Origin: Puniceicoccaceae bacterium
GTDB lineage: Bacteria; Verrucomicrobiota; Verrucomicrobiia; Opitutales; JAFGAQ01
Length of the DNA: 64,000 nucleotides
Direction of reading: 5' to 3'
Assembly (NCBI GenBank): GCA_028285755.1
Contig: JANQOQ010000014.1
Coordinates: 248,001 to 312,000 of the forward strand
The notes under the pieces: generated by a model
Databases searched by the model: none
What the model was told of the DNA's origin: nothing
The model's input: only the letters and a program-made list of their open reading frames with translations
Part shown: in pieces, positions 1-64,000 of the stretch
How positions within the stretch are numbered: the first letter of the stretch is position 1
Layout of the letters: each line of letters opens with the position of its first letter
Translations under genes and position numbers: made by a program

Positions 1-1094
1 ACTGGTCTCCTAGGTCTTGAAGTCTCTCCCTGTATCCATTGAAGCAGATTGTTTATCTGGCGAACAGCAGGAGAAGTTTGCCTTACCATGTGCTCAGATA
101 TTTCAGGTAGATCATAGGAGCTTCTTCTGCCATTTATGCCATCCCTATATTGCCTGAATTCAAATCTAACACGATTCAAAGTTTTTGCATAGATCACCAT
201 TTCGCGATTACTTCCTACGACCAGAGTGATAACAGGTGATATTCTATTTTGTTCCACACTAACTGGTGTAGGGTATTCTGTAATAACGTGGTTTGCGTAT
301 CTCCTGAAACAGGGCAAGAGATTATAAAGATAATCAATGGAGTTAATATTTGGAGGTGGCCGCATTTCACAGTAAGATTCTATCTGACGCATAGAGTAAT
401 TAGGCGCGTCAAAACTTATTCTCACGTTATTATTGCGTGCTGTTTCTATGTATGCCCTGCGCACTTCTTCAAAATAAGCTTGGACAGTCTGCTCGAGGGT
501 AGCATCCAGAAAATTTAACCAATTCTCCCTTGTGCAATAACGCATCCATGCTGGTAGCATTATGCAGTTATCATTGCCATCTAGCGTGAATTCATCGCCC
601 CTAACTCTGTATAACCTCCCATTTAGGTAAGGGTTAGGGCTATGAGTTATCGTTATGGGTTCAGCTAAGCTAGTAACCGAGTTGTTGTTTCTAAGGAGGT
701 TCTGGTGAACAAACATTCGAGTAGGATTAAATTCGAGTGTAAATCTCAGCTCACATCTAACTTGCTCTGGACTGACATCTTGTCTTCTGAAATCTAATCT
801 GCCACTAAATAGCGGGACTGGTCTATCACTATTCCTATTCGTTGATCTAACTATCATGTAGCTTGGGTCATCAACATCCCCTGAGGGACTAGAGAATATC
901 CACCCAGTTCGTAAGTAGCCAAATTCGCCTTGCTCCTCTTCATTATTATTAGGAGTTCTAGACAAATGCTGAGCAAAAGCAAAATAGTCATCTACATGAC
1001 AATAAATGAAAATATTTTTAATATGAATTTCTATTTTATCATTACGAATATTATTAGAGGTTACTCGTAATTGATCATTATGTTCTACTATCAT
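1..1094 (-). CDS. Hypothetical protein, partial (runs off left edge)
   Basis: Reading the minus strand from the ATG at 1094-1092 gives 364 codons with no stop before the window edge, so the gene is real but its C-terminus is outside. The protein starts MIVEHNDQLRVTS. I recognise no family. It is polar, rich in Asn and Arg, has no signal peptide or membrane segment, and contains a run of Asn near residues 50-52 followed by acidic residues. The start codon is not preceded by a clear Shine-Dalgarno sequence. It lies at the outer end of the A+T-rich island and is divergent from the serine recombinase at 1664, so the repeat-bearing gap between them probably holds both promoters. Function unknown. 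The open frame is seen directly; that it is a cargo gene of the island is inferred from position. Confidence 0.75.
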   Translation of the reverse strand, partial: MIVEHNDQLRVTSNNIRNDKIEIHIKNIFIYCHVDDYFAFAQHLSRTPNNNEEEQGEFGYLRTGWIFSSPSGDVDDPSYMIVRSTNRNSDRPVPLFSGRLDFRRQDVSPEQVRCELRFTLEFNPTRMFVHQNLLRNNNSVTSLAEPITITHSPNPYLNGRLYRVRGDEFTLDGNDNCIMLPAWMRYCTRENWLNFLDATLEQTVQAYFEEVRRAYIETARNNNVRISFDAPNYSMRQIESYCEMRPPPNINSIDYLYNLLPCFRRYANHVITEYPTPVSVEQNRISPVITLVVGSNREMVIYAKTLNRVRFEFRQYRDGINGRRSSYDLPEISEHMVRQTSPAVRQINNLLQWIQGETSRPRRP

Positions 1095-1156
1095 TCTTGT
1101 GTTTTTAGAACGTATGACCTTTAAGAATAAAGGGGAAACTATTCAGGTTGGTATCT

Positions 1157-1172
1157 GTGCAACTGGTTGCAC
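1157..1172. repeat. Inverted-repeat motif GTGCAAC-TG-GTTGCAC, copy 1
   Basis: Two perfect 7-bp arms separated by TG. The identical 16 bases recur in the same orientation at 1524-1539 and 10515-10530. It lies between the left-edge gene and the recombinase gene. The motif is read directly; its role as a recombinase or regulator site is inferred. Confidence 0.75.
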
Positions 1173-1290
1173 TGTTTTTCTTATATGAAATGACCCCTAA
1201 TTTATCAAGCTATATCGCCCTTTGTGGTGCAAATTTTTGTGTTAAAAACTGAGATCAAATAGCGGGCAATTAATCATTAAGAATTAGCCT

Positions 1291-1319
1291 CTTTTTTTAT
1301 AGTGTCAATTTGTGTCAAC
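1291..1319. repeat. Direct repeat led by a T-run, copy A
   Basis: A T-run is followed by ATAGTGTCAA, a TTTGTGT element and CAAC. The related copy B at 1385-1411 keeps the T-run, ATAGTGT, TTGTGT and AAC with small indels. The two copies start 94 bp apart. They look like an old tandem duplication or paired protein-binding sites. Confidence 0.55.
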
Positions 1320-1384
1320 TAGCATATAAAAATTGGTGGTTTTATGGAGTGAAAACAGTTGCCTAAATTCCTTAAAAACAGCCC

Positions 1385-1411
1385 CTTTTTTATAGTGTAA
1401 GATTGTGTAAC
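1385..1411. repeat. Direct repeat led by a T-run, copy B
   Basis: Imperfect copy of the 1291-1319 repeat, two bases shorter. It keeps the T-run, ATAGTGT and the TTGTGT-AAC end in the same orientation. Confidence 0.5.
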
Positions 1412-1522
1412 ATTTGATAATAAAATAAGAAATTATATGTGACAGATTTTTTGGTTATATTGATGCTTTTTAGTAGAGGTTATTTGCCCTTTATAACTTT
1501 CATTGTTCCCTGCCGCAAATTT

Positions 1523-1540
1523 TGTGCAACTGGTTGCACA
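1523..1540. repeat. Inverted-repeat motif, copy 2 (18 bp)
   Basis: TGTGCAAC-TG-GTTGCACA, 8-bp arms with a 2-bp centre, about 125 bp upstream of the serine recombinase start. It extends the 1157-1172 copy by one base on each side and matches the copy inside the integrase gene (10514-10531). Confidence 0.75.
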
Positions 1541-1663
1541 GTTTTCGAAGTTGGTGACCAAGGAATCGATCGAATCATTGGTAAATAAATGTCGTGATAA
1601 TGCGGGAATAACTAGACAGCATCTGTGCCAAATAATAGCTTAGAGGGTTTTTCTTAGACATAT

Positions 1664-2284
1664 ATGAAAAAAACGATAGCCCTCACCCGCATTTCCACGG
1701 GTAAACAAGACTTAGAGGCTCAAAAGCTCTCTATACTGGAATTCGCTCAAAGAGAAGATATCAAGATTGCTGACTTCTTTGAGAGACAAGTATCATCAAG
1801 AAAAACCTTAACCGAGAGAGGAATTGATGATCTATTAGCGTTGTTAGATACAGGAGATACATTGATCGTAGCTGAGTTGTCTCGCTTAGGCCGATCTTTG
1901 AACCAAGTGCTAACGATTGTGAATGAACTTATTGGTAGAGAGATTTACTTTATTTCAATCAAGGAGAACATTCGTATCAGTGGTAAGATCAATCTACAGA
2001 CTAAGGTAATGATTTCTATGTTTGGTCTCTTTGCTGAATTGGAGAGAGACTTCATATCAGAGAGGACTAGAGAAGGTCTCCTTTCCGCAAAAAATAGAGG
2101 GAAGAGGTTAGGCCGTCCCAAGGGTAGCAGAGGTCAATCAAAGCTCGATAGCAGGGAATCTGAGATCAAAGACCTACTCGCTAAGGGTGTATCGGTAAGT
2201 AGCCTGTCCAAAATCCTTGGCGTTGGCCGCAGCACCCTACATCATTTTATTAGGAGTAGAAAGCTGACAGAAATTTTGAACTAG
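1664..2284 (+). CDS. Small serine recombinase (resolvase/invertase family)
   Basis: A 206-aa site-specific recombinase that cuts and rejoins DNA through a serine nucleophile. The N-terminal catalytic domain carries the signature R9-I-S11-T followed by a Gln a few residues on, with Ser11 the likely nucleophile and Arg9 its partner. The usual preceding Tyr is Thr here. The conserved SRLGRSL segment lies near residues 73-79. The C-terminal part (about residues 145-200) contains the basic GRPKGS hinge and a Hin-type helix-turn-helix. Length is typical of the family. It could act as a DNA invertase, as a cointegrate resolvase or as a regulator. The repeats in the 1095-1663 gap are plausible substrates. 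The gene sits just outside the HEPN operon, with which it is convergent. Confidence 0.9.
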   Translation: MKKTIALTRISTGKQDLEAQKLSILEFAQREDIKIADFFERQVSSRKTLTERGIDDLLALLDTGDTLIVAELSRLGRSLNQVLTIVNELIGREIYFISIKENIRISGKINLQTKVMISMFGLFAELERDFISERTREGLLSAKNRGKRLGRPKGSRGQSKLDSRESEIKDLLAKGVSVSSLSKILGVGRSTLHHFIRSRKLTEILN

Positions 2285-2294
2285 GATTTATTTT

Positions 2295-3002
2295 TTAAGA
2301 ATCCATTTTCTCGACCAATGGGTTATTTAAATCAAAGATATCAATATCTAGTTTTCTCCTATTGATAGTCTCTTTAATGGCCTCAGCTGTATTATGGCAA
2401 AAACCAGATAAATTTAAAAATGGTCGGATGTGATTCTTATATTCTTCTTTCTTGCCTGAACGATCATTCGACAGTCTCCAAGGTTGCAGCTCATGAACCA
2501 GACCAATAAACCCTGCTAGCAGTTCTGCATAGGCATCCATATGTTTCGCCTCGCCAAAGCTAACTAAATCTTGTTTTGAAACATGCATATTACCTGTGAT
2601 TCTATTATGATCAAAGTTCTTAAGTATCGCTACATCGCAGACAATGTTTGCTTGTTTATATTTTTTCCTCTGCCTCCTTATGTTGTGATGTGTTTCTACT
2701 CTTATCTGGTGTCTAATTTGTATGGTTGAAGGATTTGCATCATGTTTAAAGCATATGACATACGTATAATTCTTTGCGTCACCTCTAGTGCTATATTTTA
2801 GCCTAAATCTTCCTCCATTAGATGGAGGGTTAATTATATCTATGTTCCAACCTCTAGCCTCATACCATTTGATCGTTTGAGCGAAAGTAGCTGCTTCAAA
2901 TGTTTGGCTAACTCTTTTACCGAAATCATCTATTTTGGACTTCTTATGGCTAAAGAATTGATGAAGTTTATCAGTAGCTATTTTTTGATCAAACCAAGCC
3001 AT
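2295..3002 (-). CDS. Putative PD-(D/E)XK-like nuclease, third gene of HEPN operon
   Basis: A 235-aa protein if translation begins at the ATG at 3002; an in-frame upstream start at 3026 would add eight residues. I see an arrangement like a restriction-endonuclease fold: a helix with Glu (about residue 36), Asp123 in a hydrophobic strand (NIVCDVAIL), then 28 residues later a GEAKH motif (E151-x-K153) followed by a Tyr-containing helix. The spacing and order fit the PD-(D/E)XK superfamily, but that is motif reading, not a homology search. A basic stretch (RRQRKKYK) precedes the Asp. It overlaps the end of the 155-aa gene by 14 bp, so the two are probably translationally coupled. No signal peptide. 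It could also be a non-nuclease protein of the same fold. Confidence 0.6.
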   Translation of the reverse strand: MAWFDQKIATDKLHQFFSHKKSKIDDFGKRVSQTFEAATFAQTIKWYEARGWNIDIINPPSNGGRFRLKYSTRGDAKNYTYVICFKHDANPSTIQIRHQIRVETHHNIRRQRKKYKQANIVCDVAILKNFDHNRITGNMHVSKQDLVSFGEAKHMDAYAELLAGFIGLVHELQPWRLSNDRSGKKEEYKNHIRPFLNLSGFCHNTAEAIKETINRRKLDIDIFDLNNPLVEKMDS

Positions 3003-3456
3003 CACGAGACCCCCTAAACCATTCAACTATTTCGTGAAAATATTGGCTCTTAAGAAACAATTCCTTAAGTTCTTCACTTAGAATAGAGTTCACTAATTCT
3101 TCTGAAAACTCTAACCCCATATTATAATACTCAGATTTTTCAGATAATGACAAAGATCCGATATAAATTTCGTTTACTTCTAAATTTTTAAAAACATCTA
3201 CGGTATCCTTAATCATTCTATCGCTTGCTAGGAAACTCTTGTTCAGAGAGTAGAGGAAAAGAATAATAGTAAGTTCATTAATCGCTTCATTTAGCTTTTT
3301 AAGCTTCTCACTCTTAACATCTTTTCCATACTCTTCATCGCTTAAAATTTTGTATTTTATATTATCGAATTCCAAGGATGAGCTAGCGTAACTTCTTATG
3401 CTCGAAATATAGGGTTTATATCTATAAGGTAACAAATTTCGTAGCTCTGTATACAT
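2989..3456 (-). CDS. Hypothetical 155-aa protein, middle gene of HEPN operon
   Basis: Not recognised. The protein is predicted to be mostly helical, with a charged centre rich in Lys and Glu, no signal peptide and no clear membrane segment. A hydrophobic helix (ELTIILFLYSL) lies near residues 61-71. The gene starts four bases after the stop of the HEPN gene and overlaps the nuclease-like gene by 14 bp. The three are therefore almost certainly one transcription unit and possibly one complex. Adaptor, antitoxin or sensor are all possible; the sequence does not say which. Confidence 0.7.
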   Translation of the reverse strand: MYTELRNLLPYRYKPYISSIRSYASSSLEFDNIKYKILSDEEYGKDVKSEKLKKLNEAINELTIILFLYSLNKSFLASDRMIKDTVDVFKNLEVNEIYIGSLSLSEKSEYYNMGLEFSEELVNSILSEELKELFLKSQYFHEIVEWFRGSRDGLV

Positions 3457-3459
3457 GAT

Positions 3460-4452
3460 CTACCCAAAAATTAAATTTTTGAAATACTCTCTTCGCGTGT
3501 CTGTATCATCAGACGTCCAATTCTGGCCTTCGTCATCCAAGAACTTTGTCAATAGATCGCGCGAATAATCGTCCAATAATCCTGCAATCTCCCTAAGTTC
3601 TACCTTATCACGGCTTCTTAAATGAGATCCGTGAAGTATTTTCGAACGCAAATTATATGCCCTTTTAAGATCGTCATAAACCACCCTTTTAGTCTTTAAC
3701 TCGGATTCCAAAATGAACGCAGCTCTTTCCGACACTTGATGGGCTAACTCAGCATGATCCAATGAGAATATAGCTTCGAATGCTACTATGAGATATGATA
3801 CTCTTAAATCTAAATATTCGGTATTTCTGGCAGAGCCCAAAAACATCAAATAACGATTGAAGATTTCTTTCTGATCAGAAACAGCAAAAGTAATGTTTGA
3901 TTTAAATTCATTTAGTTCCTCTGGGCTTTGATTTAATCTTTCTTGAACAGCCTGATATATTCCTAGCCGCTTTTCGATTTCTACAATCTCACCTATTTCT
4001 GAAATGGAAAAATTAGTATCCTGAGACTCTCCATATTTGTTTCTACAATTTATATAGAGTAAATTTGAATGAGTTTTTTGTAAGCTGATCAAACCCGCCT
4101 GATTATTATACTGAAATATGTAACCCATTTCTGTGTAACAAGAATTGTCTTTCACGATCCAGGCTGAGAATAAGAAGTTACAAACAGCTTGAATCAATTC
4201 GATTAAGTAAGGCTTGTGATGGGTGAGGATAGATGGATGTGCTCTAAGCCGCTCACTGTATGCAATTGCAGGAGCTGATAGTATATTTTCAAATTCTAAA
4301 CTACCTACAGCCTCTTTAAATCCTGGATTATTTATAAATTGGCATTTGTTAACATCATTCGTTAGCCAAATATTTGAGAGAATCTCGATGTCATTATCTA
4401 GTTGTTCAGGAATATTTAGACCATTGATAGCAATTATAAACGAGGAAATCAT
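3460..4452 (-). CDS. Apea-type HEPN-domain protein, first gene of the operon
   Basis: A 330-aa protein whose C-terminal part looks like the Apea/HEPN family. It has a long helix with the LRVSYLIVAFEAIFS pattern (about residues 216-230), then a second helix with AYNLRSKILHGSHL. The latter contains the HEPN R-x4-H motif as R269 and H274. In HEPN proteins these residues form a metal-independent RNase centre used in toxin-antitoxin, abortive-infection and CRISPR-associated systems. Many Apea proteins are uncharacterised. The N-terminal 200 residues are of unknown fold and may sense something. The gene opens the leftward operon with the 155-aa gene (four-base gap) and the nuclease-like gene. The start is the ATG at 4452, the only Met that keeps the N-terminal part. 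A small palindrome lies upstream (4468-4481). Confidence 0.75.
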   Translation of the reverse strand: MISSFIIAINGLNIPEQLDNDIEILSNIWLTNDVNKCQFINNPGFKEAVGSLEFENILSAPAIAYSERLRAHPSILTHHKPYLIELIQAVCNFLFSAWIVKDNSCYTEMGYIFQYNNQAGLISLQKTHSNLLYINCRNKYGESQDTNFSISEIGEIVEIEKRLGIYQAVQERLNQSPEELNEFKSNITFAVSDQKEIFNRYLMFLGSARNTEYLDLRVSYLIVAFEAIFSLDHAELAHQVSERAAFILESELKTKRVVYDDLKRAYNLRSKILHGSHLRSRDKVELREIAGLLDDYSRDLLTKFLDDEGQNWTSDDTDTRREYFKNLIFG

Positions 4453-4467
4453 TATTATAGCTTAGCC

Positions 4468-4481
4468 GCTATTCTAATAGC
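4468..4481. promoter_or_regulatory. Palindrome upstream of HEPN operon
   Basis: GCTATT-CT-AATAGC, a perfect 6-2-6 inverted repeat 16 bp before the HEPN start codon. On the minus strand the octamer TAAGCTAT occurs twice in the same short gap. It is a candidate operator for the operon; no regulator is assigned. Confidence 0.4.
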
Positions 4482-4515
4482 TTACAATGATAGAATTGAT
4501 ATTAATAATTGAAAT

Positions 4516-6120
4516 TTATTTATCTAGGACAATATAAGGCAGCCTAACCTCGCTTACTGGTATACCCATTTCTTCTGCGATAAATGCCTTTAGCTGTTCT
4601 TCAACCACGTATCTTTCGGTGGGATGGATAAATCGTTCCCGATGAATCTCCCATAAACGAGAAATCTCCAATTCTTGTTCACTAAGCACTCGATCGGTTA
4701 CCGCTATTTGCCAAACAGGGACATTGTCCGAGCCTGAGTTTCCTTTTCTGTCAGGGCAATAAGTCAAATTACCATAGAGAAGCCCAGAGCCCATTGTTTC
4801 TGGCATGACTTCTAGTTTAACCCAAACCACATCTACCTTATATTCGAGGAAAGCCTCCTTAGCCGTTTCACGCATCACATAAGTTCTATCAGCTTTGGTC
4901 TCTGCACTCGTAATCATGTGAATGCTTCTTCTGTCTCTACCAGCTACCCCCGCATCTGCATCTTTCAAGATGATGTATGAAAATTGCTTGGATGGATCAT
5001 CCTTGTGAATCAGCGTTTTAGTTCGCTTCTCTAGTTCGAGCTTTCGCTCTTCTGCAATTCTTTCTCGTTCTACTCTTGCTAACCGATCTTTTTCAGCGAG
5101 TTCAGCTGCTCTCCTTTTACGCTCTTCCTCCTCAAGCTTTTTGTGATACTCTTCAATACGAGTGATCCTTGCTTCATATTCATTCTGAAAAGATTGGGTT
5201 ATCTGTAACTGTTCCTCATTGAAGTAAGAGGCTATATCTCCATATTGCTGTTTAAGAAAATCAAGTCTGCTGCTGATAACTCTTAGATTTCGGTTAAGAT
5301 TGCTATTTATGTCTTGTTCAAGTGGTTCGTTCTTAAGCAGCAGGGTCGTTTCTTGCAATAATTCAAAGTAGGGTAAGAATGCCTCCTCAATTTCCTTTCG
5401 TCTAAAGATATCATCAAAACTGGCTATGTATTCTTGGTAGGATGATATGAACTGATCAATATTTTCTCTTGCAGATACTTCCAGATAATCGAGGGGGTTT
5501 GCACCTGCATTCGAAAAGTAGGTTGGGACATCTATGATGTTATTTTCATAGATTCGGGTAAGTTCTCTTTTCTCAGAATCCGTATATTGGGGGTTCTCCA
5601 ATATCCCAATGCCCTTTGAAGCTAATCTACCTATTTTGTCTAGGTGAGACCTTGCATACCTGTGATTCATGCTACTTTCATTGGGGTATAAATGTAACAA
5701 GTTTTTCTGGGTGGATACTACTGATGAAGTTTGCTCTGATTTAGTTGAAGTCTGAACGGGAGTTGGCGAATTTTGCCTTTCTTCGTAATAGACTGTTCTT
5801 TGTTCCTCAGTGAGTTCTTCGTATTCCTTTAGCCATTCAGCAAGTGACTTTCTTTTATACGAGTAATCAATCGCTTCAAAATCAGGCTGAGTCTTTTTTA
5901 GGTTTGCCGTAAACGAATTTATCTTCCATCTGGATCGGGACTTTTCAGTTACCCAACCTTTTTCACTGGCTTCAATGTAGTGTTCCGCAGCCTTACAAAT
6001 TTCTTCGATGTAGTAAGTCTCGTTCTTGGTATACTTTGCATTTGCAAGACTGCCCACACTTAGAAAAAATAATGCCAGAGATAGCAGGATTTTGAATTGA
6101 GAATATTGCAGATTTTTCAT
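4516..6120 (-). CDS. Exported coiled-coil protein of unknown function
   Basis: A 534-aa protein with a clear signal peptide (KILLSLALFFLSVGSLANA, cleavage near residue 28). It is therefore exported to periplasm or surface. Residues about 310-370 form a strongly charged coiled coil rich in Glu, Lys and Arg (KKLEEEERKRRAAELAEKDR region). The C-terminal roughly 160 residues look globular and contain ILKDADAGVAGRDRR; this resembles a small domain seen fused to coiled coils in other uncharacterised bacterial proteins, but I cannot name it. It is followed in the same direction by the HEPN operon. The membrane protein at 6861 lies just upstream with an 18-bp gap, suggesting a two-gene envelope module. 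Confidence 0.75.
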   Translation of the reverse strand: MKNLQYSQFKILLSLALFFLSVGSLANAKYTKNETYYIEEICKAAEHYIEASEKGWVTEKSRSRWKINSFTANLKKTQPDFEAIDYSYKRKSLAEWLKEYEELTEEQRTVYYEERQNSPTPVQTSTKSEQTSSVVSTQKNLLHLYPNESSMNHRYARSHLDKIGRLASKGIGILENPQYTDSEKRELTRIYENNIIDVPTYFSNAGANPLDYLEVSARENIDQFISSYQEYIASFDDIFRRKEIEEAFLPYFELLQETTLLLKNEPLEQDINSNLNRNLRVISSRLDFLKQQYGDIASYFNEEQLQITQSFQNEYEARITRIEEYHKKLEEEERKRRAAELAEKDRLARVERERIAEERKLELEKRTKTLIHKDDPSKQFSYIILKDADAGVAGRDRRSIHMITSAETKADRTYVMRETAKEAFLEYKVDVVWVKLEVMPETMGSGLLYGNLTYCPDRKGNSGSDNVPVWQIAVTDRVLSEQELEISRLWEIHRERFIHPTERYVVEEQLKAFIAEEMGIPVSEVRLPYIVLDK

Positions 6121-6138
6121 AGTTTAGATATGTGAGGT

Positions 6139-6861
6139 TTAGAGGGTATCGAGACGGATGAAATCTCCATCGATTGTGAATCTGGCTGCTATGCTTTCCT
6201 TCACTTTCGCCCCATACATGTTGTTGGCCCTGTAGGTGACCTCAACTAAGACGTAATCATGCAGATCGAGGTATAGACTTTCCACATGCTCAAATGAGGA
6301 TGGATCATGCAGATCGCTTTTAATAATATCTACGAGTTTGGTATGTTCTCCGTTCCATGAGCTGAATTGATTCTTTATCTTTTCTAAGCGATCATCTTCA
6401 TAATTTTGCTTATCAGCGAGAGCCTCATTCCGAATTTGAACATCTCTTTTTTCACGCTCCATTCTCTTTTTCAGAAGCTCTAGATCGGGATCATCTACTT
6501 CGGAGTATTTAACGAATTCTACAGAGGCACTCTCGAATTCTTCTTGATCAATATAATCATTAATTTGGCTTAAAACGTATTGCTTGTTTTGTGCAAAAAA
6601 TTCCTTATTTGCTTCCAATTGCTCTAGATGAAGTAAGTAGAGACCAATAAAGCAAAATGCAGTATTGGCTATTACTAGAGCCGTTTTCGCTTTTTTGAAT
6701 TTCAGAAGCTTGGGTAAACGAGTGCCAATAGGGGGAAGGAGTATCAATCCAGTTAGTCCTAGGAATATTCCACCTGGAATGGTTTCCGCGGATGCTCCCA
6801 GAGCCATTAATAGGACACAGATCGCAATTAACCATATAGCTATCAGTTTGAGAGTTTTCAT
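6139..6861 (-). CDS. Membrane protein with C-terminal soluble domain
   Basis: I take the ATG at 6861 (MKTLKLIAIWL), giving 240 aa; a frame extension to 6900 adds 13 residues lacking membrane character. Hydrophobic segments lie at about residues 5-25, 30-45 and 60-78, followed by a charged helical region. The C-terminal domain contains FSSWNGEHTKLVDIIKSDL and DPSSFEHVE. That C-terminal pattern recurs in many small bacterial membrane proteins, often in genomic islands; its function is not known. The gene is upstream of the exported coiled-coil gene and divergent from the XRE regulator, so the gap with the 6925-6944 inverted repeat probably controls both directions. Confidence 0.7.
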   Translation of the reverse strand: MKTLKLIAIWLIAICVLLMALGASAETIPGGIFLGLTGLILLPPIGTRLPKLLKFKKAKTALVIANTAFCFIGLYLLHLEQLEANKEFFAQNKQYVLSQINDYIDQEEFESASVEFVKYSEVDDPDLELLKKRMEREKRDVQIRNEALADKQNYEDDRLEKIKNQFSSWNGEHTKLVDIIKSDLHDPSSFEHVESLYLDLHDYVLVEVTYRANNMYGAKVKESIAARFTIDGDFIRLDTL

Positions 6862-6924
6862 AGTATTATTCTTATCAGAATGTTTCCATATGGGCAACAT
6901 TAAAAATCTATAAAGCAGTAAATT

Positions 6925-6944
6925 TTGTTCCTTAATCGGAACAA
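6925..6944. promoter_or_regulatory. Operator-like inverted repeat at XRE gene start
   Basis: TTGTTCC-TTAATC-GGAACAA, perfect 7-bp arms with a 6-bp spacer. It overlaps the first base of the XRE start codon and lies between two divergent genes. A regulator of this family would be expected to bind such a site and repress its own gene; that is inference. Confidence 0.6.
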
Positions 6945-7216
6945 TGAAAGGCGTTAAAAATGTCGTCGGCCCAAGGCTGAAATTGCTCAGAAAAGAGCAA
7001 GGTTTTACTCAGGATGCCCTTGTTGCTAAACTACACTTAGAAGGGCTAGAAGCTCTTAACCGTATAAGTATATCTAAAATCGAGAGCCAAGTCCGCAACG
7101 TTACCGATTATGAATTGCAGATTATAGCCCATGTCCTCAAAGTAACTCCCAATGACCTTTATCCTCCATACTCATACGTAAGTCAGAATATCGAGGAAAT
7201 ACGCAGGCCGATGTAG
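6944..7216 (+). CDS. XRE-family helix-turn-helix regulator
   Basis: A 90-aa DNA-binding protein consisting almost only of an HTH_3/XRE domain. It shows the usual pattern: PRLKLLRKEQGFTQDALVAKL (first two helices), then ISISKIESQVRNVTDYELQIIAHVLKVTPNDLYP (recognition helix through to the last helix). The tail is short, with no second domain. It is transcribed divergently from the membrane-protein gene. The inverted repeat 6925-6944 overlaps its start codon and is the obvious candidate operator. In mobile elements such proteins usually control cargo or excision genes. Confidence 0.9.
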   Translation: MKGVKNVVGPRLKLLRKEQGFTQDALVAKLHLEGLEALNRISISKIESQVRNVTDYELQIIAHVLKVTPNDLYPPYSYVSQNIEEIRRPM

Positions 7217-7237
7217 CTTTCATCTGGGATTCCCACA

Positions 7238-7576
7238 ATGAAATTTCTGAGATTCTTATTTCCTCAAAGGATTGGTAGGTGGTCATATTTTGTAAGATCA
7301 GTTATCTATGTGGCTCTGCTCTATCCATATGAAAGAATTTTTGATAAATACGAATATTCAGATCATTGGCTAACAGTATCATTATTATTTGTGATGATAA
7401 TTGGAATGCCACTATTTGGTTTTTTATCTATTATACGCCCACGATGTAAGGAAATTGGTGCGCATAGTGCGGTAGGGTTATTAGTAATTATACCTTTGGT
7501 TTGGCTGATTTTGCTTATCGCTAAAACAAGTCCTTTGCACTATTTGAAAGAAGAATCATTTTCAGATGAAAGCTAG
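7238..7576 (+). CDS. DUF805-like inner-membrane protein
   Basis: 112 aa with three hydrophobic segments (about residues 18-32, 45-65 and 80-98). The N-terminal QRIGRWSYFVRS and the central RPRCKEIGAHS match the layout of DUF805 proteins, which have a GR-x-x-R/W start and an R-R/C-x-D/E-x-G motif before the last helix pair. The function of that family is unknown. It starts 21 bp after the XRE gene and overlaps the start of the next gene by 11 bp, so 6944-7994 is probably one operon. Confidence 0.65.
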   Translation: MKFLRFLFPQRIGRWSYFVRSVIYVALLYPYERIFDKYEYSDHWLTVSLLFVMIIGMPLFGFLSIIRPRCKEIGAHSAVGLLVIIPLVWLILLIAKTSPLHYLKEESFSDES

Positions 7577-7994
7577 CAAAAATAATATCCGAAGCATGCT
7601 AAAGACTTCAGTAATTGCTCAACTTCGTAAGTCTGGATTTAAAGGTTCATTTCCACACTTTCGCAGAATAACAGAAGATAGGATTGATTTATTGTCTTTC
7701 CAATTTAGCCAATGGGGTGGCCAGTTTTGCATTAATGTAGGTGTAGCACCTTTAAACAAAATTGCTTCTGATAAATTAAAGAAAGCTAAAGCAGACGATA
7801 TCTTTCAGAGGATTAGACTTGGCCCTAAAGATGAAGGAGAAAGAGACTATTGGTTTGTATTCGATGGCGATTCAGAGTTACCGCTAAAGCAAATTATTGA
7901 ACTAGTCTTGAATCATATTCGCCTGGAAGCAGAAAATTACTGGGCTAATACATCACTTGATGAAATAGTAGTAAGTGCTCTTATAGAGGAATAG
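7566..7994 (+). CDS. DUF4304-like protein
   Basis: 142 aa, soluble, no signal peptide. The pattern (hydrophobic helix, then KSGFKGSFPHFRRI, then a strand-rich FSQWGGQFCINVGVAP segment) fits the DUF4304 family, whose role is unknown though members occur in islands and near polymorphic-toxin loci. The ATG at 7566 overlaps the end of the DUF805-like gene by 11 bp, suggesting coupled translation. Confidence 0.65.
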   Translation: MKASKNNIRSMLKTSVIAQLRKSGFKGSFPHFRRITEDRIDLLSFQFSQWGGQFCINVGVAPLNKIASDKLKKAKADDIFQRIRLGPKDEGERDYWFVFDGDSELPLKQIIELVLNHIRLEAENYWANTSLDEIVVSALIEE

Positions 7995-8005
7995 GTTTCT
8001 ACTGA

Positions 8006-8530
8006 CTAATATAAAATGTAATTTTCTTTCCGAATAAAGGCTGACCAATGATGATCTTGCCATTGATACTCTATTCCAGGACGGACAGGGAGATATACCC
8101 CACGAATAGTCGGGTCAGGAGATTCAATATAGGCGAAACCATATTGGATAAAATAATCATCAAATTCCTCAGAATATAAAACAATTTCAACCACTTCTCC
8201 AATAACTGAACTTTGAGTATATCCCCTCCCAATATGCTGAATCTCTAGCGAGTTTAGCTTATCAGCATAACGGTAAATTAAGGATTCTGGCAGTGTTATG
8301 TTCTTGGGTGAATAGCCCGCATCAGAATCAATATGGTTTAATTCAGGTATTTCAGATAGATCAGTGATGAACTGCTCAGCAAGTTCGTATAAAGCTAATT
8401 TGTTTTTGGAGAAATACTCGGTTAGTTCTGTTTTATACCCATTCGTTTCATGTCCAATAGAGATTAAAGAACTGCCCAATAATGAGATAGTTTTGCTCAA
8501 TAGCAGCACGAAAATTTTTAAATTACTCAT
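8006..8530 (-). CDS. Hypothetical protein with N-terminal hydrophobic segment
   Basis: 174 aa. The first 25 residues (KIFVLLLSKTISLLGSSLI) are a signal-anchor or signal peptide. The rest is soluble, with several aromatic residues at the C-terminus (QWQDHHWSAF). No family recognised. Its start overlaps the stop of the 97-aa membrane-protein gene by four bases (ATGA type), so the two form an operon downstream of the integrase gene. It is convergent with the DUF4304-like gene. Confidence 0.6.
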   Translation of the reverse strand: MSNLKIFVLLLSKTISLLGSSLISIGHETNGYKTELTEYFSKNKLALYELAEQFITDLSEIPELNHIDSDAGYSPKNITLPESLIYRYADKLNSLEIQHIGRGYTQSSVIGEVVEIVLYSEEFDDYFIQYGFAYIESPDPTIRGVYLPVRPGIEYQWQDHHWSAFIRKENYILY

Positions 8531-8817
8531 ATCGATTGATGAATTTCAAACAGTGCTTTGCCCGCTCCAAAGATTAGGAACAAATGTGTGAATAGAGTGA
8601 GAGCTATTCCAAATACTGAAGCAAGCCAGCGTTTCTCCTTAGCTAGGATTGAAAGCAGACCAAAGAATAAACACAATAAACCAGATACTATTGAAAAAGC
8701 GTAAGTCATAAAGCCAATCAAAATGAATAGAGGAAACACCCAGAGACACATTTGAGATAAGGCTGCAAAACCAACACAGTAAATCCACCGATTATTAACT
8801 CCTTCATGAAAATCCAT
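8527..8817 (-). CDS. Small three-helix membrane protein
   Basis: 97 aa from the ATG at 8817; an in-frame TTG at 8838 would add seven residues and overlap the integrase stop. Three hydrophobic segments (FAALSQMCLWVFPLFILIGF, FSIVSGLLCLFFGLLSIL, VFGIALTLFTHLFLIFG) make it an integral membrane protein. Not assigned to a family. It sits between the integrase and the 174-aa gene on the same strand with little or no spacing. Confidence 0.6.
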   Translation of the reverse strand: MDFHEGVNNRWIYCVGFAALSQMCLWVFPLFILIGFMTYAFSIVSGLLCLFFGLLSILAKEKRWLASVFGIALTLFTHLFLIFGAGKALFEIHQSI

Positions 8818-8827
8818 AATTACTTGG

Positions 8828-10882
8828 TTAGGTCTCAAACTTGAACCAACCGACAGGCTTCAGGTTCTTGTAGAGCATAGGTTCGAAGTTTATGGAAGGA
8901 TAATTGATTTGATCGATGGAGGCCTTATTTCTTTTCAAGTCATAGGCAGATTGTGTATATCGCTTAATCATTGATTGGCTGAGATTTGCTTTTTCGTCAA
9001 ATACCCAGCCACATAAAGCGTAAATTTCGCGATCACTTAAACCCACCTCATCTGCTCTTGAAGCGAAATTATGCCTCAGGCTATAAAAGTCTTTGAGGTA
9101 TTCGCTGCTTTTTAGGTCAAGCTCCTTCAATACAACCTCTAAGAAATACCGAGTGAAAAATCTGGTTTTATTCTGCGCTTTAGATCGCTTCATGTCATGA
9201 ATGACATAATCGTCTTCTTTACGGTCCTTTATATATTCCTCGAAACCTAGTTCCTTTAGCATTGGATGGATAGGCACTTTCCTAAAGCCCAGTCTTCCTG
9301 TCTTAATTTTTTGCTCATCATATTCTGATACAACGTGGAAATATTTAATTGTCTCTTCTGTGCTGTTATCTACACCGACATTATTATCGATGATTTCATC
9401 TTTGATTTGGCTAATTCTCATCTGCCAAATCTCTTTCGGGCGCATACCAGTAAACAATGTAATTAGAGGTCCCCAGTAGTCTTTATTCCAACTAATGACT
9501 TTGCCTTCCTCATTTAGGTTTCCTCTCTTGCCGCTAGAACCAACGAATAGGGGAAAACTGAATATCTTTTTAAGCTCCAGATCAGTATATGCGTGGCGTT
9601 CTTTTTCTTGGCTTATGTTACCCTTACGATTTCGGTCATTAAATTTTACTGCTAAAACTGATGAAATGCCATGCCTGATATAACCCTCATCCTCAGCATA
9701 CTGAAAAACCTCGCGAGTGTTTCTCAGTAATTTATTGGCTGAATCATTATTTGGCCTTTCTAGGTTGTTCCTTTTGCTCAGCTTAATTCGTCTTAAATAG
9801 CTTAAATCGCCTAAATCATCGTTTGGTTTTCTCTTGGGCAAACTACTAATATTGTCTCTTAGGTCATCAAAATCTTCCTTGGAGAGTATTGATAACGCTT
9901 TGGATTTGAACTGTTCTTTAGCCAAGTCCCTCATGTAAACCCATCTGTCCCAATAGGACTGACCAGGATTATCTCTTTTAGTCTTATGCTCTTTAAACTT
10001 ATCAAATAACTGAGTAACCGTTAGATTAGACTCAGCGAGTGGAAATTGATTTGTTGAATAGGGTGCAATTTGAGGGACACCATCTTTTAAGTCTTTCACC
10101 TCATCTAGTGAGTGGCTTAAGAATTTTGATTTGTCCTCTTTATACAAACAGTCCAACTGCCAAGTTAGCACATCAATCATAATACCTTTGATGAGACGTG
10201 TCGCCTTTAAATAAGGTATGCTATCTGACTCTAAGTTGATTTTGTGTTTTAGAAGAATCTCGTTGAATGCATCTTGATCCAATTTTTTGACGGCTAATTC
10301 GTTGTGTGGCTGGAATACATCAACTCTATAATTCAACATGTGCAGTTCTTGCCTTAGATCACAGAGCTGATTCCAATAAATGTCTTCGTAGCCTTCTTCT
10401 TCCTCGTCTACTCGCTGCTTGTAGTGGAAGATTTCTTCCAGACGAATTTCTGCTTGTTTGAAGTATGTTTCATACCAGTCGAGTATCCATTGCTTCAAAT
10501 CATGGTCTGGAATTGTGCAACTGGTTGCACACTTTTTGATTTCTTCCTTAACGATATCAGCACGGTTCTTAGTAATCACATGGCCCATGCGACGTCTTCT
10601 TTTAGATAAACGCTCTGTATCTGCTGAGTTTATAGTATGTTCGACATCAGCCTGAATTTGAACGCTCTTCTTTTTGTAGTGCTCCATCTCTGCTCTAAAA
10701 GCAGCTAAATTCTTTTCGTGCTGTTCTTCAATTGCAATAGCAGAGCTAGCGTTGATGAATTTGGTCCTTTGCTTCGCATACATCCATAACTCCTCAGGAA
10801 AAGGAAATCTAGTATACCACTGTTTCTTTTTAGGATGATAGTTGAGATACTTGATTTTTCTCACTTTATCCTCTTTTGGCAT
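8828..10882 (-). CDS. Large tyrosine-type integrase of the island
   Basis: A 684-aa site-specific recombinase that joins the element to the chromosome. The C-terminal catalytic domain shows R481 in TGMRPKEI, a likely Lys527, R603 in YSLRHNFASR, W626 in LCGW at the usual His/Trp site and the nucleophile Y642 in MIKRYTQ. The first 80 residues look like the SAM-like arm-binding part of phage integrases (YHPKKKQWYTRFPFP), and an unusually long helical region separates it from the catalytic part. This makes it much longer than the usual 300-400 aa. It points away from tRNA-Arg, with its start codon 114 bp from the tRNA 3' end, the normal position for an integrase at its attachment site. Codons near residue 120 embed a third copy of the 18-bp palindrome. 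Confidence 0.92.
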   Translation of the reverse strand: MPKEDKVRKIKYLNYHPKKKQWYTRFPFPEELWMYAKQRTKFINASSAIAIEEQHEKNLAAFRAEMEHYKKKSVQIQADVEHTINSADTERLSKRRRRMGHVITKNRADIVKEEIKKCATSCTIPDHDLKQWILDWYETYFKQAEIRLEEIFHYKQRVDEEEEGYEDIYWNQLCDLRQELHMLNYRVDVFQPHNELAVKKLDQDAFNEILLKHKINLESDSIPYLKATRLIKGIMIDVLTWQLDCLYKEDKSKFLSHSLDEVKDLKDGVPQIAPYSTNQFPLAESNLTVTQLFDKFKEHKTKRDNPGQSYWDRWVYMRDLAKEQFKSKALSILSKEDFDDLRDNISSLPKRKPNDDLGDLSYLRRIKLSKRNNLERPNNDSANKLLRNTREVFQYAEDEGYIRHGISSVLAVKFNDRNRKGNISQEKERHAYTDLELKKIFSFPLFVGSSGKRGNLNEEGKVISWNKDYWGPLITLFTGMRPKEIWQMRISQIKDEIIDNNVGVDNSTEETIKYFHVVSEYDEQKIKTGRLGFRKVPIHPMLKELGFEEYIKDRKEDDYVIHDMKRSKAQNKTRFFTRYFLEVVLKELDLKSSEYLKDFYSLRHNFASRADEVGLSDREIYALCGWVFDEKANLSQSMIKRYTQSAYDLKRNKASIDQINYPSINFEPMLYKNLKPVGWFKFET
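10514..10531. repeat. Inverted-repeat motif, copy 3 (inside integrase gene)
   Basis: TGTGCAAC-TG-GTTGCACA, identical to 1523-1540 and in the same orientation. On the coding strand it encodes part of KKCATSCTIP of the integrase. That one 18-mer occurs at both ends of the island argues against coincidence. Confidence 0.8.
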
Positions 10883-10960
10883 AGGTTAAAGAATGTAACC
10901 AAATTTGTAACCAACACCAAGTTGATATTTTCAGAAAGTGCTGCATAACAGCAACTTACT

Positions 10961-10990
10961 GAATCGCAAAAACTTATAAAATTGCGATTC
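10961..10990. repeat. Inverted repeat between tRNA-Arg and integrase
   Basis: Perfect 9-bp arms (GAATCGCAA and TTGCGATTC) around a 12-bp A+T-rich spacer, six bases downstream of the tRNA 3' end. It could be a stem in the tRNA transcript, or core-type integrase-binding arms at the attachment site. No T-run follows on the minus strand, so I do not call it a terminator. Confidence 0.5.
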
Positions 10991-10996
10991 AAAAAA

Positions 10997-11073
10997 TGGC
11001 ACACCCTATAGGAGTCGAACCTATAACCTCCTGATCCGTAGTCAGGTGCTCTATCCAATTGAGCTAAGGGTGC
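10997..11073 (-). tRNA. tRNA-Arg(ACG)
   Basis: Folds as a cloverleaf with an encoded CCA end (10999-10997). The acceptor arms are GCACCCT and AGGGTGT, closed by a G-T pair at 1:72. The D arm contains AGCTC, the anticodon stem-loop is CTGACTACGGATCAG with anticodon ACG, and the T arm contains GGTTCGACTCC. The 3' half faces the integrase and is the expected attachment site of the island. I found no second copy of the 3' end in positions 1-10,900, so the other element end is probably left of the window. Confidence 0.95.
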
Positions 11074-11232
11074 GCAATAAGGAAACTCTGGAATATGGAG
11101 AGTCAGCCATGGGATTGCAAGTGTGAATTTAGCTTTCAGTGGGACAAATCGATCGCCTGATTCTCTTTGGGTGCTTGCTTAGGGGTTGCTCCGCTTCGTT
11201 GCGTCTACAATAACTCAAAGAGCGTATTTTTT

Positions 11233-12669
11233 ATGAAGTTCAAGTACCCCCAAATAAACCGTTTCTTAACTCAGTGCAGTTCATACCTATTCGTGGTCAT
11301 TTGCCTTTCCGCATTTGCGATCGCAGATAACCAACGCCCCAATATTATCTTCCTGCTTACCGATGATCAGCGTGCAGACACGATCGGAGCCATGGGGAAC
11401 TCCATCATCCACACCCCAGAGATTGATACGCTGGCAGAGCAGGGGGTGATGTTTAAAAATACGTTTGTGACCACTTCCATTTGCATGACCAACCGGGCAT
11501 GTATCTTCACGGGACAATACGCCGCCCGGCACCGCATCTGGGATTTTAATACCCCATTTACAGAAGAACAGTTGGCGGATACCTACCTGGGGCAACTGAA
11601 GGCTGCGGGCTATCGCACCGGATTTATCGGCAAGTGGGGCGTCGAGCATCCGAAACAGGCGGATGGTATTCTGGATTTCAATAAGGGTTTCCCGGGGCAA
11701 AGCCGGTTTTTCGAGGGGGATGTAGCCCTCAAGCAGGGCCAGCACCTCACGGCGAAGATGGGCGATCAGGCCATCGAGTTCCTTGAGGGTAGCGATGCGG
11801 ATACCCCGTTTCACCTTTCCATCAGTTTTAAGGCAGCCCATGTGCAGGACTCCCGGGATATTCTGTCCGATCAGTTCCCTTACGATCCGGTATTCGGGCA
11901 TCTCTATGAGGATATTACCATACCGGTTCCTCATACCGCGGCCTTTGAATACTACGAACGCCAGCCCGACTTTATTAAGGAAAGCATGAGCCGCGACCGC
12001 TGGGCGATCCGCTTTCGATCACCTGGAAATTTCCAAAAGTCCGTAAAGGGCTATTACCGCCTCATCAGTGGGGTGGATCATGTGGTCGGGCGTATCCGTG
12101 AGCAGCTGGAGAAGGAGGGTTTGGCTGAGAATACGATCATCATCTTTTCATCCGACAATGGGTTTTTCCTCGGCGAGTATGGCTTTGCTGGAAAATGGAC
12201 GCCCCATGAGGCATCTATCCGGGTGCCTCTGGTGGTCTACGATCCAAGATTGAACAGCAGCGAAAAGGGCAAAGTGCGGAATGAGATGACACTCTCTATC
12301 GATATAGCACCAACGATTCTGAGTCTGGCAGGCATTACCCCACCTTCGGGTATGCAAGGTGTCGATCTAAAACCACTTCTTAACTCGAGTGATGAGCCTG
12401 AAAGCTGGCGCAATGATTTCTTCTACGAGCACTGGTTTGCTGCCGGTGGGCGTATCGTGCCCAGTGAAGGTTACCGGGACCAACGCTGGAAGTATATGCG
12501 CTACCTGGAGCCGGAAGCTGTAGAAGCGGGTGTCGCACGACATGAGGAGCTTTACGACCTGGCTACCGACCCTCATGAGACGGTCAATCTTGCTGCCAAG
12601 CCAGCCTATGCGGCGCAGCTCGCCTATGTCCGTGAGCAATGGGCGATGTGGCGCAAGAAAGCGCAGTGA
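11233..12669 (+). CDS. Secreted sulfatase (formylglycine type) with variant signature
   Basis: A 478-aa sulfatase that would hydrolyse sulfate esters, probably on algal polysaccharides. The ATG at 11233 starts a signal peptide (about residues 1-31, ending FAIA); an in-frame upstream start at 11167 has no such character. The metal-binding pair D44-D45 is in LLTDDQRADT. The active-site signature is C84-M-T-N-R88 in TTSICMTNRAC. The Cys to become formylglycine and the Arg are present, but the usual Pro or Ala at the third place is Thr. Asp-Asn of the metal site is in FSSDNGFFLGEYGFAGK. The rest follows sulfatase order and ends with the domain that normally closes the active site. No modifying enzyme or partner is in the window. 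Confidence 0.92.
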   Translation: MKFKYPQINRFLTQCSSYLFVVICLSAFAIADNQRPNIIFLLTDDQRADTIGAMGNSIIHTPEIDTLAEQGVMFKNTFVTTSICMTNRACIFTGQYAARHRIWDFNTPFTEEQLADTYLGQLKAAGYRTGFIGKWGVEHPKQADGILDFNKGFPGQSRFFEGDVALKQGQHLTAKMGDQAIEFLEGSDADTPFHLSISFKAAHVQDSRDILSDQFPYDPVFGHLYEDITIPVPHTAAFEYYERQPDFIKESMSRDRWAIRFRSPGNFQKSVKGYYRLISGVDHVVGRIREQLEKEGLAENTIIIFSSDNGFFLGEYGFAGKWTPHEASIRVPLVVYDPRLNSSEKGKVRNEMTLSIDIAPTILSLAGITPPSGMQGVDLKPLLNSSDEPESWRNDFFYEHWFAAGGRIVPSEGYRDQRWKYMRYLEPEAVEAGVARHEELYDLATDPHETVNLAAKPAYAAQLAYVREQWAMWRKKAQ

Positions 12670-12995
12670 CCATCATACCTATTTTAACGGTCACCCTGAG
12701 TCTACTGGCATAATCCAAGATGATTCTGCCTCGGGTTTTGTAGCTGCATCTCTCAAAAAATGCGCTTCCAGCTTCTGGTTCGCAGATCCTGAATCGAATG
12801 GCGATGCGCATGCGTTGATCACTCTATTAATCGATTTTCGCCGAAAATCGTATCGCAGATTACTTTAAACAAGCGCGTTAAGGGATGGTCTGAGCCAATG
12901 CCGGATTTATTATTAAGTTATAAGGGCCTTTATCCGTATTGTATGCCTTAGCTACGTTTTAAGACCTCCATTAAAGCGTGTTTTGACAGAACTGA
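12670..12995. other. 326-bp intergenic region
   Basis: No gene that I can support. It holds a perfect 9-1-9 palindrome at 12832-12850 and otherwise ordinary sequence, and presumably contains the promoter of the histidine kinase gene. Confidence 0.5.
12832..12850. promoter_or_regulatory. Perfect palindrome upstream of histidine kinase gene
   Basis: CGATTTTCG-C-CGAAAATCG, 9-bp arms around a single base, 145 bp before the kinase start codon. It resembles a dimer-binding operator. Neither flank has a T-run, so a terminator for the sulfatase is less likely. Confidence 0.45.
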
Positions 12996-15704
12996 ATGCA
13001 ACTAAAGAAGCAAATCTATTTAGTGTTTGGAGGCACAGCGATCATGATCGTGGGGATCATGTTGATCCTGCAAATGATCAATCAAAGGGTGTATTATGCT
13101 TATGGCAAGTTGGCGCTGAGCAACCACGCCGAACAAAGAGTAACTGATGCCATGGTGGATCAACTCGAGGATCTTATATTCATCCTGGAAAAAAAGACTG
13201 AGTCGGATGATATACAGGTAGATGAGTACATAGACAATTTTATCATTAATTTCAGGGCAGAGATTGAGTCCCTTAAAGAAGCGACTGAAGCCGGTAAAGA
13301 ACTGGCAGTTGACAAGGGTGATGATGAAGGTGAAGAAGGTGAAGAGAGCGAACTCCAGACGCTCTTATTTATTGAGGATACCCTGGCTCAGATGGATGCT
13401 TACTGGAGTTCTAAGCCTGAGTCGGAAAGAAATCCCTCAAAGCGGCTGCTGGACTATACTGTGGCTTTGTATGACCCGGTTGTAGAGCTGAATGAAGACG
13501 CCCTCAATGAATATCTGGAAGAGTATGAGGAAGTCGAAAAACTACGATCCATTGCTTCAGTGGCTGTTTGGTGGATCACAATCCTATCAGGCATTTATCT
13601 TGTCGGTATGTCCATTAATATGACCATTGGGTTAAGTCGTCCGATTGCTAAGTTACATGAGGCGACTAAGCACATTTCGGAAGGTAAATGGGATTTTCGC
13701 ATTCAACTGAATACCCGAAATGAGCTGGGTGATCTTGCGGCTTCGTTTAATGATATGAGCGAGCGATTATCCGAAACGACGGTATCGCTTGAATCTGTTG
13801 AGGCGATTATCGAATCCATGGGATGTGGGATTGTCGTTCTCGATCACAACAACCGTATCAGGCAACTGAATGCCAAAACGAAGGAATTGCTGAATGTAAG
13901 CAGACCGAAGGCACTGGGTATGCACTTTCAAGACTTTGTGGTGAGTGAAGACCCCGCAAAGGTCATTCACTTCGATTACAAAGGAGCTTCGATGCAGGAG
14001 TTCAACATTATCGCGGAGGGAAATAGCTACATTCCCGTGGGGGCGATTGTCACTCGTTTTGATAAGAGTAAAGAGACCAATGGTACCGTGATCGTACTCC
14101 AGGACTTACGCGCTATCAAGGAGAGTGAAGAGGCTCTCGTGCTAGCAAAGGAGCAGGCAGAGGCCGCCAACCAGATGAAGACTGCCTTTCTGGCAAATAT
14201 GAGCCATGAAATACGCACACCCATGAACGGCGTCAATGCAGTAGCCGACCTTTTGTTGGATACGCCGCTGAACCGTGACCAGCTTTCGTTTGTTAATATC
14301 ATCAAGTCATCGTCGGAGACGTTGCTGGACATTATCAATGAGTTGCTCGACTTTTCAAAGATTGAAGCGGGTAAGATGGATCTCAATGTAGAACTAATCC
14401 CTATTTGGAAAGTCATTGAGGGGAGTGCTTCCATGTTTTCGATGCAGGCCCATAAGAACGGTCTCGAGCTGTTGATTGAAATTGATCCTGAGTTGCCTCA
14501 AAAGATATATGCAGATCCGGTGCGCCTCCGTCAGGTAATTATAAATCTGCTGGGAAATGCCTTAAAATTTACTACTGCGGGACACATTAAGCTCAAAGTC
14601 AGTTGCCTGGAAAAAGGGGATGACCAGGCACGCTTGCATTTTGAGATAATCGATACCGGAATAGGAATCGACCCGGAGGATTTGGACTCCATCTTTGAAA
14701 ATTTCAAGCAGTTGGACTCAGGACTTGCGCGCAAGTCAAAAGGCACAGGCCTTGGGTTGAGTATTTGCAATAGTTTGCTGGAGTTGATGGGCTCTCGGCT
14801 AATAGTAGAGAGTGAGCCGGATGTGGGGAGCAAATTTCACTTTGAGTTGGATGTGGATTACAAACCGTCGGCGCTCACGGGAGTTGAGATCCTTGCTATT
14901 CCTGAGTATGCCAGCGTTTATACGGTTAGCCGAAATATAACTGAAGCTGAGATTATCCAGGGACTCTTCAACCAATCCGGATACGCCAGCACTCATTTTG
15001 CTGAACTCGGCGAGTTGCTGAATGTGGTTGATAATTTGCAGAATTGCTATGTGTGGCTAGACATGGAGTCCATAACGAGCGTGGACAGTCTGCATGAACT
15101 GTTGCAGAGAATGTCCCCGGGTGTCGGAAAGATTTGGGTCGCACAAAAACCTGATCTCAATAAAGAGCCCGCAGCGAATATTCCGGACGACTCGCGCATT
15201 CAGCGCGTATACAAACCATTGTATCCTACTGAATTCGTATCAACGCTCAATGGTAGCCTGGTGGCCGGAGAATCCACACCGGTAATCAGTAGTTTTGAGC
15301 TTGAAAACTATAAAGGTAAGCATGCATTGATTGTGGATGATCATGGAACCAACCGAAAGATTGCGTCCCTTGTTCTGGAAAAAATAGGGTTGGTTGTAGA
15401 AACAGCAGCAGATGCAAAGGAAGCCTTTGAACATGTAGAGACAAAATCCTACGACTATATCTTTATGGATATTCAAATGCCTGAGATAGATGGATTTGAG
15501 GCATCTGAAAGGATTCGGGAAATTGAAAAAACGCTCGGGCGGGCAGACGAAGCGGTCATTATCGCGTGCACCGCACATGCCGTTGTGGGTTATCGTGAGC
15601 TATGCCAGGAGCATGGGATGAATGGTTACATCCCCAAGCCTATAAAGCTGGATGCATTAAAAAGTGAGCTTTTGGCAGTGTCTGTAGTGCATGCCGATTT
15701 CTGA
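12996..15704 (+). CDS. Hybrid sensor histidine kinase (HAMP-PAS-HisKA-HATPase-REC)
   Basis: 902 aa, inner membrane. There are transmembrane helices at about residues 8-28 and 187-208. Between them is a periplasmic sensor region with an unusually acidic run (DKGDDEGEEGEESE, residues 106-119). HAMP follows at about 209-262 and a PAS-like domain at 265-375. The dimerisation/phosphoacceptor helix has H404 in NMSHEIRTPMNG. The ATPase has its N-box (INLLGNALKFT) and G boxes (DTGIGI, KGTGLGLSI). A degenerate receiver-like stretch comes before the C-terminal receiver, whose phosphoacceptor is Asp825 in FMDIQMP and which has the KP pair near the end. There is no output domain, so it presumably passes phosphate to a phosphotransfer protein elsewhere. 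The beta-barrel gene follows two bases after its stop. Confidence 0.93.
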   Translation: MQLKKQIYLVFGGTAIMIVGIMLILQMINQRVYYAYGKLALSNHAEQRVTDAMVDQLEDLIFILEKKTESDDIQVDEYIDNFIINFRAEIESLKEATEAGKELAVDKGDDEGEEGEESELQTLLFIEDTLAQMDAYWSSKPESERNPSKRLLDYTVALYDPVVELNEDALNEYLEEYEEVEKLRSIASVAVWWITILSGIYLVGMSINMTIGLSRPIAKLHEATKHISEGKWDFRIQLNTRNELGDLAASFNDMSERLSETTVSLESVEAIIESMGCGIVVLDHNNRIRQLNAKTKELLNVSRPKALGMHFQDFVVSEDPAKVIHFDYKGASMQEFNIIAEGNSYIPVGAIVTRFDKSKETNGTVIVLQDLRAIKESEEALVLAKEQAEAANQMKTAFLANMSHEIRTPMNGVNAVADLLLDTPLNRDQLSFVNIIKSSSETLLDIINELLDFSKIEAGKMDLNVELIPIWKVIEGSASMFSMQAHKNGLELLIEIDPELPQKIYADPVRLRQVIINLLGNALKFTTAGHIKLKVSCLEKGDDQARLHFEIIDTGIGIDPEDLDSIFENFKQLDSGLARKSKGTGLGLSICNSLLELMGSRLIVESEPDVGSKFHFELDVDYKPSALTGVEILAIPEYASVYTVSRNITEAEIIQGLFNQSGYASTHFAELGELLNVVDNLQNCYVWLDMESITSVDSLHELLQRMSPGVGKIWVAQKPDLNKEPAANIPDDSRIQRVYKPLYPTEFVSTLNGSLVAGESTPVISSFELENYKGKHALIVDDHGTNRKIASLVLEKIGLVVETAADAKEAFEHVETKSYDYIFMDIQMPEIDGFEASERIREIEKTLGRADEAVIIACTAHAVVGYRELCQEHGMNGYIPKPIKLDALKSELLAVSVVHADF

Positions 15705-15727
15705 TCATGGTTTCATGTAATTTTGTT

Positions 15728-16558
15728 ATGAATATAAGAATAAGACTTTTGAGCTTTTCCTGTTGCTTGCTGTTATCAGCACAGGGCTCTGAAGAAGCGC
15801 ACGAACGTGAACAGCAGTTCTTGTTCTTTTTGGAGGAAGGCTACATGCAGGAGTTTGAAGAGCACCAGATTTCGTTACAAACTTTGAGTTACAATGAATT
15901 AACGGATGTGGAGGATGGTGAGCAAACGATAACCGATTCAAGCGAAGTCTTGCTTGAATGGGAGTACGGTATTACCGAATGGCTCGCGGTCGAAATTGAG
16001 ATGCCTTACCTCTGGGTGGATGTTCAGGAAAGTGATGAAACGCTCGAGGCTAGTGGCCTGGGAGACATGGAAGTGGCAACCGTATTTAGAATGAGCGAGG
16101 AAGGTGATAAAATGCCTGCAATGGCCATATCATTTGAGGCTGCGTTGCCAACCGGTGATGATGATTCCGGATTGGGTAGCGGGGAGTTCGGTTGGGGCGT
16201 GGCCTTGAACCTCAGTAAACACCTGGGCTCCGGCCTTTATCTTCATTCAAATGTAGGTTGGGAGTTTACGGATGGAGCAACCGAAGATGAGGAAAGCGTG
16301 GATGAGCAAGAGCTTTTTATCGGATTGGCCGCAGCCTGGATCATACAGGAAAATTTAACGCTATTACTCGAGTATTTTATAGAAGAGGAAGAGGAGACGG
16401 GTGACGACGAAATCGAAAAATCGACCGCGGCTTACCTTGCACCTGCTATGGTCTGGACTTTCGAGAATGAAATCGAGCTGGGGGTAACCTATGCTATGGG
16501 CCTCTCCGATGATTCATTTGATTCTATTTTCGGTATCCGTGCGAGTGTAGAATTTTAG
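15728..16558 (+). CDS. Acidic outer-membrane beta-barrel-like protein
   Basis: I take the ATG at 15728 (276 aa); seven extra residues are possible upstream. A signal peptide (IRLLSFSCCLLLSAQG) leads into a strand-rich protein ending in Phe (SVEF), as outer-membrane barrels do. Alternating strands, the ALPTGDDDSGLGSG segment and the end motif resemble the transporter family that includes MetA of phenol degradation. It is very acidic, with runs such as EEEEETGDDE. It starts 23 bp after the kinase stop, so the two are probably cotranscribed and may work together: an acidic barrel, and a kinase with an acidic sensor loop. Confidence 0.65.
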   Translation: MNIRIRLLSFSCCLLLSAQGSEEAHEREQQFLFFLEEGYMQEFEEHQISLQTLSYNELTDVEDGEQTITDSSEVLLEWEYGITEWLAVEIEMPYLWVDVQESDETLEASGLGDMEVATVFRMSEEGDKMPAMAISFEAALPTGDDDSGLGSGEFGWGVALNLSKHLGSGLYLHSNVGWEFTDGATEDEESVDEQELFIGLAAAWIIQENLTLLLEYFIEEEEETGDDEIEKSTAAYLAPAMVWTFENEIELGVTYAMGLSDDSFDSIFGIRASVEF

Positions 16559-16628
16559 TTAACGAACAGGCTGAGCTTCCTGTGTTTAGAGCTTGCGCCG
16601 AAACCATGCGCAGATCAAATTAAGCACC

Positions 16629-17615
16629 ATGGCAGAAGAAACCGTAAGCTCAACGGTCAGCACAGAAGATTTGGAGTGGATTCATGCGCTCAAAAAGGAG
16701 CTCGCGAAGGTCGTTGTCGGCCAGGATGAGCTGATCGAGCGCTTGATTATTGGGCTATTGACGGATGGGCACGTGTTGCTGGAAGGAGTACCCGGCCTGG
16801 CAAAAACACTTACGGTCAAAACCCTTGCATCCTGTGTGAACGCCCAATTCAGCCGCATTCAGTTTACCCCGGACCTTCTTCCTGCGGACGTCGTCGGCAC
16901 CGTTATTTATAATCCCGAAAAAAACCGCTTTATCCCGCAGAAAGGGCCGGTATTCGCGAATATCGTGCTCGCGGATGAAATCAACCGGGCCCCCGCCAAG
17001 GTGCAGAGCGCACTACTGGAGTGTATGCAGGAGCATCAGGTAACCATTGGGGAAAACACGTTTCAGCTCGAAGATCCCTTCCTTGTGATGGCTACGGAAA
17101 ACCCCATCGACCAGGAGGGTACTTACCCGCTACCCGAAGCTCAGGTGGATCGTTTCATGTTTAAGGTGAAGCTCGGTTACCCTTCACGACAGGAAGAAAG
17201 GGTAATTCTGGAGCTGCAGGCAAAAACCAAGCGATCCTTCGATGTGAATCCGGTAGTCGATCCCCAGACCATCCTCGCTGCCCGCGAGCGTATCGACGAA
17301 GTCTACATTGACGATCGCATCAAGGATTACGTGCTCTCCATTGTGAATGCGACGCGTAACCCCGGAGACTACGGGCTCGATCTGGATGGCCTGATCGAAT
17401 ACGGGGCGTCCCCGCGTGCTTCGATTTATCTGATCCTCGGTGCCCGTGCGCATGCCTATATCAACGGGAAAAACTACGTCACCCCGCAGAACGTGAAGGA
17501 TGTCGGCCCCGATATCCTGCGACACCGCATTATGCTTACCTATGAGGCGCAGGCCGAGGAAATTACCGAGGAAGATATCATTGAGAAAATCTTTTCGAAT
17601 GTCCCGATCCCCTGA
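16629..17615 (+). CDS. MoxR-family AAA+ ATPase
   Basis: 328 aa from the ATG at 16629 (MAEETVSS); an upstream in-frame Met adds 12 weak residues. Walker A is G53-VPGLAKT-60, Walker B is VLADEINRAP, and the sensor-1 Asn is in MATENPIDQEGTYPLPEAQVDRF (Arg finger region), all typical of MoxR. These ATPases act as chaperones that assemble or activate enzyme and envelope complexes. They usually sit next to a DUF58 / von Willebrand factor A gene. Here the next gene is the peptidoglycan transpeptidase PBP2, 18 bp downstream, which suggests a cell-wall link. That is inference. Confidence 0.95.
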   Translation: MAEETVSSTVSTEDLEWIHALKKELAKVVVGQDELIERLIIGLLTDGHVLLEGVPGLAKTLTVKTLASCVNAQFSRIQFTPDLLPADVVGTVIYNPEKNRFIPQKGPVFANIVLADEINRAPAKVQSALLECMQEHQVTIGENTFQLEDPFLVMATENPIDQEGTYPLPEAQVDRFMFKVKLGYPSRQEERVILELQAKTKRSFDVNPVVDPQTILAARERIDEVYIDDRIKDYVLSIVNATRNPGDYGLDLDGLIEYGASPRASIYLILGARAHAYINGKNYVTPQNVKDVGPDILRHRIMLTYEAQAEEITEEDIIEKIFSNVPIP

Positions 17616-17633
17616 TGGGAGGTATTGCTCAGG

Positions 17634-19523
17634 ATGAGTGATGATTCCTTAAACCCGTTTGAGGCGTCTGAAGACAGCTCACGCCGTACGCTCCATGTGG
17701 GAATTGTGATGGTGTTGGCCTTACTGGTTCTCTGGGGATCACTCTTTTGGCATCAGGTTGTAAAGCACGAGGAGTATATTGAGAAGGAGTCGAGCCTCAC
17801 CTTTCGACGTATCTTGAAGGAGGGTGCCCGCGGCAGCATTTACGATCGTAATGGCGTGTTACTTGCGGGTAATCAGCCTCGCTTTTCAGTAGGTATAAAT
17901 GTGGATGAGTTACGGGAGGACTTCCAGCGGGAATACCGTGAGCTCCGTAAAGATGAAGACTTCATGGAGTTTCTGATTCAGACGGATGGTTCACTCACTT
18001 GGGAGGCCCGACTAAGGGTGATGAATCGTGTGGTGAACGAGGTTTCTGAGTTGCTGCAAAGGCCGCTGACACTCAATGAGGCGAGCTTCCGCAGACAATT
18101 TGGCGTGCGACTTTTACCCTTTATCATCGCGAAGGATCTCACCAATCGTGAATATGCGCGCCTCACCGAACAGCTTTCGCCCGAGTCTCCGATCCAGATC
18201 CTTGCCGAGCCTTATCGCTATTATCCTTATGGCTCTGCGGCCAGTCATGTGCTGGGTTATGTGTCCGATGGAGACATGGAGGATATCGATGTGGATTTCG
18301 GCGGATACGAAGATGTGCGCACGCTCAGCTATCAGCGAAAAATCGGGAAATCCGGTATTGAGCGGAGTCTCGACGCCCAATTGCGCGGCGGCATTGGTTG
18401 GGAAATCTGGCGGGTGGATCCCGTCGGTGTGCAATATGAGCTCTTTGATGAGAAAGAGGCGGAGCAGGGCAATGATCTTTACCTCACGCTGGATATCGAT
18501 ATTCAGGTGATGGCCGAAGCCGCTCTCGAAACGAAGGTGGGCTCCGCAGTCGCGCTGCTTGTAGAGACGGGAGAAGTCATTGCCTCGGTCAGTAAGCCCG
18601 GCTACGATCTCAACGAGTTCTCACCTGTCCTTACCCAATCGACATTCAATCGCATCAACGAAGAAGGCGGTTGGCTCAACCGTAGTATCCAGGGGCTCTA
18701 TCCACCAGGCTCGACGTTTAAGGTAGTCACTGCTCTGGCTGCATTAAATACCTCAGGGTTTAACCCAAATAACCTGATATACTGCGGCCCCAATTATCGG
18801 GTTGGGAACCGCCTGTTTCCGGAAAATCAGTCTTACGGGTACGGCAATATCGCTCTCATGCGCGCCCTTGCCGTGAGTTCCAATGTCTATTTTTACCAGG
18901 TGGCTCTGGAAACCGGCATACAGTCCATTGCCGATCAGGCACGTGTACTCGGATTGGACGAGAAGACAGGTATCGAGCTCCCCTTCGAAAGTGACCGCAC
19001 CCTCGTGCCCGATCGCCAGTGGAAGCGCGATGCCGGCCGCGGAGGCTGGGTGGATGGGGATACGGCCAATGTATCGATCGGGCAGGGAGATCTACTCGTC
19101 ACACCCCTGCAAATGGCACGATTGACGGCCGCCATCGCCCAGAAGCGGGAATTTCTGCCCGTAACACTCCTGCGCGATAAAAACACGACACTCTTTAACC
19201 CGCAGAAGCTCAATATTTCCGATTCCCGCTTTGACTACATCATCGAGGGCATGCGCCAATGTGTAATCGATGGAACCGGGAAATCCATGCAAATACCGGG
19301 AATTGAAGTCGCCGCAAAGACAGGTACTGCCCAGGTTTTCCCTGGGGGCATTGAGGAAAACCTTGCATGGGTCATTGCCTTTGCGCCCGTTGAAAATCCA
19401 CGGCTTGCAGTTGCGGTTGTCATCGAAAATACGGAATCCTCAGATCCTATCTACGGGGGCAGCACCGCCGGTCCCATCGCCAAATCCATCTTTGAGGAAT
19501 TCTTCGAAAAATATGGGTATTAA
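17634..19523 (+). CDS. mrdA: Penicillin-binding protein 2 (peptidoglycan transpeptidase)
   Basis: 629 aa from the ATG at 17634, with GGGAGG 11-16 bases upstream; the in-frame TTG at 17625 is too close to that site. A single membrane anchor lies near residues 22-38, a pedestal domain follows, then the transpeptidase domain. Active-site motifs are S360-T-F-K363 (PPGSTFK), S415-S-N417 and K562-T-G (KTGTAQ). The RGSIYDRNG and VLGYV motifs near residues 67 and 207 are typical of class B PBP2, which cross-links wall peptidoglycan during elongation. MreC, MreD and RodA, its usual neighbours, are absent. It follows the MoxR gene by 18 bp and is convergent with the FkbM gene. Confidence 0.93.
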   Translation: MSDDSLNPFEASEDSSRRTLHVGIVMVLALLVLWGSLFWHQVVKHEEYIEKESSLTFRRILKEGARGSIYDRNGVLLAGNQPRFSVGINVDELREDFQREYRELRKDEDFMEFLIQTDGSLTWEARLRVMNRVVNEVSELLQRPLTLNEASFRRQFGVRLLPFIIAKDLTNREYARLTEQLSPESPIQILAEPYRYYPYGSAASHVLGYVSDGDMEDIDVDFGGYEDVRTLSYQRKIGKSGIERSLDAQLRGGIGWEIWRVDPVGVQYELFDEKEAEQGNDLYLTLDIDIQVMAEAALETKVGSAVALLVETGEVIASVSKPGYDLNEFSPVLTQSTFNRINEEGGWLNRSIQGLYPPGSTFKVVTALAALNTSGFNPNNLIYCGPNYRVGNRLFPENQSYGYGNIALMRALAVSSNVYFYQVALETGIQSIADQARVLGLDEKTGIELPFESDRTLVPDRQWKRDAGRGGWVDGDTANVSIGQGDLLVTPLQMARLTAAIAQKREFLPVTLLRDKNTTLFNPQKLNISDSRFDYIIEGMRQCVIDGTGKSMQIPGIEVAAKTGTAQVFPGGIEENLAWVIAFAPVENPRLAVAVVIENTESSDPIYGGSTAGPIAKSIFEEFFEKYGY

Positions 19524-19544
19524 GTTATTAAGCAAAAGATAATA

Positions 19545-20450
19545 TTAGGAATACCTCCATTTCCTGTATCGAGCACCTGATATATTTTTGAAACGTATGA
19601 ACCAGAATGCCAAACCAGAATGGTATTGATCTGGGTAGTTTGCATGTCCTTGGGGGATAGCAAGCAGATCGTAGAAGTTTCCAGCATCCTTAAGGTGCTT
19701 AAAGCGTGCCAACTGGAAGCGATCATGTTTCGAGTTCCGCGCTCCCATGTTTTTGAAGAAATGGTAACCTAATGAGGAAAGCAGTGATTCAATATCTTCG
19801 ATAGAATGACCAAACCGTTCGAGAGCGCTTTTAACAACCTCTATATAGAGAATGGGTTTGTTCTGTTCCAACAAAGACCTACATGATTTTAAAACCGAAA
19901 ATTCTGCACCCTCCACGTCAATTTTTATGAAATTTACCGAAGAGATCTCTTCACGATTTACCCATTGGTCGATGTGGTAAACAGCTATATCATTCTCGTT
20001 TTTTTCTTCAACAGGCACAAAATAGTATTTCCCTGAATTCTGATCGTAGGTATGTGATTTTTCAAACGATCCGGAATCTGATGAAACAATGCCATGGTGA
20101 GGGATAATCTGCTCCTGCATTTTATTAATTGCGATGTTCTCAGTCAGTAATTGATACGTTTCAGGGTTTGCCTCAAACGCATATACCTTACCGCTATTAC
20201 CTGTAAAATGAATGAGCGGGACAGCAAACGTGCCAATGTGCGCTCCTATATCGAGAATAACATCATCGCTTTGAATAAAATTACGGAGCATTGCTAGTTC
20301 ATTGCGGGTATGTGCGCCGTATTCCTTAATTTGTTCAGTGATAATATCGCTTGGGAAGGCAATAAATCTGCCAAAGATTCCCTCAACGGTTTCATATTTA
20401 TCTGCACTTTCCACTGTAGAGGTATTGTGAGTCTGCCTTTGAGGTGTCAA
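19545..20450 (-). CDS. FkbM-family methyltransferase
   Basis: 301 aa from a TTG start at 20450 (no ATG is available before residue 54). The SAM-binding Rossmann motif is DVILDIGAHIGTFAVPLI, the acidic residue at the end of the second strand is in VYAFEANPETY, and VNFIKIDVEGAE marks the FkbM family. Such enzymes methylate sugars or lipids in surface polysaccharide and natural-product pathways. No glycosyltransferase or other pathway gene is beside it. It is convergent with mrdA (stops 21 bp apart). A palindrome (20468-20484) sits 18 bp upstream and may be an operator. Confidence 0.85.
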   Translation of the reverse strand: MTPQRQTHNTSTVESADKYETVEGIFGRFIAFPSDIITEQIKEYGAHTRNELAMLRNFIQSDDVILDIGAHIGTFAVPLIHFTGNSGKVYAFEANPETYQLLTENIAINKMQEQIIPHHGIVSSDSGSFEKSHTYDQNSGKYYFVPVEEKNENDIAVYHIDQWVNREEISSVNFIKIDVEGAEFSVLKSCRSLLEQNKPILYIEVVKSALERFGHSIEDIESLLSSLGYHFFKNMGARNSKHDRFQLARFKHLKDAGNFYDLLAIPQGHANYPDQYHSGLAFWFIRFKNISGARYRKWRYS

Positions 20451-20467
20451 AATTAAAACGTCTCGTA

Positions 20468-20484
20468 TGGTATTTGAAATACCA
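20468..20484. promoter_or_regulatory. Palindrome upstream of FkbM gene
   Basis: TGGTATTT-G-AAATACCA, 8-bp arms around one base, between the FkbM start and the terminator hairpin of the sufE transcript. Operator or secondary hairpin of the terminator; not decided. Confidence 0.4.
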
Positions 20485-20485
20485 C

Positions 20486-20520
20486 AAAAAATTGAGGCCG
20501 ACTTATATCAGTCGGCCTCT
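20486..20520 (-). terminator. Rho-independent terminator of the sufE transcript
   Basis: The stem GAGGCCGACT (20494-20503) pairs with AGTCGGCCTC (20510-20519) around a 6-base loop. On the minus strand it is followed by AATTTTTT, so it ends leftward transcription from sufE (stop at 20607). Confidence 0.85.
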
Positions 20521-20606
20521 AATAGGAGAGCTATGTATTTAGGGGAAATTTTGTAGAATTCTATTATTACAGTCTTTTTTTAAAGAAGTAAACGGAATAA
20601 TGCCTA

Positions 20607-21038
20607 TTATTTATTTTTTTCGAATTTCGCGAAGGATTGGATGCGTTCGCCCACTTGGGTAAGCCCGTTCCTGCGGTTGGGCGAGAGATGTTGAGTAACT
20701 CCCACTTCGCTCAAAAACTCGGGGTCGACGGTCAAAACATCGTCTGGAGTATGCCCGCTGTATAGATTACACAGCAGGGATGCGAAGCCCTTGGTGATCA
20801 TTGCATCCGAGTCTGCCGCAAAGTGACAGACATCTCCATCCATACTCGGCTTTAACCAAAGATTGGAGATGCAACCCTCGATGCGATACGCGTCAATCTT
20901 ATCGGCTTCATCCAGACCGTGAGCCTGCTTACCGATATCGATGATATAGGCCAGACGATCATGTGGATCTTCGATGACCGATAGATCCTCAATGAGTCGC
21001 TGCTTCTTCTCCTGGATACTGAGACCCGTCTGCGTCAT
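20607..21038 (-). CDS. sufE: SufE-family sulfur-acceptor protein
   Basis: 143 aa, the usual length. SufE takes sulfur from the cysteine desulfurase SufS and passes it to the Fe-S assembly scaffold. The active-site loop is here as EGCISNLWL with Cys56, together with the DPHDRLAYIIDIG start and the later ADSDAMITKGFASLL segment that are typical of SufE. No sufS or sufBCD is adjacent, so it is a stand-alone copy. It overlaps the preceding 73-aa gene by four bases. A strong terminator lies 87 bp downstream. Confidence 0.93.
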   Translation of the reverse strand: MTQTGLSIQEKKQRLIEDLSVIEDPHDRLAYIIDIGKQAHGLDEADKIDAYRIEGCISNLWLKPSMDGDVCHFAADSDAMITKGFASLLCNLYSGHTPDDVLTVDPEFLSEVGVTQHLSPNRRNGLTQVGERIQSFAKFEKNK

Positions 21039-21256
21039 CCAATGTCGTTTTTCGCTTTCTCAAACCAGCTTATCACTGCCTTGAGATAGTCTTCGCCGTA
21101 AGCCTGCTTAAACTTTTGGGTATAATCATCCGTGCTGGACTTTAACACCTGCAAACGTTTTTCGATGAAATCACTGCTCAATGATCCCTCACATTGAATG
21201 ATCATTTGCTTCCACGAGTTATAGTCGCGGGGTATATTTATTTCACCGTTACTCAT
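21035..21256 (-). CDS. Small hypothetical protein coupled to sufE
   Basis: 73 aa, not recognised, helical, with two Trp (NSWKQM and ISWFEK). No signal peptide. Its stop overlaps the sufE start by four bases (ATGA), which suggests translational coupling and a role with SufE. It begins 21 bp after the pnp stop, so it may belong to the pnp transcript too. Confidence 0.65.
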
Positions 21257-21277
21257 GATTCGCTCACTCGGGTTCGA

Positions 21278-23449
21278 TTATTCCTCTTCTTTAGGCTCTT
21301 CAGGCTCGTCTGCTTTGGATTCACCCTTGGCGGCGTCCATATCGGCCATCGCTGCCTTACGGCTGAGGCGCACACGCCCCTTGTCGTCGATGTCGATACA
21401 TTTCACGATCATTTCGTCGCCCACTTTGCAAACATCTTCCACCTTCTTCACGCGGAAATCTGCCAGCTCAGATACGTGGACGAGACCTTCCTTACCAGGC
21501 AGACACTCCACAAATGCTCCAAAATCCTTGATGGAACGTACGATACTGCGGTAGATCTTACCCACCTCGATTTCAGCGGTGATCAGCTCTACCTCCATGA
21601 TCGCCTTGTCCATGGACTCCTTGGTGCGTGCATAAATACTTAAGCGGCCTGAGTTATCCTCATTGATATCAATATCCGCACCCGTAGTTTCGGTGATGCG
21701 GCGGATGTTCTTACCACCCGGTCCGATGAGAGCTCCGATCTTCTCAGGATCAATTTCCATCGCGTGGACTCGTGGGGCGTATTCATTCACATCCTCACGT
21801 GGTGCACTGAGGGATGCTTCCATGATATCGATGATCTTATAACGCAGCTCAGTGGCCTGACGAATACCCGCCTTGGCTACTTCGTGGTCCAGGCCGTTGA
21901 TTTTCAGATCCAGCTGGAAACCGGTGATACCATTCTTAGTTCCACAGATCTTAAAGTCCATATCGCCGAAGTGGTCTTCCGCTCCCAGAATGTCTGAGAG
22001 GATTACGTGCTTATCAAGCTTGTCGCCGTCAAATTGGGTAATCAGGCCTACGGAAATACCCGCAACCGTATCGGTAATCGGCACTCCCGCATCCATTAAT
22101 GCAAGGCAACCTCCGCACACACTTGCCATAGAGGTTGAGCCGTTCGAGCTCATGATCTCAGATACGAGGCGAATGGAGTAGGGAAATTCATCCTCACCGG
22201 GGATTACCGGTAGTAATGAACGCTCTGCCAATGCACCGTGGCCGATTTCACGACGACCGGGAACTCCAAAACGTCCTGCTTCACCGACTGAGAACGGTGG
22301 GAAATTGTAATGCAGGATAAAGCTCTTCGATGCAGGCCCGCCAGTCAGGCTGTCCAGATCCTGGCTGTCCTTGCTGGTTCCCAGAGTGGTAATGACCAGA
22401 GACTGGGTCTCGCCACGCTGGAATACCGATGTGCCGTGCGTGCGTGGTAATACATTGGTCTGGCATTCGATCGGGCGTAAATCCTCGGGGCTACGGCCAT
22501 CGGCGCGCTTGCCATGCTCAAGGATGTTATTGCGATAAACTTCTTCCTGGATGATTTCGAAGCACATATCGATTTGATACTCTTCGAATGCCTCTTCACC
22601 CACCTTCTCAAGAATGGCTGCTGAGACTTCTTCCTTGATCGCATTGACTGCATTTTCACGGTCTTGCTTTCTGTCCTGGAAAATGGCTTCAGACATGCGG
22701 TCACCCACAAGCTCCTGGCACATTTTCAGGATTTCCGGGTCGGCATTAAAGAGCTCAAATTCCTTTTTCTCCTTGCCGCAGAGCTCAGCGAGTTTCTTTT
22801 GGGCAGCGATGATGGGCTGGATGGCCTCTTGCGCATATTCGAGTGCTTCGATAAAGCGATCCTCGGGGATCTGCTCGGCGCTGCCCTCGATCATCATCAT
22901 CTCCTTCTCGTTACCCACATAAATGAGGTCGAGCGTGGAATCGAGCATCTGCTCGTTATTCGGATTGATGACGAAATCACCATCTATTTCCCCCACGCGC
23001 ACACAGCCAATGGGGCCGTTCCAGGGTACGTCGGAGATCAAGGTTGCCGCAGAGGCACCATTGACCATCAGGATGTCCGATTCGTTTACTAAATCTGCTG
23101 ACAGCAGGTAGCCAATAACCTGCACCTCATTCAAGAAGCCTTTGGGAAACAAGGGCCGCAACGGGCGGTCGCACAGGCGGGAGGTCAGGATTTCTTTTTC
23201 TGAGGGGCGTCCCTCACGTTTGAAATAGCCGCCGGGAAAACGCCCGACTGCTGAAAATTTCTCACGGTAATCAACAGTGAGAGGAAAGAAGTCTTGCCCG
23301 GGCCTCACATTATCCGCAGCAGTGGTGCTGACGAATACGGTAGTTTCCCCTTGGGAGATGGTCACTGCACCGCTGGCTTGCTGAGCGAGTGTGCCGCTTG
23401 AGATGGTAATTCCGAGTCCTTCGACTTCGACTGAGTATTTTTGTTTCAT
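21278..23449 (-). CDS. pnp: Polyribonucleotide nucleotidyltransferase (PNPase)
   Basis: 723 aa, the usual length. PNPase degrades RNA 3' to 5' using phosphate and works in the degradosome. Two RNase PH domains are present ([21 protein letters not shown] in the first; the [19 protein letters not shown] segment in the second), followed by a KH domain ([17 protein letters not shown]) and an S1 domain ([23 protein letters not shown]). The tail is acidic. It lies downstream of rpsO, the classic rpsO-pnp order, with a 170-bp gap containing hairpins that could control it. Confidence 0.98.
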
Positions 23450-23467
23450 ATATATCTGGTAACATCA

Positions 23468-23534
23468 CCTGTGCGAGTACGCGCAGGCCGAGTGCGGGTG
23501 CACTCTCATACGGGTTAGTTTGGGTACATACCCA
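23468..23534 (-). other. Three tandem hairpins in pnp leader
   Basis: Three inverted repeats lie in a row just upstream of pnp: 23468-23487 (8-bp arms with one G-T pair, 4-base loop), 23490-23505 (GAGTGC and GCACTC, 4-base loop) and 23521-23534 (TGGGTA-CA-TACCCA). In other bacteria a leader hairpin is cleaved by RNase III and then degraded by PNPase to autoregulate pnp. A similar role here is inference. Confidence 0.6.
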
Positions 23535-23619
23535 ATTCTGCTATTACTGGCCTCTTTGCATAAAGATTTCAATACGAAACCACCTAGCGCAGAAGCCACC
23601 ACAGTTTTATAAGGGTTGC

Positions 23620-23886
23620 TTAGCGTCGAATATCCAGACGAGCAATGATCTCCTTGTATTTTTCGAGATCATTTTTCTTGAGATAATCGAGCAATTTGCG
23701 GCGTTTGCTGGTCATCTTAAGCAGGCCTCTGCGGGAGTGGAAATCCTTGCGGTGCTCCTTGAGGTGCTCAGTGAGGTGCGAGATGCGTGCAGTCAACAAC
23801 GCAATCTGAACGTCGCATGATCCAGTGTCCTTTTCATGAACTCTGAAATCATTGATGATTTTATCTTTTTCTACTGTTTCTGACAT
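23620..23886 (-). CDS. rpsO: 30S ribosomal protein S15
   Basis: 88 aa, normal for S15, which binds 16S rRNA helices and starts assembly of the central domain. The conserved signature is present: [16 protein letters not shown], then [16 protein letters not shown], then [11 protein letters not shown]. It is transcribed leftward before pnp. The upstream region has structure that may be an S15 autoregulatory leader. Confidence 0.98.
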
Positions 23887-24020
23887 TTAACTTTTCTTGG
23901 TTCACAAGTCTTTGCCGACTCGATGGAGTCTGCATAATTCAAGCCAATTAGCCTAAACTATCGCTATTAACCCGGTTGCCCGGTAAGCCCTGCGGGTAAG
24001 CCATTTCATGAATGGGTTAC
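23887..24020 (-). promoter_or_regulatory. Possible structured rpsO leader
   Basis: Upstream of rpsO on the minus strand is a hairpin with GACTC arms (23917-23930, loop CATC) and a G+C-rich segment with repeated CCGGG/CCCGC blocks around 23960-24000. S15 in several phyla represses its own mRNA by binding such leaders. I see structure potential only, not a known family consensus. Confidence 0.35.
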
Positions 24021-24105
24021 CTAGCGTAAAGGTGTAGTAATGTCTTGGTTATCGGCAGATTTCAAGATTTTTTTATATTACATCTTTGTAACACTCATAG
24101 TGCGC

Positions 24106-24456
24106 TCAACGGATGCGTACGGCCCGCACAGTTTCATCTCCGCAACTTTGTTGTAGGCGCTTAAGGATGCCGCTTTGATCAAAGAGCAATTCACTGCGAA
24201 GGGTTGGGTTCGTGGTTGTAATAATCAGTGTGCCTTCATCGATACGTACCGGGCTGCAGCGATGCGCCCGCGCCTCGCCGACGATGAGCTTCCAATTGCG
24301 AATAATCTGTTCCTCGATCCGAAGCGGACTGATTTGGTATTTTTCGGTGATTGCTTCGATGAGTGTATCCAGGGTCTTCGCTTTACGCATGGGCGGGTCT
24401 ATGTAGTCCAGCGGAAGACCGCGAAATTCGTTGAGCAGTTGTTGCTGGGTCTTCAT
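24106..24456 (-). CDS. DciA-like protein (DUF721)
   Basis: 116 aa. The pattern fits DUF721/DciA: an N-terminal helix, then EEQIIRNWKLIVGEARAHRCSPVRIDEGTLIITTTNPTLRSELLF, with the conserved W-x-x-I/V-V-G and strands before the LxxxSELxF helix. DciA is the predicted loader of replicative helicase DnaB in bacteria that lack DnaC. Its start overlaps the stop of the thioesterase gene by four bases. Confidence 0.85.
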   Translation of the reverse strand: MKTQQQLLNEFRGLPLDYIDPPMRKAKTLDTLIEAITEKYQISPLRIEEQIIRNWKLIVGEARAHRCSPVRIDEGTLIITTTNPTLRSELLFDQSGILKRLQQSCGDETVRAVRIR

Positions 24457-24854
24457 GCGAAGTGTTTTTCAAAAGCGGCTACCACATACTCGGGCGGGCG
24501 TACGGGGGTGCCGGCGTGGTTGATGAAGCCATGCAAACTCTGTGCAGTGGTGATGGTCTGTCCCTCCTTTTCGATCTCGTACTCCATGCGGATGCGGGCC
24601 CGCGGTTGTTCCTTCAGGTAGCAGTGCACGGTGATGATATCATCAAAGGTGCACGAAGCCTTGTATTGGATATTCAGCTCAAGCACAGGCAGGTAATAAC
24701 CATTTGCCTCAATTTCGCGATAAGGAGTGCCTAAACTATCGAGTAACTCGATCCGTGAAAACTCGAACCAGGCAACGTAGCTCTCATGATGGGCGAACCC
24801 CATCTTATCAGTTTCCGCATAGCGCACGCGTATCTGGCTGGTCGAATGAATCAT
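24453..24854 (-). CDS. Hotdog-fold acyl-CoA thioesterase (4HBT family)
   Basis: 133 aa, standard for the YbgC/FadM type. The active-site pattern is V-R-Y-A-E-T-D-K-M-G-F-A-H-H near residues 10-23 followed by YVAWFEFSR, with Asp16 the probable catalytic acid. It hydrolyses short- or medium-chain acyl-CoA or acyl-ACP thioesters. It overlaps the downstream dciA-like gene by four bases. Its first 69 bp (24786-24854) are partly duplicated at 25860-25928. Confidence 0.9.
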   Translation of the reverse strand: MIHSTSQIRVRYAETDKMGFAHHESYVAWFEFSRIELLDSLGTPYREIEANGYYLPVLELNIQYKASCTFDDIITVHCYLKEQPRARIRMEYEIEKEGQTITTAQSLHGFINHAGTPVRPPEYVVAAFEKHFA

Positions 24855-24952
24855 GATATACTTTTATCTCGTAATTCCGGATTTTGGCAATTCACATTTA
24901 TAGATCAACGAATGAAATCTCTGGTAAACATCTTAGGCGGACTGGGTGTTGT

Positions 24953-25846
24953 ATGAATAACCTCCTGAAGCGCATATTGGTAAATCGTATTACTCGCCCC
25001 TATGTGCGAAAATATGAGTTTCGGCGGCATTTTAAAAATGAACTGGCTTTAATAAACCGCAGGCTAAGGCCGAAATCCAATGATCTGCCGGTCATCCATT
25101 ACTCATTCAAAAAAGCGGGCAGTCAGTATGTTAAAAAAATCCTTACCTATGCTGCTGAACAATCGGGTCGCATTCCTGTTAGCCTGCCGGGATATGCCTA
25201 TCGTACGCACTTTCCTTATTTACACGACTTAAGCCCGGATGAATTTAGGAAGTATGAATACCTGTTTGCACAAAGCGGGGTTGTACACTCAGTGTTTGTT
25301 GAACCTATTTTAAATTTAGCAAACGCTGCAGATTTTAAGACACTGCTCATGGTTAGAGATCCCCGGGATATGATGGTTTCTCTTTATTTCTCAGTAGTCC
25401 ACAGCCATCCGGTTGCCGATATTGATAAATACAAACAGGACCGTGCCAAGCGGTTCCACAGTTATCTAAAGGGGGATGATATTGATCATTTTGTTTTAAA
25501 TGCTTACCCTTATTATCTCAATATTTATGAGAATTTCTGTGCGATGCTGGATCGTTTCGAGACTAAGCAGGAAAACCTTCTGGTCACGAAGTATGAACAC
25601 ATGGTTGAGGACTTTGAGGGTTGGCTGAGACAGCTATTGGATCATTGCGAGATAGAGCTGAGGCCTGAGCATTTTGGCTATCTCGTAGATAACTATTTAG
25701 CGAATCGTCGGAAAAAAGAAGATATTACAAAACACCATCGCAAGGGGACGGCAGGAGACCATCTGGAAAAGCTTAAACCAGATTCAATTGATGCTCTAAA
25801 TAAAATATTTTCCGCCTATTTGGAAAAATTTGACTATAAAGTCTGA
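24953..25846 (+). CDS. Sulfotransferase-family protein
   Basis: 297 aa from the ATG at 24953; the extra upstream frame (to 24884) looks untranslated. The N-terminal segment HYSFKKAGSQYVKKI stands where the PAPS 5'-phosphosulfate loop lies in sulfotransferases. The later LLMVRDPRDMMVSLYFS fits the 3'-phosphate-binding helix. The acceptor is unknown, perhaps a polysaccharide or lipid. It has no signal peptide, so it is cytosolic or membrane-associated. It is bracketed by the thioesterase gene and a truncated copy of that gene's 5' end, so it may have arrived with an insertion. Confidence 0.75.
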   Translation: MNNLLKRILVNRITRPYVRKYEFRRHFKNELALINRRLRPKSNDLPVIHYSFKKAGSQYVKKILTYAAEQSGRIPVSLPGYAYRTHFPYLHDLSPDEFRKYEYLFAQSGVVHSVFVEPILNLANAADFKTLLMVRDPRDMMVSLYFSVVHSHPVADIDKYKQDRAKRFHSYLKGDDIDHFVLNAYPYYLNIYENFCAMLDRFETKQENLLVTKYEHMVEDFEGWLRQLLDHCEIELRPEHFGYLVDNYLANRRKKEDITKHHRKGTAGDHLEKLKPDSIDALNKIFSAYLEKFDYKV

Positions 25847-25859
25847 GTTAATAGCAGCA

Positions 25860-25928
25860 ATGATGGGCAACCCCCATTTTATCAGTCTCCGACTAGCGCA
25901 CCCGTACCTCACTACTAGTTTTAATCAT
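25860..25928 (-). pseudogene. Truncated copy of the thioesterase gene 5' end
   Basis: Aligned without gaps to 24786-24854, 53 of 69 bases match by my count. The frame reads M-I-K-T-S-S-E-V-R-V-R-stop-S-E-T-D-K-M-G-V-A-H-H against M-I-H-S-T-S-Q-I-R-V-R-Y-A-E-T-D-K-M-G-F-A-H-H of the intact gene. The changes are mostly conservative, but one codon is now a stop. Similarity ends at the start codon on one side and after the HH pair on the other, so only the first 23 codons remain. It marks a past duplication or recombination next to the sulfotransferase gene. Confidence 0.8.
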
Positions 25929-26106
25929 CTGCCATCATCAGGATGACGTTGGGCTTTTGGCCTACTTTTGAGAAACAAAGAAGCTGAATTACAAAAATAG
26001 ATAGTATTAAGAATAAAATTAGAGTGTATATTATAGAAGGGGTATGTAGGATACGTATGACAATTTGAATGAAGACCGTTTTAAATTTTTTGAGTAAGCT
26101 TAGCAA
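25921..26106 (-). pseudogene. N-terminal remnant of a sulfatase gene
   Basis: A 61-codon frame with a hydrophobic anchor (IIYTLILFLILSIFVIQLL) followed by KVGQKPNVILMMADD and a stop. The last ten residues are the usual opening of a formylglycine sulfatase, with its first metal-binding Asp pair. Everything after this is missing and replaced by the thioesterase fragment (25860-25928), with which it overlaps by a few bases. It looks like the 5' stub of a gene cut by a deletion or insertion. Confidence 0.7.
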
Positions 26107-26374
26107 CTGGTTAGCGTTTTTGGGTTTTTATTTTGTGCTTTGGGTAGGAAGAGCGCTAATGATAGCCCTGCTAGGATCTTTGATCGGTTCAGTGGTAGGC
26201 CCCATCGTAAATATCGCCGTGTCTTACGGGATGCCTTTTTTAAATGCGGCGCAGACGGGGGCTTGGATCGGTTTCAAGTATCTGGGGCTCTGGTCGTTGG
26301 GATTATCCCTGGTGTGGTGTGTGATGACCCGCGAAACGATCCGCAGCTTCATGCAACGCCGTTTTGCTGATTAA
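26069..26374 (+). CDS. Small membrane protein, unknown
   Basis: 101 aa with three hydrophobic segments (LSNWLAFLGFYFVLWVG, ALMIALLGSLIGSVVGPIVNIAV, YLGLWSLGLSLVWCVM) and a basic C-terminus. No family recognised. Its 5' end overlaps the sulfatase remnant on the other strand by 38 bp. It starts a rightward run with the next two genes (gaps of 4 and 0 bp). Confidence 0.55.
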   Translation: MKTVLNFLSKLSNWLAFLGFYFVLWVGRALMIALLGSLIGSVVGPIVNIAVSYGMPFLNAAQTGAWIGFKYLGLWSLGLSLVWCVMTRETIRSFMQRRFAD

Positions 26375-26378
26375 TTTT

Positions 26379-26897
26379 ATGAAAATTGGAAAACGCACAC
26401 AGGCATACGCCTTTGGATTCATTCTGGGGATCGTATTGGTATCGATCCTCATTGATTTTCGCAGGAATCGCTTTGAGGAGCAACAACTTCCTGAGGTTGA
26501 ATGGAAACGCACGGAGAATATTCGCGCTTCATCGAATATCGGGAGTGTTTCGATTATCCTCGAGGAGCATGTGCAGGGCCAGGCGACCGGTCGCATCGGC
26601 CAATATGCGCTCAATACGCAGGGCCATCCCACATGGACGGTTATCGAAGCAGATGGTAGCCAGGCCATTTACTGGGGAAACCGTTTCCAGGTGCTCTCCC
26701 AGCCGATGATCGAAGACCGCCTGATGCATGATGGGTTTGCTCACTTGGGTTACACAGTGATTGAATCCGATCAGGACACTTTTATCTATGTGATTGAAAA
26801 TTCCTCACTGGCTAATCCCTCCGATTTCCTCGCCGCTCAGCTCGAGCTCCTGGAAAAAGACAACTTTATAGCCCAGGCGGATTGGATAGTGTATTGA
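26379..26897 (+). CDS. Membrane-anchored hypothetical protein
   Basis: 172 aa from the ATG at 26379. One N-terminal transmembrane helix (AYAFGFILGIVLVSILI) is followed by a basic turn and a soluble domain of alternating strands. Its end abuts the next gene without a gap. No family recognised. Together with the 101-aa protein it may be a small envelope module. Confidence 0.6.
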   Translation: MKIGKRTQAYAFGFILGIVLVSILIDFRRNRFEEQQLPEVEWKRTENIRASSNIGSVSIILEEHVQGQATGRIGQYALNTQGHPTWTVIEADGSQAIYWGNRFQVLSQPMIEDRLMHDGFAHLGYTVIESDQDTFIYVIENSSLANPSDFLAAQLELLEKDNFIAQADWIVY

Positions 26898-27389
26898 ATG
26901 TATCGTTATTCGTTTAAGGCTGCTATAGAATCCCATGATATCGGGAGTGACCAGTATCGATATACGGTGGTTTATGTGCCTGACGATGTTTTGGATAAAC
27001 TTCCACTGAAAAAACATCCACGACTCAGGATCAATGGGGTTGTGAATGATTATGAAATAGAGGCAGCACTCAATCCTTCAAGAGGGCTTTGGTACATTAT
27101 GCTCTCGAAGCGGGTGCTGAAGGCAATAGGTGCGTCGGGTGGTGAAGTCGTGACGGTAAAGTTTAATGTAGCGGATCAGAATGCAGTTAAAATCCCACCA
27201 GAATTGCAGGATGCGCTGGCTAAACATGCTGCCAAGAAAGCTCTGTGGGACGAGTTGACACCGGGAAAGCAACGGGGATGGGCTCACCGTATCAATATTG
27301 CTAAAACGAAGCCAACAAAGCTGAAGCGCATTGATGAGTTATTAGATGCGCTCGGCGGTGGATTCAGTATGCGCGGTAAAGGAATCTAA
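26898..27389 (+). CDS. DUF1905 / YdeI-like protein
   Basis: 163 aa. The N-terminal half (RYTVVYVPDDVLDKLPLKKHPRLRINGVVND) fits the DUF1905 fold. The C-terminal half (ALAKHAAKKALWDELTPGKQRGWAHRINIAKTKPTKLKRID) matches the YdeI/OmpD-associated domain. The role is unknown; proteins with this architecture are widespread, soluble and often small. It starts at the base after the stop of the previous gene. Confidence 0.8.
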   Translation: MYRYSFKAAIESHDIGSDQYRYTVVYVPDDVLDKLPLKKHPRLRINGVVNDYEIEAALNPSRGLWYIMLSKRVLKAIGASGGEVVTVKFNVADQNAVKIPPELQDALAKHAAKKALWDELTPGKQRGWAHRINIAKTKPTKLKRIDELLDALGGGFSMRGKGI

Positions 27390-27392
27390 GGG

Positions 27393-28754
27393 TTACGGGT
27401 CCCAGCGGTGGTTACCCATCAGGTGCACAACAACATCATTGCTTTTTTCAAACGCCTGGACTCCGCCGAAATTCATAAAGATGACACATGCCCAATTATT
27501 GGTGGGTAGAATCCACACATTGCAGAACCAAAGGCCATTGCTGCCGGTATGTGAGAGTACTTCGCCCCCAAGTTCCGGCCGATTCAGGGCATTCCAGCCG
27601 AGTGCGTAATCGGTACCGAAATGTCGGGTGTGCAAAAAGTCAAAGGTAGCGGGTTGCATGAGCAGACCCGTTGCGTTGCGCGCGCCTTGAAGATGTAATT
27701 GTAGGTAACGTGCCATATCAGGCAAATTAGCGGTTACAGTGGCTGAAGGGCCGATAGCTGGCGGATTATCCGATGCACGGGCAGGAAGCCATACCTGGAG
27801 AGCAGTAGGTGCTGTGCCACTGTGTCCGTAGGTGTGGTTGATTTCACGGGGAGTTGCCGGGACCCCCGTGGTTGCACCGGCCATATTGAGAGGATCGAAA
27901 AGTTTTTCGCGGATCAGCGTCTCCCAGGGGGTATTTGCAATCTGTTCGAGCATCGCCCCCGCCATCGTAAATCCGGCATTCGAATATTCGTAAGACGTGC
28001 CCGGTGTAAAACGGGTGGGCTGTGCGGTAACACGGTCGATCAGATATTGTCGGGCAGCTCTTGGCATGCCTTCAAAATTCCAGATATCATTCCAGATACC
28101 GGCTGCGATCAAATCATTCGGCGCACCACTGGCATTGGAGAGTAACATTTTCAAAGTCACTTCCGACCAACCCGCCGCCATCGCGGCTGCTTTTTCGGGA
28201 AAAATATCTACGAGCTTCGTCTCCCAGCCGATCAGGCCTTCTTCTACCATTTTGCCGGCCAGCGTCGCGGTGACGGATTTGCTCACCGAGCCAATGCTCC
28301 ATTTATCAAATACCGTTACGGGAGACTCCACGCCTGCCTGGCGGTTGCCAACGGCGCCTACCGCGTAGACTTGACCATTCTTAATAACCAGTGCACCCAG
28401 CGCGGGAACGCCGGCTGCCACGCGCAGGGTTTCAAGCTCTGCATTTAAATTGACGAGCGGTGTGCCATTCACGCGATAGCTTTGACCTTCCTGGCTTGCC
28501 TGGAAAAAGCTCAAGGCCTTACCATTTCCCAGCAACCAATCCGCACTGGCAGGAGACCACGTGCGGGTATCAGGGGTGGTTGCCGGCCCCGTGGCGGATT
28601 CCACTTGATAAAGCGTGAAAGGTTGGCTTGCGAAAGAAAGCTCCTGAGTAGCGACTTGAGTGCTGGGCGCGACCTGTGCCTGCAGGCTGCAGATGCCTAA
28701 AGCAGTAAGTGAAAGTAGAGCTTTGATTAACAATAAAGAGGACTGCGGATTCAT
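27393..28754 (-). CDS. Exported serine hydrolase, beta-lactamase class C fold
   Basis: 453 aa from the ATG at 28754; six more residues are possible upstream. The signal peptide (LIKALLSLTALGICSLQAQ) puts it in the periplasm. The PF00144 motifs are present: S-V-S-K in WSIGSVSKSVTATLAG (nucleophile Ser and general-base Lys) and Y-S-N in YEYSNAGFTMAG. A further conserved HTGSNGLWF stands where KTG or HxG is found. The family includes beta-lactamases, carboxypeptidases and esterases, so the substrate is unknown. It is convergent with the YdeI-like gene, with a 3-bp gap. Confidence 0.88.
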   Translation of the reverse strand: MNPQSSLLLIKALLSLTALGICSLQAQVAPSTQVATQELSFASQPFTLYQVESATGPATTPDTRTWSPASADWLLGNGKALSFFQASQEGQSYRVNGTPLVNLNAELETLRVAAGVPALGALVIKNGQVYAVGAVGNRQAGVESPVTVFDKWSIGSVSKSVTATLAGKMVEEGLIGWETKLVDIFPEKAAAMAAGWSEVTLKMLLSNASGAPNDLIAAGIWNDIWNFEGMPRAARQYLIDRVTAQPTRFTPGTSYEYSNAGFTMAGAMLEQIANTPWETLIREKLFDPLNMAGATTGVPATPREINHTYGHSGTAPTALQVWLPARASDNPPAIGPSATVTANLPDMARYLQLHLQGARNATGLLMQPATFDFLHTRHFGTDYALGWNALNRPELGGEVLSHTGSNGLWFCNVWILPTNNWACVIFMNFGGVQAFEKSNDVVVHLMGNHRWDP

Positions 28755-28919
28755 AATACTAATATTTCGCAAAACCCTAACTAATGACCGGCATTAATCA
28801 AGCGGGAAACCCTATAGAGCTCACAAATTGGGTTTCTCTAATGTAATAGGGAATTATACTATTTAGAACGTGAGTATTGCTTTAGTTGAAGCTAGTATTG
28901 TTACATGACATAGACTTTT

Positions 28920-29465
28920 TCACGCTTTGATTCTCTCTATGACCCAATCTAGGCTGTCTAAATACATTTGCAGATACTGTTGGTGTGGAGAATGGGTAGC
29001 CGAGACGGAAAACACAAAACCGTGAGTGTAGTCGACAATGAGGTTCAAAATCGCATCATTCGGATCTCCCTTCCCGAGCAAAGTGATTTGATGTCTGAGC
29101 TGATGAGTCAGTAAGCACAGTTCACCCTGAATCAATGAAATGTCTGATAGAATGCAATGAATAAGACTGGGGTGTTTTAATGCTTGTTCACAATATCGGG
29201 TAAGGAGATTTCGCAGTCGCTCTTCTGGGTTATTACCTTCAGCCTCTGCCCCTACCCCTTCAAATGCGCGTGCAACCAGTTTGGATAACATTTCTTGCCG
29301 ACTGCCGACATGATGAGCAATTGTCATAGGCGTGACCCCGATTTCTTTCGCCAATGTGCGATATGTAAGAGCTTTCTCTCCACCCTCATTGATAAGAGAG
29401 AGTGCTACGTCCAATATCTTAGTCTCGGAGCCGATTCTGGCGTTCTTGGGTGGGCGGCCTGCCAT
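28920..29465 (-). CDS. TetR-family regulator
   Basis: 181 aa. The N-terminal HTH covers about residues 12-60 (EIGVTPMTIAHHVGSRQEMLSKLV), preceded by ILDVALSLINEGGEKALTYRTLA, a standard TetR pattern. The rest is a variable helical ligand-binding domain. It follows the DHFR-like gene with a 3-bp gap in the same operon. The perfect palindrome at 30020-30044 at the operon's front is the likely operator, so it probably represses both genes. Confidence 0.92.
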   Translation of the reverse strand: MAGRPPKNARIGSETKILDVALSLINEGGEKALTYRTLAKEIGVTPMTIAHHVGSRQEMLSKLVARAFEGVGAEAEGNNPEERLRNLLTRYCEQALKHPSLIHCILSDISLIQGELCLLTHQLRHQITLLGKGDPNDAILNLIVDYTHGFVFSVSATHSPHQQYLQMYLDSLDWVIERIKA

Positions 29466-29468
29466 CGA

Positions 29469-30020
29469 TTAAGCAATGCGGTAAAAGGTTTTCACTATTC
29501 CAGATGGGTAGGTTTTTGATTCGATGAGTTCAAGGTCTATATCCTCACTAAGTTCACCGAACATTCGTATTCCAGAGCCAATGAGAATGGGAATGTGGGC
29601 TATGTTTATGTCATTGATCAAACCCTCTCTAAGAAAGGATTGAACTACTTTACCCCCATCTACGTATACTCGTTTCCATCCCATTTCCCTAAACCTCTCC
29701 ATAAGCGCTCTTGGCTTTTGGTTGGATACTTCAACTTTGCCTCTCAACTCCTCTGGTATGTCAGTATGGTTTAATGATTGGCTCAATACGACAACTGGCT
29801 TGGTGTAGAGCCATTTTCCGAACTTAATGACCGTTTTGAATGTTCCGCTCCCCATAACCATACCATCAATGGATGCAGTGAATTCTTCGAATCCATGGTC
29901 TTCACCTTCAATCTTTTGTTTCATCAGCCAATCGAGACTGTGGTCTTTTCGTGCGATAAATCCATCAAGGCTCATAGCCATGGTCACGTGTCCGGTTGGT
30001 AAGGCAGTTCTCATCCCCAT
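29469..30020 (-). CDS. Dihydrofolate reductase-like (RibD C-terminal fold) protein
   Basis: 183 aa. It shows the dihydrofolate-reductase fold of the RibD C-terminal family: VTMAMSLDGFIARKDHSLDWL near the N-terminus, DGMVMGSGTF, and a final VYVDGGKVVQSFLREGLINDINIAHIPILIGSGIRMF. Such stand-alone proteins are reductases of uncertain substrate and are often regulated by a neighbouring TetR or MarR protein. The start could be ATG 30020 or 30014; the first overlaps the palindrome. The TetR gene follows 3 bp after its stop. Confidence 0.88.
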   Translation of the reverse strand: MGMRTALPTGHVTMAMSLDGFIARKDHSLDWLMKQKIEGEDHGFEEFTASIDGMVMGSGTFKTVIKFGKWLYTKPVVVLSQSLNHTDIPEELRGKVEVSNQKPRALMERFREMGWKRVYVDGGKVVQSFLREGLINDINIAHIPILIGSGIRMFGELSEDIDLELIESKTYPSGIVKTFYRIA

Positions 30021-30044
30021 TTAATTATACATTGTATAATTAAA
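30020..30044. promoter_or_regulatory. Perfect 12-1-12 operator for DHFR-TetR operon
   Basis: TTTAATTATACA-T-TGTATAATTAAA, 12-bp arms around one base, touching the start codon of the DHFR-like gene. The site is ideal for a TetR dimer, and the regulator gene is in the same operon. Binding is inferred, the symmetry is seen. Confidence 0.75.
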
Positions 30045-30319
30045 TGCAAAAATCTATCAAGTAAAAAACCATTGGGTTTGGGTGTTATTAAGAAAATCGG
30101 TTTTCCCAGATAATGATTCTGATAGACTAAGTGGGATTCGACTGAAGATGACAAATTGTGATATCCCTACTCTTATTCTTCGTTAACCTGCTGCCCTCTT
30201 AAAGAACCTTCCCGCTTAACTATTGGGTGCTACGGGCTTGTTCAAAAAGTCTTATATAACATCCAAAGATCTCAGGATTTGGCCCGCGTAAGGTGCCTAT
30301 GCAGATGATCCAGTATCCT

Positions 30320-31348
30320 TCACCTCGGTATTTGCATGGTGAAGCAATGGATGCCACCGCCCGCGTTTCCGATACTATTCGCGACTATAGGGACGACCTC
30401 TTCGTAGAATTGCCCGATGATTTCGAGTGCGGGCTCATCTTGCCTCGGATCCCCGGTGATGGGGACATAGGCAATGTCTCCACCGCTTCCGATATAGTAA
30501 TTCATATGCACGATATCCTCCGCCAGCGGGAGCTCAATGACCTCCAAGCCATGCGCCTCTAGCGTTTCTTTGGCATCCTGGGTGATGCGGTAGTTTACAT
30601 CCACCCGATAGTCTGTGGTGTGCAGTAGAACCGTGTCCTCTGCGACGAACTTAAGGAGACCGTCCACGTGCCCGTCTGTGATCGGGTCCGGCATCAGGCC
30701 ACTCTTTATCCAAATAATCTTCTTCAGCCCAAGCATCTCTTTGAGTTCTTCTTCGACATCTTCCTTGGGCCAATCCGTGCGATTCGGGTTGAGCACACAC
30801 GACTCAGTGACGATCCCGATGCCTCCTCCAATTTCGATAGCGCCTCCCTCGAGAACGAGCTCAGAATGGAAAATCGGCCAACCCATTGCTCTTGCGATAT
30901 TGTCCCGGGTATCTACATCATCCTGCCATCCCTCATATTTCATGCCCCAGCCATTAAAGCGAAAGCCTGCGGATGCCAGCTCTCCGTCAGGACCCTGAAG
31001 CACCATCGGCGCATTGTCCCGGGCCCAGTCGATGGAGAAATCACCGGATTTAATGGTTATGTTAGGGTTATCTCCGAGTAAGCGACGGCATGCTTTTTCA
31101 TCTGGGGTGTAGCAGAATACATAGACAGGCTCATTTTGCGCGATGGCCCTTGCCAGATTTGCAAACTCTCTACGAAGCGCTCTTGTTTCATTACCATACT
31201 GATGTTTGGCCGGAAAGATCATCATCGTTCCCCGGTGTTCTTCCCATTCATCGGGAAAAGTGTATCCAAGGGACTTCGGGCTTTCATTGGCCATCAGACT
31301 AATGGATAGGGCGGCGAGCGCCAGAAGTAGAATGGAGTGCCATTTCAT
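30320..31348 (-). CDS. Exported agmatine deiminase family protein
   Basis: 342 aa. After an N-terminal signal peptide (SILLLALAALSISLMANE) comes the agmatine deiminase / peptidyl-arginine deiminase fold. It has DEWEEHRGTMMIFPAK at the start, WARDNAPMV, TDGHVDGLLKF, and the active-site Cys in GNAGGGIHCFTMQ at the C-terminus. These enzymes convert agmatine to N-carbamoylputrescine and ammonia. Cytosolic forms usually lack a signal peptide, so export is unusual. A lone gene; the partner putrescine enzymes are not adjacent. Confidence 0.85.
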   Translation of the reverse strand: MKWHSILLLALAALSISLMANESPKSLGYTFPDEWEEHRGTMMIFPAKHQYGNETRALRREFANLARAIAQNEPVYVFCYTPDEKACRRLLGDNPNITIKSGDFSIDWARDNAPMVLQGPDGELASAGFRFNGWGMKYEGWQDDVDTRDNIARAMGWPIFHSELVLEGGAIEIGGGIGIVTESCVLNPNRTDWPKEDVEEELKEMLGLKKIIWIKSGLMPDPITDGHVDGLLKFVAEDTVLLHTTDYRVDVNYRITQDAKETLEAHGLEVIELPLAEDIVHMNYYIGSGGDIAYVPITGDPRQDEPALEIIGQFYEEVVPIVANSIGNAGGGIHCFTMQIPR

Positions 31349-31551
31349 TGGAACTTTGCTCGGAGTTTAGACATGTTTTGAAATTCTCGATCAATTTATG
31401 ATTTAACATGGGGCTGAATCAATAGAGCTCAAGTCGATTATTTAGGCTTGGTCCTTTCCCACCTTCACGCTTGACCATTGCCCTGCTTCAGGTTTCCTTA
31501 AAGGTTTTTTCTCTCAATGAGAGTCTAGAGACCCGTTAAGGAAACCAATTT

Positions 31552-32862
31552 GTGAAAGTAGATACCAAAGAACAATCGAGCACCCGTGTGCTCATCGAGG
31601 TGAGTTACGAAGCCGACGAGGTGAATAAAAAACGCCAGGCTCTCATCAAGGATTTTGTGAAGCATGCGAAGATCCCGGGCTTCCGTCCCGGCAAAGTACC
31701 GGTGCAGATGATCCAGTCACGCTATGCCAGCCAGCTGGATGACGAGCTCAAGCGCACGATCATCAGTGATGCCTATAAGCAAGGCGTTGAAAAGGCAGAC
31801 TTGGAAATTTACTCAGTCGTGGATATCGATGAAGGTGAGATCGCTGAGAAAGCGCCTGCAAACCTGGCATTCACGGTCGATATTTATCCGAACTTCGAGC
31901 TGGATCAGTACAAGGACCTTCCCGTGCAAAGCGAAAAGGCGATCATCACTGATGAGGATGTAGAAAAAGCCATAGAGACTTTGCTCAACCAACATGCAGA
32001 GTTTAAAAAGGCAGAAAAAACAGCCGAAGTGGGGGACTACGTGAAGTGCTCCTACGAAGGTAAGGTCGGTCGTAAGCTCATTGCAGACATCGCGCCGGAT
32101 AAGTCGATCCTCGGTACCCAGAAAAATACCTGGGAAGAAGCAGGAAATGCAGACGCTCCGGGAGTGGCCTCTATCATCGAAGCACTCGTAGGCATGGGTG
32201 AGGGAGACTCCAAGAAGGTAGAGCACACCTTCCCGGCGGACTACGAGATTAAGGAGCTACAGAAGAAAAAGGCTACGTATCAGATAGAAGTGCATGAAGT
32301 GCGGGAGAAAATTCTCCCCGAGCTGAATGAGGAATTTCTCAAAAAGATCAACATTGAGAGTGTGGATAAACTCCGTGAACAATACCGGGAGAGCCTCGAA
32401 AACCAAAAAAAGCAGCAAATCTTCTCGGAGCAGCGTCGCAGTGTTGCCGATCAGCTGCGCGCATCAGTAAATTTTGACTTACCCGAGTCTGCCGTGAAAC
32501 GCGAGAGCGATGCGATTATGCAGGATTTTGCTCAGCAATACACCAGCCAGGGGATTCCTGAGGCAACGATGCAGGAGGAGATTACCAAGAACATGGAGCA
32601 GATCCAAAAAACGGCTGAAGAGCGTGTGAAGCTGGACATCTTGCTCGGCAAAGTTGCAGAAGAAGAGAAACTTCAGGTCACTCAGGAGGATATCTCGCAA
32701 ATCATTATGCAGGAGTCTATGCGATCCGGCATTCCACCGGAGAAATTGGTTGAAGATTTGAAAAATGATCAAGACCGTATAAATAGCATAAGACAGAGCG
32801 CACTATTTAATAAAACCCTTCAGTTCCTCGTGGATAACGCGAATATTACTGAAGTTGACTAA
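31552..32862 (+). CDS. tig: Trigger factor
   Basis: 436 aa. The GTG start at 31552 follows AAGGAAACC. Trigger factor binds the ribosome exit tunnel and helps nascent proteins fold. The ribosome-binding signature is present as KIPGFRPGKVP (residues 40-50). The peptidyl-prolyl isomerase domain follows at about residues 150-240 (GDYVKCSYEGKV to the EVREKILPELNEEF stretch), then the helical arms. It is the first gene of the tig-clpP-clpX run, a common arrangement. Confidence 0.97.
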   Translation: MKVDTKEQSSTRVLIEVSYEADEVNKKRQALIKDFVKHAKIPGFRPGKVPVQMIQSRYASQLDDELKRTIISDAYKQGVEKADLEIYSVVDIDEGEIAEKAPANLAFTVDIYPNFELDQYKDLPVQSEKAIITDEDVEKAIETLLNQHAEFKKAEKTAEVGDYVKCSYEGKVGRKLIADIAPDKSILGTQKNTWEEAGNADAPGVASIIEALVGMGEGDSKKVEHTFPADYEIKELQKKKATYQIEVHEVREKILPELNEEFLKKINIESVDKLREQYRESLENQKKQQIFSEQRRSVADQLRASVNFDLPESAVKRESDAIMQDFAQQYTSQGIPEATMQEEITKNMEQIQKTAEERVKLDILLGKVAEEEKLQVTQEDISQIIMQESMRSGIPPEKLVEDLKNDQDRINSIRQSALFNKTLQFLVDNANITEVD

Positions 32863-32942
32863 TTTTTATTCACAAAATTAGGAAAAACAGGGCTCTTTTA
32901 CGACTAACTATATAAGAATCATAATAATTAAGGACATATATT

Positions 32943-33545
32943 TTGAGCTACGCACCTTTACCATATGTTTATGAGCGTGACGGACGATCCGAGCGCACCT
33001 GGGATATTTACAGCCGCCTTTTAAAGGACCGCATCGTATTTATCGGCACTCCGATCAATGACTTTGTGGCAAACGCGGTGATCGCACAGCTGCTCTTTTT
33101 GCAGACTGAAGATCCCAAAAAAGACATTTATATTTACATCAATTCGCCGGGAGGCAGCGTCACCGATGGTATGGCCATTTATGATACCATCAACCTGATC
33201 AGCTGCGATGTGGTCACCTACTGTGTGGGACTTGCTGCGAGCATGGGCACAGTATTACTGGCTGCCGGTACTCCGGGTAAACGTTACGCGTTGCCAAACT
33301 GCCGCGTGATGATTCATCAACCTACGGGTGGCGCAACCGGGCAGACATCCGATATTTCGATCGCTGCAAAAGAGATTCTTCGCTGGCGCAAAACGATCAA
33401 TGAAGTACTTGCCAAGCATACTGGCAAGGAAGTTGCTCAGATAGAAAAAGACTCAGACCGTGATTATTACATGGCGGCTGCCGAGGCGAAAGACTACGGC
33501 ATCGTCGATCATGTGTTTGAAAAAACACCGCAAAAAAAAGCATAG
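32943..33545 (+). CDS. clpP: ATP-dependent Clp protease proteolytic subunit
   Basis: 200 aa. Start is TTG at 32943 with AAGGA (32930-32934) eight bases before. This tetradecameric serine protease chops up proteins unfolded by ClpX. The nucleophile Ser is in [14 protein letters not shown], His in MIHQPTGG, and Asp in the DRDYYM segment. The N-terminal [26 protein letters not shown] is typical. It lies between tig (80-bp gap) and clpX (32-bp gap). Confidence 0.98.
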
Positions 33546-33577
33546 CATTCCTGAAAAATTAGTATTTACTTCCTCAC

Positions 33578-34906
33578 ATGGCAAAATCTTCGAAGATAAC
33601 TTTCTGCTCGTTTTGCGGTAAATCGCATAACGAAGTCAGGAAGATGATCGCTGGTCCTGCAGGGGTTTACATCTGTGATTCCTGCGTATCGGTATGTCAG
33701 ACGATTATTGATCGCGAACTGAAGGGTGCACCCGATGTCCCGCGTAATGCGTTTAAGTTATTGCGCCCGCAGGAAATCAAGTCGCACCTCGATCAAAACA
33801 TCGTTGGGCAGGAGCATGCCAAGAAGGTATTGTCTGTGGCTGTATATAATCACTACAAGCGCATGTCCTTCGAGCTGTTTGAGAAAAACAAGGAGCTCCA
33901 AAGCGATGTGACCGGTGATCTGGCGGATGTGGAAATCGAAAAAAGTAATATTTTGCTCGTGGGACCGACCGGTAGTGGTAAAACCTACCTGGCTCGTAAT
34001 CTTGCCAAGTTGCTGGATGTACCCTTTGCGATTGCGGATTCGACGACACTTACCGAAGCCGGTTATGTCGGTGATGATGTGGAAAACATTATCCTGCGTC
34101 TACTTCAGGCAGCGGACTACGATGCCAAGAAGGCGGAAACCGGTATCATCTACGTGGATGAGATCGATAAGATTGGTCGTAAAACCGAAAATGTATCGAT
34201 CACGCGTGATGTATCGGGTGAAGGTGTGCAGCAGGCTTTGCTTAAAATTTTAGAAGGCACCATTTGTAATGTTCCACCCCAGGGTGGCCGTAAGCATCCG
34301 AACCAGGAGTATATCCAGGTGGATACTTCAAACATTCTGTTTATCTGTGGGGGCGCATTTGTGGATTTGGATAAAATCATCCAGAATCGTCTTGGCTCCA
34401 AGCAGCTTGGCTTTATTCCTCAAAGTGAGGAAGTGGAAAACCCGGAGGATATGTCGATGCTCGAGGCGATTGAGCCCGAGGATTTGATTCGTTACGGCTT
34501 GATTCCTGAGTTTGTAGGGCGTCTGCCGGTGATATCCGTGCTCGAGGAGCTCACTCAGGATGATCTCGTTCACATCCTTACAAAGACCAAGAACTCCCTC
34601 ATCAAGCAATATACCAAGCTTATGCTGATGGAAGGGGTTCATCTGAAATTTACCAAGACTGCCATTTCTTCCATTGCTGAAAAAGCAATCAAGATGAAAA
34701 CCGGTGCGCGTGCACTGCGTGCGATTATGGAAACGATCATGTTGGATATTACCTACACCTTGCCGGAGCTCAAAAATGTGGAGAGCATCACGATTACCCA
34801 AGGTGTGGTAGAAGGTAAGTCCAAGGCAAATATCGTATACCGTAAGGAGGAGGAAACTCCCGCTCCTGAAGGGGAAGAACCTCAGGAAAACCGGGACGCC
34901 GCCTAG
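33578..34906 (+). CDS. clpX: ATP-dependent Clp protease unfoldase subunit ClpX
   Basis: 442 aa. ClpX recognises tagged substrates and threads them into ClpP. The N-terminal zinc-binding domain has the four Cys in [11 protein letters not shown] and CDSCV. Walker A is GPTGSGKT, Walker B is [10 protein letters not shown], and the pore and ClpP-contact region follows. The C-terminal small domain includes the [19 protein letters not shown] arginine motif. It is cotranscribed with clpP. Confidence 0.98.
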
Positions 34907-34926
34907 AACGTTTTTGATTATACATT

Positions 34927-35637
34927 ATGATCATATATCCTGCGGTAGATATTAAGGATGGTAACTGCGTACGCCTGCTCCAGGGTAAAGCGGATCAGCA
35001 AACCATCTATTACGATTATCCGGTTGAGCCGGCACGCCAATTTAAAGAACAGGGGGCCGAATGGCTTCACGTAGTGGATCTCAATGGGGCTTTCACCGGA
35101 ATTCCCAGCAATCTGGATCTTGTAATGGACATTACCAAGCTAGGCCTGAAGGTGCAAATGGGGGGTGGCCTGCGCGACTTGGACACGGTACGCAAGGTCC
35201 TCGATAACGGGGTAAGCCGTGCGGTTGTGGGCACGCGTGCTTGCACAGATCTCACCTTTGCAGAGCAGCTTGCCAACGAATTTGGGGATCGGGTTGCAGT
35301 CGGGATCGATGGCAATAATGGAAAGGTTTCGATCAAGGGGTGGACTGAGAATACGGATACCGGTGTACTCGATCTCGCCAAAAAGCTCGAGCAGTTGGGT
35401 ATACAAACCCTTATCCATACTGATATTGCTACGGACGGTATGCTCCAAGGACCCAATTATGCCGCGCAGGAAGCATTGCTTAGTGCGGTCTCGATCAATG
35501 TAATTGCTTCCGGTGGGGTGAGCCAAAAGTTGGATGTTGTAGAGCTAAAGAAGCTTGCGGAAAAATACCCGAATATGGGTGGAATCATCATCGGTAAGGC
35601 CCTTTACGAGGGGAAGTTTTCACTGGCTGATCTTTAA
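34927..35637 (+). CDS. hisA: HisA-type phosphoribosylformimino isomerase
   Basis: 236 aa. It catalyses the fourth step of histidine biosynthesis, an Amadori rearrangement that opens the ProFAR ring. The N-terminal PAVDIKDGNCVRLLQGK carries the catalytic Asp, with VQMGGGLRDLDTVRKVLDNG, VAVGIDGNNGKVSIKGW and the second Asp in IHTDIATDGMLQGPN. It lies 20 bp after clpX and away from other his genes, so it is an orphan copy in this window. Confidence 0.95.
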   Translation: MIIYPAVDIKDGNCVRLLQGKADQQTIYYDYPVEPARQFKEQGAEWLHVVDLNGAFTGIPSNLDLVMDITKLGLKVQMGGGLRDLDTVRKVLDNGVSRAVVGTRACTDLTFAEQLANEFGDRVAVGIDGNNGKVSIKGWTENTDTGVLDLAKKLEQLGIQTLIHTDIATDGMLQGPNYAAQEALLSAVSINVIASGGVSQKLDVVELKKLAEKYPNMGGIIIGKALYEGKFSLADL

Positions 35638-35678
35638 TTCCGGTTGAAACGCACCCGAATTATCTCCATTGCTAAGTG

Positions 35679-36725
35679 ATGTTTATTGAGAACTGGATTT
35701 CGGGGGTTGCCGAGGGGCTTCCGCTTATTGCGCTTTTGGGGATCATTATCGTTTCCATATTGATTTTGGCCCAGGGAGCGGAATGGGTTGTGGAAGAGGC
35801 AGTATCGCTTTCCGCGAAGCTGGGAATCCCCCAGGTGGTCGTCGGTGCAACGATCGTTAGCCTGGGGACAACTTTGCCAGAGGCGGCGGTATCTGTACTT
35901 GCCGCTATCCAGGGAAATCCGGAGATCGCACTCGGTAACGCGGTAGGTTCAATCATTGCAGATACGGGCCTCATTTTAGGCATAGCGACCTTAATGGCAC
36001 CGCTGCCGATCAACCGCAAGATCGTCAATAAACAGGGTTGGATTCAGGTCGCATCCGGGTTGTTACTCATCGCCTTTTGTATTCCTTTCGGCAATATTGG
36101 CAGCGTTTTCTCTGAGGGGGGACGTCTCCAGCAGTGGCATGGTTTTGTGCTGGTGGGACTGTTGGTTGTGTATTTGCTCTATTCGGTTTTCTCCACTCGC
36201 CAAACCTCGAAGGCTGAAAAGCTGACGGATGCGGACACGCTACCCCATGCGAAATCTTCCTGGCTATCACTGCTGAAGCTCATTGCAGGCATTTTCCTGA
36301 TTTTGATCGCTGCACAAATTTTGATTCCCACAGTAGAAACCTCAGCAATCCGCATTGGAGTGCCGGAGAGTATTGTGGCGGCTACACTGGTAGCTCTAGG
36401 GACTTCGCTGCCCGAATTGGTGACAGCAATCACCTCGGTTCGCAAGGGACATGGTGAAATCGCTTTGGGTAATGTGATCGGTGCGGATATCCTAAACGTG
36501 CTGTTTGTCGCTGGACTTTCGGCTGCAGTCACTCCCGTTGGTCTGGAAGCAGGTGGGCACTTCTTTGCGATTCTATTTCCGGTCATGCTCGGTCTGTTTT
36601 TTATCTTTCGGATGGGCATCTGGCTGGGAGGTGAATTTCTTCCACGCTGGGCGGGCTTACTCTTGCTTTTAGGCTACATAGCAGTCATTATAGGGGGATA
36701 TTTCGGCGGTTATTCCGCGAAGTAA
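35679..36725 (+). CDS. Calcium/sodium antiporter (CaCA/YrbG family)
   Basis: 348 aa from the ATG at 35679; an in-frame GTG at 35676 is also possible. It is built of two homologous halves with about ten membrane helices. Alpha-1 has GATIVSLGTTLPEAAVSVLAA with ALGNAVGSIIADTGL. Alpha-2 has AATLVALGTSLPELVTAITS with ALGNVIGADILNVLFVA. The GTT/S-LPE and ALGN motifs form the cation sites of Ca2+/Na+ or K+-dependent exchangers. A charged loop (KAEKLTDADTLPHAK) separates the halves. Confidence 0.93.
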   Translation: MFIENWISGVAEGLPLIALLGIIIVSILILAQGAEWVVEEAVSLSAKLGIPQVVVGATIVSLGTTLPEAAVSVLAAIQGNPEIALGNAVGSIIADTGLILGIATLMAPLPINRKIVNKQGWIQVASGLLLIAFCIPFGNIGSVFSEGGRLQQWHGFVLVGLLVVYLLYSVFSTRQTSKAEKLTDADTLPHAKSSWLSLLKLIAGIFLILIAAQILIPTVETSAIRIGVPESIVAATLVALGTSLPELVTAITSVRKGHGEIALGNVIGADILNVLFVAGLSAAVTPVGLEAGGHFFAILFPVMLGLFFIFRMGIWLGGEFLPRWAGLLLLLGYIAVIIGGYFGGYSAK

Positions 36726-36740
36726 CCCAATACTCTATCT

Positions 36741-37499
36741 ATGGAAGGAAAAATTGCCCTCATCACCGGAGCGACCTCCGGTATCGGTGCTGCAACGGCA
36801 CATCTTTTTGCAAAAAACGGATGGAACATAATCGGCACGGGCCGTCGGGAAGGCCGTTTGCTATCACTAAGGGATAAACTGGAGACTGCTCACGGGATTC
36901 AAGTGTATCCACTGTCTTTTGACATTACGGAGAGTGAGGCTACTGAGGCTGCACTCAACAGCCTGCCTGAAGAATGGCGTGCGGTGGATCTGCTGTTCAA
37001 CAATGCGGGTGGTGCGCATGGCCTGGATGAATTTGCAGATGCGTCGCTCGCAGATATGCAGGCGATGATTGATACTAATCTGAACGGCCTCATTTACGTG
37101 ACTAAGGTCGTCGTGGATTGGATGATCATCCGTAAGGCCGGTCAGATCATCAACGTCAGCTCAATGGCGGGTAAGCATAATTATGCGAAAGGCCATGTTT
37201 ATTGCGCAGTCAAGCACGCGGTCTCTGCGTTGACTGAAGGCATGCGTCTGGACCTTCTGCAACATGGTATCAAGGTATCGAGCCTTTGTCCGGGATTGAC
37301 CGAGACGGAATTTTCAGTCGTGCGTTTTAAAGGAGATGAAGCCGCTGCCAAAAAAGTCTACGATGGGGTTGCCAACCTCACTCCCGAAGACATTGCGGAG
37401 GCGGCTTACTTTATGGCCAGCCGCCCGGATAATGTGAATATCGCGGACATGCTGGTCTATGCGAAAGCCCAGGCCGGGCCTACGATCTATCGGGGGTAA
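36741..37499 (+). CDS. Short-chain dehydrogenase/reductase (SDR)
   Basis: 252 aa, a typical SDR. The NAD(P)-binding motif is GATSGIGAATA in the first strand-helix; GTGRREGRL suggests an Arg-type NADP pocket. The NNAG motif is in LLFNNAGGAHG. The catalytic triad is Ser in INVSSMAG plus Y-x3-K in VYCAVKH. It resembles the YdfG/serine 3-dehydrogenase-type oxidoreductases, but the substrate is unknown. It begins 15 bp after the antiporter and could be cotranscribed. Confidence 0.93.
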   Translation: MEGKIALITGATSGIGAATAHLFAKNGWNIIGTGRREGRLLSLRDKLETAHGIQVYPLSFDITESEATEAALNSLPEEWRAVDLLFNNAGGAHGLDEFADASLADMQAMIDTNLNGLIYVTKVVVDWMIIRKAGQIINVSSMAGKHNYAKGHVYCAVKHAVSALTEGMRLDLLQHGIKVSSLCPGLTETEFSVVRFKGDEAAAKKVYDGVANLTPEDIAEAAYFMASRPDNVNIADMLVYAKAQAGPTIYRG

Positions 37500-37510
37500 A
37501 TAAAATACCC

Positions 37511-39613
37511 CTACCAACCTACGGTTACTGAAGTATAATAACTTCTTGGGCGGGCAGGCCCATAGAAGTAGGTGACATCACGGTCTTCACCGTTATCCTG
37601 AAGATCCTTTTGGCGTTCATCGAAAAGGTTGTCCACCCCGATCGATAGCCGCAGGTTACTCCCGTTGCCGAGCACATTTTCCCAAGTCTTGCTAACACCC
37701 AGGTTAACCTCCCAAAAATTAGGTGTGCGCCGCCAGATGTCCGCGTCCTCACCGGTTGCCAGCATTTCGCCTGTGTAATTCAGGAGAAAAAATGCGTCAA
37801 ATAGCTCAGGATTGTCATAGCTCAGTCCAAGCAGGGCAGTCCATTCAGGCCGCTCAAGGTATTCATCGGTAGTAAGTCCGGTAACCCGTTCGATGGCTTC
37901 GTCAAATCGTGCCCGAATGTAGGTTAAGCCTGCCTGGGCATGAAGATGCTTAGCCACCTGCCAGTCGAGAGAGTTCTCCCAGACAAACACTTCCGAGTCC
38001 GGTCCGTTGATGCGCAACCAGTTGAGTTCGTCGCTGTCATCAATTTCAAATGTACCTTCGAGTGCCGTAAAGTGTACCTGGGAGTGGAGCAGGAGCTGCT
38101 CTTTAAGCGGTTCTGGATGCCATTCAGCACCGAGGCTGAAGGTCGCAGAACGTTCTTCTTCAAGATCAGGTGAGTTGATTAAGGTTATCGCGCCTCCTTG
38201 GTTAGTGCCGATGTGTTGATCTTCATTAAAGGGACCAGGCGCATTGAAACCCGTTGCATATGAAGCACGTAGTGAAAAATGATCGTTCACTTCCCAGCGC
38301 GCAGCGATTCGGGGAGAAATGATCGAATCATCAATATTGCTGTGATCATCCAAGCGGATGCCAGGCACAAATTCCAATTGAGAGTTTATTTGCCACTGGT
38401 CCTGCAGAAAAATACCCGTATTGCGGGCACTTCCAAAAGTGGTAGCTTTTGTAGGATCATTGGGGGAAGCTTCAGTCAACTCTTCGTCACGGTGCTGCGC
38501 GCCTATTGAAAAAAGGTGATCTTCCCAGCCATAGTTCACTTGAGCGTCGAAAAACCACACAGTGTTTTCAGTCAACCCCACCACACGCCGACCAACGCTG
38601 TCAACAAGGGCTGAATTCGCTTCAAGCCAGGCCGCATCAGGGTCACCACTGAAGCCAGCTTCCTCCCATGCCGTGACTTCGGCAGCTCCGCGTGCCCCGT
38701 AAAAGCTGTCGCGTGTGATGTCTATATATGACATGCGCAGCGCGTAATCCAAAGAGCCGTTTATACGTTGAGACCATGTGAGATTGGTGAGATCGATGAC
38801 GTGTGAAAGCGCCTCTGTGACGCGACTCTGCTCAAAAGGGAGATTCAATTGATCTCCACCCCGGTGGCTTTGATCGATACGCTGGTAGGAACTGCGGAGG
38901 ATGCCATCATTGGGTGCAAAATACCAGAACTGCGCACCCAATATTGTATTCTCAAATTCAGGGATTTCGCTAAATCCATCTGTCGTCAGGTCAATGCCAT
39001 CACGATCTTCCCGATAAGCATAGCCGGTAATGGCAAAGTTTCCATCTGGGTCCACATAATCACCCCGAAGTGAGGCCTCAGTACTAGTGCCTTCGTCAGC
39101 GATTCTTTCTGCTATCAAACGGGTTTCGATTTTGGTTTCTATAGGTTCGCTGGTGATGAGGTTAACAACGCCTGCCATCGCCTCGGGTCCGTAGAGCACA
39201 GAACTACCACCCTTTACGACCTCGATACGGTCAATGAAGATCGCAGGGAAAAGGTCTGCCCCATAAATACGGGCCACCCCGGAATAAAGCGGAGCTCCAT
39301 CGAAAAGCATTGAAGTGTAATCCGTACTTAAACCTAAAAGCTGGATCTGATTGAGACCGCAGTTTTGGCAATCTGCTTCAAAGCGTGCTGCAGGGACCAG
39401 CGTGAGTGCCTCCCGGATCGAGGTAAAATGAAAAGTCTCGATCTCATCCCGGGTATACAACTCGGTCTTGACCGGTGCTTCGGTCACCAGGCGCTCCGTT
39501 CGGGTTCCGGTGACGACAAATTGCTCCAGTTCTTGAATCGATTGATTGGCAGATGCGAATCCAGCAACGCCAATAGCTAGGAATAAGAGGAAATAGCGGT
39601 TAAAATATAACAT
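37511..39613 (-). CDS. TonB-dependent outer-membrane receptor
   Basis: 700 aa from the ATG at 39613 (12 extra residues in frame upstream). The signal peptide is FLLFLAIGVAGFASA. Next comes the TonB box (EQFVVTGTRTERL), then a plug domain (residues about 30-155: SIREALTLVPAARFEADCQNCGLNQIQLLG, then VEVVKGGSSVLYGPEAMAGVVNL) with a C-x-x-C pair, then the 22-strand barrel ending in TVGW. Such receptors take up iron-siderophore, cobalamin or oligosaccharide ligands; the ligand cannot be read here. A Fur-box-like palindrome lies just upstream (39624-39640). It is convergent with the SDR gene. Confidence 0.92.
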   Translation of the reverse strand: MLYFNRYFLLFLAIGVAGFASANQSIQELEQFVVTGTRTERLVTEAPVKTELYTRDEIETFHFTSIREALTLVPAARFEADCQNCGLNQIQLLGLSTDYTSMLFDGAPLYSGVARIYGADLFPAIFIDRIEVVKGGSSVLYGPEAMAGVVNLITSEPIETKIETRLIAERIADEGTSTEASLRGDYVDPDGNFAITGYAYREDRDGIDLTTDGFSEIPEFENTILGAQFWYFAPNDGILRSSYQRIDQSHRGGDQLNLPFEQSRVTEALSHVIDLTNLTWSQRINGSLDYALRMSYIDITRDSFYGARGAAEVTAWEEAGFSGDPDAAWLEANSALVDSVGRRVVGLTENTVWFFDAQVNYGWEDHLFSIGAQHRDEELTEASPNDPTKATTFGSARNTGIFLQDQWQINSQLEFVPGIRLDDHSNIDDSIISPRIAARWEVNDHFSLRASYATGFNAPGPFNEDQHIGTNQGGAITLINSPDLEEERSATFSLGAEWHPEPLKEQLLLHSQVHFTALEGTFEIDDSDELNWLRINGPDSEVFVWENSLDWQVAKHLHAQAGLTYIRARFDEAIERVTGLTTDEYLERPEWTALLGLSYDNPELFDAFFLLNYTGEMLATGEDADIWRRTPNFWEVNLGVSKTWENVLGNGSNLRLSIGVDNLFDERQKDLQDNGEDRDVTYFYGPARPRSYYTSVTVGW

Positions 39614-39623
39614 ATAAGAAAGA

Positions 39624-39640
39624 TTGAGACTCAGTTTCAA
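39624..39640. promoter_or_regulatory. Fur-box-like palindrome at TonB receptor
   Basis: TTGAGACT-C-AGTTTCAA, near-perfect symmetry, starting 11 bases upstream of the start codon. It shares 13 of 17 positions with the perfect TTGAGAATAATTCTCAA at 60949-60965. Suggests iron-dependent repression by a Fur-type regulator (inference). Confidence 0.45.
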
Positions 39641-39802
39641 TAAAGTCAATAAGTAATCTTACCCGATTTATCCTATAAATTTTGCTGTTTGTATCGTTAA
39701 GACAGTCTAATTTTAGCCTGGAATCTAATGTCCTAAACACATACATCCGACTCCACGCCAAAGAACCAGCGTGGCATACGATTTATCGGAAGTAGTTTCC
39801 AG

Positions 39803-41797
39803 CTAATTACTGCTCAGCGGATATGCAAAGAATGCAACTCCTTCAAAATTGTAGATATGGGATAGGTTCTGGATGATATTATCCCGCTCGGCTTCAACCA
39901 CAGTAAGAAAGTGGTTACCGACCACCGTATTAAAGAAGCGATACACAGGAATGGTTCCGGGAACATTGGTGGGTTGTGCAAAAAAGCCAACACCTTCGAG
40001 CACGTACGTATCGGCTAGATTATCCAGTAGAAAATCTCTTTCGCCAATACTGATGGTGTAGAAATGGATGCCATTGACCGTGTTGAAGAAGCGATATACC
40101 GGAGAGGATCCAAAATCGTTGCCGGCCAGTACCCGAAAGGGCACACCTTCCTCGACCCATACACTGCTCAGGCCCGGATCGTTGAGCACATTTTCACGCT
40201 CGGCAGCATTGGCAGTAAAGAAGTGAGCTCCGTTACTGGTATTAAAAAAACGATATACAGAAGCCGTGTTTGTAAGAAATGAGTCGAGCGCCATACGCAC
40301 AGCACGATCAACATTCAAGCGCCCATGACCGTAATAAATATCAAAACCAGGAGTGTCCAGGGAACCCCCCACCTGATCGTCCGCACTTTGTCTGAGCATC
40401 GACTCTATCGAAGTCTGATTGAGATTGGGGTTGATCGATAACATCAACGCGGCGGTTGCAGCAACGAGAGGCGTAGAAAACGAGGTGCCGGACACCGTCG
40501 AGATCCCCCCAGTCTGATTGGTAGTGACGATATCTTCACCGGGAGCCACCAGGTCGATCTGAGTACCAAAATTACTGAAAAAGGTGACAAAATCATTTAT
40601 GTTTGTTGCTCCCACTGCGATTGTCTGCGTAAGCCTTCCGGGATACTCCACGAGGCTGTTGTCATTACCCGTGCTCGTTACAAATACTACACCATTGGCA
40701 ATTGCACGGTTGACCGCACTTTCCATGGTAAAACTGTAACCCGGGCCTCCTCCGGAATAATTGAGCACGCGGACTCCGCTGACTGTTCCGAAATCGGTGG
40801 CGGCTGCGACATCCGTTACAAAGCCAACTCCCTCTTCATTAAAGATTTTGAGCGGCATAATGCGGCAATTCCAGTCAACCCCTGTTCCGTGGACCCCATT
40901 GTTGGCATTGGCCGCAATAACCGCCGTCACCCAGGTGCCGTGACCGTCATCATCCGCAGGATCAAAATCATTGTTAACAAAATCGTATCCCCCTACCAGG
41001 CGACCCGCAAATTCAGGCAAAAATGCATTGATCCCCGAGTCCAGGACGCCGACCAGGATAGAGGTAGTTCCTTGTGTGATATTCCATGCGGCCTCTGAGC
41101 TTATGATCCCATGATGCCATTGCGACCCGTATCTAGGGTCCGTCGGCATGGCTGAATTCACCTGTATGCCATCGAGCTCGACTACTGCTTCACCAATCAG
41201 GATTGCCTTGGTTCTATTATACCACTGATCGATATCTGCAGGAGTATCCGCATTTATATCCAGGAAATAAAATTCGGAAAAAGCATAAGGTTTATACAAT
41301 CCCAGCTTTGCGATGGAATCCTCGCTGACACCGGACTGAATGTCTCGGGCGGCAATGACTAAACGCTCTGCACTGTAGGCGTAATAACCGGTCGTATTTT
41401 CACCTTCGATCTCCTCGATAAACAAAATTTTGCCCAGATTGGAGGCGGTTTCGACGAGTGATCTGCGCCAGACAGCCTCGTCACTTACGGGGCGGGTATC
41501 TTGACTGATGAGTTGGGTCGGCAGTAGTTTTTGTAGTAATAGCGGAGGGTTGGAGAGAAGATCATGCGGGGCAGGCGGAGTCGATGCTGTGCGGATAGCG
41601 TGAGCTCTATTTTTTTGATTCTGAGTGCTCTTTAGAGTCGCTTGTGAAATCGCTTCGTTCTTGGATTGTGTGGCGATTGAGGATTCTGAAGCCCTGCCAA
41701 TGGATTGAGGATTGGGCTGATTGAGCAAATAAAAAGCGGAAGCTACGAGGATGAGTATAGCGAGGAAGGTTAATTTAAGCACTTTGGCAAATTGCAT
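39803..41797 (-). CDS. Exported subtilisin-like protease with C-terminal repeats
   Basis: 664 aa. An N-terminal hydrophobic segment (LTFLAILILVASAFYLL) exports or anchors it. A pro-region fills residues about 40-230. The S8 peptidase core has D253 (VGVLDSGINA), H286 (DDDGHGTWVT), oxyanion Asn378 and S439 (SGTSFSTPL), all intact. The last about 150 residues are three copies of a 45-50-residue repeat beginning YRFFNTxxGxHFxT and ending in a xGVxFxA pattern (residues about 518-664). Repeats of this style (DUF5648-like) are seen on secreted hydrolases and may bind the surface or substrate. Confidence 0.92.
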   Translation of the reverse strand: MQFAKVLKLTFLAILILVASAFYLLNQPNPQSIGRASESSIATQSKNEAISQATLKSTQNQKNRAHAIRTASTPPAPHDLLSNPPLLLQKLLPTQLISQDTRPVSDEAVWRRSLVETASNLGKILFIEEIEGENTTGYYAYSAERLVIAARDIQSGVSEDSIAKLGLYKPYAFSEFYFLDINADTPADIDQWYNRTKAILIGEAVVELDGIQVNSAMPTDPRYGSQWHHGIISSEAAWNITQGTTSILVGVLDSGINAFLPEFAGRLVGGYDFVNNDFDPADDDGHGTWVTAVIAANANNGVHGTGVDWNCRIMPLKIFNEEGVGFVTDVAAATDFGTVSGVRVLNYSGGGPGYSFTMESAVNRAIANGVVFVTSTGNDNSLVEYPGRLTQTIAVGATNINDFVTFFSNFGTQIDLVAPGEDIVTTNQTGGISTVSGTSFSTPLVAATAALMLSINPNLNQTSIESMLRQSADDQVGGSLDTPGFDIYYGHGRLNVDRAVRMALDSFLTNTASVYRFFNTSNGAHFFTANAAERENVLNDPGLSSVWVEEGVPFRVLAGNDFGSSPVYRFFNTVNGIHFYTISIGERDFLLDNLADTYVLEGVGFFAQPTNVPGTIPVYRFFNTVVGNHFLTVVEAERDNIIQNLSHIYNFEGVAFFAYPLSSN

Positions 41798-41903
41798 GGT
41801 ATTTGGTTTATTGGAAAAGATTTAACCTATTTATACATCACATCTAGGTGAATAGTTTCAGTTATTCAACCCTCCAGCTGTAAAGATTCTGCTAATATTA
41901 AAG

Positions 41904-41952
41904 CTACCCCAAATAGACCCGCTCCACGCGGTTGCCGAGTGAGCAGATGACT
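41904..41952 (-). pseudogene. Displaced 3' end of an alr copy, beside relE
   Basis: The minus strand reads V-I-C-S-L-G-N-R-V-E-R-V-Y-L-G and a stop at 41904-41906. The intact alr gene 1 kb to the right ends V-I-C-S-L-G-N-R-V-E-R-V-Y-L-R and stop. The first 33 bases (41920-41952) are identical to 42897-42929; past that the differences are mostly synonymous. The fragment begins one base after the relE stop. It marks the left end of an insertion whose right end is alr itself. Confidence 0.8.
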
Positions 41953-41953
41953 A

Positions 41954-42244
41954 CTATTTGCGTTTCCGTCGCTTTGCGATTTTATAAACGCTCAGGTTAT
42001 CGCGCTTGCCGACCGCGATCACGTAGATTGTGATCGTTTTTTCTTCAACTTCATAGACGAGCCGGTAACCAGCGTCCCGTAGTTTGATTTTATAATGGTT
42101 GGGAAAGCCACTGAGTCGATCGCCGGGGACAATGGGATTCTCGAGGCGTTCGGCCAGTTTCTTTTTAAATTGCTCACGCACCGTAGCACCGAGCTTTTCC
42201 CATTCTTTGAGTGCCGAAGGGAGAAATTTGAGCTTATAGCTCAT
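41954..42244 (-). CDS. RelE/ParE-family toxin
   Basis: 96 aa. The pattern SYKLKFLPSALKEWEKLGATVREQFKKKLAERLENP, then GYRLVYEVEEKTITIYVIAVGKRDNLSVY, is that of RelE-type toxins, which cut mRNA on the ribosome. The basic residues and Arg/Tyr of the active-site area are present (DAGYRLVY, GKRDN). It overlaps its antitoxin gene by 11 bp and comes second, the usual order. The module lies in a cassette flanked by two alr 3' ends. Confidence 0.92.
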   Translation of the reverse strand: MSYKLKFLPSALKEWEKLGATVREQFKKKLAERLENPIVPGDRLSGFPNHYKIKLRDAGYRLVYEVEEKTITIYVIAVGKRDNLSVYKIAKRRKRK

Positions 42245-42485
42245 TCAGAGAGACTTCTACGGCTTGATCCTTTTCAGATTTGCGGGCTTCCACGAGTTTG
42301 CCCAGCTCCAGATCTTCAAGTCTTTCCAGGAGTTGCTCATAAGTCTCCGCAGGCACCAGATAAGCCGAGGGCTTATTATGATTCAGTACAGCGATAGCCT
42401 CCCCATCCGACTCCTGCAGAAGCTTCGTCGGGTTCTTCTTCAAATCCGATACACTGACTGAATAAGAGCTAAATATAGTATTCAT
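42234..42485 (-). CDS. Phd/YefM-family antitoxin
   Basis: 83 aa. The N-terminal half (SVSVSDLKKNPTKLLQESDGEAIAVLNHNKPSAYLVPAETYEQLLE) is the Phd/YefM DNA-binding fold, and the C-terminal tail is acidic and toxin-binding. It pairs with the RelE toxin that starts within its 3' end. The palindrome 42487-42510 begins two bases before the start codon and probably mediates autorepression. Confidence 0.92.
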   Translation of the reverse strand: MNTIFSSYSVSVSDLKKNPTKLLQESDGEAIAVLNHNKPSAYLVPAETYEQLLERLEDLELGKLVEARKSEKDQAVEVSLNEL

Positions 42486-42486
42486 T

Positions 42487-42510
42487 TTAGTATAAAATTA
42501 AATACTAAAT
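42487..42510. promoter_or_regulatory. Operator-like inverted repeat of the TA operon
   Basis: TTTAGTAT-AAAATTAA-ATACTAAA, perfect 8-bp arms, directly upstream of the antitoxin start. Phd/YefM antitoxins bind such sites alone and with the toxin to repress their operon. Confidence 0.65.
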
Positions 42511-42543
42511 AATTTTCAGTCAATGATAATGATTGTAGCATAC

Positions 42544-42870
42544 TTAATCACTTTCCCACATGTTATCAAAGTTTCCTTCTTCGGTTCCTGTTGTGCATGC
42601 TATTATAAAATGTGCGAAACCACTCTTTTTGCCTTCTTCACACATGACAGACAATTCATCCTTTTTGTAATTCTTAGGGTCAGCAACAGTTTGAACCTTA
42701 TCACCAATTACCTCGAAATCCATAAGAGTTGAGAATTGATAAGCTTTATTTGCGGCCTCATTTTCGTTAGTAGCATACACCCAGAGTTTATGATAGGCAA
42801 GTTGTATATCCCAGTATAGTGGATGTTCAGGTTTTGGTCTGACTCTTATAGTAACTTCGTAAAAATTCAT
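42544..42870 (-). CDS. Hypothetical protein in the alr-end cassette
   Basis: 108 aa. Not recognised. It starts MNFYEVTIRVRPKPEHPLYWD and has two aromatic-rich strands and an alpha-helix (ENEAANKAYQF). No signal peptide or membrane segment. It is transcribed with alr and the TA genes on the minus strand. Its start lies 10 bp from the alr stop, so it may be expressed as the next gene of the parE-parC-alr operon. Confidence 0.55.
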   Translation of the reverse strand: MNFYEVTIRVRPKPEHPLYWDIQLAYHKLWVYATNENEAANKAYQFSTLMDFEVIGDKVQTVADPKNYKKDELSVMCEEGKKSGFAHFIIACTTGTEEGNFDNMWESD

Positions 42871-42880
42871 TATTGTTTAT

Positions 42881-43990
42881 TCACCTTAGATACACGCGCT
42901 CCACGCGGTTGCCGAGTGAGCAGATGACTTCGTAGGGGATGGTGCCTTTGGCGTGCGCCCAATCACTCACGGGGATGCCTTTGCCGAGGCAGGTCACCGA
43001 GTCGCCAACTTGAGCATCCGGGGCATTTTCCAGCGAAATGGTTGTATAGTCCATACTGGTACGCCCAACAATGGAGCATCGCACCCCGTTTACGATTAAG
43101 ACACCCCCGTTGGAGTATCTTAGCGGCATGCCGTCCGCATAACCGATGGGCACTGTTCCGATGAGCGTATCCTTCTTTAAAATATGGGTGCGCCCGTAGC
43201 CGATCGAGTCACCCCGGCGTAGTTTACGGATCGTAAGTAGCCTAGATTTCAGGTGGATGACTTCTTCTAGAGGTAGGGTGCGGCGCCCTTCCAGATCGAA
43301 GCAACCATAGAGATTGATACCGGTGCGTGCGAGCGTGAATGGGTGCTTGGTAGCCATCGGCACGTTGTGGATACCATCACTATTGCTGATGTGGATATGG
43401 TTAAAGCGGTGACGCGAGGCCTGGGCGATTTTCATCAGGGTATCGATCTGGGCATTGGAAAAAGTCTCGTCATTATAGCCGACAGGGAAGTGTGTGTAGA
43501 TACCCTCAAGCTCGATATTTTCAAGGGATCGCATTTTGCGTATCTCCGAGACGGCATCGATTGCCGGTAGCCCAAGCCTCCCCATACCGGTATCAAGCAG
43601 GCAATGGCAGACGGCGAGTTTTCCCATCTGTACGGCAATGTCATTGATACGCTTCGCGCTTGCGAAACTGTCTATAGGTAACACCAGATCGTGATAAAGC
43701 GCTTCTTCGATTTCATCTTCGAGGATATTGCCCAATATGAGCGTTGGCACCCCAAGCTCTGCGATCTCTATCCCTTCGCGCGGTTCAGCAACTCCAAAAA
43801 ATGAAACTCCCTCCTTCTGTAATGCACTTGCAATCTGCCCGACTCCCAGTCCATAAGCATTCGCCTTTAGGACAGCCATGATGCCCAGAGGGTTAACGTA
43901 ATCTCTAACCCTTTGGTAGTTTCGCCGAAGCGCCGCAAGATCGATCTCAAGAACGACCCGGGAGTTGAGGTCTGTGCGAGTTGCCTGCAT
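42881..43990 (-). CDS. alr: Alanine racemase
   Basis: 369 aa. It is a PLP enzyme that makes D-Ala for peptidoglycan. The PLP Lys is in MAVLKANAYGLG near residue 43, and the substrate-binding and second-base region is in SIGYGRTH and GRTSMDYTTI. The length is normal. Its start overlaps the parC stop by one base (TGATG), so the two are translated together. Its last 16 codons are partly duplicated at 41904-41952. Confidence 0.96.
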   Translation of the reverse strand: MQATRTDLNSRVVLEIDLAALRRNYQRVRDYVNPLGIMAVLKANAYGLGVGQIASALQKEGVSFFGVAEPREGIEIAELGVPTLILGNILEDEIEEALYHDLVLPIDSFASAKRINDIAVQMGKLAVCHCLLDTGMGRLGLPAIDAVSEIRKMRSLENIELEGIYTHFPVGYNDETFSNAQIDTLMKIAQASRHRFNHIHISNSDGIHNVPMATKHPFTLARTGINLYGCFDLEGRRTLPLEEVIHLKSRLLTIRKLRRGDSIGYGRTHILKKDTLIGTVPIGYADGMPLRYSNGGVLIVNGVRCSIVGRTSMDYTTISLENAPDAQVGDSVTCLGKGIPVSDWAHAKGTIPYEVICSLGNRVERVYLR

Positions 43991-46050
43991 CAGGCGGTGA
44001 CACGCTCCTTTCGGGTGATGCTCTTTACCGCTGTCTTCGCAATGATATTGCCCTGTGAGCTACGCCCCTTGATCGCGAGTTCCGAAAAGTCGAATTCAAA
44101 TTCGGTGCGCCGCAGCCGTGGGGCCGGTTTCAGGTTTACATTGACGATGTCATGTTTATCGGTGGGCAATACACTGAGAAAAAGCACGCGACTGCCCTCA
44201 GCACCCTTGGTGAGCGGATACTCCCGATCCCGCGTAAAGCCGCTCATCTGGAAGCGCTTTGCGTAACTACGTCCCTCCTTGCCGTCCCGATAGATTAAAT
44301 TATAGACAGCTTTATCCAGTTGGGCTTTATCCAGCACCTGGATGTGAATCACATCCTTGCCCACAAAGGCCTTATCACTCACCCGGGTGACGAGCATGGT
44401 CCCGTCTCTTCGGATCACGAGGATATCGTCGAGGTTCGAGCACTTGCCGACCTCTTCGTCCTTTTTCATTCCGGTACCGGCAAATCCCTCCTTGCGGTTC
44501 ACATAAAGCGTCTCATTGGCAATCGCCACCTGGGCGGCAACGACCTTTTCGAACGATTCGATGCGGGTTTTTCGCTCGCGGCCTTTGCTGTACTTGGCAA
44601 GCAGATTTTCAAAGTAAGCGATCGCGTAATCCGTCAAGTGCCTGAGGTGGTGCTTGACCTCCTTGATTTCTGCCTTGAGGCCCTTTATGTGCTCATCCGC
44701 CTTGAAGGAGTTGTACTTTGAAATGCGTTTAATCTTAATCTCCGTGAGGGCTACGATATCATCCTCCGTAATCTCACGGTAGAACAGGTCCTTGTAAGGC
44801 TCGAGGCCCTGATCGATGACGCGGATAACCTCTTCCCAACTCTCGGCCTCTTCAATATCGCGGTAGATACGCTTTTCGATAAAGATCTTCTCCAGCGAGG
44901 CAAAGTGGAGTTTCTCGTTAAGCTCACCCAGACGAATCTCAAGCTCCTGCTTCAGCAATGCCTTGGTTCCCAGCGTGGAACGTCTCAATAGCTCATCGAC
45001 AGAGAGGAACTCAGGCTTATCGTCCGTGATAACGCACGAATTCGGTGAAATCGATACTTCACAATCCGTAAATGCGTAGAGCGCATCAATCGCCTGTTCA
45101 GCGGAAGTCCCTGATGGCAGTTGGATCGCAATCTCCACCTGATCTGCCGTATTGTCCTCAACTTTGGAAATCTTGATCTTGCCTTTATCATTGGCGGAGA
45201 TGATGGAGTCGATCAGGCTGCCGGTCGTGGTTGCAAAAGGAATCTCGGTAATCACCAGTGAGTTCTTCGTCTTTTGCTCGATGACCGCCCGTACGCGGAT
45301 ACGCCCCCCGCGCAGGCCTCGATTATAGTCGCTGCAATCGGCGATTCCCCCGGTCTGGAAATCGGGTAATAAATGGGTCTCCTCACCCCGCAGGACAGCG
45401 ATGCTGCCTTCAATGAGCTCGATAAAGTTATGCGGCAGTATTTTACAGGCCAGCCCCACGGCGATCCCCTCAACGCCCTGGGCGAGCGAGAGCGGGAACT
45501 TCATCGGCAGGGTCACCGGTTCCTTATTTCGTCCGTCGTAAGAGAGCTGCCAGACCGTGGTCTTTGGATTGAATGCGACCTCCAATGCAAATTTCGAGAG
45601 CCGGGCTTCGATATAACGTGATGCTGCCGCCGCGTCACCCGTGAGCACGTTCCCCCAGTTTCCCTGGGTATCAATCAGCAAATCCTTTTGCCCGAGTTGC
45701 ACCAACGCATCGCCGATACTGGCATCTCCATGCGGGTGATACTTCATGGTGCTGCCGATGATATTGGCGACCTTGTTGTAACGCCCGTCTTCCATCTCGC
45801 GCATCGCATGGAGCAAGCGTCGTTGCACTGGCTTGAGCCCGTCATTCACGTGGGGGACTGCGCGTTCCAGGATAACGTAAGAAGCATATCCCAGAAACCA
45901 GTCGCTGAACATATCCGAGACGGTTCCCTTCTTGCGGGTATTGGTCAGCTGCACATCCTCTGCCGTGTCGAGGGACTCCTCCTCAATGGGCTTCAATGAA
46001 GCAAAGGAGAGCTCCGTTTGATCCTCTGAACTGTTGGGAGTCCTACTCAT
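43990..46050 (-). CDS. parC: Topoisomerase IV subunit A (ParC/GyrA family)
   Basis: 686 aa. With ParE it decatenates or supercoils DNA; this subunit cuts and joins strands. The catalytic Tyr is in [11 protein letters not shown]. The quinolone-pocket region is [20 protein letters not shown]. The N-terminal winged-helix and tower are complete, but the C-terminal domain is short compared with most GyrA/ParC, so it has fewer beta-pinwheel blades. It overlaps parE by four bases and alr by one. Whether it acts as ParC or GyrA cannot be settled without the rest of the genome. Confidence 0.9.
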
Positions 46051-47918
46051 GCAGCTTCAGCTTCGTCCTCGGGGGGTTCCTCCTCGATGAGATCCTGCTC
46101 AATGACCAGATTTTCGATGATGTATTTCTGACGATCCGGGGTATTCTTCCCCATGTAAAAGTTGAGCATCTCCTTGATCGACGTATGCTTCTTGATGTTT
46201 ACGGGTTCGAGACGGATGTCCGGCCCGATGAAGTGGCGAAACTCATCGGGAGAAATTTCACCCAGCCCTTTAAAGCGTGTGATTTCGGCCTGCTTGCCGA
46301 TCTCCGCTACGGCTTCGCGCTTTTCAGTTTCATCGTAGCAATAGAAAGTCTTCTTTTTATTGCGAACGCGGAAGAGCGGAGTCTGCAGGATAAACAAGTG
46401 ATCTTCGCGGATCAGCTCCGGGAAAAACTGCAAAAAGAAAGTGATCAGCAATAGCCGAATGTGCATGCCATCTACATCTGCATCCGTTGCAATAACGACT
46501 TTATTGTAGCGCAGGTTCTCGAGATCTTCCTCAATATTTAGGGCATTTTGCAGGAGATTAAATTCTTCGTTTTCGTAAACGATTTTCTTGGTCAGCCCAT
46601 AGGAGTTCAGAGGTTTGCCCCGGAGTGAAAATACCGCCTGTGTCTGCACATCCCTTGCCTTGGTGATGGATCCGCTTGCGCTGTCACCCTCCGTGATGAA
46701 TAGGGTGCTGTGCAGTCGCTCCTTTTTCTTGGAGTCCATGTGGATACGGCAATCCCGCAGCTTGGAGTTGTGGAGTTTGGCCTTTTTTGCGCGTTCCTTA
46801 GCCAGTTTGCGAATCCCCTGGATATCCTTGCGGCTTTTTTCGGAGTCCTGGATTTTCGATATGATTGCCTTGGCTGTATTCGGATTGCGGTGCAGATAGT
46901 TATCCAGCTCCTTTGCGAGAAACTGGTTTACGTAGTTGCGTATGGTCTGCCCATCCGGAGCCATCTTTTGAGAACCGAGTTTGGTTTTGGTCTGGGATTC
47001 AAACACCGGCTCGATGACCTTGATGCTGATCGCCGCGATGATGGACATACGAATATCAACGGCCTCGAAGCTCTTCTTGAAGAAACTTTGGATGGTTTTT
47101 GCAATCGCTTCCCGAAATGCCCCCTGATGCGTGCCCCCCTGGGTGGTATGCTGCCCATTGACAAACGAGAAATATTCCTCGCCATAGGAATTGCCATGAG
47201 TGAAAGCGACTTCGATATCGTCGCCCTTCAGGTGGATGATGGGGTATTGCGTCTCTTCCGCGATCTCATCGGTCAACAGATCCAGCAAACCATTCTTGGA
47301 GTGAAATTTCTTACCGTTAAACTGGATGGTGAGTCCGGTATTCAGGTAGGCGTAGTTCCAGAGCATGGCCTCGATGATTTCATCCTTCCAGCTGAAACTG
47401 CCAAACACCTCGGTATCCGGCAGGAACGCTACGTATGTGCCGCTGCGCTCGGAGGCGCTACGGTCTCGCTTGTCCTCGATTTCGACCTCGCCGCGTGTGA
47501 AATCAATTTTGCGTGTTTTCCCTTCGCGAAATGCCTGAATCGTGAAGTTTGATGAGAGGGCGTTCACCGCCTTGATGCCTACACCATTGAGCCCGACGGA
47601 CTTCTTAAAGGCTTCCGAGTCGTACTTAGCACCGGTATTAATCTTGGCTGCACAATCCTTGAGTTTCCCAAGTGGGATACCCCGACCGAAGTCCCGCACG
47701 GACAACTGATTATCCGTTAGCTGGATATCAATCGTTTTACCATGGCCCATTACAAACTCGTCGATCGAGTTATCCATGACCTCTTTGAGTAGTACGTAGA
47801 TACCGTCGTCGGAAGAAGAACCGTCTCCCAGTTTGCCGATATACATCCCCGGACGCAGGCGTATATGCTCTTTCCAATCGAGGGACTTGATGCTTTCTTC
47901 AGTATAATTCGCGGACAT
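46047..47918 (-). CDS. parE: Topoisomerase IV subunit B (ParE/GyrB family)
   Basis: 623 aa. This is the ATPase partner of ParC. The GHKL ATPase has its N-box Asn in [13 protein letters not shown] and the GxxGxG-type glycines in [15 protein letters not shown]. The Toprim domain holds EGDSASGS and [13 protein letters not shown] with the Mg2+-binding Asp residues. The insert typical of Gram-negative GyrB is absent, which fits ParE. It is the first gene of the leftward parE-parC-alr operon. Confidence 0.92.
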
Positions 47919-48131
47919 TACTTTGCCTGGTCTACAAGATTGAGGGTAGGCAACAGTGCGTAAGTTTCATCGGTTGAAACTCTGCAAATGTCTCGGTTTT
48001 CCTGTAGCCTTTCCATGGTTTGTGCGGTATTGGATCTTTATTGGAAAGGGCAGATGTGTTTGTACACACATAATGCAGGATCTAACTGCAGAGTGTCAAG
48101 CGATGCGTACCGGCAACCTAAAATATTTTGC

Positions 48132-49613
48132 TCAGTTCAGCCAGACTATAGGCAGCAGGATTTGCGTAGATGCAAAAACCCAGACAACTGCCAATAAATT
48201 CAGCACAAAACCAATTTTCACCATCTCGGATACGGTAACCCGACCACTGGAAAACACGATCGCGTTGGGAGGCGTCGCCACGGGCATCATAAACGCCATG
48301 GATGCTGACAGGGTAACCGGTAGTAAAAGTGTGTAGGGGGCGATCTGAAGGCCGTCGCTGAGTGAGGCTAGAATGGGTAATACGATTGAGGCCGAGCCGA
48401 CATTGGATGTGAATTCGGTCAGGAACGTCATGCCCAGACACGACAAACCAATGATCACAGGGGTAGGGGTGCCCTCAAGCTGTTGGAAAGCCTGTGCGAG
48501 CTTTTCGGTAAGGCCGCTCTCAACAAATCCACCTGCCATGGCAAAACCACCCCCGAACAGTAAGAGTATAGGCCATGGCATTTTTTTAATAGAGTCTTCC
48601 ACCAGGAGTCGTTCACCCGGCTTATCTTTACCTGCCGGTAGGATAAACAGTATTAAAGCCATAAAGATCGCCACCATACCGTCATTGATCTGGCTCAAGG
48701 GCTCCCACAGCGATCCCCAGCCTGGAATCGTAACAGGCCCTAATACAAGATCCCTCCTAAATACCCAAAGAAGTCCGGTTAACACAAAAATTATGGCGAC
48801 TCGCTTTTCTCCGCTCGTCCACGGTTTGATGTCATCCAATGCGTTCTGCGCAGTAATGGACTTTAAGTTTATTTGATGCAGAGGCCTGTAAAATACCCGC
48901 GTTAGAGTGAACCACAGTATCAGGAGCATCCCCAGCGAGATCGGTAGTCCAAAGAGTATCCATTGCCCAAAGCTGATTTGAGCTTCACCCGGAAATATCT
49001 CACTCATTACACTCAATAAGACGAGGTTGGTGGGGGTACCTATGAGGGTTGAAATACCTCCGATGGAACATCCGTAAGCAATGCCAAACATAACCGCAAG
49101 GGACAGGGCCTTACCTTCTTTGGTGTCGGTCGTAATATCCAGCGCGTCGAGTAAAGTAACTCCAATGGCGACCATCATTACCGAGGTTGCCGTATTGGAA
49201 ATCCACATAGATAAAAAGGCGGATGTAGCCATGAACGCGATGATGATTCTTCCGGGTTTCGCTCCCAATAACTTTATAATAGTCAGTGCGATCCGGCGGT
49301 GAAGGTTTGAGCGTTCGATAGCCTGAGCGATTAAATATCCACCGATCAAGAGCATAACCAGTGAATTTGAGTAGCGCGAGGCTGTGTCATTCATGCTTTC
49401 AATGCCAAAAATCGGAAATGCTAAAATGGGTAATAATGAAGTCGCTGCAAGGGGTATCGGTGTGGTAACCCACCAAATGCACATGAGTACTGTCGTTGCG
49501 ACCATTCCTGCGGTTGCGATACTCCAGTTATTGCTGACTAGCAGGATACATGCAATCACAGCACTCACTGGACCTAAGATAAGATTGATTTGATCTAGGG
49601 TAGTTTTCTTCAC
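48132..49613 (-). CDS. SLC13-family anion transporter
   Basis: 493 aa with about 11 membrane helices. It matches the sodium-coupled di/tricarboxylate and sulfate (DASS/SLC13) family: SMWISNTATSVMMVAIG (the SNT motif that binds substrate and Na+), ITEF-like TFLTEFTSNVGSASIVLPI near the C-terminus (second SNT-type motif), and PVATPPNAIVFSSG. It probably imports C4-dicarboxylate or sulfate; the choice cannot be read. It is divergent from the enolase-superfamily gene (110 bp between starts). Confidence 0.93.
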   Translation of the reverse strand: MKKTTLDQINLILGPVSAVIACILLVSNNWSIATAGMVATTVLMCIWWVTTPIPLAATSLLPILAFPIFGIESMNDTASRYSNSLVMLLIGGYLIAQAIERSNLHRRIALTIIKLLGAKPGRIIIAFMATSAFLSMWISNTATSVMMVAIGVTLLDALDITTDTKEGKALSLAVMFGIAYGCSIGGISTLIGTPTNLVLLSVMSEIFPGEAQISFGQWILFGLPISLGMLLILWFTLTRVFYRPLHQINLKSITAQNALDDIKPWTSGEKRVAIIFVLTGLLWVFRRDLVLGPVTIPGWGSLWEPLSQINDGMVAIFMALILFILPAGKDKPGERLLVEDSIKKMPWPILLLFGGGFAMAGGFVESGLTEKLAQAFQQLEGTPTPVIIGLSCLGMTFLTEFTSNVGSASIVLPILASLSDGLQIAPYTLLLPVTLSASMAFMMPVATPPNAIVFSSGRVTVSEMVKIGFVLNLLAVVWVFASTQILLPIVWLN

Positions 49614-49723
49614 GTGGCGTTAGGAAATTATATCCGACATTTCTGGTTCAACAGTAATATTAATCTATCTGTTGATTGAATTTCAAAGCAAGCGTAGTTC
49701 TTAGCAGTATCTTATTCGTTACC

Positions 49724-50965
49724 ATGAATCGTCGTATTTTTATTAAAAACAGTTGTTTGGCATCGAGTGGCCTGATAATGGTTAACTCAATCGGTCGTGC
49801 ATCAACGATATCCAACGTCTCTACCGAGCCGGTATTCAATAAGACGGTCTTTAAGGATCCAATCATTATTGAAAGCCTGGATCTTCTCAAAATAGATAAC
49901 AATTGGTTCATCCGGGTTCGCAGTAAAGAGGGGGCAGAAGGGTGGGCGATGAGTAATAACGCACTCATACCCAGTTACTTCGCAATATTTATACGGGATG
50001 TGGCACCTTTTTTTATTGGTAAAGACGCCCGGGAGATCGAGGATCTTGTTGAGGGAGCTTTCCTGAACCCCAGCAAATACAAGAATCAGGGGCAAAGTCT
50101 ATGGTTATGCATCGCATCCGCAGAGTTTGCTATTCTTGATATGCTGGGCAGGATTGCTGATCGACCGGTTGGTGAGCTTTTGGGAGGAATCAGGCGAAAA
50201 CAAATCCCCATATATATAGCGAATAACCACCGCAGATATGATTGGCAGGAGTCCCTGAAACGGATTATCCGGAGTGTTGAAGAAATCGATGCGCAGGCTG
50301 TGAAATTTAAAATTGGGGGTCGGATGAAACTTATCGATACCTACCCGGGCAGAACCGAGAAGCTCATTGTGGAGGTAGCGAAGGCCCTGGGAGATCGATG
50401 CACCTTGTATGCGGATTCCAATGGTTCTTACGTCGACCCTGCGTATGCCATTAAAATCGGCCGCATGTTGGAGGCAAATGGCTATGCCATGTATGAGGAA
50501 CCCTGCCCGTTTGATGATTTGTTTGGTTTGAAAAAGGTTGCGGATGCATTGGATATCACCATTGCAGGTGGGGAGCAGGAGAGCAGTGAATATCGTTTTC
50601 GATGGATGATCGAAAATGGAGCGATCCAGCTTTCTCAGCCGGATCATTTTAACTATGGGGGGTTGATTCGCACATTGAAAATCGCCCGCTTATCTGAACA
50701 GGTTGGCATACCTTGTATTTCCCACATTGCTCGAGCCGGTATGGGATTTTTGTACATGCTGGTGTTTTCCTCCTGTGCGCCGGCACTGGGCCCTTTCCAG
50801 GAATATAAGGGCGTGAACCGGACAATTCCCTGGGAATCACCCGGCGTGGATTTCAAGGTGACCGACGGCAAAGTGCCCGTTCCCTTAGGGCCCGGGATGG
50901 GTGTTAACTACGATCCGGAATATCTCGCAAAAGCGACATTGATTGACGCTAGTTATATCCCCTAA
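49724..50965 (+). CDS. Exported mandelate-racemase/enolase-superfamily protein
   Basis: 413 aa from the ATG at 49724. The N-terminus (NRRIFIKNSCLASSGLIMV) looks like a Tat signal with RR-x-F-x-K. The barrel has the K-x-K pair in AVKFKIGG, metal-binding Asp and Glu in LYADSNG, MYEEPCPFDD and IAGGEQES, and a His in CISHIARAG. It would abstract an alpha-proton from an acid sugar, as in dehydratases and racemases; the substrate is unknown. The family is usually cytosolic, so export is notable. It ends 22 bp from the convergent Gfo/Idh/MocA gene. Confidence 0.88.
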   Translation: MNRRIFIKNSCLASSGLIMVNSIGRASTISNVSTEPVFNKTVFKDPIIIESLDLLKIDNNWFIRVRSKEGAEGWAMSNNALIPSYFAIFIRDVAPFFIGKDAREIEDLVEGAFLNPSKYKNQGQSLWLCIASAEFAILDMLGRIADRPVGELLGGIRRKQIPIYIANNHRRYDWQESLKRIIRSVEEIDAQAVKFKIGGRMKLIDTYPGRTEKLIVEVAKALGDRCTLYADSNGSYVDPAYAIKIGRMLEANGYAMYEEPCPFDDLFGLKKVADALDITIAGGEQESSEYRFRWMIENGAIQLSQPDHFNYGGLIRTLKIARLSEQVGIPCISHIARAGMGFLYMLVFSSCAPALGPFQEYKGVNRTIPWESPGVDFKVTDGKVPVPLGPGMGVNYDPEYLAKATLIDASYIP

Positions 50966-50987
50966 CGCCAATCGTCGATGGCTATTT

Positions 50988-52385
50988 TTAGACGGGCCTT
51001 CTAGGCATCAGATCGATATCCGTTAAGTCTGCAATACGAACAGGTCGGTTTTCCTGGATGCTCTTATCGGCAGCGATACCGATCAGGATAGAGAGGGCAC
51101 CATCGCGCGTTCCGGCCATGTGGCGGTAAGGATCAGGAGCATTCGGATCACGGAAGATAGCGTTGTGCAGACGTTTATCGCCACCGCCATGACCGCGACG
51201 CGGTGCAAAGATGTTTTCGATCTTCCAGTCACCAAAGTTATCGTGCACGTAGACTTCGTTCATCTTGAGCTCCTCAACCGCTTCGCCACTGACCTGCGAC
51301 ATTTCCTTGGCGTGTAGCTCTGCCTGGTTGATTGCATCTTCTTCGCGCCAGGGGATGTCCAGCCAGGTCTCTATACGGCCATCAAAACCATTAAACGCGA
51401 GACGGAACCCTTCAAATGGTGAGTAAGTGGTTAGCGAGTAGTTTACGATGACGCCATTGGCGTATTTGATCTGCGCGGACATCTTGTCCCAGATATCGAT
51501 ATCTTTGCGCCAGAGGCAGTTATCACGTACATAGCCATCGTATTTTTCATTATCGGCATACAAGCGCATTAAATGGTCACTACCCGTCATATCCCAATGG
51601 AACTTACATTTGTCCTTATACTCACATCCCCGGCAATTACTGCCCCGGAATGCATTATTGTGCCCGTAGTGATCCAGTGCACCATAGGCCATGACCTCGA
51701 CGGGGTCGGAGTCCAGCCACCAGTTAAGCAGGTCGAAATGGTGAGTGGATTTGTGTACAAGCAGAGTTCCCCCAAATTCGCGGATGCCGTGCCAGCGGCG
51801 GAAATAGGAGGCCCCGTGGTAGACGTTGAGATACCAATTGAAATCTACGGATACGACACGCCCGATACGTTCCTTAACGAGTAGCTCTTTGACTTTGGTA
51901 AAGTGGGGGCCGTGGCGATAATTAAAACCCACGATCACCTGGCGGTCATGCTTACGCTCCGCATCCAGGATGGCCTGGCACTTGACTTCATCGGTTGTCA
52001 TGGGCTTTTCAGTGACGACGTCCGCACCATATTCCAGGCTCTTGATGATGAATTCGTGATGCGTCGAGTCCGTGGTCATCACCAGCACCATGTCCGGTTT
52101 GGTTTGCTGCATCATCTCATCGAAGTCTGTGAAGGTGGGGCACGATACTCCCATAAACTTTTTACCGTAGGCAAGTCTGCCGGGGTTATGATCTGCGACG
52201 CCGACAAATTCAGCGACGTCTCCAAATTGCTCACGAACGGTCTTCCCCCAAAAGGAAATACCGCGAACACCGGTGCCTACCAGTGCGAGTTTCTTTTTCT
52301 TGTGGTGACCGGCAAAAGTGTGTTGTGCCAGGAGTCCGGCAGCCATGGCACTGCCTGTTGATTTAATGAAGTCTCTTCTTTGCAT
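50988..52385 (-). CDS. Tat-exported Gfo/Idh/MocA-family oxidoreductase
   Basis: 465 aa. The Tat signal is MQRRDFIKSTGSAMAAGLLAQ. The NAD(P)-binding domain begins KKLALVGTGVRGISFWGKTV. The EKPMTTDEVKC motif and a central dimer domain (GVWLYxK-type region, here FRRWHGIREFGGTLLVHKSTHHFDLLNWW) follow. A C-x2-C-x2-C set (NCRGCEYKDKC) may bind a metal. It oxidises or reduces a sugar or polyol; such Tat-signalled members are common in polysaccharide-degrading Bacteroidota, Planctomycetota and Verrucomicrobiota. Confidence 0.92.
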   Translation of the reverse strand: MQRRDFIKSTGSAMAAGLLAQHTFAGHHKKKKLALVGTGVRGISFWGKTVREQFGDVAEFVGVADHNPGRLAYGKKFMGVSCPTFTDFDEMMQQTKPDMVLVMTTDSTHHEFIIKSLEYGADVVTEKPMTTDEVKCQAILDAERKHDRQVIVGFNYRHGPHFTKVKELLVKERIGRVVSVDFNWYLNVYHGASYFRRWHGIREFGGTLLVHKSTHHFDLLNWWLDSDPVEVMAYGALDHYGHNNAFRGSNCRGCEYKDKCKFHWDMTGSDHLMRLYADNEKYDGYVRDNCLWRKDIDIWDKMSAQIKYANGVIVNYSLTTYSPFEGFRLAFNGFDGRIETWLDIPWREEDAINQAELHAKEMSQVSGEAVEELKMNEVYVHDNFGDWKIENIFAPRRGHGGGDKRLHNAIFRDPNAPDPYRHMAGTRDGALSILIGIAADKSIQENRPVRIADLTDIDLMPRRPV

Positions 52386-52598
52386 GCGAATAACAATAGG
52401 GGTTATATATAACTAGTAGTATGTGATCACTATATCCGTTATAGGTTTCGAATAAAAGTACAAAGTTTTATTTATGAAACATAATTTCAATTATCGTTTT
52501 ATCGATTTAGTAAAACTTTGCTTAGATTGACTCTTAATCGAATTCATTCTGTAATGCAGACTCCACACTATACAAACCTCTTAATCCAAGGAACCATT

Positions 52599-53558
52599 AT
52601 GGAAGGTTATGATCCTCATTTTTTAGGACCGGACATGCCGGTCGCCATGCCTACTTTTAGCCGCCGTGTTGCCAGCGATGTATTAAACCGGGATGATTTG
52701 CGCGAAGGCTACATAGCGGATTATCAGCACTACTCGGTGGTGATGAGTAAGAAAAACCGACAGGCCTATCTCTCAATCTGCAATCTTGATCAGTCTCAAT
52801 ATCGTTCCGTGAGCGGGCGTACCTGGTTTGTCGATGACCGTATCGGTGACCAATACCAGATGGATAATCGTTACTACAAAGGGGAGGATAATTATTGGGA
52901 TCGTGGTCACCTGACGCGCCGTACTGCGGTGACCTGGGGGGAGAGCGACCAAATCGCCCGACGCGCCTCCAATGATTCCTGCAGCTATGCCAATGCCTGC
53001 CTGCAACACCGGAACTTTAATCAGGATGAATGGCGCGTGCCTGAAGAGCTTGCACACAAATTCGACCGTGATCTGAATGGACGCCTTTGTATCGCTACGG
53101 GGCCACTTTTTACCCACAGTGACCGTTGGTTCGACCCCAGTGATTTTGATGTGGAGCCCGGTCGTATCCCCTCAGGGTTTTGGAAGATCATTTACTATAT
53201 CGACAAGAAAAAAACAGAGGCCGCCGGGCAGTCGGTATTGGGCTGCGAAGCTTATCTGGTCGACCATGATGAAGCCTCCATGGTGGATCAATCCGGCGGG
53301 CGCTCCATGGATATTGTTACTTACCAGGTAACGATTACAGAACTCTCGGAACTCACCGGCATTGAATTTCCCGAGGAGTTATTTCATGCAAACCCGCTTT
53401 GGTATTACCCCTCGGATGAACGGGGAATAACCCAACCCGAGCGCTATGAGATCAAAGTGGCTGGGAAAAGTGTGGGCGTCAGAGATGAATGGCCGGGGCA
53501 TGTGATCCACGACCGCGAAGACATTGAGAAACACCAGTTCAAACGGGTATCCCAATAA
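52599..53558 (+). CDS. DNA/RNA non-specific endonuclease family protein
   Basis: 319 aa from the ATG at 52599, preceded by AAGGA. The catalytic motif D101-R-G-H104 in NYWDRGHLTRRTAVTWG is that of the beta-beta-alpha-metal nucleases related to Serratia nuclease, with the later metal-binding Asn in SNDSCSYANACLQHRNFNQD. There is no clear signal peptide, so it may be cytosolic, membrane-associated or exported by another route; an upstream in-frame Met (52554) does not supply one. It is convergent with the kelch gene. Confidence 0.88.
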   Translation: MEGYDPHFLGPDMPVAMPTFSRRVASDVLNRDDLREGYIADYQHYSVVMSKKNRQAYLSICNLDQSQYRSVSGRTWFVDDRIGDQYQMDNRYYKGEDNYWDRGHLTRRTAVTWGESDQIARRASNDSCSYANACLQHRNFNQDEWRVPEELAHKFDRDLNGRLCIATGPLFTHSDRWFDPSDFDVEPGRIPSGFWKIIYYIDKKKTEAAGQSVLGCEAYLVDHDEASMVDQSGGRSMDIVTYQVTITELSELTGIEFPEELFHANPLWYYPSDERGITQPERYEIKVAGKSVGVRDEWPGHVIHDREDIEKHQFKRVSQ

Positions 53559-53561
53559 ATC

Positions 53562-54698
53562 CTACAGCAGATGATCAATACGGGCTCGCCATACGGTGTT
53601 GGTGACGATTCCCGGTCGTCGGTCCAGATCACATTTTGCATTTTGGCCAGCGATAATGTATAGCCAGCCATTGTAGTAGGCTGTACACGTTTTCTTCATC
53701 GCGTGCGGTGTTTTACCTATTATGGACCACTCATCATTGGAGATATCATACATCAATATTTGATCGTTTAATACAGTCCGGTGAAGTGTACCACTTGTAA
53801 TGATTATTTTATCCTGAGCCTCTACGATGCTGTATTCGGTATGTGAAAGCGCAAGAGGCATGGGGCTGAGTTCAGTAACGGAACCGGTCTCAAGATTTAC
53901 TTTTTGCACAATATCAAGAACAAGATCCTTTGTACCCTCAAATTGACAAAAATACTCCTCGCAACCCTCCACCGGCGGCACATCGCCTTTCTGTCCACCG
54001 AAGATATAAAACTCATCATCCCTGTAGAGGCAGGGTGTGTGAGTTCTTCCATCCACTTTTATCGGCTGCATTTGCCAATCTTCATCCATAACGACCCCAT
54101 TCTTGACATGGAGGGTCCAATAATCTTCAGCAGGCGAACAACGATCCGGCATGGATCCGCCGATGACGTGGATACGGTCATCATTGAAAAAGATCATCGG
54201 CATGTATCGGGATTCAGGCAAATCCGGAAGTCTTGACCATTCATGCGTTTGCATATCAAACTTAAAGCAATAGGGGACCGAAGGGGAGCAATGAGGCCCC
54301 AGCTGACCGGATACACTGTATATATAGCGTTTATTATCCGAAATGATGGCATTATGCGTTTCGGGCATCAGCTCTGGCACCGGCCCCATATCGGTCCATT
54401 TTCCGGTCTTGAGGTTAAGCTGGTGATGCTTACGCGACATAGTCGCACAGTCGTGTACATATCCGCCAAAGAGATGCAAGAGATGCCCTACCTGAGCTCG
54501 GTTGGCTTCGACGCATACCTGCGGGCAGCGTGGGCCTAATTCCCACTTTAGCTCAGGGATCTCACTTTGCCTCTGCTTCAGGTAGTTGCGATCTTCGCGA
54601 TCTTTAAGCCATTTTTGGTAGAGCCTGTGATTGCCGATTTTACGTCGGTATTTGCCTGGAATGAGTCGACTCAGGGAGTTTCGTTTAGTTTCAGTCAT
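53562..54698 (-). CDS. Kelch-repeat protein
   Basis: 378 aa. After a basic N-terminus there are about five kelch-type blades. They show the LFGGYVHD, SVSGQLG, VIGGSMPD, IFGGQKGD and IIAGQN-type glycine pairs at regular spacing, each with a Trp and aromatic in the next strand. It is a beta-propeller, with no signal peptide or membrane segment, so probably cytosolic or released without a signal. Related proteins bind proteins or sugars. It converges on the nuclease gene with a 3-bp gap. Confidence 0.75.
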   Translation of the reverse strand: MTETKRNSLSRLIPGKYRRKIGNHRLYQKWLKDREDRNYLKQRQSEIPELKWELGPRCPQVCVEANRAQVGHLLHLFGGYVHDCATMSRKHHQLNLKTGKWTDMGPVPELMPETHNAIISDNKRYIYSVSGQLGPHCSPSVPYCFKFDMQTHEWSRLPDLPESRYMPMIFFNDDRIHVIGGSMPDRCSPAEDYWTLHVKNGVVMDEDWQMQPIKVDGRTHTPCLYRDDEFYIFGGQKGDVPPVEGCEEYFCQFEGTKDLVLDIVQKVNLETGSVTELSPMPLALSHTEYSIVEAQDKIIITSGTLHRTVLNDQILMYDISNDEWSIIGKTPHAMKKTCTAYYNGWLYIIAGQNAKCDLDRRPGIVTNTVWRARIDHLL

Positions 54699-54887
54699 GC
54701 AATAGGATTTCGGAGTTATTTTTGGTAGGATAGTAAAATTCGGTCATTCGGCTATCATTCAATCTTTGAGCCCTTGTTTTACTGATTGTTCAGTATGTGC
54801 GATGATGCTAATAATATTGATGCTATAGCCGCTATTAAGCAGTTTTTTTTGTGGGCATTTTAGAATTATCAGTTTTACTAATTGATT

Positions 54888-56201
54888 ATGCGAATACTCC
54901 TCAGCCTAAAACTCCATTGGCAAATACTGATCGCATTGCTGATTGCGGTGCTCATTGGGGTAATTGTTCAGCTTTCGGGCGCATCCACGGAATCCGGATT
55001 TGTAGGTGGGCTCATCTTTGTAAGTGATTTCGTAGGTAAGCTATTCCTGAATGCGCTCAAGATGATCGTGTTGCCCTTGATTGTGACCTCGATCATCCTT
55101 GGCATTCTCAATATTGGCGGAGATAAGAATTTCGGAAGACTGGGTCTGAAGACGGTCGCTTTTTATTTATCAACAAGCTTTCTGGCGGTGGTAGTTGGGC
55201 TATTGATCGTAAATGGTCTCCAACCGGGAGATGTTCCGGATGAGGTGCGGACCAAAATGGAAGCCCAGGCAGTCGCAGCGGATGATTTTATGGGAGCTGC
55301 CGAGGGTAAGAGTGGAGCAGATTTTGCCATGGTGCTTTTGCGGATGTTTCCCACCAATATTTTTGATGCTGCGGCAGATAACGGCCAGCTATTGGGTGTG
55401 ATCGTTTTCAGCCTTTTGTTTGGATTTTTCGTTACCAAACTGAATGATGAGCATCAGCAAACGCAGCATAAATTCTGGGAAAGTCTGAACGGAGCCATTA
55501 CCAAAATGACAGATTTTATCATCCGCTTTGCTCCCCTCGGAGTGCTGGGGTTGGTAACTCCAATCATCATCAACACGGGTTGGGATCTGTTTCGGGTGAT
55601 GATTACTTTTGCGTTGACGGTGTTGCTTGCATTGGGAACGCATTTTTTGGTTACCATGCCTATCATCCTCAGTGTGGTTGCACGGGTAAATCCGTTAAAC
55701 CACTACCGTGCGATGGCATCTGCTTTACTGACGGCATTTTCAACGGCTTCATCGGCTTCGACCTTGCCGGTGACGATGAAATGCGTGAATCAAAATGCGG
55801 GGGTTTCCAAACGCATCACGAGTTTCACGCTCCCCCTGGGTGCGACCGTCAATATGGATGGAACTGCCCTCTACGAATGTGTGGTTGTGATTTTCCTCGC
55901 CCAACTCTATGGCATTGAAATGGGGCTCATGACTCAATTTACCGTAGTGATTATGGCCCTATTAACTTCAATTGGAGTGGCCGGGATTCCTTCAGCGAGC
56001 CTGGTTGCAATTGTGGTGATTTTGGGCGCGGTGGGCTTTCCGCCGGAGATCATTGGGCAGGGCGTGGGTATTGTATTGGTCGTTGATCGCATCCTCGATA
56101 TGACCCGTACAGCCGTCAATATTTTTGGGGACAGTGTAGGTGCCGTCACCATTGCCCGCACTGAAGGTGAGGAAGGTCTCTACGCAGATTTAAAGAAATA
56201 A
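54888..56201 (+). CDS. DAACS-family dicarboxylate/amino acid:cation symporter
   Basis: 437 aa from the ATG at 54888 (an in-frame TTG lies two codons upstream). It matches the glutamate/aspartate/C4-dicarboxylate symporters. It has TAFSTASSASTLPVTM (hairpin 1 serines), LPLGATVNMDGTALYE (the transmembrane helix 7 motif for Na+), SIGVAGIPSASLVAI (hairpin 2) and DRILDMTRTAVNIFGD (helix 8, substrate binding). It is the first gene of a run with the ribokinase and deoC genes (15-bp and minus 4-bp spacing). Confidence 0.94.
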   Translation: MRILLSLKLHWQILIALLIAVLIGVIVQLSGASTESGFVGGLIFVSDFVGKLFLNALKMIVLPLIVTSIILGILNIGGDKNFGRLGLKTVAFYLSTSFLAVVVGLLIVNGLQPGDVPDEVRTKMEAQAVAADDFMGAAEGKSGADFAMVLLRMFPTNIFDAAADNGQLLGVIVFSLLFGFFVTKLNDEHQQTQHKFWESLNGAITKMTDFIIRFAPLGVLGLVTPIIINTGWDLFRVMITFALTVLLALGTHFLVTMPIILSVVARVNPLNHYRAMASALLTAFSTASSASTLPVTMKCVNQNAGVSKRITSFTLPLGATVNMDGTALYECVVVIFLAQLYGIEMGLMTQFTVVIMALLTSIGVAGIPSASLVAIVVILGAVGFPPEIIGQGVGIVLVVDRILDMTRTAVNIFGDSVGAVTIARTEGEEGLYADLKK

Positions 56202-56216
56202 ATAGAAATACACTTA

Positions 56217-57185
56217 ATGGGAAAATCAGTTGTTGTAGTAGGAAGCTATGTTCAGGACCTCCTTTTTTACACACCAAAAGCTCCACTACCCGGGCAGACC
56301 GTAATCGGTGACTTTAAGTCCGGCCCCGGGGGAAAGGGTTCAAATCAGGCGGTAGCCTGCAAACGTGCGGGTATGCCGGTAAGTTTCATCGGCGGAGTAG
56401 GAGATGATCTTTTTGCCCAGGCTGCGCAGAAGTTTCATCACGAAGAGGGCATTGATTCGCATTTAGTCATGTATCCGCATGAACAAACGGGGGCTGCCTC
56501 CATCGTCGTGGATGAAAACGGTGAGAATGAGATTGTCGTTGCACTTGGGGCCAATGATAGACTCCAGCTTAGCGAAAAACACCTTAGTATAATTCGTTCT
56601 GCATCGATTGTTGTCTCCCAGCTGGAATGTAATCTGGATGCGACTCGACTTGCACTGAAAACAGCGAAAGAGGCGGGTGCGTATACGGTGATAAATCTTG
56701 CCCCGATGCGGGATGATTTCGACCCTGAAATCCTTCAGTTCGTTGATGTCATCATCCCCAATGAAACTGAGTTTGTAGAGTTACTGCATTTATTAATTCC
56801 TGAAAAATGTGCTGATTTTCGACCTGAGGATTTGGAAACTATATCGGATGAGGAGCTCCTCGGGTTATTTGCATCCATACCGGTGGAGTGCATTATTCTA
56901 ACACTCGGCGCAGCAGGCGTAATCGGTGGCAAGGACGGCAAACTCTATCGCTTTGAGGCACTCAAAAACGTGAATGTCGTGGATACAACGGGTGCGGGAG
57001 ATGCATTTGTGGGAGGTATGGTAGCGGGGTACGAGCTTTACGATCAGGATATAGCGAAAGCGATCGAGTATGGAATTGTAGTGGCAGGTCTGGCAGTTAC
57101 TAAAAATGGTACCTCCCCGGCAATGCCAAATCGTTCGGAAATAGTTGCAAAGATAAAGGCAGAGGGTATCGGTTTGGATGTATGA
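56217..57185 (+). CDS. rbsK: Ribokinase-family sugar kinase
   Basis: 322 aa of the PfkB fold. The N-terminal glycine motif is GPGGKGSNQAVACKRAG, and the catalytic Asp is in DTTGAGDAFVGGMVAG. The ATP-binding segment TLGAAGVIGG follows ECIIL. It overlaps deoC by four bases, so it is probably the kinase that supplies its substrate and could be a deoxyribokinase rather than a ribokinase. The symbol reflects the family only. Confidence 0.88.
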   Translation: MGKSVVVVGSYVQDLLFYTPKAPLPGQTVIGDFKSGPGGKGSNQAVACKRAGMPVSFIGGVGDDLFAQAAQKFHHEEGIDSHLVMYPHEQTGAASIVVDENGENEIVVALGANDRLQLSEKHLSIIRSASIVVSQLECNLDATRLALKTAKEAGAYTVINLAPMRDDFDPEILQFVDVIIPNETEFVELLHLLIPEKCADFRPEDLETISDEELLGLFASIPVECIILTLGAAGVIGGKDGKLYRFEALKNVNVVDTTGAGDAFVGGMVAGYELYDQDIAKAIEYGIVVAGLAVTKNGTSPAMPNRSEIVAKIKAEGIGLDV

Positions 57186-57877
57186 AGGCTGAAGAACTTG
57201 CCCAATATTTTGACGCAACCAATCTTAAACTCGATGCTTCTCATGATGACATCCGCAAACTCTGTGCAGATGCCGCTGAAGTAGCAGCTTACTCCGTTAT
57301 GGTGTATCCCAGCAGTGTGCGCCTCTGTAAGAGCCTGCTGAAGGGAACCAAGGTGCAGGTGGGCACCGTGATTGGCTTTCCCTCGGGTCGCTATTCAACC
57401 CGGGGTAAAGAGACGGAAATCGTCCAGGCCATTGATGCCGGGGGGGATGAGATGGACGTGGTCATGAATTATGCGGAGCTCAAAGCAGGTAATCGTAGCT
57501 ATGTGGTGGATGAGCTCTCTAAGTTGACTGAAATTTGCCATGATGTAGATGTATTGATAAAGGTGATCGTCGAAACCTGCTACCTTACCGATGACGAGAT
57601 TTTGGATTCCCTGAAAATATGTGAGGAAGCGAAGGCGGATTTCATAAAAACGTCTACAGGTTTTGGGAGCGCCGGAGCACAGGTTAAGGACATTGAAACC
57701 TGGCGGGATAACCGAACGAGTGACATCAAGATTAAGGCAGCAGGCGGGATTCGCACCTTGGCGGATGCGATGAAGTTTATCAATGCCGGTGCAGAACGTC
57801 TTGGTCTCTCAGCGGCGATTGGCATTATTGACGAGTTGAATGGTGCAGCTGCCAGCGAATCGGTGTCCAGTTATTAG
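57182..57877 (+). CDS. deoC: Deoxyribose-phosphate aldolase
   Basis: 231 aa. It splits 2-deoxyribose-5-phosphate into acetaldehyde and glyceraldehyde-3-phosphate. The Schiff-base Lys is in VLIKVIVETCYL. FIKTSTGFGSAGA and GGIRTLADAMKFINAGAERLG carry the phosphate-binding and second Lys parts. It overlaps the kinase gene by four bases (ATGA), so translation is coupled. Confidence 0.96.
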   Translation: MKAEELAQYFDATNLKLDASHDDIRKLCADAAEVAAYSVMVYPSSVRLCKSLLKGTKVQVGTVIGFPSGRYSTRGKETEIVQAIDAGGDEMDVVMNYAELKAGNRSYVVDELSKLTEICHDVDVLIKVIVETCYLTDDEILDSLKICEEAKADFIKTSTGFGSAGAQVKDIETWRDNRTSDIKIKAAGGIRTLADAMKFINAGAERLGLSAAIGIIDELNGAAASESVSSY

Positions 57878-57963
57878 CGCATCAATTGCCTTTTGGGCTA
57901 GTGGTTTTGACTTTTTTTTGCGACTTCTGTAGCGTCACAGCATCGCTATAACTGATTACCATT

Positions 57964-59121
57964 ATGTCATCCCATACCCTTATTCAGAGCCTGGCACTTT
58001 TGCTGGTGTTTTCCTTATCTGCATTTGCAGAAAGCTCTTTTGTATCCAACCCGGTCAAACGGGAGCCTGTGGAGGTTAAGACCCTCGAAATCGGCCAGCG
58101 TGCACCTGATTTTAGATTGCCGGATCTGGAGGGGAAATTCCGAACCCTTGATGATTATGCGGATGCCAAGGTGCTGACCATTGTATTCATCTGTAATCAC
58201 TGCCCGACGGCGCAGGCTTATGAAGATCGTCTGATCGCTTATACTGAGGAATATCGCAGTAAGGGGGTGCAAGTCGTAGCGATCAGCCCCAACAGCACCC
58301 TGGGCCTGTTGTTTGAGGAATGCGGCTACACCGATCTGAACGACACTTACGAGGAGATGATCATCCGCGCGGAGCATAAGGGCTACAACTTTCCCTATCT
58401 GTATGATGGCGATACGCATGACGCAAGTATACTCTACGGACCTACGACAACTCCCCATGTATTTGTATTTGATGCGGAGCGCAAACTGCAGTACGTCGGG
58501 CGCATAGATGCCAATGAAAAACCCGGAACTGGAAATTCCGAGGATTTACGAGCCGCTACGGATGCGGTGCTTGCCGGTAAAACTCCCGATGTGCAGGTGA
58601 CTAAGGCCTTTGGCTGCTCGGTAAAATGGTCCTGGAAATCCGAATGGGCGGATCGGGTGAATCGGGAGTGGACTGAAAAACCGGTCACCCTCGACGATCT
58701 GAGTATCGGTCAGACTCAGGAGTTGGTAAAAAACGAGAGCGATAAGCTGCGCCTAATCAATGTATGGGCTACCTGGTGTGCGCCCTGTGTCATCGAATAT
58801 CCGGACTTTGTGAATACGCACCGTATGTATATGGGTCGTGACTTTGAGTTTATTTCCATCTCGATGGATAACATTAAGCAGCGGAAAAACGCACTGAAGT
58901 TTCTGGATAAGACCGACTCTGCGCTGCAAAACTACATCTATGACGGTGATGATAAGTATGCGTTTATTGAGGCGCTGGATCCGGACTGGAATGGCGCATT
59001 GCCTTACACGATGCTCATCGAACCCGGGGGAAATGTCATATGGCGCTATCAGGGCCCCGTAGACTTTCTTGAACTCAGGCGTGCGATCGTGGACCATCCG
59101 ATGATCGGTAGATATTTTTAG
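57964..59121 (+). CDS. Exported two-domain redoxin/thioredoxin protein
   Basis: 385 aa with a signal peptide (IQSLALLLVFSLSAFA), so periplasmic. The first thioredoxin-fold domain is peroxiredoxin-like (FRLPDLEGKFRTLDDY, then FICNHCPTAQAYEDRL with the two Cys of CNHC). The second (residues about 250-385) is TlpA-like, with NVWATWCAPCVIEYPDF holding the C-x-x-C pair. It may reduce disulfides or protect against oxidants outside the cytosol. It precedes the ThuA gene by 12 bp in the same direction. Confidence 0.9.
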   Translation: MSSHTLIQSLALLLVFSLSAFAESSFVSNPVKREPVEVKTLEIGQRAPDFRLPDLEGKFRTLDDYADAKVLTIVFICNHCPTAQAYEDRLIAYTEEYRSKGVQVVAISPNSTLGLLFEECGYTDLNDTYEEMIIRAEHKGYNFPYLYDGDTHDASILYGPTTTPHVFVFDAERKLQYVGRIDANEKPGTGNSEDLRAATDAVLAGKTPDVQVTKAFGCSVKWSWKSEWADRVNREWTEKPVTLDDLSIGQTQELVKNESDKLRLINVWATWCAPCVIEYPDFVNTHRMYMGRDFEFISISMDNIKQRKNALKFLDKTDSALQNYIYDGDDKYAFIEALDPDWNGALPYTMLIEPGGNVIWRYQGPVDFLELRRAIVDHPMIGRYF

Positions 59122-59133
59122 CCTCTTTAGCCT

Positions 59134-59997
59134 ATGAAATGGTTGTTTGCACTCTCCCTTATTTTAACAACTGCCTTTGCAATGGCAGATGCTGAAAAGC
59201 TGAATATTCTTACGATTTCCAAAACGGCAGGATTTCGCCATGAATCCATACCGAATGCGATCAAAGCGTTTTCGGAGATGGCACAGGAGAACAACTGGAG
59301 TATCACCTTTACCGAGGATTCTGCTTATTTTAATGACAACATCCTGGATAAGGTGGATGTGGTGGTATTCCTGATGACCACGCAGACTATCTTTAATGAG
59401 GCCGAAAAGGCAGCCTTCCAAAGGTATTTTCGCAATGGAGGCCGGTTGCTGGCAGTGCATAGCGGCGGTACGGATACCGAGTATGAGTGGCCCTGGTATC
59501 GGGAGCTCATCGGTGCCGAGTTTATCGGGCATCCGCCGGTTTGCGAGGTAGAGCTTATCATTGAAGATTGTGAGCATCCCTCTACCCGGCACTTTGAGTG
59601 CGATAGAATCAAGTGGGAGGATGAAATTTACAGCTTTGATCAGAATCCCCGCGAGTTTGTGGATGTGCTTATCTCCGTGGATGAGGAAAGCTACGATGTG
59701 GATCACAATCCCTGGTTTCCGGGTGTCAACTTACGCATGGGAGACCATCCCCTGACCTGGGTGCGTGAATTCGAGGGCGGGAAGCTATTTCATACCGCGT
59801 TGGGGCACACGAAGGAAATTTACGATCATCCCGATTTTCGCAAACATCTAAGCGGTGCCGTGGAGTGGCTGGCTTCCGAGGAGTCGTTAGCCAATAACCA
59901 TCAGGATAATGCCTGCCAGTATGCCCAGCATAAAAGGGAGTTTGTGGAAGAAATTGCGCTCGCCAAACAGCACGTAACCCACACTGAAACTGATTAA
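59134..59997 (+). CDS. Exported ThuA-like domain protein
   Basis: 287 aa. The signal peptide is ALSLILTTAFAMADA. It is a ThuA/trehalose-utilisation-like glutamine amidotransferase fold, with ISKTAGFRHESIPNAI, LAVHSGGTDTEYEWPWYRELIGAEFIGHPP and LFHTALGHTKEIYDH. The family, common in Planctomycetota and Verrucomicrobiota, is of uncertain activity, perhaps sugar-related. The conserved domain ends near WLASEE. The last about 35 residues have no family match in my eye and overlap the 3' end of the EamA gene on the other strand. Confidence 0.88.
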   Translation: MKWLFALSLILTTAFAMADAEKLNILTISKTAGFRHESIPNAIKAFSEMAQENNWSITFTEDSAYFNDNILDKVDVVVFLMTTQTIFNEAEKAAFQRYFRNGGRLLAVHSGGTDTEYEWPWYRELIGAEFIGHPPVCEVELIIEDCEHPSTRHFECDRIKWEDEIYSFDQNPREFVDVLISVDEESYDVDHNPWFPGVNLRMGDHPLTWVREFEGGKLFHTALGHTKEIYDHPDFRKHLSGAVEWLASEESLANNHQDNACQYAQHKREFVEEIALAKQHVTHTETD

Positions 59998-60786
59998 AAC
60001 ACTGCCCCGGCGTAAGCATGAGATAATCGAAACCATGGCTTCGGGGTCCGTTAGCGCTTCAAAGTAAAGAAAGTCGACCACCAGGAGGGTAAGCCCGATC
60101 AGGGGAATCGTCCATCGCCAGCTGAATGCCGAACGGGTCCACCAACCTTTCCACCATCCATAGGCGAGCGGCAAAAATACAACCACCAGGTAGATGGAGA
60201 ACCATGCCTGCACCGTAGCAGTATCAAAATCCAATGTGCCCAGCAAATATTTATCATAGAGGCCGGATACTGCTGCTAACACAGTGCCAATAATTAATAA
60301 ACCGATCCAACGATTACTTTCAAAGCGTATGCCTTCCTTTCGCCCAACCAGGGAGATACCAATAAAGAATCCAACGGTGAGAATAATCCCAACCCACTGC
60401 AATTGACTCGGAGCTTCGCCATATAGGATCACCGCCCCTACAATAACAAAGAGAGGGCTGGTTGAGCGAATGGGTGCAACCAGGGTGATAGGCAAGTGTT
60501 TCAGCGCGAAGTAGGAAAAGGTCCACGATCCACAAACGATTGCGGACTTCAGTAGCATAAGCAAGTGCTCCTGCAAATTCAGTTGCTTAACCAGCAGCAG
60601 GTCATGCGGAACACTGAGAGGGGAGGCGTAAGACCAGATGACCAATGGTATCCACACCAATGCACTTGCAACCGTTGAGAGAAACAATACTGGTAATACG
60701 GCGTTATCCTTTACAGATTGTTTCTTAAGCAGTTCATAAAAGCCCATTACCAGGGCAGATAATAGGCCGAGCAGCAACCAGGACAT
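59887..60786 (-). CDS. EamA/DMT-family transporter
   Basis: 299 aa with ten membrane helices in two five-helix EamA repeats. It starts MSWLLLGLLSALVMGFYELLKKQS and has APIRSTSPLFVIVGAVILYGE (first repeat end) and RRGSVLISFSVGYVLFGERNFFHKLPFMLGILAGIILM (second). It exports or imports small metabolites or amino acids; the substrate is unknown. Its last 111 bp are antisense to the end of the ThuA gene. A palindrome resembling a Fur box lies 160 bp upstream of its start. Confidence 0.9.
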   Translation of the reverse strand: MSWLLLGLLSALVMGFYELLKKQSVKDNAVLPVLFLSTVASALVWIPLVIWSYASPLSVPHDLLLVKQLNLQEHLLMLLKSAIVCGSWTFSYFALKHLPITLVAPIRSTSPLFVIVGAVILYGEAPSQLQWVGIILTVGFFIGISLVGRKEGIRFESNRWIGLLIIGTVLAAVSGLYDKYLLGTLDFDTATVQAWFSIYLVVVFLPLAYGWWKGWWTRSAFSWRWTIPLIGLTLLVVDFLYFEALTDPEAMVSIISCLRRGSVLISFSVGYVLFGERNFFHKLPFMLGILAGIILMVIG

Positions 60787-60894
60787 GCTGCTGATCTAAA
60801 GTCCTTTCCAGTTGCTGCTCAACCCCTATTGTTATGTTGCTGCTAAATTTGTTATGAGAATTGAGTATGAAATCCGATATCATTTTAATGATAC

Positions 60895-60935
60895 TGAATC
60901 TCATATGCGCTATACATTTATGTTAATGAGATTCA
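60895..60935. repeat. Spaced inverted repeat in EamA upstream region
   Basis: TGAATCTCAT (60895-60904) pairs with ATGAGATTCA (60926-60935), perfect 10-bp arms 21 bases apart, between the EamA start and the sugar dehydrogenase end. The ATTCTC/GAGATT half-sites echo the neighbouring palindrome. Confidence 0.5.
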
Positions 60936-60945
60936 TTGTCAATTA

Positions 60946-60968
60946 ATTTTGAGAATAATTCTCAAAAT
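60946..60968. promoter_or_regulatory. Perfect palindrome resembling a Fur box
   Basis: ATTTTGAGAAT-A-ATTCTCAAAAT, 11-bp arms around one base. The central TGAGAATAATTCTCA is close to the 7-1-7 Fur consensus TGATAATnATTATCA. A related site lies at the TonB receptor gene. It probably regulates EamA, the nearest gene reading away. Identity of the regulator is inferred. Confidence 0.5.
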
Positions 60969-60976
60969 ATTTTCAC

Positions 60977-61008
60977 AAAAAAATCCGTGAGTGAATGACC
61001 CACGGATT
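60977..61008 (-). terminator. Rho-independent terminator of the sugar dehydrogenase gene
   Basis: AATCCGTGAGT (60982-60992) pairs with ACCCACGGATT (60998-61008) around GAATG. On the minus strand a run of seven T follows. It ends leftward transcription 23 bp after the stop codon. Confidence 0.85.
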
Positions 61009-61031
61009 CGTAAAATCGTTGACTTCTATTA

Positions 61032-62474
61032 TTAGCTGCTGGGAACCATTTTGTAGATTTCACCAAACTTAGGGGAGCGACTGGTGAGCAATACATAGAT
61101 GGTGCCATCTGGCCCGGTGGTGATATCACGGATGCGGCCTTCGTTTTTCAAGACGATCTCATGCTCAATGAGCTCATTATTTTCAATGCGCATACGGTGG
61201 AGCTCCTGAGATGCCAGGCCCGCTACGAAGAGATCGTTTGTCCATCCGTCAAATTGATTGCCGGTATAGAATTCGATGCCGCAAACGGCGATGGACGGCA
61301 GCCAATAGTGCAGGGGCTGTTCCATACCCACCATATGCGTCATATCGGTAATGGGCGTGCCATTGTAATTCATTCCGTAGGTAATGACGGGCCATCCGTA
61401 GTTGCGCCCGCGTCGAATCCAGTTGGCTTCATCGCCGCCACGAGGACCGTGCTCTGTGGACCAGAGCTCGCCGGTTATCGGGTGGGCATCCAGCCCCTGG
61501 GGATTACGATTCCCGAACGTCCAAATCGTTTTGTAAGCATTGGGCTCATTAAAGAATGGATTGTCCTCAGGAATGCGACCATCATCGTAGATTCGGTGCA
61601 CCTTACCGTTGGGACGTGAAATGTCCTGAGCCTGATCCTGCCGCCCACGATCTCCTATGGGGAAGAAAAGATAGCCATCCTGAAATACAAAACGCGTGCC
61701 AAAATGCACTCCTGCGCTGGTATGGAATTCTCCGGGAACATGGAAGATCGATTCCTGCTCGACCCAGCGGTTATTTTCTATACGCCCGCGAACAATGGCA
61801 GTCATACCCGCATCACGTCCACGCTCTTCAGCACCGATATTCTCACTGTAACCGAGATATATCCAACCGTTTTCTTCGTAGTCGGGATGTAATTTCGCCT
61901 CCATGAGACCGCCCTGACCGTGTTGCCAAACATTGGGCGTGCCTGCTATTCGGGTTTTGTTGCCATAGTGGTCAAAAACCCAAAGTACTCCATCGCGCTG
62001 GGTTACCAGCATCCGATTATCCGGCATAAAGTCGATTGACCACAAAATACCATCAGCCTCACCGATTTTCTCTAACTTATAATCATGTTTTTCGGTCTTG
62101 AATATACCGCCCTGAGGTTTCAATTTTTCCGCGGTTTTTTCAGTTAAAATTTGTTGCCTGCGTTCCTTGATGTAAATAACCAGAGAGCGGATTTGATTAT
62201 CACTCAATGTGCTACCGTATGCCACCATGCCCAATTCAGGAAACCCGTTTTTTATGGACATCGTAAGCGCTTCATCACTACTGCCATGTTTCCATTCATC
62301 ATCGAGCAACGATAGGCCGAGGCCGCCTTCCAAGTCTTTGCCGTGGCAGGCAGCACAAAGTTGTTGATAGAGTTCATTCACTTCGCCTGTACCGATTCGG
62401 TTTTGGGCATTCAGGTAACTTAAGCTGCAAATACTTAAGCAGAAAAGTAGGGTGGTAAAAAGTTTAGAATTCAT
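61032..62474 (-). CDS. Exported cytochrome c / PQQ-type sugar dehydrogenase fusion
   Basis: 480 aa from the ATG at 62474 (ten more in-frame residues upstream). The signal peptide is LLFCLSICSLSYLNAQ. A cytochrome c domain (residues about 25-110) has the heme-binding C-A-A-C-H in YQQLCAACHGKDLEGG and the axial Met in the MVAYGSTLSDNQIRSLVIYI region. Then a six-bladed glucose/sorbosone dehydrogenase domain (WSIDFMPDNRMLVTQRDG, GGLMEAKLHPDY, FGNRNPQGLDAHPITGELWSTEHGPRGGDEANWI) takes over. It likely oxidises an aldose in the periplasm and feeds electrons to the respiratory chain through its own heme. Confidence 0.93.
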   Translation of the reverse strand: MNSKLFTTLLFCLSICSLSYLNAQNRIGTGEVNELYQQLCAACHGKDLEGGLGLSLLDDEWKHGSSDEALTMSIKNGFPELGMVAYGSTLSDNQIRSLVIYIKERRQQILTEKTAEKLKPQGGIFKTEKHDYKLEKIGEADGILWSIDFMPDNRMLVTQRDGVLWVFDHYGNKTRIAGTPNVWQHGQGGLMEAKLHPDYEENGWIYLGYSENIGAEERGRDAGMTAIVRGRIENNRWVEQESIFHVPGEFHTSAGVHFGTRFVFQDGYLFFPIGDRGRQDQAQDISRPNGKVHRIYDDGRIPEDNPFFNEPNAYKTIWTFGNRNPQGLDAHPITGELWSTEHGPRGGDEANWIRRGRNYGWPVITYGMNYNGTPITDMTHMVGMEQPLHYWLPSIAVCGIEFYTGNQFDGWTNDLFVAGLASQELHRMRIENNELIEHEIVLKNEGRIRDITTGPDGTIYVLLTSRSPKFGEIYKMVPSS

Positions 62475-62596
62475 AAGTATGGATAAAGAGTAGGCAGCCA
62501 TCATCAGATTTTATGCAGTTAGTTGCAAGCACTGAGACGTTAATAATAGTCGTAAGATTCATTGAATACTTCAATTAAATTAACTTATATAATTGT

Positions 62597-62971
62597 ATGC
62601 TGAATGCCGATATGCCTGAAAATTGTCTGAGAGGTCACTGCCCTAAATGTGGCCGGGGTAAAATTGCGCGGAGTTACTTTAGAATCCGTGAAGCCTGTGA
62701 GGTATGTCATTTTCAGTTTCTTCGAGGTGAAGGTTTTTTCCTGGGGGCAATGGTTGTGAGTTATGGCATATTTGTGTTTGGGGTGCTGCCGGTATTGATA
62801 GCGCTCTGGATATTGGATGTTTTGAGTGGCAATGCTGCGCTAATCCTCGGTGTTGCCGGAAGCATTGTGTTCCCGGTCATACTCTACCCATTGAGCTGGT
62901 ATCTCTGGCTCTATCTGTTTTTTACATTCATCCCCAGCCAGATGGATACGGATGATGAATTGAAGGCATAA
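62597..62971 (+). CDS. DUF983-family membrane protein
   Basis: 124 aa. A zinc ribbon (GHCPKCGRGKIARSYFRIREACEVCHF, four Cys) precedes FLRGEGFFLGAMVVSYGIF and two hydrophobic helices, the standard layout of DUF983. Its role is unknown; family members sit near cytochrome oxidase genes in some genomes, but not here. It is convergent with eno and shares its terminator. Confidence 0.85.
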   Translation: MLNADMPENCLRGHCPKCGRGKIARSYFRIREACEVCHFQFLRGEGFFLGAMVVSYGIFVFGVLPVLIALWILDVLSGNAALILGVAGSIVFPVILYPLSWYLWLYLFFTFIPSQMDTDDELKA

Positions 62972-63002
62972 AAAAGGCGATGACTGAGTGCCATCGCCTT
63001 TT
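62971..63002. terminator. Bidirectional terminator between DUF983 gene and eno
   Basis: AAAAAGGCGATG (62971-62982) and CATCGCCTTTT (62992-63002) form a 7-bp G+C-rich stem with a 9-base loop, flanked by A-run and T-run, so it can work on both strands. Confidence 0.88.
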
Positions 63003-63028
63003 CGCTAAATTTAAGTGTTATCGGTGGT

Positions 63029-64000
<972 letters not shown>

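What the first reader, a model, noticed from the sequence alone, without database searches (positions are those of the whole stretch)
2295..4452. Compact HEPN / unknown / nuclease-like operon on an integrated island
Three leftward genes with a four-base gap and a 14-bp overlap encode an Apea-type HEPN protein (R269-x4-H274), an unrecognised 155-aa protein and a protein with an E...D...E-x-K arrangement like PD-(D/E)XK nucleases. HEPN RNases and nuclease-fold proteins recur in phage-defence and toxin-antitoxin systems, and this set lies on a tRNA-linked element next to a recombinase. I know of no named system with exactly this trio, so it is a candidate for an undescribed defence or addiction module.
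Basis: partly seen in the sequence, partly recalled or inferred. Interest (0 to 1): 0.78.

Follow-up and report, generated by a model that had tools for sequence, protein, structure and literature searches.

The report
HEPN RNase gene with two orphans
Three back-to-back genes on an integrated DNA element begin with a convincing RNA-cutting (HEPN) protein of an unnamed family that elsewhere sits alone in phage satellites, prophages and defence regions, so it is probably an anti-phage gene, but its two partner genes have no detectable relatives and the trio was not seen anywhere else.

Summary
The three leftward genes exist as described, with small corrections: the gap is 3 bp, and the last gene most likely starts at ATG 3002 (235 aa).

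Gene 1 (330 aa) is a convincing HEPN protein. In 44 diverged relatives W98, R269, H274 and G275 are invariant. An AlphaFold model (pLDDT 90.6) aligns residues ~190-311 best to HepT and Csm6. It falls below the Pfam Apea-HEPN cut-off, so "Apea-type" is not established.

Its relatives behave as single-gene mobile cargo. In E. coli (19 of 5,426 genomes) the two loci examined lie exactly between int and psu of a P4 satellite, a published defence hotspot. Others sit by prophage endolysins, integrases or PADLOC-listed genes.

Genes 2 and 3 are orphans in every collection searched and occur beside no other HEPN relative, so the trio is not a recurrent module here. Gene 3's D...E-x-K layout fits PD-(D/E)XK, but the loose motif is expected by chance and its model failed (pLDDT 41).

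Most likely the HEPN gene is an abortive-infection-type RNase that works like Tha or HepT. It is not homologous to Tha by sequence. Genes 2 and 3 are local, unproven partners.

The parts
3460..4452 (-). Gene 1: HEPN-domain protein, 330 aa; N-terminal alpha/beta domain (about 1-190, invariant W98, nearly invariant D102) and C-terminal HEPN bundle (about 190-311) with R269-x4-H274
2989..3456 (-). Gene 2: 155-aa protein with no family match and no relative found
2295..3002 (-). Gene 3: 235-aa protein (243 aa if the TTG at 3026 is used); possible PD-(D/E)XK layout D123...E151-A-K153 followed by the stretch AYAELLAGFIGLVHE; no relative found
2989..3002 (-). 14-bp overlap of genes 2 and 3
1664..2284 (+). 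Serine recombinase (Resolvase), convergent with gene 3, 10 bp apart
   Evidence: PF00239 E 1.4e-32
8828..10882 (-). 684-aa tyrosine integrase beside the tRNA
   Evidence: PF00589 E 1.3e-5, just under the curated cut-off
10997..11073 (-). tRNA-Arg(acg), the integration site; its 3' end is copied 23.3 kb to the left

Best explanation
Gene 1 is an RNase effector of an unnamed, widespread, single-gene HEPN family carried by mobile elements for anti-phage defence. Shown: HEPN motif and fold, strict conservation of R and H, and carriage in phage satellites, prophages, plasmids and islands. Inferred: the protein dimerises, so that R269 and H274 of two chains form a metal-independent RNase site. The N-terminal domain with invariant W98 and nearly invariant D102 keeps it silent until it senses a product of infection. 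It then cuts cellular and phage RNA and stops growth (abortive infection), as shown for Tha-1. Genes 2 and 3 are probably co-transcribed because of their spacing. They are local additions to this element rather than obligatory parts; gene 3 may be a PD-(D/E)XK nuclease and gene 2 a helical adaptor or inhibitor, both unproven.
For: 44 relatives, all under 90% identical to each other, keep W98, R269, H274 and G275 without exception and D102, E226, Y266, S270 and R298 nearly so. The model has pLDDT 90.6, and its best VIA-align rows are MntA-HepT (Z 7.9), HEPN-MNT (7.8) and Csm6 (6.4, 6.2), all over residues 188-311. The paper on Tha-1 names the same two structural kin, HEPN-MNT and Csm6 (PMC11087260). 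E. coli relatives: 19 of 5,426 complete genomes; the two loci examined lie between int and psu of a P4 satellite at tRNA-Sec. That interval is a published reservoir of anti-phage systems, including uncharacterised HEPN ones (PMC9122126). Neighbours of other relatives include phage integrase (7 proteins), GH25 endolysin (4), holin (2), Psu (2), prophage tail (2) and PADLOC-listed DpdF, MkoB, PDC-S06, PDC-S26, HEC-05 and mad3 proteins. No relative of genes 2 or 3 lies near any HEPN relative.
Against: No phage-resistance or toxicity data exist for this family that I could find. Foldseek alone gave no significant match, and a Z under 8 for a helical domain can be a common arrangement; the first four chains are named HEPN or Csm6 proteins, but the position of the catalytic residues in the superposition was not checked. 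No background rate was measured for PADLOC hits near mobile genes. The tight spacing of the three genes argues for some functional link, which this explanation leaves open.
Confidence: 0.6

Rival explanations
1. The three genes form one obligate system: an RNA-cutting HEPN protein, a helical adaptor or inhibitor, and a DNA-cutting PD-(D/E)XK nuclease.
For: 3-bp gap and 14-bp overlap, good ribosome-binding site in front of gene 3, same low G+C (about 35%) and similar third-position G+C (0.31-0.32) in all three. A strict hydrophobic-D / hydrophobic-E-x-K / helix pattern fits gene 3 and only about 1% of other proteins, although that pattern was shaped on gene 3 itself.
Against: Genes 2 and 3 absent beside 44 HEPN relatives; gene 3 absent in the 31 host genomes of those relatives; both absent in plasmids and phages. 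HEPN relatives mostly stand alone.
Confidence: 0.2
2. Toxin-antitoxin or addiction module: gene 1 is the toxin and gene 2 (or 3) its antitoxin, stabilising the element.
For: Small partner gene directly after the candidate toxin gene; the nearest solved HEPN folds (HepT) are toxins of two-gene modules; the genes are on an integrated element.
Against: Relatives of gene 1 occur without any conserved partner, so a dedicated antitoxin is not needed in general; gene 2 has no MNT or other antitoxin family match.
Confidence: 0.12
3. Gene 1 is an intact HEPN defence gene, while genes 2 and 3 are unrelated orphan cargo that happen to lie downstream; gene 3 is not a nuclease.
For: No homologue and no significant family or PDB sequence match for either; single-sequence model of gene 3 at pLDDT 41; the loose motif is common by chance.
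Against: Tight spacing and overlap; the order of elements in the weak model is compatible with a restriction-endonuclease core.
Confidence: 0.08

Closest known systems
Tha-1 / Tha-2 of Staphylococcus phages 80alpha and phiNM2 (PMC11087260)
   Same: Single protein of about 300 aa, C-terminal HEPN with R-x4-H (R265...H270 against R269...H274), carried by mobile phage elements; same solved structural kin (HEPN-MNT, Csm6)
   Different: No detectable sequence relation: the 44-sequence profile scores Tha-1 no better than shuffles and Tha-2 not above them; no antisense inhibitor gene identified; trigger unknown
ApeA / Apea-like HEPN (Pfam PF18739)
   Same: C-terminal HEPN after a partly beta N-terminal region; R-x4-H motif
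   Different: PF18739 not matched by this protein; 1 of 44 relatives at E 0.005; not in PADLOC's models; the ApeA N-terminal domain is described as mostly beta and about 300 aa (PMC3710099), here about 190 aa alpha/beta
MntA-HepT (HEPN-MNT) toxin-antitoxin and Csm6
   Same: HEPN helical bundle, best solved structures for residues 188-311
   Different: No MNT antitoxin gene recognised, no CARF domain recognised; different N-terminal domain
Unnamed HEPN cargo of P4-satellite int-psu hotspots (PMC9122126)
   Same: The E. coli members of this very family sit at that position
   Different: I could not tell from the text whether the HEPN systems counted there are this family; none is named or validated in the passages read

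Membership tests
HEPN superfamily | R-x4-6-H motif near the end of a helix | tested here: met
   R269 and H274 invariant in 44 of 44; R269 at the end of helix 252-273, H274 just after it
HEPN superfamily | Helical-bundle fold of HEPN | tested here: met
   VIA-align: HepT Z 7.9 (rmsd 2.8, 101 aligned), HEPN toxin 7.8, Csm6 6.4/6.2, over residues 188-311; caution: Foldseek alone not significant
HEPN superfamily | RNase activity of the dimer | not testable with these tools
   Needs purified protein
Apea-like HEPN (PF18739) | Match above the Pfam cut-off | tested here: not met
   No match for the protein; own genome has no match; 1 of 44 relatives at E 0.005
Tha | Sequence homology to Tha-1/Tha-2 | tested here: not met
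   Profile scores no better than shuffled controls; 16% identity
Tha | Activation by a phage tail protein; inhibitor Ith encoded antisense | not testable with these tools
   Experiment needed
PD-(D/E)XK nucleases (gene 3) | Profile or sequence match to a family of the clan | tested here: not met
   No Pfam, NCBIfam, PADLOC, PHROG or PDB sequence match
PD-(D/E)XK nucleases (gene 3) | alpha-beta-beta-beta-alpha-beta core carrying D and E-x-K | tested here: inconclusive
   Single-sequence model pLDDT 41, too weak to search; element order compatible
Recurrent three-gene defence module | Genes 1-3 co-occur in unrelated elements | tested here: not met
   0 of 44 HEPN loci carry a detectable relative of gene 2 or 3
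P4 int-psu hotspot cargo (gene 1 family) | Located between int and psu | tested here: met
   E. coli loci L063, L064, also L015 and Citrobacter L048, where the HEPN gene follows int and Psu is a neighbour; not true of the window itself, whose element is of another kind

The most novel reading that the evidence does not exclude
A two-nuclease defence operon in which an RNA-cutting HEPN sensor, a helical adaptor and a DNA-cutting PD-(D/E)XK enzyme act together, with both non-HEPN parts belonging to families not yet described.
Probability: 0.17. Interest if true: 0.6.

Novelty: new member of a known kind. Interest (0 to 1): 0.45.

Why it matters
HEPN RNases are a main class of bacterial suicide defences. 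This family has an undescribed N-terminal domain with its own invariant residues, spans Pseudomonadota, Bacteroidota, Bacillota and Cyanobacteria, and is missed by Pfam and PADLOC although E. coli carries it in a known defence hotspot. The E. coli member can be tested at once. If it protects, the W98/D102 domain would offer a new sensor to study, and the window would show a version that has gained two unknown companions.

Tried and rejected
Gene 3 relatives: weak hits L008 (ABC transporter locus), L009, L058 (polyphosphate kinase), L059 (terminase-like phage locus), L065 (response-regulator locus), L072 (tyrosine integrase N-terminus) and L073 (glyA/hflX region) were read and rejected as chance. 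Peptide-pattern scans of genome contigs and viral contigs for gene 3, one with hand-made degenerate variants, found none. A recurrent 390-400-aa gene upstream of HEPN relatives looked like a partner, but the proteins are unrelated (integrases, a transposase, an amidase, others). Tha homology and Apea-HEPN homology were tested with shuffles and not found. Foldseek of the HEPN model against viral structures gave nothing usable. A search of papers for accessions of relatives found nothing. The N-terminal domain (1-190) had no solved match in the list, but it was not modelled and searched alone, so nothing follows from that.

Full report
WHAT IS THERE. Three - strand ORFs run 4452-3460 (330 aa), 3456-2989 (155 aa) and 3002-2295 (235 aa from ATG; 243 aa from TTG at 3026). 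Genes 1 and 2 are 3 bp apart. Genes 2 and 3 overlap by 14 bp if gene 3 starts at the ATG, which has AGGGGG a few bases upstream. The frames are longer than chance allows. Gene 3 ends 10 bp from the end of a convergent serine recombinase. The consensus scan found fewer promoter-like sites than shuffles do, so it says nothing.

THE ELEMENT. A 684-aa tyrosine integrase lies beside tRNA-Arg. The tRNA 3' end and flank (window 10956-11006) recur as a 51-bp, 92% copy at window position -12367 to -12317 (contig C11:235633-235683) and as a 35-bp, 97% copy at -21300 to -21266. The trio therefore lies in an element of about 23.3 kb, with a possible second segment of about 9 kb in tandem to the left.

GENE 1 IS A HEPN PROTEIN. 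No Pfam, NCBIfam or PADLOC family reaches it; only PHROG 28161, of unknown function, does (E 1.9e-6). tblastn found five distant plasmid relatives (22-30% identity), two annotated as HEPN proteins. An alignment-based scan found 13 loci in viral contigs and 31 in genomes of several phyla. In 44 sequences, none of them 90% identical to another, W98, R269, H274 and G275 are invariant. The 39-sequence AlphaFold model has pLDDT 90.6 and pTM 0.88. VIA-align ranks HepT (Z 7.9), HEPN-MNT toxin (7.8) and Csm6 (6.4, 6.2) first, all on residues 188-311. Foldseek alone was not significant. The label "Apea" does not hold by Pfam's standard: no match for this protein, one weak match among 44, and no profile relation to the PF18739 matches taken from other genomes of the phylum.

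WHERE ITS RELATIVES LIVE. In E. coli, 19 of 5,426 complete genomes carry one. In both loci examined the gene lies between int and psu of a P4 satellite at tRNA-Sec, and the Citrobacter and IMG/VR loci L048 and L015 look the same. This interval is a described reservoir of anti-phage systems, some with HEPN domains (PMC9122126). Other relatives sit beside GH25 endolysins and holins of Gram-positive prophages, integrases, resolvases and transposases, and next to PADLOC-listed genes: DpdF in L045, MkoB in L043, PDC-S06 in L038, PDC-S26 in L033, HEC-05 in L044, mad3 in L036. No background rate for such hits was measured. Mostly the gene stands without a closely spaced partner, and no neighbour family is shared widely.

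GENES 2 AND 3 ARE ORPHANS. Neither has a convincing family match or any PDB sequence match. Gene 3 has no believable relative in 72,556 plasmids, 50,697 phages, 388 genomes of its phylum, 259 genomes of the phylum of L048, or the 31 genomes that hold HEPN relatives. Gene 2 has none in plasmids, phages or 195 genomes, where the only other match was a 48-residue stretch at E 0.004 in a frame with a stop. Pattern scans of the large collections need exact short peptides, so distant relatives there could be missed. The trio was thus not found a second time.

IS GENE 3 A NUCLEASE? D123 and E151-A-K153 with a following helix are compatible with PD-(D/E)XK. The loose motif occurs in 70% of other proteins; a strict one that I shaped on gene 3 occurs in about 1%. 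The single-sequence model failed (pLDDT 41), though its order of elements does not contradict the fold. I leave this open at about even odds.

MECHANISM. By analogy with Tha-1, a 301-aa single-gene HEPN RNase that is activated by phage tail proteins and degrades RNA (PMC11087260), gene 1 is most likely a sensor-effector: the N-terminal domain senses, the C-terminal HEPN dimer cuts RNA. This is inference; a sequence relation to Tha was tested and not found. Genes 2 and 3 may tune or add to this, or be separate cargo.

VERDICT. A real, probably defensive HEPN gene of an unnamed but broadly spread family, in a one-off operon with two unknown genes.

Noticed in passing
G000:C11:246218-247138 (window -1783 to -863), + strand: A 306-aa protein of the same element contains LRNSIAHSDY, another R-x4-H arrangement; it may be a second HEPN-like protein. 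It does not match the gene 1 profile.
   Followed up: partly
window -21300 to -21266 and -12367 to -12317: Two copies of the tRNA-Arg 3' end left of the window suggest two integrated segments in tandem; the left one carries FecI/FecR-like regulators, a TonB-type receptor and a sulfatase (by eye from the translations).
   Followed up: partly
window 1155-1560: The intergenic stretch before the serine recombinase holds two copies of GTGCAACTGGTTGCAC and a repeated 'tttttttatagtgt...tgtgt' stretch; candidate recombination site or operator of the recombinase.
   Followed up: no
L038:7135-8463: The gene after the HEPN relative in this Halobacteriovoraceae locus also matches the HEPN family profile (E 1.3e-10): two family members in tandem beside a PADLOC PDC-S06 gene.
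   Followed up: partly
L045:5666-6393: A HEPN relative split into two overlapping reading frames (97 and 145 aa), probably a broken copy, near a DpdF gene.
   Followed up: no
window 4516-6120: 534-aa protein with a C-terminal DUF4875 domain (PF16175, E 4.1e-29) just upstream of the trio on the same strand.
   Followed up: no
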